A DNA stretch of 23,321 nt from a virus: IMG/VR virus record IMGVR_UViG_3300049001_000013, positions 1 through 23,321 of that record. The stretch is one strand, 5' to 3'. The position numbers and the translations under genes are program-made. Position 1 is the first letter of the stretch. Every line of letters begins with the position of its first letter. Under the pieces are notes generated by a model. It had not been told where the DNA came from, ran no database searches, and saw only the letters and a program-made list of their open reading frames with translations. Positions 1 to 23,321 of the stretch are shown one piece after another.

Positions 1-2
1 TG

Positions 3-686
3 CTGTGGAGTGTCTATTGCGAATTGGCGTATTACGCCCTGTACCCGGTGCTCTTCCCTGTTTTGCGCGGCCGTTGGGTACTCGCAACGGCGTTGAGCGT
101 CTGCCTCAGCATCGGCTTACTCGTGGCCCTCCCCGGGGCATTGCGCCCCTTCAATTTCGGCGTGCTGACGTTCGTGTTTTGCGCACCGATGTGGCTGCTC
201 GGCGCCGTCCTGGCTGAGCGCTATCGCTCCGGAACGCTCTTCACCGAGCGCCTGCCATCCGTTTGGATATTGCGGGCGGCTTTGCCGGTGAGCGCCATCC
301 TGGCGACGTTTCTGTTCTACCATGGCCCCAGGGCGCCGCTAACATGGTCAGTCGCGGTGTTCGTCCCGATCGGCTATTTGTGGTTGGCTAGGGAACTACA
401 ACGTCTGACCACCCATAGGACGAATGACCGATTGGAGGCGCTAGGTGGTGCCGCTTATTCGATCTATCTCGTCCACCGATTCCCGCTAACATTGTTCGGC
501 GACATATACAGCGGGCACGTCCCGTTGGCGTTGTATCCCGTACAGGCCATCGCCATTGGCGTGGTCGCCTACGCCTTCTACCGGGCGGTCGAGAAGCCAT
601 CGCATATATTCAGCAAGAACGTGGGCCGTCGGCTGTCGCATGTATCCGATTCGATCCCTCCAGAAGACAGCGATAGCGATGCATAG
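3..686 (+). CDS. Acyltransferase 3 family membrane protein, C-terminal part (5' truncated by window)
   Basis: The reading frame is already open at the left edge, so the N-terminus lies outside the window. The first visible residues (LWSVCYELAYYALYPVLF) match the W-S-x-x-x-E-x-x-Y segment conserved in acyltransferase 3 (Acyl_transf_3/OafA-type) proteins. The frame then runs through several hydrophobic helices, a YSIYLVHRFPL segment and a C-terminal FYRAVEKPSH, which resembles the family's closing helix and E-[KR]-P motif, before a hydrophilic tail rich in Asp and Ser. Family members are integral inner-membrane enzymes that move acetyl or other acyl groups onto sugars of O-antigen, exopolysaccharide or nodulation factors; the substrate here cannot be read. 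The gene converges on the tail-fibre gene, with about 120 bases between stop codons. It could be a chromosomal neighbour or a prophage-carried conversion gene. Its base composition is somewhat less GC-rich than the tail genes. Confidence 0.82.
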   Translation: MWSVYCELAYYALYPVLFPVLRGRWVLATALSVCLSIGLLVALPGALRPFNFGVLTFVFCAPMWLLGAVLAERYRSGTLFTERLPSVWILRAALPVSAILATFLFYHGPRAPLTWSVAVFVPIGYLWLARELQRLTTHRTNDRLEALGGAAYSIYLVHRFPLTLFGDIYSGHVPLALYPVQAIAIGVVAYAFYRAVEKPSHIFSKNVGRRLSHVSDSIPPEDSDSDA

Positions 687-692
687 GGACCC

Positions 693-711
693 AAAGCGTC
701 GCGATCGACGC
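693..711. terminator. Short hairpin between convergent genes, possible weak bidirectional terminator
   Basis: GCGTCG (696-701) and CGACGC (706-711) can form a 6-bp perfect stem with a CGAT loop. On the minus strand the stem is followed by TTTGGG, a very short U tract; on the plus strand there is none. It sits 9 bases after the acyltransferase stop and about 100 bases past the tail-fibre stop. No coding region is seen in the rest of 687-807. Confidence 0.3.
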
Positions 712-807
712 CGCTGGAAATGACATCACCGCGTCGTGAGCCGTTGAGGGATGAGTTGGTGGGCAGCGCGGTCAGTGTCTGGATTGCTATTCCCGGCATT
801 GTGATCC

Positions 808-3735
808 CTACACCAGCGACATAATGCGCTTGAACAGCGCCTTTTGTTGATTGCTCTTCAGCCGCTTGATGGCGCGTTTCGTCAGGTGCTTCGAATCATC
901 ATAGAACCCACTCGGAAGTCGCACCCAGGCCTGCCCCCAGGCAGCGAAATCGAAGATGGGCAGGTAGTTAGCGCGCGCAACGGCGCGATCATATCCATAG
1001 ATCGTGTTCTGCGTAGCTTGGCTGACGAAGGATAGGTCGCTGGGCGGATCAGTGTAGAGGATCACGTCGGCGGTCGGGGTCAGGCTTGCTAGAATAGTGC
1101 CGGCGCCCGTCGTGAAGGCAGACTGCGTCAACAGTGGGCTCATGCTGTTGGTGTCGTCGGTGCACCCGAGGCTGAGATCGGGCGCGAAGGTCCGAAGCGG
1201 CAGCAACACGCTCTGCTCTGGCGATGCGTCCAGCGACAGACCGACCGTCGTGTAGCCATAGCAAGCGAGGTTGCCGAACACGATCTGCTTGGCGGCGGGG
1301 TTGTAAGCATAGCCGAACGCGATATCGACCGCCGCTCCGACTGCCTTCATTGTCCATGCATTGGTACCCAGGATCGCGGAGAAGTGGCGCAGCTGGATCG
1401 AAGACGCGGCGTTGGTCGAGATCGTTGCAGAGCCGCCCTCATCGGGAACGATCGGCGTAGTGCCGCCGTCCTTCGATACCTCGAGCGAGCCGTATCCCGA
1501 CCCGGTGTAATAGGCCAAAGAAAACTTGGCGCTGTTGAGCGCGGGCGTGAAAGTCAGGGTCGTGCCCGCCGGGATGCGGATGACGACAACACCGGTTTGA
1601 TTGAGCACACCGTTCGGCGCTGTTCCGACATAGGTCAATCTGGCGTCAAAGGGCGACGTTCCGGCGGCGAATCCGTAGGATTGCACGCCGGTGAAAAAGT
1701 CGTCGTTGACTGGGTAAACGCCTTCGGCTTTCAGATCGACCACCATTTGCGCCGTCGTGCTGCAGACTCGAACGTTGGTCGCAATCGACGACGTACCGGC
1801 GTGATGCGACGAGCCATAATCCGCGATGCGGACATGATCGATCGTCCCGGCATTCATGCGCCGCATGGCATCGAGAAACTTCGGGAACTGCGGCGCGCCG
1901 TCGTAATTTCTAAGGAAGTCGTCAATCGTCGGGAGCTTGAGGCTGGTATAAGCCGCATAGAGCGCCTCGTCCGAAAGGCGCACGCCGGTGCCGTATTCCC
2001 ACCAGCCTAGGCAGGCCGTGATCCCCTGCTGCCCGGATGTGTTGGTGCCGCTACTCTTGGCGCCAAGCAGCGAGCCCGAGGTCACCGTCACGCCGTTATT
2101 GTGCTGGAACGGATGCGACACCTCGAGCTTGTCGCCGCCGCCGAAAGTGACCGTCGCAGACGTGTCCCAAGTCCGGCCAATCGTGACGCCGGTCTTGAAG
2201 TTGCCGCTGCCCAGGCTCGACATATTGGTGATGTGGCCGCCGGGATCATCGACCGACATTGCCGTCAGCGACGTCAGAAACCACGCTGGCAGGTTATTCA
2301 AGCCGAGCAAACAGGGGGGAGCGCCGAAATTGCGGGGGTTGGCATCCGATATCCCCATGAGAAAATGCCCTTGCGACGACCCCAAGGCGGCAATCAGCGC
2401 AGAACCCATGATGATCTGGTCAGCCTCGCGGATCGATTGTGACGCGATGTAAGGCACCGCCTCGGTGCCCGTCAGCAACGAGGGATTATTTTGGACGTTG
2501 GCCTTGGCGATGCCGCCCGAGGGCGTCAACGTGATCGTGCCGCCCGTGGTGATCGTGATGAACTGGGCGACGCCAGCGTCCCCAGCCAACGCACCGAACC
2601 CAGTGCCGACGGCGCCACCCGTCGAGCCAGGCGCGCTGGTGTAAGTGCTGCCAGGCGGTCCCCAGGCCGTCACGCAGACGATTGAACCCGTCACGACGGT
2701 TACCGTTTCAACCACCGGCGCGCCCGGCGCGGACAACAATTGCTGCGCGCGCGCGCCACTTCCGATCAACCCCTTGCCGACCCGGATGACGGGGGTGTTC
2801 GCGGAGAAGAAATTCGGCACGTAGGTGTACGGGTCGGATGGCAACATATCGGTCGACGCGCTATTGCGGGTCACCGTCGCCTGCGTCGTCGGCAGCGTGG
2901 CCCCGACCCCGCGCAGATCGATGCGCGCTCGGCCCGGCGTCGCCGCGTTTACGTCAACGATGGCACCGAGCGCCCAGGTGCCGCTGGTTTTCTGGCCGTA
3001 GACAATGCCGGTCGAGGTATCGGTATAGTCGTCGCCATCTGATCCGAGATTGTTCGCGGGCAGGCCGAGGCCATACCAATGCTTCCCTGTGGTGCCGGCC
3101 GACCCGTCTTGATTGACCACGACCGTGACCGAACCGGAATAGGTAGCCCCATCGGTTGCGGTGCCGGTTACGACCACGCCTTGGGTGGACCCGCGCGCAC
3201 CGTCGAAATTCACTCGGCTCATTGTCACCGAGTCGCCGGTCGCCGCACTGAGATAGGTGCTGGCCGGCGTCACGGGGCTGCCGCCCAAATCGGCGATCGT
3301 CCACGTGACGATCGCGGTCGTGTTCTTCTTGGTCGCGGTGAAGGTGTTCGTCTGGGTCGACGGATTCGCGGTTCCGGTGCCGTCGTATTTGACCTGATAT
3401 CGGCTCGCTGAAATCGTGACGGCCTTTGTCGCCGCCGCGATGTCCGCCGCGATGATCGCATCGATACCGGCGAGATCGTAGAACTGCACCCGGTGGATGG
3501 TCGGCGACAGATACGAGCCATCGGCCGACTGGAATTGGATATCATAGCTACCATTGGCCGCCGCGATCCCGGCGAGCCCATCGATCGTGGCCGTCATCGG
3601 GTTCGGCAGACTGGCGCCCGCAATGTCGTAAATCGATGCCGGCATCGTCGTCCCGGTCAGGTAGACATTGACCTTGGCATTCGGGATCGCCGCGCCGGTG
3701 TCGTGGCGCGCCGCGAAGAACTCGACATATTGCAT
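808..3735 (-). CDS. Phage tail fibre / receptor-binding protein with C-terminal SGNH-hydrolase-like domain
   Basis: This is a 975-residue protein. Residues 1-110 look like a tail-attachment region. Around residues 215-260 there is the phage-fibre signature in which Gly-rich turns are followed by G-D-D-Y-x-D-x-x-T-G-x-x-Y. From about residue 630 the sequence resembles an SGNH/GDSL esterase. G641-x-S643-x-x-x-G647 corresponds to block I with Ser643 as nucleophile, although the usual Asp of GDS is Ser. D947-S-K-H950 near the end corresponds to the D-x-x-H block. Between them, roughly residues 690-840, is a beta-rich insert that could bind carbohydrate. Such fibre domains in other phages deacylate surface polysaccharide during adsorption; that activity here is inferred. 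It is the last gene of the minus-strand tail cluster, 31 bases after the tail-tip gene. An AGG-containing ribosome site precedes the ATG. The order (last, long, repetitive, Ser/Thr/Gly-rich) fits a host-range protein. Confidence 0.8.
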   Translation of the reverse strand: MQYVEFFAARHDTGAAIPNAKVNVYLTGTTMPASIYDIAGASLPNPMTATIDGLAGIAAANGSYDIQFQSADGSYLSPTIHRVQFYDLAGIDAIIAADIAAATKAVTISASRYQVKYDGTGTANPSTQTNTFTATKKNTTAIVTWTIADLGGSPVTPASTYLSAATGDSVTMSRVNFDGARGSTQGVVVTGTATDGATYSGSVTVVVNQDGSAGTTGKHWYGLGLPANNLGSDGDDYTDTSTGIVYGQKTSGTWALGAIVDVNAATPGRARIDLRGVGATLPTTQATVTRNSASTDMLPSDPYTYVPNFFSANTPVIRVGKGLIGSGARAQQLLSAPGAPVVETVTVVTGSIVCVTAWGPPGSTYTSAPGSTGGAVGTGFGALAGDAGVAQFITITTGGTITLTPSGGIAKANVQNNPSLLTGTEAVPYIASQSIREADQIIMGSALIAALGSSQGHFLMGISDANPRNFGAPPCLLGLNNLPAWFLTSLTAMSVDDPGGHITNMSSLGSGNFKTGVTIGRTWDTSATVTFGGGDKLEVSHPFQHNNGVTVTSGSLLGAKSSGTNTSGQQGITACLGWWEYGTGVRLSDEALYAAYTSLKLPTIDDFLRNYDGAPQFPKFLDAMRRMNAGTIDHVRIADYGSSHHAGTSSIATNVRVCSTTAQMVVDLKAEGVYPVNDDFFTGVQSYGFAAGTSPFDARLTYVGTAPNGVLNQTGVVVIRIPAGTTLTFTPALNSAKFSLAYYTGSGYGSLEVSKDGGTTPIVPDEGGSATISTNAASSIQLRHFSAILGTNAWTMKAVGAAVDIAFGYAYNPAAKQIVFGNLACYGYTTVGLSLDASPEQSVLLPLRTFAPDLSLGCTDDTNSMSPLLTQSAFTTGAGTILASLTPTADVILYTDPPSDLSFVSQATQNTIYGYDRAVARANYLPIFDFAAWGQAWVRLPSGFYDDSKHLTKRAIKRLKSNQQKALFKRIMSLV

Positions 3736-3766
3736 ATCTTGCCTGTCCTAGATTTAACGAGGTCGG

Positions 3767-6766
3767 TTACGCGGCAGTCCCGGTCATGGTGCCGCTATTG
3801 GTGACGGTGACGGTGTTGCCATTCTTGCGGACGGCGTAGCCGGCGGTACCCCCGGGCACGCCCTGGCCGGATGCCGAGCCCGCGGTCGCATAGCCGCCGC
3901 CCGCACCGCCGCCGGGGGAACCGCCGGCTCCGCCGGCCGAATAATCCCGCCCGTCGGTGCCGGTGGTGATGTAGCCTTCGCTGCCGGCGCCGCCCTGGCC
4001 ATTGGGCGCGCCGCCGCCGCCGCCGCCCGTGCCGATCTTGTACGGCGATGCCATGGCGTTCGAACCGCCGCCGCCGCCGCCGCCGCGTACCGCACCACCG
4101 GCGTTGATCGTGATCCCGCCCGTCATCGGCACGCGGACATAGATGGCATCGCCGCCGGACCAGCCGCTGCCGCCGCCGGTGCCGCCATTCCCACCGCCGC
4201 CGCTGACCGAGCCACCGCCCTGGACGACCAGCGTCAGCGCAATCGTGTACGATGTCGTCGGCCAGCTGCCCGTATCGATGCCGATACCGCCGCTCGCGAG
4301 ACCAGTGACAGTAACGCCACTCGGGACGTTGAAGGTTATTGTGGCGTCGGAATTGCCCGTATAGCCCGCCGCGTCGGCGAGCGTGCGGAGGTTGACCGCC
4401 GACCCCGACGGCACGCTGATCGTCGCCGTGAACGCGCCTGGCGGCGTGGCTGGCGTGCCGGCATCGCCGGGGGCGGCGAGAATATCCCAATAGGCATTGG
4501 CTTGAGCGGTGCCACTCGGCGGATGGCCGCTGAAACCGTTCTGCGTCGCAACGTAGGAGCCGCCGCCATAGCTCACGCTGTTGTTGAGATAGTAAGTCGC
4601 GCCGTTGTCGTAATCGCCGCGCGGCGTGAGGCCGGAAAGCGATTGCGGCGCGGTCCAGACGCCGATCAGCGCGCCGTTCGCGGTCTTGAGTGCCGTCGTG
4701 GACCAAATCGTCGCGGTGCCGGCCGGAATACCGTCGTACCAGCCGGCGGGATTGTCGCCCGTGGGTGTCGCCGGCTGGGCATAGGACCGCATGAACTTCA
4801 TGTCGCGATAGGCGGCGCGGCCCGGCGCGCTGGTGATCGCGATCGAATAGGCGGTGGCGCTCGCGAGATCCTGCAGCCCGCGGCCATAGATGTTGAACGA
4901 GGGCAGCTTCACATAGATCGTGTCGCCGACGTTGCTGACGTCATAGCCGAATTTGAAGATCGCATCGTCGATCCTCGCGAAGTTCGTCCCGCTGGCATGC
5001 GCACCCGACGTGGTCCCGCGCTGACCGCGCCGGAGCTGGGTCAGATCATAGTGATTGGCCGATGTCAGCGTCGCTGCCTGGAACGCGACGACTTCATCCC
5101 CGACCATGCACAGGGTAGCGCCGGCGTCGCGGTCCGTGGCGCTGACGCTGTCGAGCTGTCCCAAGCTGGTCGACAGGTCGACCGCGAGCGTGTTCGTCGC
5201 ATCGGGGTCTGATCCCGCTGCCAGCGACGCCGAAAGCACGCCGTACCGCGCAGGCCCGTCGATCGTCCCGACCATCGAATAATTGGAATTGTCGGTGCTG
5301 ACCCAGACCTGACAACCGCCCCAAGTCGCCGACGCAGAGGCCACCGCCAGCCAGATCTCGGCATCGAGCCCGGCGAGGTTCGGCGGCGCGATGAACAACC
5401 ATGGCGCCGACACGCTGCCCGGCGCGACCTCGGTATTCGGCTTGTAACCGCTGGACCCGGAATGAGAGGCGTAGAGCGCGGCCGACGCCATACCGACCGG
5501 CACGCCTTCGGCCGTTATCGTCAGCAGGTCATCGGCGTCCTCGGCTATCTCGGTGATGCGGACCAGCACGCGATCGAGCAGCAATGAATCGGTCGTCGTC
5601 GTCAGCGTGACGAGATCGGTCGGCTCGAGCAACGCGAAGTTCCACGCCAGCTTGAACGTGTATTTCTCGCGCGTGTAGAGGACGCGCTGACCATAAAGCT
5701 GCACCGCCTTGCGCGCGATGTCGGGATCGCAGATGCAATGGACTGTCGTCGGGTCCTGCTTTCGCCGTCCGAACGTGACGATGTTGTCGAGGTCCTGCGC
5801 GGTCGCAATGCCGACATTATATTGTTGGCTGCGATCCAGGAATTCGAACTGGACGATGTTATAGGCGTCGGACTGGTCGACGATCTCGATCGACACGGCG
5901 TTGCCGCTGTCGTCGACGACCAAATCGTCCTCGGTCAGGTCGTAGGCCGGCGTCAGGTCCGGCGTCCAGGTCACCGAATTGCCGGTTGCCGCGGCGTCGC
6001 CATAGGGCCGGATCTTGACCACGCCTTCGGACCAGAACGCCGCCGAGTTCGTCGCAGTCAGCCATTCCTCCATGACCGACGCCGCGCCCGATTGCGATTC
6101 GAGCACTGGCGAGAGCAGGAGGTTGTTGGCGCGACAATAGAGCGAATAGTCGCTCAGATCGCCGATCAGGCCGGCGCCCCACATCGGCACGCCGTACGAG
6201 GCGTTGGTCAGGAAATCGGTGATGATGTCCTTCGGGTCGGCGTCGCCATTCGGAGCGCCGCTCAGCTGCACGCCGAAGTCGATCTCGAAGCTGTGGTTGG
6301 ACAAAGTCGCGCTGTCGGCCAGGTCGTAATCCTGGGCGTAGACGTAAGCGATCCCGCTGTACGGGATCGCCTGGGCCGGCACCTTGGAGGTGAGATAGCT
6401 CCACACCGCTTGCGTCGCCGTCCCGGTCGCCAGGCTCAGGCCGGCAGCCGAAAGCGAGGTCAGCACGGCGGTGTCCTTGTAGATCGTGCGGATGCCCTGG
6501 ATGCCGCTGGCGCCGCCTTCGCAGATGCCCATCATGATCGATGCGGTGTAGGTATAGGTCGTGTTCTTCGACCCGCCGCCCAGGCCCTTGCCGCCGCCGG
6601 TCTTGGTGGTGTGCGCAATCGCGGTGAAGGCGCCGTACCACATCAAATTGCACTTCATCCGGCCACGCCCCCAACCCAGGGAGATCGGCAGTCCCAAAGT
6701 TGAGGATTGCACCTGAATGCCGTTGAGCTTCGGCGATGTGGTCGAGGTAGACTTGCCGCCCATCAT
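3767..6766 (-). CDS. Tail tip / host specificity protein (gpJ-like, GTA g15-like position) with Gly-rich C-terminus
   Basis: This is a 999-residue protein. Its N-terminus has the pattern of Phage-tail_3-type tail tip proteins: G-I-Q-V-Q-S-S-x-x-G-x-x-I followed by a W-x-G-x-x-x-x-N-L-x-W-Y segment. Residues 1-690 are the hub-like body. Residues about 690-775 hold a W/Y-spaced module (G-x-Y-x-x-G-x-x-Y ending W-D-I-L) resembling CBM5/12 chitin-binding-type modules. Residues about 855-970 are extremely Gly-rich, with runs of five to seven glycines, and are followed by a short beta-like C-terminus. By position it should form the distal tail tip and contact the cell envelope. Its ATG overlaps the stop of the NlpC/P60 gene in an ATGA arrangement, so translation is probably coupled; a second ATG follows at once. 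It is much less like a TIM-barrel GTA 'megatron' in its C-terminal half, so orthology with g15 is by order and N-terminal resemblance only. Confidence 0.83.
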   Translation of the reverse strand: MMGGKSTSTTSPKLNGIQVQSSTLGLPISLGWGRGRMKCNLMWYGAFTAIAHTTKTGGGKGLGGGSKNTTYTYTASIMMGICEGGASGIQGIRTIYKDTAVLTSLSAAGLSLATGTATQAVWSYLTSKVPAQAIPYSGIAYVYAQDYDLADSATLSNHSFEIDFGVQLSGAPNGDADPKDIITDFLTNASYGVPMWGAGLIGDLSDYSLYCRANNLLLSPVLESQSGAASVMEEWLTATNSAAFWSEGVVKIRPYGDAAATGNSVTWTPDLTPAYDLTEDDLVVDDSGNAVSIEIVDQSDAYNIVQFEFLDRSQQYNVGIATAQDLDNIVTFGRRKQDPTTVHCICDPDIARKAVQLYGQRVLYTREKYTFKLAWNFALLEPTDLVTLTTTTDSLLLDRVLVRITEIAEDADDLLTITAEGVPVGMASAALYASHSGSSGYKPNTEVAPGSVSAPWLFIAPPNLAGLDAEIWLAVASASATWGGCQVWVSTDNSNYSMVGTIDGPARYGVLSASLAAGSDPDATNTLAVDLSTSLGQLDSVSATDRDAGATLCMVGDEVVAFQAATLTSANHYDLTQLRRGQRGTTSGAHASGTNFARIDDAIFKFGYDVSNVGDTIYVKLPSFNIYGRGLQDLASATAYSIAITSAPGRAAYRDMKFMRSYAQPATPTGDNPAGWYDGIPAGTATIWSTTALKTANGALIGVWTAPQSLSGLTPRGDYDNGATYYLNNSVSYGGGSYVATQNGFSGHPPSGTAQANAYWDILAAPGDAGTPATPPGAFTATISVPSGSAVNLRTLADAAGYTGNSDATITFNVPSGVTVTGLASGGIGIDTGSWPTTSYTIALTLVVQGGGSVSGGGGNGGTGGGSGWSGGDAIYVRVPMTGGITINAGGAVRGGGGGGGSNAMASPYKIGTGGGGGGAPNGQGGAGSEGYITTGTDGRDYSAGGAGGSPGGGAGGGYATAGSASGQGVPGGTAGYAVRKNGNTVTVTNSGTMTGTAA

Positions 6767-7191
6767 TGGTCCTCGAACAAGGTGAAGAACTTGACCGGCC
6801 GGGAGCGCAGCTCCTCGTCGCGATCGGCGTTGCCGCGCAACACGCCGCCGCCGCGGATCACGGCGTGGAGCACTTCGGGCATGTCGATGACGATCGCCGA
6901 ATGCGAATAGCAGCGGCCATATTTCCAGATCGCGAGGTCGCCAGGCCCCACTGCCTCGCGTGGTATCTCGCGCGCGAACCGCGTAATCCAGCCCAGGAAC
7001 TGCTCCTCGTCACGATGCAGCATCCATTGCGGCGAATAATCGGGCTCAACGCGCGGGATAAGGCCGATCGCTTCATAGACCGCCGCCGGCAGCATCGCGC
7101 AGTCCACCCCGACTCCACGAAGCCGTGCGCGGTGGTGATACGGTGTCCCTTCCCAGCGCAGCGCCTCGCGGACGACATCCTCGCGCGTCAT
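6763..7191 (-). CDS. NlpC/P60 family phage tail peptidoglycan hydrolase
   Basis: This is a 142-residue protein when started at the ATG at 7191, which overlaps the upstream DUF2163 stop as ATGA. A longer frame up to 7287 exists, but the extra residues only overlay the neighbouring gene. The G-V-D-C segment puts the catalytic Cys at residue 31, the Y-S-H-S-A-I-V-I segment gives His97, and L-H-A gives His109. This is the Cys-His-His arrangement of NlpC/P60 papain-like endopeptidases, which cut within peptide stems of peptidoglycan. The length and the G-D-L-A-I-W segment before the His fit the phage-tail subfamily and the GTA g14 peptidase. It lies between DUF2163 and the tail tip gene, and probably opens the cell wall during DNA delivery rather than serving as the lysis endolysin. 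Confidence 0.9.
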   Translation of the reverse strand: MTREDVVREALRWEGTPYHHRARLRGVGVDCAMLPAAVYEAIGLIPRVEPDYSPQWMLHRDEEQFLGWITRFAREIPREAVGPGDLAIWKYGRCYSHSAIVIDMPEVLHAVIRGGGVLRGNADRDEELRSRPVKFFTLFEDQ

Positions 7192-8054
7192 CCGAACGCA
7201 GTCTCCGGGACCGGGACGTAGGGCGTCGCCTTGAAACGCTCGAGATTGTTGAACCGAACCGAACACCGGCTCTGGGTCAGATCGCACCCCGGATAGGCCG
7301 TGAAGCTGTTGCCGGCGACCGGCAGCGCGGGGAGGGGCGAGACGAGCCGGAACAAGCCGGCCCCATCGTTCGACATGATTGTCGCCGAGATGCCGGTGTT
7401 CGGCCCCGACGTGAATACGATGCGCCCTTGCGCGAAATCATTGACCGACGGCGTCAAGCTGGTGTCGAACATCGTGAGCGTCGCGGCCGGCGACGCGCCG
7501 ACCGTGCCCGTCACCGCGAAGGCGGTTGGGTTCAGCGCGCAGCCGGCATCATAGACCGCGTGAAGGCAAGCCGCCTGATAGAGATTGGCGGGCATATTGG
7601 CGTTGAGCAGCACGGTCCACGACGACACCGTGATCGTGGCGCCATCGCCGGTGATCGCGCTGATCGCGGTGACGCGACCCGAGAACCGGAGCACCGTACC
7701 GACCACCGGCAGATGCCAGTCGGCCAGGAACGCGCGATCCAGCCGGACATTCGCTCCATCGAATCCGTGCCCCCGAATGAATGGCATGATCGGCACGCCG
7801 TTGATCAGATCGTCCGAGTTCGCGGTGATCGCCATGTCGACGGTGGTGACGTCGAGCCCGATCTTCTCGCTGATATCCTGCCGCTCGATTGCCGGGCCAA
7901 GCGCATAGGCATGACCGCCCGACACGATCGGCACGTCGCCGCCCGACCACCTGATAACCGCGCCGCCGACCAGCGTGATCGTCCAGAGGTCGACCATCTG
8001 GAAGTCGGCGCCGCTGTTGAGCAGTGTGACGAGAGCAGGGGGTGCAGCTTTCAT
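7188..8054 (-). CDS. DUF2163 / BR0599-family tail hub protein (GTA g13-like)
   Basis: Starting at the ATG at 8054, the protein is 288 residues and begins MKAAPPALVTLLNSG, typical of DUF2163. The frame is open further upstream, to 8543, but that extension overlays the DUF2460 gene antisense-free in another frame and is not expected to be translated. The C-terminal part contains G-C-D-L-T-x-x-x-C followed by F-x-N-x-x-x-F, matching the BR0599 family C-terminal signature in which two Cys lie close to a conserved Phe-Asn segment. In gene transfer agents the equivalent protein builds the tail hub between the distal tail ring and the tip. The start codon follows the DUF2460 stop by two bases, and the stop overlaps the peptidase start, giving a tightly coupled set. 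Confidence 0.88.
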   Translation of the reverse strand: MKAAPPALVTLLNSGADFQMVDLWTITLVGGAVIRWSGGDVPIVSGGHAYALGPAIERQDISEKIGLDVTTVDMAITANSDDLINGVPIMPFIRGHGFDGANVRLDRAFLADWHLPVVGTVLRFSGRVTAISAITGDGATITVSSWTVLLNANMPANLYQAACLHAVYDAGCALNPTAFAVTGTVGASPAATLTMFDTSLTPSVNDFAQGRIVFTSGPNTGISATIMSNDGAGLFRLVSPLPALPVAGNSFTAYPGCDLTQSRCSVRFNNLERFKATPYVPVPETAFG

Positions 8055-8056
8055 GG

Positions 8057-8713
8057 TCAGCCCTTGGTCGTGGTGAAGGAGAGGCCGTCCTGCGACCAGA
8101 GGCTCTGCATCATCTGGTTGAGCTCGAGCGCATCGTCGTCGAAGCGGCAGGCGAACATAAAGCGCCCGGTCCAGGTCAGCACTTTCCCGGTCGCCGGCGC
8201 GGAGGCGAAGGTGATCGACCCACGCGGACCCACCGTGAAGCTCGCGACCGGGGTCGTGTCGGCGAACACGGTCGGCGTTCCGAGTACACCGCCGACGGGC
8301 TCCGAAAACGTCGTGCTGCCGAACGCCATGCTCCGGGTCAGCTGGAACGAGGTCGTGACCCCGTCGCCGACACCGAACCGCTGTCCGGTAACGGTATTGT
8401 CGCCAGGGTCGAGGAAGAAGAACTCCTGATATTGGCCAGCGTGCAGCAGAAAGAACGCGGCCAGGCGCTCGAGGTCGGGCGTGGCGGGGAGGTCGCGCAA
8501 CACCTCGTACGACACCTTGAACTGCCACCGCGGATAGGACCACGTCTTGCGCCGCCGCTCGCGGCCGGACGACGCCGTCGCGATCTTCGTCGCCCAGGTC
8601 GGCGTCTTCGCGACCAGGAACGATTGCCCGATCAGCGTCGGGAACACGTCCGGGTCGTCGATCGACGGATCGGCGGTTACCAGCCAGCGTGTGGGCAGAT
8701 AGAGCGTGGGCAA
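8057..8713 (-). CDS. DUF2460 distal tail protein (GTA g12-like), TTG start
   Basis: A TTG start at 8713 gives 218 residues, close to the usual DUF2460 size, with the mature pattern beginning LPTLYLPTRWLVT. Family features seen in order are an F-P-x-L...S-F-x-V-x-K-T-P-x-W-x-T segment, S-G-R-E-x-R, Y-P-x-W-x-F, the A-F-F-L-L-H-A-G-Q helix, L-D-P-G-D-N, G-D-G-x-T-T-x-F-Q-L and a closing W-S-Q-D-G-L-S-F-T-T-x-K-G. An in-frame ATG at 8896 would add an Arg-rich segment unlike the family. The strong GGAG sits 6 bases before the TTG, which decides the start. DUF2460 proteins form the distal tail ring. The gene is separated from the tape measure gene by the plus-strand cargo genes, so its transcripts must either read through them or start in 8714-9056. 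Confidence 0.87.
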   Translation of the reverse strand: MPTLYLPTRWLVTADPSIDDPDVFPTLIGQSFLVAKTPTWATKIATASSGRERRRKTWSYPRWQFKVSYEVLRDLPATPDLERLAAFFLLHAGQYQEFFFLDPGDNTVTGQRFGVGDGVTTSFQLTRSMAFGSTTFSEPVGGVLGTPTVFADTTPVASFTVGPRGSITFASAPATGKVLTWTGRFMFACRFDDDALELNQMMQSLWSQDGLSFTTTKG

Positions 8714-8719
8714 TCTTGT

Positions 8720-8723
8720 CTCC
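8720..8723 (-). promoter_or_regulatory. Ribosome binding site that selects the TTG start of the DUF2460 gene
   Basis: On the minus strand GGAG lies 6 bases upstream of TTG at 8713. No comparable site precedes the in-frame ATG at 8896, and the protein upstream of the TTG lacks family character. Confidence 0.65.
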
Positions 8724-9056
8724 AATCGGATGAGCCGCGCGGATCGCTGAAGCGGTCGAGCGCCGTGTTGTTGCCGCTGCTCGGTGCGGGCGCGATAACG
8801 AGTGCGCGCCGGGTCCGCTATCCGCGTCGTCAGCGCACTTGATCGCGCGACTAAACCCTTAGCCGCCGTCTGATGATCGCATCCATATTGGAGCAATCGC
8901 TCGGCCGAGCACCTTGTGCGGCGACCGCCTGGCGCTAGGCTAGCGGCTAATAGTTCGGACGTGGTTTCAAGGGTGTGCGCGGAATATTTGCGTTTTTCGA
9001 TGTTGACGACGTCATCCTGAATCGCGCATGCGGCGCCACAAGGGGGAAGTATTCCA
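8724..9056. other. Intergenic region between divergent DUF2460 and zinc-ribbon genes
   Basis: This 333-base stretch separates a minus-strand tail gene from the plus-strand cargo pair. No convincing ORF is seen. It should hold the promoter of the plus-strand pair and possibly a new start point for the downstream tail genes. A TTGACG at 9003-9008 resembles a -35 box for the plus strand, but no good -10 lies at standard spacing, so no promoter is called. Confidence 0.3.
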
Positions 9057-9224
9057 ATGGCTCAGATTTCATGTCCGCAATGCCGGAGCGTGACGCCGCG
9101 CGCAGGATTCGGGTGCCTTAAGATCGCGATAGCTATTGTGTTCTTTCCCATCGGTCTGCTGATCCTGTTGACGGGTCGCAAGCCAACCGCTTGCCGCCAA
9201 TGCAATTTCCTTTTCACGACCTGA
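9057..9224 (+). CDS. Small zinc-ribbon membrane protein (55 aa), cargo gene
   Basis: The 55-residue product has a CPQC pair at residues 6-9 and a CRQC pair at residues 46-49, enclosing one hydrophobic segment (about residues 22-39, IAIAIVFFPIGLLILLTG). Paired C-x-x-C motifs on either side of a membrane-type helix recall LITAF/BRI3-like small zinc-binding membrane proteins, where the two knuckles form one metal site. The function is unknown. A purine-rich GGGGGAAG ribosome site lies 7 bases upstream of the ATG. It is encoded against the surrounding tail genes and is followed, 88 bases on, by the secreted-protein gene on the same strand, so the two may form a cargo operon. Confidence 0.7.
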   Translation: MAQISCPQCRSVTPRAGFGCLKIAIAIVFFPIGLLILLTGRKPTACRQCNFLFTT

Positions 9225-9312
9225 TCCGACCCGCTGTCGGGCGTCTCGAACAGCGCTCATTGGCCCTGATGCCAAGCTGCGTTCACGGTTAAGTCAGCCG
9301 GAGGAGAGTCAA

Positions 9313-10053
9313 ATGTTAAAGTGGATGATCGCGCCGATCGCGCTAGCCATGGTCGCGACGCCGGCTGCAGCTGACAATAAGGACAAAAAAGAAAACGCGG
9401 CGGCGGTTGCGGCAATCAAGGCCCGATCCGACCAGCTCCGCCAAGACCCCGCATCCAGAAAGTGCCTCGGCATGGACGCCGTGACCTGCCTTGCGACCTT
9501 GAGCTTTGGCGTCTTGGTCACGACCGAACCGGTTTGGATGAGCGGCGGCTTCAAGCTTCCGAAGCCGGTCGAGCACGATATCGACGGACGCCCCATCTCG
9601 CAATTGATGGAGTTCCTGGTCCAGTTTGGATCGCGCGACAGGGACATCTTCGGGCCGAACGTATTGCGCGCGCAGATTTATTTGGCAGACGGAGAACACG
9701 TTAGCAGCGTGAAATTTTTCCTGAAGCACGCCCCATTGCTGGCTAGCACCCAATCGGATTGGGACAACACGCACATATTCGAACTCGCTACCGCGGTCCT
9801 TGGGCCGGCATGTGTTGGGACTGACCGTCTGGCCTTCTACCGCCAATATGACGCGATGCAGAAACAGCGGGCAAGCCGGGAAGAGTACAGGGAAACGCCT
9901 TCGGGCCCGAGCGGCTCGTCCGGCATGTTCGGCGATATCGAAATGTGCGGCGTCAGCATGATGGCAGGGTCGATCGCTGGCGTATCCCCAAGTACGGGCT
10001 CGTACGGAGGCTCTTCGATTTCATTCGAAATGCCCTTCAGAGCCAAGCGCTAG
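9313..10053 (+). CDS. Secreted protein of unknown function, cargo gene inside the tail cluster
   Basis: This is a 246-residue protein. The N-terminus (MLKWMIAPIALAMVATPAAA followed by DNKDKKE) is a textbook Sec signal peptide with cleavage expected after residue 20. The mature part is mixed charged/hydrophobic, has four to five Cys (around residues 51, 60, 168 and 215) that could form disulfides in the periplasm, and ends in a Ser/Gly-rich tail. I do not recognise the family. GGAGGAGAG lies just upstream of the ATG. It runs opposite to the tail genes and its TAG overlaps the tape-measure TAG on the other strand (shared CTAG at 10050-10053). Location and orientation suggest a 'moron' expressed from its own promoter in the lysogen; envelope modification or superinfection exclusion are possible roles, but nothing in the sequence shows either. 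Confidence 0.78.
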   Translation: MLKWMIAPIALAMVATPAAADNKDKKENAAAVAAIKARSDQLRQDPASRKCLGMDAVTCLATLSFGVLVTTEPVWMSGGFKLPKPVEHDIDGRPISQLMEFLVQFGSRDRDIFGPNVLRAQIYLADGEHVSSVKFFLKHAPLLASTQSDWDNTHIFELATAVLGPACVGTDRLAFYRQYDAMQKQRASREEYRETPSGPSGSSGMFGDIEMCGVSMMAGSIAGVSPSTGSYGGSSISFEMPFRAKR

Positions 10054-13000
10054 CCCGGCAGAGAGAAGCCGAGCTTGCCCTCGCGGTGTGCCATCTTCAT
10101 GGCCTTGGCGAAGGCGTTTCGGTTGGCGATGATCTGCGCTTCCGACAGGCCGCGCGCCGTGTGGTCGTGATAATGGAAGCCACCACCCGACGAGCCGGCG
10201 CCATCGTTCGCCGCAGCGGGCGCGTTGCTGTTGGCGCCGCGGCCGAACCCCAGCGGGGGGACGCCGAACTTCGGCATTGATGCGAACAGTCCCATCACGT
10301 TGCGCCAGCCGCCGGCTTGGTCTGCCGGGATGATGGTCTCGCCCTTGTGCAGATACCCTAACCCATCGCTGCTCAGGTTGTAGGCCCCGACGTCGAACAT
10401 CGCACCCGCGCCGTACCCTGCCGCAAGGGCCGCCATAGTCGCGCCAAAAGCCGGCGCCGTGGTGTTCAGAGGGAAAGGCGCCGCCGCCATCGACGCGGTG
10501 CCGCCAGCGCCGGCCTTCGCGGACTCCGCTCTAACGGTCGATGCCGTTTCAGTTTTCAACAAGCCAATCTTGGTCGCGAGGGCGATCATTTCCTGCGATA
10601 GCCATTTTTCCAGTATCTTGGCGATCATGTCGCCGATCGCCTGCTGAACGGTTTGCCACAGCCCCTTGATGGTCGCGGCGAAACCCTGCTGCAGGGTGAC
10701 CATCTTTGCGATGCCCTGCGCCCAGCCTGCGGCGATCTGATTGATCGCCTGGCGTTCGATCTGAGTCCGCTGCAGTGCCGCCTTCCGGGTGTTTTCGTTG
10801 ACCCGGAGCTGATGCTGTTGGTTGAGTTGCTCGATCTTGGCATTTTGAGCCGTGATCAGATCAGGACTGGTGGTCGGGTCGGCCTTGAGAAGGTCGAGCT
10901 TACGGGTCAATTCGCCGCTATCGATATTGTATCGATCATCTTCGAATTTCTTCTGCTGCTGGAGCAACTGAGCATCGCTCATCAAGCCCATCTGGTTGAG
11001 AAATTCGGCTTGAGCCTGGGCGTCATCAACCTCACCGTGCCGCATGTCGGCGACATGTTTGAAATAATCGTCTTGAATCCGCCGGCGCTCATCGGCCTCG
11101 CGACGCAGATACTCGGTGATCTGGTGCTCGGTATCCAGCGCCTGCTTTAAGTTCTCACCGTAGCGTTGCTTAGTCACGTCGATTATCTGCTGACCGATTT
11201 TCTTTTCTTCGTCGAGGTTGCCGTGCGCCGCGTCGAGCTGCTTGCGCAGGCTGGTGACCTTGGCTTGGAATTCCTCCTCATGCATGGCGATGCTGGTTTC
11301 GGTCGCCTTGCGCTTGACGGCCGTCTCCTCGCTCTTGGACATTTTCACCGTGTCGAGGATGTTCTGCCAGTAGGCGTGCTCCTCCTGGAGCGACATCTGC
11401 CGGACCTTTCCTTCGGCGTTGGCTTCGTCCTGGATGGCGAGCTTCTTTTCGTCGAGTGCCGTTTGCCACTCGTTCATCCGGCTTTGCGGCTTCGCTGCAC
11501 CGCCGCCGGCACCGCGACCCGGGCTCGGTGTTGGCGGCGGCGGCGGCGGCGGCGGGGGCGGCGGGGCGGTGACGCCGGTGTCGGGCGGCGGCGGTGTCTT
11601 GTTCTGAATGCCGGCAAGCATCCCGGGCGCGTTCTTCTGCAGGGCCTGCGCCGCGCGGAGATAGCCTTGGGCCTGCTCGCTTGCCTTCTTGGCGTCGCCG
11701 ACGATCTGGGCGCCGCGCCGGCGCACGGTGGCGTCGATGTCCGCAAGCCCCTTATCCCAGTCGGAGGCGATCGAGCCCCAGCGGAGCGTCAGCGCGTCAT
11801 AGGCCACCTGGCCGAACAGTTGGAATGTCTTCTTGATGGTCTCGATGCCCAAGCCGGCGAAGTCGAACGCCTCCTTCAACTTGCCCCACCAGTCGAGCGC
11901 ATAGCCGGCGATCAGGTCGAATTCGATCTTGAAGCCGATCGCGAGCGCGACGATAGCGGCGACCACCGTCTTGATCGCGGTGATCACGACGTTCATTACA
12001 GTATGCTGGATTTCAGACCAGTTCAGCCCACCCGCGCCGCTGATTTGCCAAAGGTCCGCAAAGGCCGTGCCGAGCGTGTTGATGATCTCGCCGACGCCCT
12101 CGATAGCACCGCTCAACAGGTCGAAAATCGTTTTGACCAGGCCGCCGCTGGCATAGCTCTGCGTGAAAGCCTTGGCGAGCTCGTTGAAGCGGTCGACGAT
12201 CTCGGTCGCCACCGGCGCGAGCGCCGCGGTCAGGGTCTGGGTGACGCCGGTCCAGGCGATCTGCGCCTCGTTGACCGACTCCCCCAATTTCGTACCGCTG
12301 GCGACCGCGCCATCATTGGCGGCGCCATAGGCATCGGTCTTCTGCGCCAGCGCGTCGATTGCCGCGCCACCTTGGTTCAGGAAGGGGATCGTCTCGGCGC
12401 CGGCCTGGCCCATCAGCTTGATCGCCATCGCAGTCTTTTGCGGGCCGTCGGCGGTCTTGGCGAACTTGTCGGCGACTGTGGTCAGAATCGTCATCTGATC
12501 CGATCCGGCCTTGATGTCGATGCCGAGGTTCTTGAATGCGTTTGGACTCTGCTTGAAATTCTTGTCCAGTGCGGCGGTGCTTTGCGACAGCTTGGTGAAG
12601 TCGGTGCCGGTCGCCTGCGCCATCGCCTGCAACTGTTGTACTTCGTGCGTCGACATGCCGAGCTGCTTCGACAGCACGCTGACCTTCTCGGACGATTCCC
12701 CCATTGCTACGATGGCCTGGGCAGCCTGTTTGCCCGCTTCATACAGTTCGCCTGCGACTCCCGCCGCGCCTTTGATCCCTTCGACGAGCTTGCCGAACCC
12801 GCTTTTGCCCTCGCCAGACTTGGCGGCCATTTCCTGCAGCGCCGTACTGTTTTGCTTCAACGCGCCGGTCACTTCGTTCAAGCCGGCGACGATCTCCTGC
12901 GGCTTCAGCCCGTGCATGCTGGCGGCCAGCGCGTCCATCGACTGGACGCTACGCTCGACCGCGCCGCGCATCCCGGCAAAGCCTTCGCTCATACTGTCCG

Positions 13001-13112
13001 CGGCACCCTGGACAGCGCTCTTCAGCTCGCCCAGGTCGCCGCGGACCTCCTGCAAGCCCGCTTCCACTCCGGATGTGTCGGCCGTGATCCGGATGGAAAC
13101 GGTATCGCTCAT
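10050..13112 (-). CDS. Tail tape measure protein
   Basis: Starting at the ATG at 13112 (MSDTVSIRITADTSGVEAGL), the product is 1020 residues; an in-frame ATG 11 codons earlier lacks a ribosome site, whereas AAGGA precedes 13112 and the start overlaps the stop of the frameshifted chaperone as ATGA. The N-terminus has the D-T-S-G-x-E-x-G-L pattern of phage tape measures and is followed by long helical repeats. A hydrophobic stretch lies at about residues 375-410. Residues about 505-530 are proline-rich, including eleven consecutive prolines. A charged coiled-coil region at about 550-790 follows, then a Gly/Ala-rich C-terminus ending in a His-rich F-H-Y-H-D-H segment. The protein sets tail length and is ejected with DNA. 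With about 1000 residues it is far longer than GTA tape measures, pointing to a full-size siphovirus tail. Confidence 0.92.
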   Translation of the reverse strand: MSDTVSIRITADTSGVEAGLQEVRGDLGELKSAVQGAADSMSEGFAGMRGAVERSVQSMDALAASMHGLKPQEIVAGLNEVTGALKQNSTALQEMAAKSGEGKSGFGKLVEGIKGAAGVAGELYEAGKQAAQAIVAMGESSEKVSVLSKQLGMSTHEVQQLQAMAQATGTDFTKLSQSTAALDKNFKQSPNAFKNLGIDIKAGSDQMTILTTVADKFAKTADGPQKTAMAIKLMGQAGAETIPFLNQGGAAIDALAQKTDAYGAANDGAVASGTKLGESVNEAQIAWTGVTQTLTAALAPVATEIVDRFNELAKAFTQSYASGGLVKTIFDLLSGAIEGVGEIINTLGTAFADLWQISGAGGLNWSEIQHTVMNVVITAIKTVVAAIVALAIGFKIEFDLIAGYALDWWGKLKEAFDFAGLGIETIKKTFQLFGQVAYDALTLRWGSIASDWDKGLADIDATVRRRGAQIVGDAKKASEQAQGYLRAAQALQKNAPGMLAGIQNKTPPPPDTGVTAPPPPPPPPPPPTPSPGRGAGGGAAKPQSRMNEWQTALDEKKLAIQDEANAEGKVRQMSLQEEHAYWQNILDTVKMSKSEETAVKRKATETSIAMHEEEFQAKVTSLRKQLDAAHGNLDEEKKIGQQIIDVTKQRYGENLKQALDTEHQITEYLRREADERRRIQDDYFKHVADMRHGEVDDAQAQAEFLNQMGLMSDAQLLQQQKKFEDDRYNIDSGELTRKLDLLKADPTTSPDLITAQNAKIEQLNQQHQLRVNENTRKAALQRTQIERQAINQIAAGWAQGIAKMVTLQQGFAATIKGLWQTVQQAIGDMIAKILEKWLSQEMIALATKIGLLKTETASTVRAESAKAGAGGTASMAAAPFPLNTTAPAFGATMAALAAGYGAGAMFDVGAYNLSSDGLGYLHKGETIIPADQAGGWRNVMGLFASMPKFGVPPLGFGRGANSNAPAAANDGAGSSGGGFHYHDHTARGLSEAQIIANRNAFAKAMKMAHREGKLGFSLPG
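11533..11568. repeat. GGC-rich simple sequence encoding the polyproline tract
   Basis: A (GGC)n-type run on the plus strand encodes consecutive prolines on the minus strand within the tape measure gene. Such tracts are prone to unit gain or loss, which here would change linker length in frame. Confidence 0.6.
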
Positions 13113-13495
13113 GACATGTCCTTCAGTCTCTGGAGTATTGCGCACGACGCCGCCGTCGTGTCGCCGCCGGCGACGGGCATCGCGACCTCGGCGGAAAGCC
13201 GCGCGAGCGTGGGCTGGGTCGACGAGAGTTCACGTGCCTCGGCCGTTTTAGCGTCGTCGCCGGGGATCAGGTCGACCCCCAGCGCACGCGCGATCGCAAC
13301 CGCCGCGATATTGAGCGGAGGGCCGGTTCGCCGCCAGGTCTGATGCTGGGCATCGACATCGGCCAGCCCCCAATCGCGTTCGATCGCGGCTTTCGATCCA
13401 CCTTCGATTCCAGCGGCGATCAGGTCGTGGACGAGGTCGGCAAGTCCGTGCTCGAGGCTCCCTCCGGCGCCGGCGCCGAGGGAGCCGTCGCTTCC
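13109..13495 (-). CDS. Tail assembly chaperone, -1 frameshift extension (G-T-like ORF2)
   Basis: The -1 frame relative to the chaperone ORF is open from 13519 to a TGA at 13111-13109. It encodes a coherent protein: after the slip it reads GSDGSLGAGAGG, then ADLVHDLIAAGIEGG, and continues through a W-G-L-A-D...T-W-R-R-T-G-P-P-L-N-I-A segment to LQRLKDMS. No ATG, GTG or TTG occurs in this frame before a very late ATG near 13180, so independent initiation is unlikely. The start of the tape measure gene overlaps its stop as ATGA. In lambda-like phages the tail chaperone is made as a short form and a frameshifted long form (G and G-T) immediately upstream of the tape measure gene, which is exactly the position here. 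The long form would be about 228 residues (100 + 128). The feature covers the part read after a slip at the G run. Confidence 0.75.
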   Translation of the reverse strand, partial: GSDGSLGAGAGGSLEHGLADLVHDLIAAGIEGGSKAAIERDWGLADVDAQHQTWRRTGPPLNIAAVAIARALGVDLIPGDDAKTAEARELSSTQPTLARLSAEVAMPVAGGDTTAASCAILQRLKDMS

Positions 13496-13794
13496 CCCTT
13501 GCGCTTGAGTCCCGATTCCTCACTCAGATCCAGGAACGCGGTTTGCAGCCCAACGAACTCGTCCATCGACACGTTCGCCTCGAGATGATCGGCGGTCAGT
13601 ATTGGATCGATCTTCACCAGCCCGATCGACAGCACGTTGAGCAGATCGACGGCGGAATCCATCAGGTCGGACAGCGATCCGTTGCCGTCGGTCTTGCGCT
13701 GGATATTGTCGATAAAGGGCGCGGCTCGGCGCAGTTCGCCGAGCTTGTAGGGCGCGATCGCGAAATCACGCCCCAGGATGTGGATAGTCGCCAT
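13420..13794 (-). CDS. Tail assembly chaperone, short form (G-like ORF1)
   Basis: This is a 124-residue acidic/hydrophobic protein beginning MATIHILGRDFAIAPYKLGE, with helical character and a Ser/Pro/Ala-rich end. By position, between the tail tube and tape measure genes, it corresponds to the tail assembly chaperone that coats the tape measure before tube polymerisation. The ATG at 13794 is one base beyond the tail-tube stop codon. The final 25 codons overlap the -1 frame extension, and a G5 run in AAG-GGG-GAA at codons 99-101 is the best slip site. The family is not recognised from motifs alone, so the call rests on context, size and the frameshift arrangement. Confidence 0.75.
   Translation of the reverse strand: MATIHILGRDFAIAPYKLGELRRAAPFIDNIQRKTDGNGSLSDLMDSAVDLLNVLSIGLVKIDPILTADHLEANVSMDEFVGLQTAFLDLSEESGLKRKGEATAPSAPAPEGASSTDLPTSSTT
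13492..13500 (-). promoter_or_regulatory. Candidate -1 ribosomal slippery site
   Basis: On the minus strand the chaperone codons AAG-GGG-GAA contain five consecutive G. A P-site tRNA on GGG can move back one base and still pair with GGG. It is not a perfect X-XXY-YYZ heptamer because the next codon is GAA. It lies inside the only window where a -1 slip can work: after the -1 frame TGA at 13522-13520 and before the chaperone TGA at 13422-13420. A GC-rich stretch follows that could fold. Confidence 0.5.
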
Positions 13795-13795
13795 A

Positions 13796-14557
13796 TTACT
13801 GCGCCGACCCCCACTTCAGCACGTTGCCCGACGGATCGGCGAATGCCGAGAAATCGAGCTCCGGGATCATGAAGTCGTCGACCTTGGTCTGCAGCGCCAG
13901 TTTGTTCGACACGCAAGCAAACAAGGTCAATGCCAGCCCGTTGCCGCCCAGCTGGTTGAAGAAATCGGCGCGGAAGGTCGGCGCCTGGCCCATCTGGATG
14001 TTCTGTACGACGGAGGTCTTCGCCACGGTCGACGTCGCGGTATAACTGTAGTTGATGAAGACTACCTTGCCGGTATCGGCGGTGGCGAACAGATACGCGC
14101 CGGCGGTGACGCTATACTGGCCGGCGGTGGGAGCGGAGGCGACGCGAGTCATCGGATTGCCAGCGGCGTCGCGCACGCCCAGGTCGCCCGCCCAGGTACC
14201 GCTGGCGGGCACGGTCGGGGTTATCGTGAAGGGCGTCGCCGGGATCGACGCGCCCGTGACGTCGTTGACGATGCTGTACAGGCTCGACGTCACCGTCTGG
14301 CCGAAGAACAGGCTATTCATCACCGCGCCGTTGAACTGGCCGTATTTGGCCTTGCCGGTGATTTTCATCTTGCCGCGGCCGACCGCGACCGGGAACTGGT
14401 TGGAGCCATACAGCTCCTTGATGTCGCCGCTGATGTCGATCGACACTTCCTGCGTCACCGCCAGCATCAGGGGCGTGGGGTTGGCGATCGCCGCGCCCGT
14501 CGCGTCAAAGGTCGGTGTGCCCCACAGCACTCCGGCACCAAAATTGTACATGGCCAT
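13796..14557 (-). CDS. Major tail tube protein
   Basis: Starting at the ATG at 14557 (MAMYNFGAGVLWG) the protein is 253 residues, preceded by GGAG 7 bases upstream. The frame is open to 14596, but that part reads through a terminator-like hairpin. The sequence has the tail tube pattern: an early 'Q-E-V-S-I-D-I-S-G-D-I-K-E-L-Y-G-S-N-Q-F-P-V-A-V-G-R-G-K-M-x-I-T-G-K-A' type strand-rich stretch seen in TUBE-type proteins, then V-T-G-A...T-P-F-T-I-T-P-T-V-P and a C-terminal D-F-x-I-P-E-L-D-F-S-A-F-A-D. It stacks into rings forming the tail tube. The stop is one base before the chaperone start. Confidence 0.85.
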   Translation of the reverse strand: MAMYNFGAGVLWGTPTFDATGAAIANPTPLMLAVTQEVSIDISGDIKELYGSNQFPVAVGRGKMKITGKAKYGQFNGAVMNSLFFGQTVTSSLYSIVNDVTGASIPATPFTITPTVPASGTWAGDLGVRDAAGNPMTRVASAPTAGQYSVTAGAYLFATADTGKVVFINYSYTATSTVAKTSVVQNIQMGQAPTFRADFFNQLGGNGLALTLFACVSNKLALQTKVDDFMIPELDFSAFADPSGNVLKWGSAQ

Positions 14558-14570
14558 GCCAATTCTCCAA

Positions 14571-14594
14571 TAAAAAAGCCCGCAAGAAGCGGGC
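14571..14594 (-). terminator. Intrinsic terminator-like hairpin just upstream of the tail tube gene
   Basis: On the minus strand GCCCGC (14594-14589), loop TTCTT and GCGGGC (14583-14578) are followed directly by TTTTTTATT (14577-14569), with all features of a Rho-independent terminator. It lies between the small 77-residue gene and the tail tube ribosome site, leaving only 14 bases to the tube ATG. A promoter cannot fit between, so the tube transcript must read through or the hairpin must act otherwise. Confidence 0.8.
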
Positions 14595-14625
14595 ATTGGC
14601 GTTCGTGGTTGAAAGTGACTGGTAA

Positions 14626-14859
14626 CTAGGCGGCGATGAAACCCGCGCGCACGATCTGGCGCCGCTCGTCGTCGCTCAGGTCGTCGGGTGCGATAAGTAC
14701 GCCGCCCTCGACATGGATCTCCCGCTCGGTCGACAGCATGATCGCGCTGATATGGGCCGGCGCCGTGAAACGCAGCGGCCTGGGGGAAGTCGCCGGATCG
14801 CCGTCCGCCGTCGGCGTCGGGGGATCAGTATCGGCCGCGGCGAATTGCGATCGTGCCAT
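14626..14859 (-). CDS. Small phage protein of unknown function (77 aa)
   Basis: This begins MARSQFAAADTDPPTPTADG after GGAG placed 7 bases before the ATG at 14859. The N-terminal 30 residues are Pro/Asp/Thr-rich and probably disordered. The C-terminal part (FTAPAHISAIMLSTEREIHVEGGVLIAPDD and following) is predicted strand-rich and ends in a helix with IVRAGFIAA. Its position between the DUF3168 tail terminator and the tail tube is a common place for small accessory head-tail proteins. I do not recognise a named family. Confidence 0.7.
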   Translation of the reverse strand: MARSQFAAADTDPPTPTADGDPATSPRPLRFTAPAHISAIMLSTEREIHVEGGVLIAPDDLSDDERRQIVRAGFIAA

Positions 14860-14876
14860 TGGTGTCTCCGTTATCG

Positions 14877-15308
14877 TCAGGGAAGGATGATGGTGATCGG
14901 CACGATCAGCATGGCCTGACCATCCAGGTCGCCATTGTCCTTGTGGATCGTGCCGTCGATGAATGCGCGATAGGCAAGCCCGCCGAGCGTCTGCCGCGCG
15001 CCGGGCAGGGCAGGGCGAAACGCCGCCTCGATCGCGTCGAGAATTGCGTTGCTGGTTTCGGCGGGTGTCGCCGCCTGGTCCTTGCCGCCGCGGTGATAGA
15101 TGACCCAGCTGGCACGTAGGCTGTGCTTGTCGAGCTGGCCGTCGAGTGAGGCGACCGTCTCGGTACCTTCGATCTGGTAGAGCCCCGGTACCGGCGCCTT
15201 GTCCCACATCTTGAGCCGACGCGAGCGCTCGACAAAGCCTTCGCCATTGCCCCATCGAACATCGCCCAGTGCCAGCAATGCGTCGAACACCTGGTTGCGA
15301 ATGGTCAT
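14877..15308 (-). CDS. DUF3168 family tail terminator / tail completion protein
   Basis: This is a 143-residue protein starting MTIRNQVFDALLALGDV, with a central R-A-S-W-V-I-Y-H segment, 'A-I-L-D-A-I-E-A-A-F' helix and a closing I-V-P-I-T-I-I-L-P strand. This fits DUF3168 (GTA g8-like, lambda gpU-like fold), which caps the tail tube and joins it to the head. Order supports this, between the gp10-type neck protein and tail tube. The start overlaps the gp10-like stop by 4 bases (ATGA). Confidence 0.78.
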   Translation of the reverse strand: MTIRNQVFDALLALGDVRWGNGEGFVERSRRLKMWDKAPVPGLYQIEGTETVASLDGQLDKHSLRASWVIYHRGGKDQAATPAETSNAILDAIEAAFRPALPGARQTLGGLAYRAFIDGTIHKDNGDLDGQAMLIVPITIILP

Positions 15309-15793
15309 CCGATCGCCTCCTGCGCGGCGGTGATCGCCGCCAATTTCAGCGCCGCGGCGATCTCGTCCGCCTCGTCACTCAGCGCGCTTGCCAGATAGGG
15401 ACGCGCCGGAAAGCGGGATCCGGGATGATGGACCACCCGCGCGAAGACATGCTTGCCGCCCGCTGCGAAGGCGAGTGCTTTGGCCTTATCGGGCACGATG
15501 TCGTGCGGCGATGTGCTGCCACCATGTTCCAGGATCACGGCGTAACGTACACTATCGTTGACGAATACTTCACCGACGATGCTATCGCCCTTGGCCTCGA
15601 CAATGCGCTCGACCGCGCTTGCCAGCCGACCGGTGTGCGCGTTCAGCATCTGGCCGTGAAGCTTGTCGTCGATTACATGACGCTGCAGCTCGGCGGTCGC
15701 CACCGTCACCTTGGCCTCGACCGCTGCCGACACTTGCGACGATAGACGGTCGAGCCCGGCGCTCAGCGCTTCGGCATCCAGCGTCACGCTCAT
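15305..15793 (-). CDS. HK97 gp10-like head-tail joining protein
   Basis: This is a 162-residue protein. The N-terminal half is an amphipathic helix with a S-A-A-V-E-A-K-V-x-x-A-T-A-E-L-Q-R segment. A 'H-T-G-R-L-A-S-A-V' segment and 'Y-A-V-I-L-E-H-G-G-S' are the conserved core of the HK97 gp10/ gp64-type family (T-G-x-L-x-x-S ... Y-A-x-x-x-E-x-G). The C-terminal 'F-P-A-R-P-Y-L-A-S-A-L' segment is the characteristic R-P-[FY]-[LM] helix. It overlaps genes on both sides by 4 bases. Confidence 0.85.
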   Translation of the reverse strand: MSVTLDAEALSAGLDRLSSQVSAAVEAKVTVATAELQRHVIDDKLHGQMLNAHTGRLASAVERIVEAKGDSIVGEVFVNDSVRYAVILEHGGSTSPHDIVPDKAKALAFAAGGKHVFARVVHHPGSRFPARPYLASALSDEADEIAAALKLAAITAAQEAIG

Positions 15794-16350
15794 AACGGCG
15801 CCGCCAACATGTAATTGTTGAGCCGTGCCAGCACTGCCTGGTGCATCGCCTCGCGGCTGAATGCGACGGTGGTCGCGCCCGAACTCGCGTGGCTGGTCTC
15901 GCCGATATGGGTGCGCGCCGAATAGGCCTCGCCGACCAGCTCGGTCACCGCCAGCATCAGATCGGCAGGCACCGAATCATATCCCGCGACATAAGTTACC
16001 CGCACCGGCCGATCGTACGGCGTGCGCGATCCGACCAGGATCACGCTGCGCCCATCGGTAGCAACCCCCGATGCGTTGCCGATCGCGTCGACCACATTGT
16101 CGATCCGCGTTTCGCCCCATTCGACCGACGTCACCGACTGAACCGGCCAATTCCGCAACAGGAAGCGCGATCCGCCTGTGCCGCGATAGGTCTCGACATG
16201 CGTCGCCGTCAGGACGGTGCGCTGGATCGTGTTCTCGACGAATGCCGACACCTGGGTGACCAGATCGGTCAGCAGCGCATCGTCATTGTCGCTCGAAATG
16301 CTGAGCCAGCGTTTGACCGCCGACAGATTGGTGAGGTCGCCCGCCGCCAT
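15790..16350 (-). CDS. gp6-like head-tail connector protein
   Basis: Starting at the ATG at 16350 (MAAGDLTNLSAVKRWLSIS), the protein is 186 residues, preceded by GGAG 8 bases upstream. The frame stays open to 17088, but that part is a shadow of the capsid gene. Early 'L-x-x-V-K-x-W-L-x-I-x-x-D-N-D-D-A-L-L-T-D-L-V-T' is the classic gp6/adaptor start, with W-P-V-Q-S-V-T-S-V near residue 75 and V-T-Y-V-A-G-Y near residue 125 followed by P-A-D-L-x-x-A-V-x-E-L-V. This is a ring-forming adaptor that sits under the portal. It is separated from the capsid gene by the palindrome pair. Confidence 0.86.
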   Translation of the reverse strand: MAAGDLTNLSAVKRWLSISSDNDDALLTDLVTQVSAFVENTIQRTVLTATHVETYRGTGGSRFLLRNWPVQSVTSVEWGETRIDNVVDAIGNASGVATDGRSVILVGSRTPYDRPVRVTYVAGYDSVPADLMLAVTELVGEAYSARTHIGETSHASSGATTVAFSREAMHQAVLARLNNYMLAAPL

Positions 16351-16373
16351 CGCTATCTCCAGAAGCCGCAATT

Positions 16374-16396
16374 CCCCTCCCGCAAAGCGGGAGGGG
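16374..16396. repeat. GC-rich palindrome, left unit of a paired repeat
   Basis: CCCCTCCCGC-AAA-GCGGGAGGGG is a perfect 10-bp stem with a 3-base loop, followed by TTAGGGGAGGGC. It pairs with the inverted second unit at 16446-16468. Palindromes of this form occur in many copies in sphingomonad genomes, as far as I recall; this was not checked here. Confidence 0.85.
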
Positions 16397-16445
16397 TTAG
16401 GGGAGGGCATGTTGACCATCACGAGTGGAACAGGCCCTCCCCCAG

Positions 16446-16468
16446 CCCCTCCCGCAACGCGGGAGGGG
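16446..16468. repeat. GC-rich palindrome, right unit of a paired repeat (inverted)
   Basis: CCCCTCCCGC-AAC-GCGGGAGGGG is the same 10-bp stem as the left unit. The flanking CCCTCCCCCAG (16435-16445) is the reverse complement form of the left unit's 3' flank, so the two units face each other over roughly 25 bases. The arrangement resembles REP-doublet/BIME architecture. It lies between the capsid stop and the connector start. Confidence 0.85.
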
Positions 16469-16481
16469 AGTGGTAACGGGA

Positions 16482-18011
16482 TCAGCCGTTGGCGATATTG
16501 GCGATCACACCCATCGCGAACGGCGCATAGACCGCCAGCGTCTCTTCGACATAGACGCCCGACATCTCGGCGCGCGTCGTGATCGGCCAGTCGATCTGAT
16601 AGTAATCGCGGCGTACCTTCATCTCCGCGACATTGGGCACCTCGCTCGACTGATATTGGACCGGCAGGTCGCCCGCCCAGCCCAGGATCGTCCCCGCCGA
16701 CACATTCGGGTGCAGGCGGATCGGAATCTTCTTGTTGAGGTACGGGTTGTAATAATATTCGACCACACCGCCCGCGGTCAGCGCGACTTCGCCCGCCTTG
16801 GGATCCTGGAAGTAATTGAGCAGCGACGCGGTGCCCGATGCCAGCACCTTCTTGGTAATGTTCCGCTGCTCCTGGCTGTTCACGTACAGCACGTCGACCG
16901 AGCACTGATAATTGTCCCACATCGACTGCATCATCAAGTCGATCTCGGTCACCGATCCCTGCCCCGAAGAGGAGAGGGTGGTACCCGCGCCCGGCGTGCC
17001 GGTGGCGAGATAATTGACGTACGCGCCCGACCCCGGCTTCAGCGCGGTGGTCAACAGCCCGTCGAACGCGGTCGAGTTGGTCGAGCAATCCGCGCTGACC
17101 GCGCTCGCTGCTTGACCGCTGCCGGCAAGCGGCTTGGAGAAGACGACGCTGTTGGTCGAACCGATGGCCTCGAGCTTCTCACTCCCCGCAGTGCCGACGA
17201 ACCAGGCATAGCCTGCCGCGCCCTGGATCGCCGGAACGCTGCACGACAGCGCCTGGCCCGATGTCGTCGCCTGGCTCGCGGCCGCCGACTTCATCGACGA
17301 CCCGCCGTTGATCGAGAAGCTCTTGCCGTCGGCGCCGGTCACCGACTTCGACGTCGCGACACCGTTCGACAGCGTGCTGTTGCGCATGCCTTCCATGGTC
17401 AGCGCGACGACGATCACCGAATAGGTGACCGATCCGGGCAAGGTCGATCCGGTACCGCCCGCGCTCAGCGTCGGCGCGGTCGGCGTACCCAGCGCCAGCG
17501 AAGCATTGCCGAAGATCACGCCGGCTTCTTCCTTCAGCATCGTCTTCTGCAGCAGGCGCTGCGTCATCGATGCCTTGATGTCCTCGAACGTTCGGCCGGC
17601 GGAGATCGCCTCGAACGTCGCCTGGTCTTCCTCGCCCAGCGTACGATACGGCGCCGCACGGTCGGCGGTGGTATAGGCCATCTGCCCGGCGCGCTGGCCT
17701 TCGGGCACCCAGGGCGTGTTGTCGAAGCCCGATCCAGTCAGCGCGGTGACGGACTTCCAATTGGTCGCGGTGCCGCCCCCGCCGCCGACGCGCGGCAGCG
17801 ATTTGATGATCGGCGTGTTGACCGGATAGAGGTTCTTGGCCGGCGCCTGCAGGTCATAGGCGACCAGGCCGGTGCCGGTAGTAATCGCCTTTTCGACCAT
17901 GTCGGGGCGGCCGCCCGCCATCAGCATGATCGCGCGCGAGATATTCTCGTCGGGGTTCGACAGGCTGGAGACGAGCGACTTCTTGATCTCGTCGGGAGAA
18001 AGGTTGGTCAT
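16482..18011 (-). CDS. Major capsid protein with inserted beta-rich domain
   Basis: This is a 509-residue protein, larger than a typical 300-400 residue capsid protein. Residues 1-170 and 340-509 read as one capsid protein: an early 'A-P-A-K-N-L-Y-P-V-N-T-P-I-I-K-S-L-P-R' segment, a spine helix near residues 125-165, and a C-terminal T-x-x-I-x-L-H-P-N-V-S-A-G region. Residues about 172-335 are a Gly/Ser/Thr-rich insert with Y-S-V-I-V-V-A and G-Y-A-W-F-V segments, as in immunoglobulin- or fibronectin-like surface domains. Ribosome site AAGGACGG precedes the ATG. Position after the protease and before the connector makes the identity fairly secure, even without a fold search. Confidence 0.85.
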   Translation of the reverse strand: MTNLSPDEIKKSLVSSLSNPDENISRAIMLMAGGRPDMVEKAITTGTGLVAYDLQAPAKNLYPVNTPIIKSLPRVGGGGGTATNWKSVTALTGSGFDNTPWVPEGQRAGQMAYTTADRAAPYRTLGEEDQATFEAISAGRTFEDIKASMTQRLLQKTMLKEEAGVIFGNASLALGTPTAPTLSAGGTGSTLPGSVTYSVIVVALTMEGMRNSTLSNGVATSKSVTGADGKSFSINGGSSMKSAAASQATTSGQALSCSVPAIQGAAGYAWFVGTAGSEKLEAIGSTNSVVFSKPLAGSGQAASAVSADCSTNSTAFDGLLTTALKPGSGAYVNYLATGTPGAGTTLSSSGQGSVTEIDLMMQSMWDNYQCSVDVLYVNSQEQRNITKKVLASGTASLLNYFQDPKAGEVALTAGGVVEYYYNPYLNKKIPIRLHPNVSAGTILGWAGDLPVQYQSSEVPNVAEMKVRRDYYQIDWPITTRAEMSGVYVEETLAVYAPFAMGVIANIANG

Positions 18012-18074
18012 TGCTATCCGTCCTTTGGATAGGCGCAGGAGTGAGGCCCGGCCGCGAGGGCGCGGGCGACAGGT

Positions 18075-19514
18075 TCAGGCGGCTGCGCGGGCCGCATGAA
18101 CCAGGGTCGGGTTGGACAAGGCGATCCGCAGCAGGAACTGGCCGCGCTCCTGCTCGGGCAGCGTCTCGATTACTTTCTTCAGCTCATCGGCACTGATCGC
18201 CGACGTGCCGCCGGCGGAATGGGGCGAGGCATCCTCTAATTTGCTCACAGCGCGAAGCGCACCGGCTGCCGTCCTGGGTGCGGCGGGCTCGGTCTCGACC
18301 CGTTCCAGCCGCTTGGCAAGATCGCCGATCGTCGCGTTCAGCATCGTGATCGTGTCGCCGAAGCGCTTGGCCAGATCAGCCATCATGGCGTCGCCCAGCG
18401 CGTCGCCGCGCCGCAGCTTCTCGGTGTCTTCCTCCGGATCCGGAGCGGGCGGCGCGGCCCGCGGGCGAGGGCGCCCGGCGGCATCCGCCGGCGGCTGATC
18501 CGCGCCGCCGCAATTCTCCTTGCAGCATTGCGCACCCAGCGCGACGAGATGATCGTGCGCCGCCTGGACGCGATCGGCATCGGCTTGGGCGGTTCCGGCA
18601 TCATCATTGTCGGCGTCGTCGGCATCGGCATCGCCGGTTGCGGCACGCCTCACCCGATCCTTGCTATCCGGCGCGGGCTTGCCCTTGGGCTTGGGCGGCG
18701 GTGTGTCCTCGTCGACATCGGTCGGTGCATCGCCATCGTGCGGCGCGTCGGAATGATCCGTGTCGGCGTCGCTATCGGCTTGCGGGTCGGCTGACGTCGG
18801 TTTGGGCTTCGGTTGCGGCTTGGCGGCGGACCGCTCGCCGGGCTTGGGCCGAGCAGGGGGCTGCTCGCCGGCCGCCGGCTTGTCTCCGGGCTTGGTGGGA
18901 GGTTGCTTGTCCTGGTCGTCCTCATCGTCATCGCCCAAGTCGCTCGCCAGCGCCGCGGCGATCAGCCGTTCGCGCGCCTTGAACAGGAAGTCCTTGTAGC
19001 GCCGCGATCCCGCGTCATCGGCCAACTCGCGGGCCTTCGCGACCACATCGTCGCCACTCGGAACATAATCCATATCGGCCTTCCACATGTTGATGACGGC
19101 GTCGGGGTTGCAGGGGCTGTCGACCAGGCTGATCTCGACCAGCTTCAACGCGGTGATCACGCTGCGATCGGCGGTGTCGCGCTTCAGCACCTTCCCGCCG
19201 ATCGAGAAGCCGGCATAGACGCCCGCGCGCACCTTGGTGATCGCCAACGGATCGACGACATGCGCGCAGATCTGGGTGATGCCATGGTCGTCGACATCGG
19301 CCTCAACCACGCGCCCCGCCGCACTCGGCTCGTGCATTTCGCGCAATGCCGGAAAGCGCTCGTAATCGGGCAAGGCCGCCTTCATCGCAGCGGCGGTGAT
19401 CGTCTCGCCCTGCTGGTCGCGCGCCTCGGATGAGGCCACGCCCCAGACCTTGATCGTGCCGTCTTCCTGATCCTCGACCTTGGTAATCGCGCCGAACTGG
19501 CGAAACCGCGTCAT
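18075..19514 (-). CDS. XkdF-like prohead serine protease fused to a long acidic/Pro-rich scaffold-like region
   Basis: Starting at the ATG at 19514 (MTRFRQFGAITKVEDQ), the product is 479 residues; the open frame upstream is untranslated leader. Residues 1-150 are the protease: L-R-E-M-H61 supplies the catalytic His, Y-A-G-F-S104-I-G-G the catalytic Ser, and L-V-E-I-S-L-V-D-S-P-C-N-P the strand typical of XkdF/prohead proteases. Residues about 210-385 are highly charged, with Asp-rich and Lys/Pro-rich runs and a CCKENC cluster near residue 305. Residues about 390-479 contain a coiled coil (D-L-A-K-R-F-G-D-T-I-T-M-L-N-A-T-I-G-D-L-A-K-R-L-E-R-V-E spacing) and a C-terminal L-P-E-Q-E-R-G-Q-F-L-L-R helix. 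The C-terminal half may be the internal scaffold, cleaved on maturation. The gene lies between portal and capsid as expected. Confidence 0.85.
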   Translation of the reverse strand: MTRFRQFGAITKVEDQEDGTIKVWGVASSEARDQQGETITAAAMKAALPDYERFPALREMHEPSAAGRVVEADVDDHGITQICAHVVDPLAITKVRAGVYAGFSIGGKVLKRDTADRSVITALKLVEISLVDSPCNPDAVINMWKADMDYVPSGDDVVAKARELADDAGSRRYKDFLFKARERLIAAALASDLGDDDEDDQDKQPPTKPGDKPAAGEQPPARPKPGERSAAKPQPKPKPTSADPQADSDADTDHSDAPHDGDAPTDVDEDTPPPKPKGKPAPDSKDRVRRAATGDADADDADNDDAGTAQADADRVQAAHDHLVALGAQCCKENCGGADQPPADAAGRPRPRAAPPAPDPEEDTEKLRRGDALGDAMMADLAKRFGDTITMLNATIGDLAKRLERVETEPAAPRTAAGALRAVSKLEDASPHSAGGTSAISADELKKVIETLPEQERGQFLLRIALSNPTLVHAARAAA

Positions 19515-19645
19515 GCGATGGCTGTCCTTTCGGGATGTGAGGGGTCTCGATACGGCTCTTGTTTGGCTTCCGCGCATAGTCGCGTTAGTCTCCCTTCGGC
19601 CGGATCGCGGGGGCGGTCGGAACGTCGGCACGGGGGGGACAAGAC

Positions 19646-19861
19646 ATGAAACTCAAGCCGCTCATCTTCCTGGCGGTTGCCACGGGTCTCTATTTCGTCG
19701 GCCGCTCGCTGGAGGCGCAGGGCGATGCTGCTCCATTCGGGGCGAATGGGGTCTCACCCGAACGCGCGAAATATCATATTGCCGCGCTTGTCCTGATGCT
19801 CGGTGCGCTAGCGTCATTTGTCTTCGCCGGCTGGACAATCTTCCGCGGCAGGCGCGGCTAG
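19646..19861 (+). CDS. Small two-helix membrane protein, cargo gene between portal and protease
   Basis: This is a 71-residue protein. A first hydrophobic helix (about residues 5-19, PLIFLAVATGLYFVG) is followed by a polar loop that includes N-G-V-S-P-E-R-A-K-Y-H, and a second helix (about 45-65, AALVLMLGALASFVFAG) ends in W-T-I-F-R-G-R-R-G with positive charges that should be cytoplasmic. A G-rich ribosome site (GGGGGGGACAAG) precedes the ATG. It is encoded against the head genes, with its own upstream space (19515-19645). The family and function are unknown. Head modules do not normally contain such a gene, so it is probably a lysogen-expressed cargo gene, perhaps affecting the inner membrane. 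Confidence 0.65.
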   Translation: MKLKPLIFLAVATGLYFVGRSLEAQGDAAPFGANGVSPERAKYHIAALVLMLGALASFVFAGWTIFRGRRG

Positions 19862-19872
19862 CGGAGTCCGCG

Positions 19873-19888
19873 TCACCACGACTGGTGA
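19873..19888. terminator. Hairpin between convergent genes, possible bidirectional terminator
   Basis: TCACCA-CGAC-TGGTGA forms a 6-bp perfect stem with a 4-base loop between the plus-strand small gene stop (19861) and the portal stop (19901). No U tract follows on either strand, so termination is only a suggestion from position. Confidence 0.3.
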
Positions 19889-19900
19889 TTCGAGCGCGGT

Positions 19901-21226
19901 TCAGCCTTCCGTTGGTTCGGCCATCACACCCGCAACTGCATCCTCCAGCAGCACGGCACCCGCGCTGGTATACAACATCGGCCGCGCGCCCAGCCCGTCG
20001 GGCAGAGGTTCGTCCCCACGCGCATGCCGCACCTCGTCGATCGCCTTCGACCCATTCCGCAAGTCGCGATCGTCGATCTCCGACTGCACCTGAGGGTCGA
20101 TGCTGCTCGTCTTCACGAAGGCGAATTCCAGGTCGGGATAACCGAACTCGATCTGGATCAGATCGTCGATCCAGCGCTTCATCCACAGCTGCAGCGGTTC
20201 GAGCCCTTCCTCGAGCGAGCGCTCCTGATCCTCCATTGCGGTCGAGCGGTTCATCTGGCGCACGAACGGGGTAGGCGGCAGCGAGAAGGCGAAGGCGACG
20301 ATCCGCGCCAGCCATTCGTCGAACTCGTCCTTGATCGGCGCCGCCTTGAACGCGGTGAATTGCGATCCGTGCGGCCCCCAGATCAGCTTGTTCTGCTCGG
20401 CCGCATTGCCGGCGATGCGATCATCGAACCATTGCTGCAATTCCTGGATCTTCGCCGCATCCCATCCCTCGGGCGCGTTGAGCAACCCGGCCGGCACATT
20501 GCCTTCGGTGAAGTAGCTCAGCTGCGCCGCCTGACGCCGCAGGATCGTGTTGATCGTGACGATGATCTGCTCGACCGGCCCAAAACCGTAAAGGTGGTGC
20601 GGCCGCACGTTGCGCGGCGCATAGAGCAAATCGGCGTTGGTCAGGTTCGCCCACACCACGCCCTTGATCACTTGCTGATAGGCAATGTCGGCGAGCCCGC
20701 GCGGCCGCCGCCCGGTATCGTCGACCATCGGGTGGATCGTATCCCCCGGCACGATCTCCAGCGCGATCAGCTTGCCACCGCGATTGCGCCGTTTCTCGAA
20801 CGCCGGTGCGTCGAGCGTCAGCAGATCCTCCAGGCTGGACCGCATGAAGGTCGCGAACGGCGTAACTCCATCGGGCTTGCGCCAGAACGCGGTCAGTTCG
20901 GCGATGCGTGGATCGTCGGCGATCTTGGCCGCGCCATCGACCGGCTTGATCTGCCAGTTGAGCCGCTCGACCTGATCCTTGCGCGTCTCGATCGCCAGCC
21001 GCACCAGCTCGACATTGGCGAACGCGCGCAGTGCCGGGAATCCGGTCTGCTCGTAGGCGCGCGGCTGCAACGTCGCGTTGATATTGGGCTTGAAATCATA
21101 CCCGCGTACCGGCTGTTGTACGACCGGCATGAGCGGAAAGCCGGGCGAAAACGGCCCCCACGCATTCTCGTTGCTGCTGTTGCCCCAGCTATAGGTGACA
21201 TTGGCCTGTACGCCGCCCTTGGGCAT
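19901..21226 (-). CDS. Phage portal protein
   Basis: This is a 441-residue protein starting MPKGGVQANVTYSWGNSS, preceded by AAGGAG 7 bases before the ATG. Portal signatures in order are 'V-E-L-V-R-L-A-I-E-T-R-K-D-Q' helix near residue 75, 'W-Q-I-K-P' strand, 'L-L-T-L-D-A-P-A-F-E' and a 'I-V-P-G-D-T-I-H-P' segment, 'N-V-R-P-H-H-L-Y-G-F-G-P-V-E' (the R-P-x-x-x-x-Y-G-x-S/G-P-[IV]-E element common to portals), and a C-terminal 'R-S-T-A-M-E-D-Q-E-R-S-L-E-E-G-L' helix. It is the dodecameric DNA entry ring and docking site for terminase. It is the most upstream clear structural gene here; no terminase gene precedes it. Confidence 0.88.
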   Translation of the reverse strand: MPKGGVQANVTYSWGNSSNENAWGPFSPGFPLMPVVQQPVRGYDFKPNINATLQPRAYEQTGFPALRAFANVELVRLAIETRKDQVERLNWQIKPVDGAAKIADDPRIAELTAFWRKPDGVTPFATFMRSSLEDLLTLDAPAFEKRRNRGGKLIALEIVPGDTIHPMVDDTGRRPRGLADIAYQQVIKGVVWANLTNADLLYAPRNVRPHHLYGFGPVEQIIVTINTILRRQAAQLSYFTEGNVPAGLLNAPEGWDAAKIQELQQWFDDRIAGNAAEQNKLIWGPHGSQFTAFKAAPIKDEFDEWLARIVAFAFSLPPTPFVRQMNRSTAMEDQERSLEEGLEPLQLWMKRWIDDLIQIEFGYPDLEFAFVKTSSIDPQVQSEIDDRDLRNGSKAIDEVRHARGDEPLPDGLGARPMLYTSAGAVLLEDAVAGVMAEPTEG

Positions 21227-21268
21227 CGGAATCTCCTTTGTGGGTGCGGACGCGCCGATCGCGGTCAG

Positions 21269-21532
21269 ATGACGGATAGTGGGCGGCGTCCGCGCTCGTT
21301 AAAAGCCGCGGTCGTGGCCAAGCGCAACCATTGGAAGCTGCTGAAAGCTGAGCGCCGGCGCGATATCACTGGCGTCAAACGGTTAGCGCTCTCTGATCTG
21401 GTTTGGCGGCGGTGGGTCGAGCGGCAGATCAATAGCAATCCCGAGTGCCAGCGTATGGCACAACGGAATATCCGCAATTGTCGGGCCGACGAGTTGATCG
21501 AGCAAGAGGAAGACAGGCTCATGATGAGCTAG
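21269..21532 (+). CDS. Possible small basic/charged protein (87 aa)
   Basis: From the ATG at 21269 the frame reads MTDSGRRPRSLKAAVVAKRN and continues with a K-A-E-R-R-R segment and a long amphipathic helix (L-S-D-L-V-W-R-R-W-V-E-R-Q-I-N...), ending R-L-M-M-S. Codon third positions are mostly G/C, as in real genes here, and the helix pattern is protein-like. Against it, no ribosome site is seen, and the frame is open far upstream through the portal gene's antisense strand. It lies divergent to the portal in the space where a terminase gene would be expected. No family is recognised. Confidence 0.35.
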   Translation: MTDSGRRPRSLKAAVVAKRNHWKLLKAERRRDITGVKRLALSDLVWRRWVERQINSNPECQRMAQRNIRNCRADELIEQEEDRLMMS

Positions 21533-21652
21533 CGCATTATGCTTGGAGATAGGGGTCTGCTCCAACACTCCTATCTGAGCGCGAAGCGACGCGCGGATAC
21601 TCAGGTCTTCAATTCAGCAACAGGGTTGTCTTGCGGGCGGTAAGTGCGCCGC
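21533..21652. other. Short intergenic stretch with a 7-bp inverted repeat
   Basis: AGATAGG (21547-21553) and CCTATCT (21570-21576) form a 7-bp stem with a 16-base loop. It sits between a possible plus-strand stop at 21532 and the minus-strand stop at 21653. There is no U tract. It could be a weak transcription barrier; nothing else is visible here. Confidence 0.3.
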
Positions 21653-22108
21653 TCAGCCGGTCGTACCAGGGCTCGATTGAGGGTCGGCAATCTCGATCCT
21701 AAGTGTTCCGACGATGTACTCCTCACCATCGATATTCAGGCATGAGAGGAGGCGACAGGGCTCAGGAATGTTAAGATCACCCATTACCACGCGGTTTATG
21801 ACGGTAGCCAGCGGCGTTTCCTGTTCTAGCGATTCTCGCGCAGCCCTCTCGATCACCGCAGACTCGATGTCCGAATCATACAGAGTGATGCCTACACGCT
21901 CGATACGAAGGGAGGACCGAAGCGATTTAGGGGCTTGAGCCGGAGGGAAGGTGATGCGCGTATGAGTAGTAAGCCGATTTATGATACCCGGAAGTGCTTC
22001 AACTGAGACACCATCTGGCAAGACGCCGATGAAGGTCTCGCCACCGTTAGCTTCGTTGCGAACGTCTTCGCAGAAGATGCAAACCGCAGAGATCGGTAGC
22101 GTGTTCAT
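21653..22108 (-). CDS. DUF6941-like protein, third gene of a toxin-antitoxin-like operon
   Basis: This is a 151-residue protein beginning MNTLPISAVCIFCEDVRNEA, with 'E-T-F-I-G-V-L-P-D' shortly after and a P-x-x-I-N-R-L segment; the C-x-x-[FC]-C-E-D-V-R-x-E...x-x-I-G-V opening is the pattern I associate with DUF6941, small beta-sandwich proteins of unknown function. The rest alternates strands and ends in L-R-I-E-I-A-D. Its ATG overlaps the XRE gene stop as ATGA, so the three genes (22622, 22105, 21653) are co-translated. GC is lower than in the head-tail genes. In TAC-type systems a third gene encodes a chaperone for the antitoxin; whether that parallel holds here is not known. Confidence 0.6.
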   Translation of the reverse strand: MNTLPISAVCIFCEDVRNEANGGETFIGVLPDGVSVEALPGIINRLTTHTRITFPPAQAPKSLRSSLRIERVGITLYDSDIESAVIERAARESLEQETPLATVINRVVMGDLNIPEPCRLLSCLNIDGEEYIVGTLRIEIADPQSSPGTTG

Positions 22109-22629
22109 AGCATCAATTCCGCTTTCCGAGGCTCACTTTCGGACAGCGTCTCCTTTCTACCGACGGCAAAGGAAAACGACTCCTCGTCCGCCGCAGAGGG
22201 AACAAGAATGCGGCTTTTGCCCGAACCGCCAGCGGGACGCAGCGATACCGTGTCGCTGTAGATCGATTTCAGCTGCACTAGGACCTTCGCGAACTCGCTT
22301 GGATGCGCTTGGTTGGTCGACGTGTCGTGCTCGATCCGCGGAATGATATCGATAACGAGATCTGCGTCGAGACCTTCCGCCAATAAACCGAGGCTCTTCA
22401 TCGTCGTTTTCATCGACGAACTAAGCCAACGGTGAACTTGAGCGCGAGGCTTTCCGATGCGATCACCGAGTTGTTCGTAAGTCAGACCCTCAAGGCGCTT
22501 TCGCTCGTTGAATAGCCGGACCAATCCCGCCCACGCGCGGTCGCGCGGTCGGAACTCTGCATCGTCGATTTCATCCTGGTCGAGCGTATCGAGTTCGCTG
22601 AACGGTCGCCAATTCAGGTGATCAACCAT
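22105..22629 (-). CDS. XRE-family helix-turn-helix protein, probable antitoxin/regulator
   Basis: This is a 174-residue protein. The helix-turn-helix (about residues 40-88) reads F-N-E-R-K-R-L-E-G-L-T-Y-E-Q-L-G-D-R-I-G-K-P-R-A-Q-V-H-R-W-L, with the usual T-x-x-x-L-x-x-x-x-G-x-x-x-x-x-V-x-x-[WY]-L spacing, followed by the 'T-M-K-S-L-G-L-L-A-E-G-L' helix of antitoxin-type Cro/C1 proteins. The N-terminal 35 residues are acidic. The C-terminal 80 residues are predicted mixed and may bind the toxin. The start overlaps the upstream gene by 8 bases and the stop overlaps the downstream start by 4, with AGGCGG as ribosome site. Gene order toxin-then-HTH resembles HigBA. Antitoxins of this group usually repress their own promoter. 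Confidence 0.75.
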   Translation of the reverse strand: MVDHLNWRPFSELDTLDQDEIDDAEFRPRDRAWAGLVRLFNERKRLEGLTYEQLGDRIGKPRAQVHRWLSSSMKTTMKSLGLLAEGLDADLVIDIIPRIEHDTSTNQAHPSEFAKVLVQLKSIYSDTVSLRPAGGSGKSRILVPSAADEESFSFAVGRKETLSESEPRKAELML

Positions 22630-23191
22630 TAGCCGCCTCCAGATATGTGTCCAATTTTTCCTGCGTCAGCACAGGCCATGGATTCAAAACGTATTCTTCC
22701 TTTCTAAACAGGCCTCGCCAAGTTGCCTCGCTCGACAAGCGCTCCATGTCCCAGGGCCTTTGGGGATCATCGCCCTCTTCGACATCAAACTCTCCGCGCG
22801 CCCGAAACGATGTCGCGACGAACGCGCCCGGTAGGGCGAAAAAGCCAAACAGCCGTGTTTGTTCAATTGGAAGGCCGGAGCGAAATTCGAATAGTCCGCG
22901 CATGGAGCCGTCAAGTCGCATCGACCCGAGCTCTTTCAGGTCGTCCTCGACGTTGATCCACCCGCCAAGCACAAAACGCTCCAAGACAGCCCGCATCGCC
23001 AATCGACGGTTTTTCAATTCGCGAGGTGTATGCGACATCGTCGCTGGCCATGGCTTTTTCACGAACGCATCGAATACGTCCGGAAACATGTAAAGGCATC
23101 GACCGTTCAACCTCGTTTGCTTTTTGCCAGCCATCCAAGAGACGAGCTTGCCGTCACTTCGGTGCAGTTCAAGGGCTTCCCATGTCAACAT
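22622..23191 (-). CDS. RelE/HigB-like candidate toxin, first gene of the operon
   Basis: This is a 189-residue protein. The central part (about residues 80-135) reads I-N-V-E-D-D-L-K-E-L-G-S-M-R-L-D-G-S-M-R-G-L-F-E-F-R-S-G-L-P...Q-T-R-L-F-G-F-F-A-L-P-G-A-F-V-A-T-S-F-R-A-R-G, which has the L-x-E/F-x-R...x-R-x-x-Y/F-x-x-x-x...F pattern of phage Gp49/HigB-type RelE-superfamily RNases. It is longer than usual toxins (about 100-120 residues), with an extra N-terminal 75 residues that start MLTWEALELHRSDGKLVSW and a C-terminal W-rich tail. The identity as a toxin is inferred from this weak likeness and from the overlapping HTH gene behind it. No catalytic triad can be assigned with confidence. The ATG follows AT-rich sequence without a clear ribosome site. 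Confidence 0.5.
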   Translation of the reverse strand: MLTWEALELHRSDGKLVSWMAGKKQTRLNGRCLYMFPDVFDAFVKKPWPATMSHTPRELKNRRLAMRAVLERFVLGGWINVEDDLKELGSMRLDGSMRGLFEFRSGLPIEQTRLFGFFALPGAFVATSFRARGEFDVEEGDDPQRPWDMERLSSEATWRGLFRKEEYVLNPWPVLTQEKLDTYLEAANG

Positions 23192-23198
23192 ATTTGTA

Positions 23199-23209
23199 GA
23201 CAGGATGTC
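23199..23209. promoter_or_regulatory. Possible operator palindrome upstream of the toxin-antitoxin-like operon
   Basis: GACA-GGA-TGTC is a small perfect inverted repeat 8 bases upstream of the minus-strand ATG, in the space between it and a possible divergent GTG start at 23210. Position suits an autoregulatory site for the XRE protein, but such short palindromes arise by chance. Confidence 0.3.
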
Positions 23210-23321
23210 GTGTCCAAGAGGTTAAGGCTAAGAAAATTATTTGATACCAACAACTTCGCACTCCCTCCACGGATGCGTGATTCGCCGTTTGAAAAGCGTG
23301 TCGATGAGTTTCGTCCGGTGC
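23210..23321 (+). CDS. Possible divergent gene, N-terminal part (3' truncated by window)
   Basis: From GTG at 23210 the frame is open to the window edge and gives about 37 residues (MSKRLRLRKLFDTNNFALPP, then R-M-R-D-S-P-F-E-K-R-V-D-E-F-R-P-V), a natural-looking, basic start. An AGGA lies 4 bases before the GTG, slightly close. An in-frame ATG at 23273 is the alternative start. Too little is visible to name the family. Confidence 0.4.
   Translation, partial: MSKRLRLRKLFDTNNFALPPRMRDSPFEKRVDEFRPV

Follow-up and report, generated by a model that had tools for sequence, protein, structure and literature searches.

The gene preceding the tape measure gene in the virus record analysed here (IMG/VR record IMGVR_UViG_3300049001_000013; the window is the whole stretch of 23,321 nucleotides) is very probably a tail assembly chaperone gene of the lambda G/GT type, whose sequence predicts two products obtained through a -1 ribosomal slip at GGGGGAA. 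Four features carry this reading: a two-frame layout, a slip site conserved in phase, selection on the protein encoded in the second frame, and a conserved potential hairpin downstream (Table 1). The minus strand of the 23.3-kb record encodes head and tail genes, and the putative chaperone ORF has the tape measure gene on its downstream side and the probable tail-tube gene on its upstream side. The tape measure gene matches the PHROG for tail length tape measure protein (PHROG search, E 9.5e-22), and the upstream gene probably encodes the major tail (tube) protein, a name given by position and conservation. This placement, the short ORF overlapped by a -1 ORF that has no start codon, and the in-phase slip site late in the first ORF are all shared with lambda G/GT. 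Frameshifting by -1 in the gene that precedes the tape measure is widespread among phages (PMC5009743), and the gpG/gpGT frameshift of lambda has conserved counterparts (Xu, Hendrix and Duda 2004, as cited in PMC5009743).

Table 1. Predicted features of the chaperone region (window positions)
Feature	Position	Strand	Details or basis
Probable major tail (tube) protein gene	13796..14596	(-)	266 aa; directly upstream of chaperone; phrog_8234, function unknown
Putative tail assembly chaperone ORF 1 ('G'-type)	13420..13794	(-)	124 aa; stop TGA 13422-13420
Open stretch in -1 frame, 'T'-type ORF without start codon	13109..13519	(-)	frame scan, comparison; phrog_8018 in relatives
Predicted slip site GGGGGAA, phase G_GGG_GAA	13492..13498	(-)	sequence; conserved in relatives
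Spacer, slip site to hairpin	13487..13491	(-)	5 nt
Predicted stimulatory hairpin	13456..13486	(-)	arms GGCTCCC (13486-13480) and GGGAGCC (13462-13456)
ATGA, T-frame stop overlapping tape measure start	13109..13112	(-)	sequence
Tape measure protein gene	10050..13112	(-)	1020 aa from ATG at 13112; phrog_2276

Relatives were anchored on the tail protein, which gave 33 close loci first, and a wider set came from a profile search (78 loci in bacterial genomes, 80 in viral contigs); a tblastn search with the two window chaperone proteins against the phage collection yielded nothing useful from them alone. Motif counts refer to 129 de-replicated loci, those beyond length and gap limits being omitted. 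The automatic gene finder chose the wrong ORFs in some loci (e.g. L036, L067, L068, L075 and L088), and probable mis-picks of this kind are among the 15 of 129 loci that have no recognised site. The close relatives include L039, a prophage of the isolate Sphingomonas asaccharolytica NBRC 15499 whose tail protein is 97% identical, and the host of the window phage is therefore probably a Sphingomonas-type bacterium.

The -1 frame is bounded by a TGA at 13522-13520 and by its own TGA at 13111-13109, and the earliest ATG, GTG or TTG within it is the ATG at 13180, codon 105 of the T frame. The original prediction had placed the open frame between 13519 and 13109 with its first start codon near 13180 and the permissible slip window between the TGA at 13522-13520 and that of the chaperone ORF, and had noted that the frame ends in an ATGA shared with the start of the tape measure gene (13112-13109); all of these coordinates are correct. 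The T part expressed after a slip would run from 13492 to 13109 (127 aa plus stop), and the computed fusion of 228 aa (101 + 127) agrees with the length of about 228 residues proposed earlier. A bare open frame is little evidence in itself, since the GC-rich window holds 120 mechanical ORFs of at least 60 aa. Across the relatives, however, in 115 of 126 loci the -1 frame stays open for at least 200 nt beyond the stop of the chaperone ORF, whereas the +1 frame does so in 18 of 128. The two-frame layout is repeated in many separately assembled contigs from many hosts, including the NBRC 15499 isolate genome.

Could T be a separate protein, with ribosomes re-initiating close to the stop of the chaperone ORF, internally or by coupling, and no frameshift at all? 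Overlapping phage ORFs are often translationally coupled, and the GenBank records of the Brevundimonas and Acinetobacter phage relatives show two hypothetical genes, each on its own, and no fusion. Against this, the T frame has no usable start over most of its length in the window, none of the 24 clade members (0/24) has a start codon within the first 24 T-frame codons, and no early start is shared in the clade. In the Brevundimonas phages Polewnik and Strzyga (L035 and L038), where the homologous site is GGGGGAG, the second gene is called from an internal start that lies past the slip site, and these calls drop the N-terminal part of the T domain. Moreover, the conserved element is the GGGGGAA run and not a ribosome-binding site with a start codon. 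We thus consider re-initiation very unlikely. The public records of these Brevundimonas and Acinetobacter phages lack the annotation of a fusion.

The putative slip site lies where the chaperone ORF and the -1 frame overlap, and the chaperone frame reads CGC AAG GGG GAA GCG across it; the G5 run (13498-13494) had been correctly located in AAG-GGG-GAA by the original prediction. The heptamer alone could be due to chance, since GGGGGAA is not rare (5 in the window against 2.4 expected), and the case for a slip site rests instead on position, phase and conservation. GGGGGAA is kept in the same phase in 29/29 close Sphingomonas-type relatives examined, and among close relatives the codon before GGG differs (AAG, CAG or GCG) while the heptamer stays invariant. 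In the wider set, G_GGG_GA[AG] is present in the overlap of 96/129 de-replicated loci. The in-phase motif occupies 98 of 3,974 codon positions in the overlap as against none of 10,822 upstream codons, and in the overlap it is found out of phase at 2 of 7,948 positions. The open frame and the G run, which had been named as the features to look for in homologues, are thus kept in all close and most distant ones. A second in-phase GGGGGAA, at 12702-12696 (-) inside the tape measure gene, serves as a control because it is unconserved: in the same relatives it drifts to GGGCGAG, GGGAGAG, GGGTAAG and others. Therefore codon usage does not preserve the run, but its place in the overlap does. In two loci the motif is doubled within one overlap, L113 having GGGGGAA twice in phase and L149 having GGGGGAG twice.

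Fifteen further loci have canonical heptamers in the overlap instead (AAAAAAG, GGGAAAA, GGGAAAG or GGGAAAC), and the type of site switches at least 11 times on a FastTree of the tail protein, a quick tree that makes this a rough count. Three loci of the 129, with AAATTTC, CCCAAAT or CCCTTTG, were excluded from support. These substitutions bear on the suggestion that the second frame is reached by transcriptional rather than ribosomal slippage on the G5 run. A homopolymer run does exist, but polymerase slippage usually needs runs of about nine A or T, and five G are short for a polymerase. In relatives the site is replaced by GGGAAAG and AAAAAAG with the codon phase unchanged, which is the signature of tandem tRNA slippage, and a phase requirement as strict as that seen in the overlap (98 in phase versus 2 out) would be unexpected if the polymerase slipped. 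This route is therefore even less probable than re-initiation.

The lambda slip site is the canonical G_GGA_AAG, whereas the window has G_GGG_GAA and its proteins gave no match to a named chaperone family in the searches made here. At the A-site, GGGGGAA departs from the XXXYYYZ rule, which counts against the G/GT reading: re-pairing of the P-site on GGG is fine, but a move of the A-site from GAA to GGA requires a G.U pair in the middle. The original prediction had contrasted a perfectly re-pairing P-site with an A-site that does not; the latter is not a plain mismatch, since tRNA-Glu on GGA would form G-C, G.U and A-U pairs. Its description of the site as possibly non-standard holds in that the heptamer is non-canonical, but the site has already been described (PMC10885494, PMC5506516). 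The window fits the 'fivetwo' motif of PRFect, a run of five equal bases followed by two equal ones, with GGGGGAA lying in the overlap of two chaperone frames. GGGGGAA is the sole 'fivetwo' sequence reported, with about a thousand actinophage tail assembly chaperone cases, and the G.U re-pairing argument for its A-site was published with them (PMC10885494). The window shares with these PRFect/SEA-PHAGES cases both the identical heptamer and that argument; the hosts here, unlike those of the actinophages, are mostly Proteobacteria (Sphingomonas, Pseudomonas, Acinetobacter and others). In corynephage phi16, gp14A has a putative -1 frameshift at GGGGGAA, for which an H-type pseudoknot as well as an internal SD are reported (PMC5506516). 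The likeness to phi16 extends to the tail assembly region and to an RNA structure downstream, but a simple hairpin is predicted for the window. Both the kind of event (a G/GT-type frameshift) and the site are thus already known. Our analysis adds a large, mostly proteobacterial prophage family that usually has GGGGGAA as its slip site, and the motif is therefore no peculiarity of actinophages.

Stable RNA structure about 5-9 nt downstream is expected of a stimulated slip site, and the predicted hairpin, which the original prediction did not mention, falls at this distance with its 5-nt spacer. The 45-nt segment downstream of the slip site has an MFE of -29.9 kcal/mol (z -2.86). The seven basal GC-rich pairs of the stem are invariant across 20 distinct clade sequences; because they never vary, covariation speaks neither for nor against the hairpin, and part of the invariance could be a coding constraint, as the T frame reads G-S across the 3' arm. 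Averaged over 111 loci, the sequence that follows the slip site folds better than two control segments do (mean z -0.85 versus -0.11 and -0.26). The Pseudomonas members have a different stem (GGCCCC/GGGGCC), with a spacing again of about 5 nt. Several relatives, for example those of the Acinetobacter type, are without a strong predicted hairpin. Since many of the Acinetobacter and related prophages (L049-L062) have a stop codon directly or one codon after GGGGGAA as well as no strong predicted hairpin, the comparison suggests a different stimulator in these members.

Beyond the chaperone stop, the T frame is under selection at the protein level, as judged from sequence comparison. Among 24 close relatives, dN/dS in this stretch is 0.24 in the T frame versus 1.69 and 2.31 in the other two frames, and 92% of the third positions are variable. 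The T-frame products of 110 loci align as a single domain with the consensus DW..L..HL...TG......DLP...ALN.YW...PP.H...A.YLG, which is the same behind GGGGGAA-type and canonical sites, and a T profile built without the Brevundimonas phage also matches the T frame of that phage. The coherent -1 protein of the original prediction is thus similar to many others, and its broader interpretation, a tail chaperone made via -1 frameshifting, is supported by the conserved site, the layout and the T-frame selection. That the -1 frame is open by chance within GC-rich coding sequence, or that one gene has been split by a sequencing indel, is the least probable explanation, practically negligible despite the many chance ORFs in the window, given the homologous domain in 110 loci and its dN/dS; an indel in the G run, proposed earlier as a possible refutation, is excluded because many separately assembled contigs and the NBRC 15499 genome share the two-frame layout.

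The family itself is new in the sense that it is unrecognised by Pfam and NCBIfam and left unnamed by PHROGs. When aligned members were searched, 26 of 40 G parts matched phrog_7947 and 25 of 40 T parts matched phrog_8018; neither PHROG carries a function, and the window's own two proteins score below threshold. The analysis identifies these two PHROGs as the two halves of one chaperone. The nearest links to named families are weak matches, one relative's G part to Pfam Phage_TAC_12 (E 0.0043) and one relative to the phrog_1442 tail assembly chaperone (E 0.0065). For the window proteins, PHROG, Pfam and NCBIfam searches returned no named chaperone family, and neither half of the chaperone had any match in Pfam or NCBIfam. 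Structure models of the T and G parts, folded with their own alignments from which GenBank phage rows were omitted, were moderate (pLDDT 72 and 76, respectively). Foldseek and VIA-align searches with these models gave no informative match, and PDB sequence profile searches with the T and G parts gave none.

What we infer from these features is the slippage itself, its efficiency, the behaviour of the tRNAs and the role of the products as chaperones. The majority of ribosomes would make the G protein and terminate at its stop codon. A fraction would be delayed by the hairpin five bases past the slip site and then move by -1, the P-site tRNA-Gly re-pairing on GGG and the A-site tRNA-Glu on GGA via the G.U middle pair; alternatively, the P-site tRNA may slip alone. 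The slipped ribosomes would continue in the T frame to produce the G-T fusion. In lambda, G is the part that binds the tape measure protein, and the tail-tube protein is recruited through T (PMC5009743). By analogy, the products encoded in the window may do the same, in which case the ratio of G to GT would matter for tail assembly.

It is possible, and we suggest it only tentatively, that G_GGG_GAR is the main and perhaps ancestral site of this family, that it has repeatedly been swapped in place for canonical heptamers, and that the stimulator is interchangeable. The interchangeable stimulators would be, in Sphingomonas and Pseudomonas members, a hairpin 5 nt past the slip site and, in many of the Acinetobacter members, a stop codon that follows the site directly. 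If so, the family would offer a natural series on the tuning of a G.U-re-pairing heptamer to a fixed fusion ratio.

In two relatives an additional gene or ORF separates the T frame from the tape measure gene. In Acinetobacter phage vB_AbaSI_5 (L036:4953-5624; PQ382036.1 12387-13058) this is a GDSL-type esterase/lipase gene, followed by a terminator-like stem and a T run, which looks like an inserted extra gene (moron). In Pseudomonas phage KT1 (L037:about 4860-5300, an unannotated record) it is a small ORF whose N-terminus is signal-like, and the region likewise contains a terminator-like stem (CTCCGCCTAGGCGGAG plus a T run).
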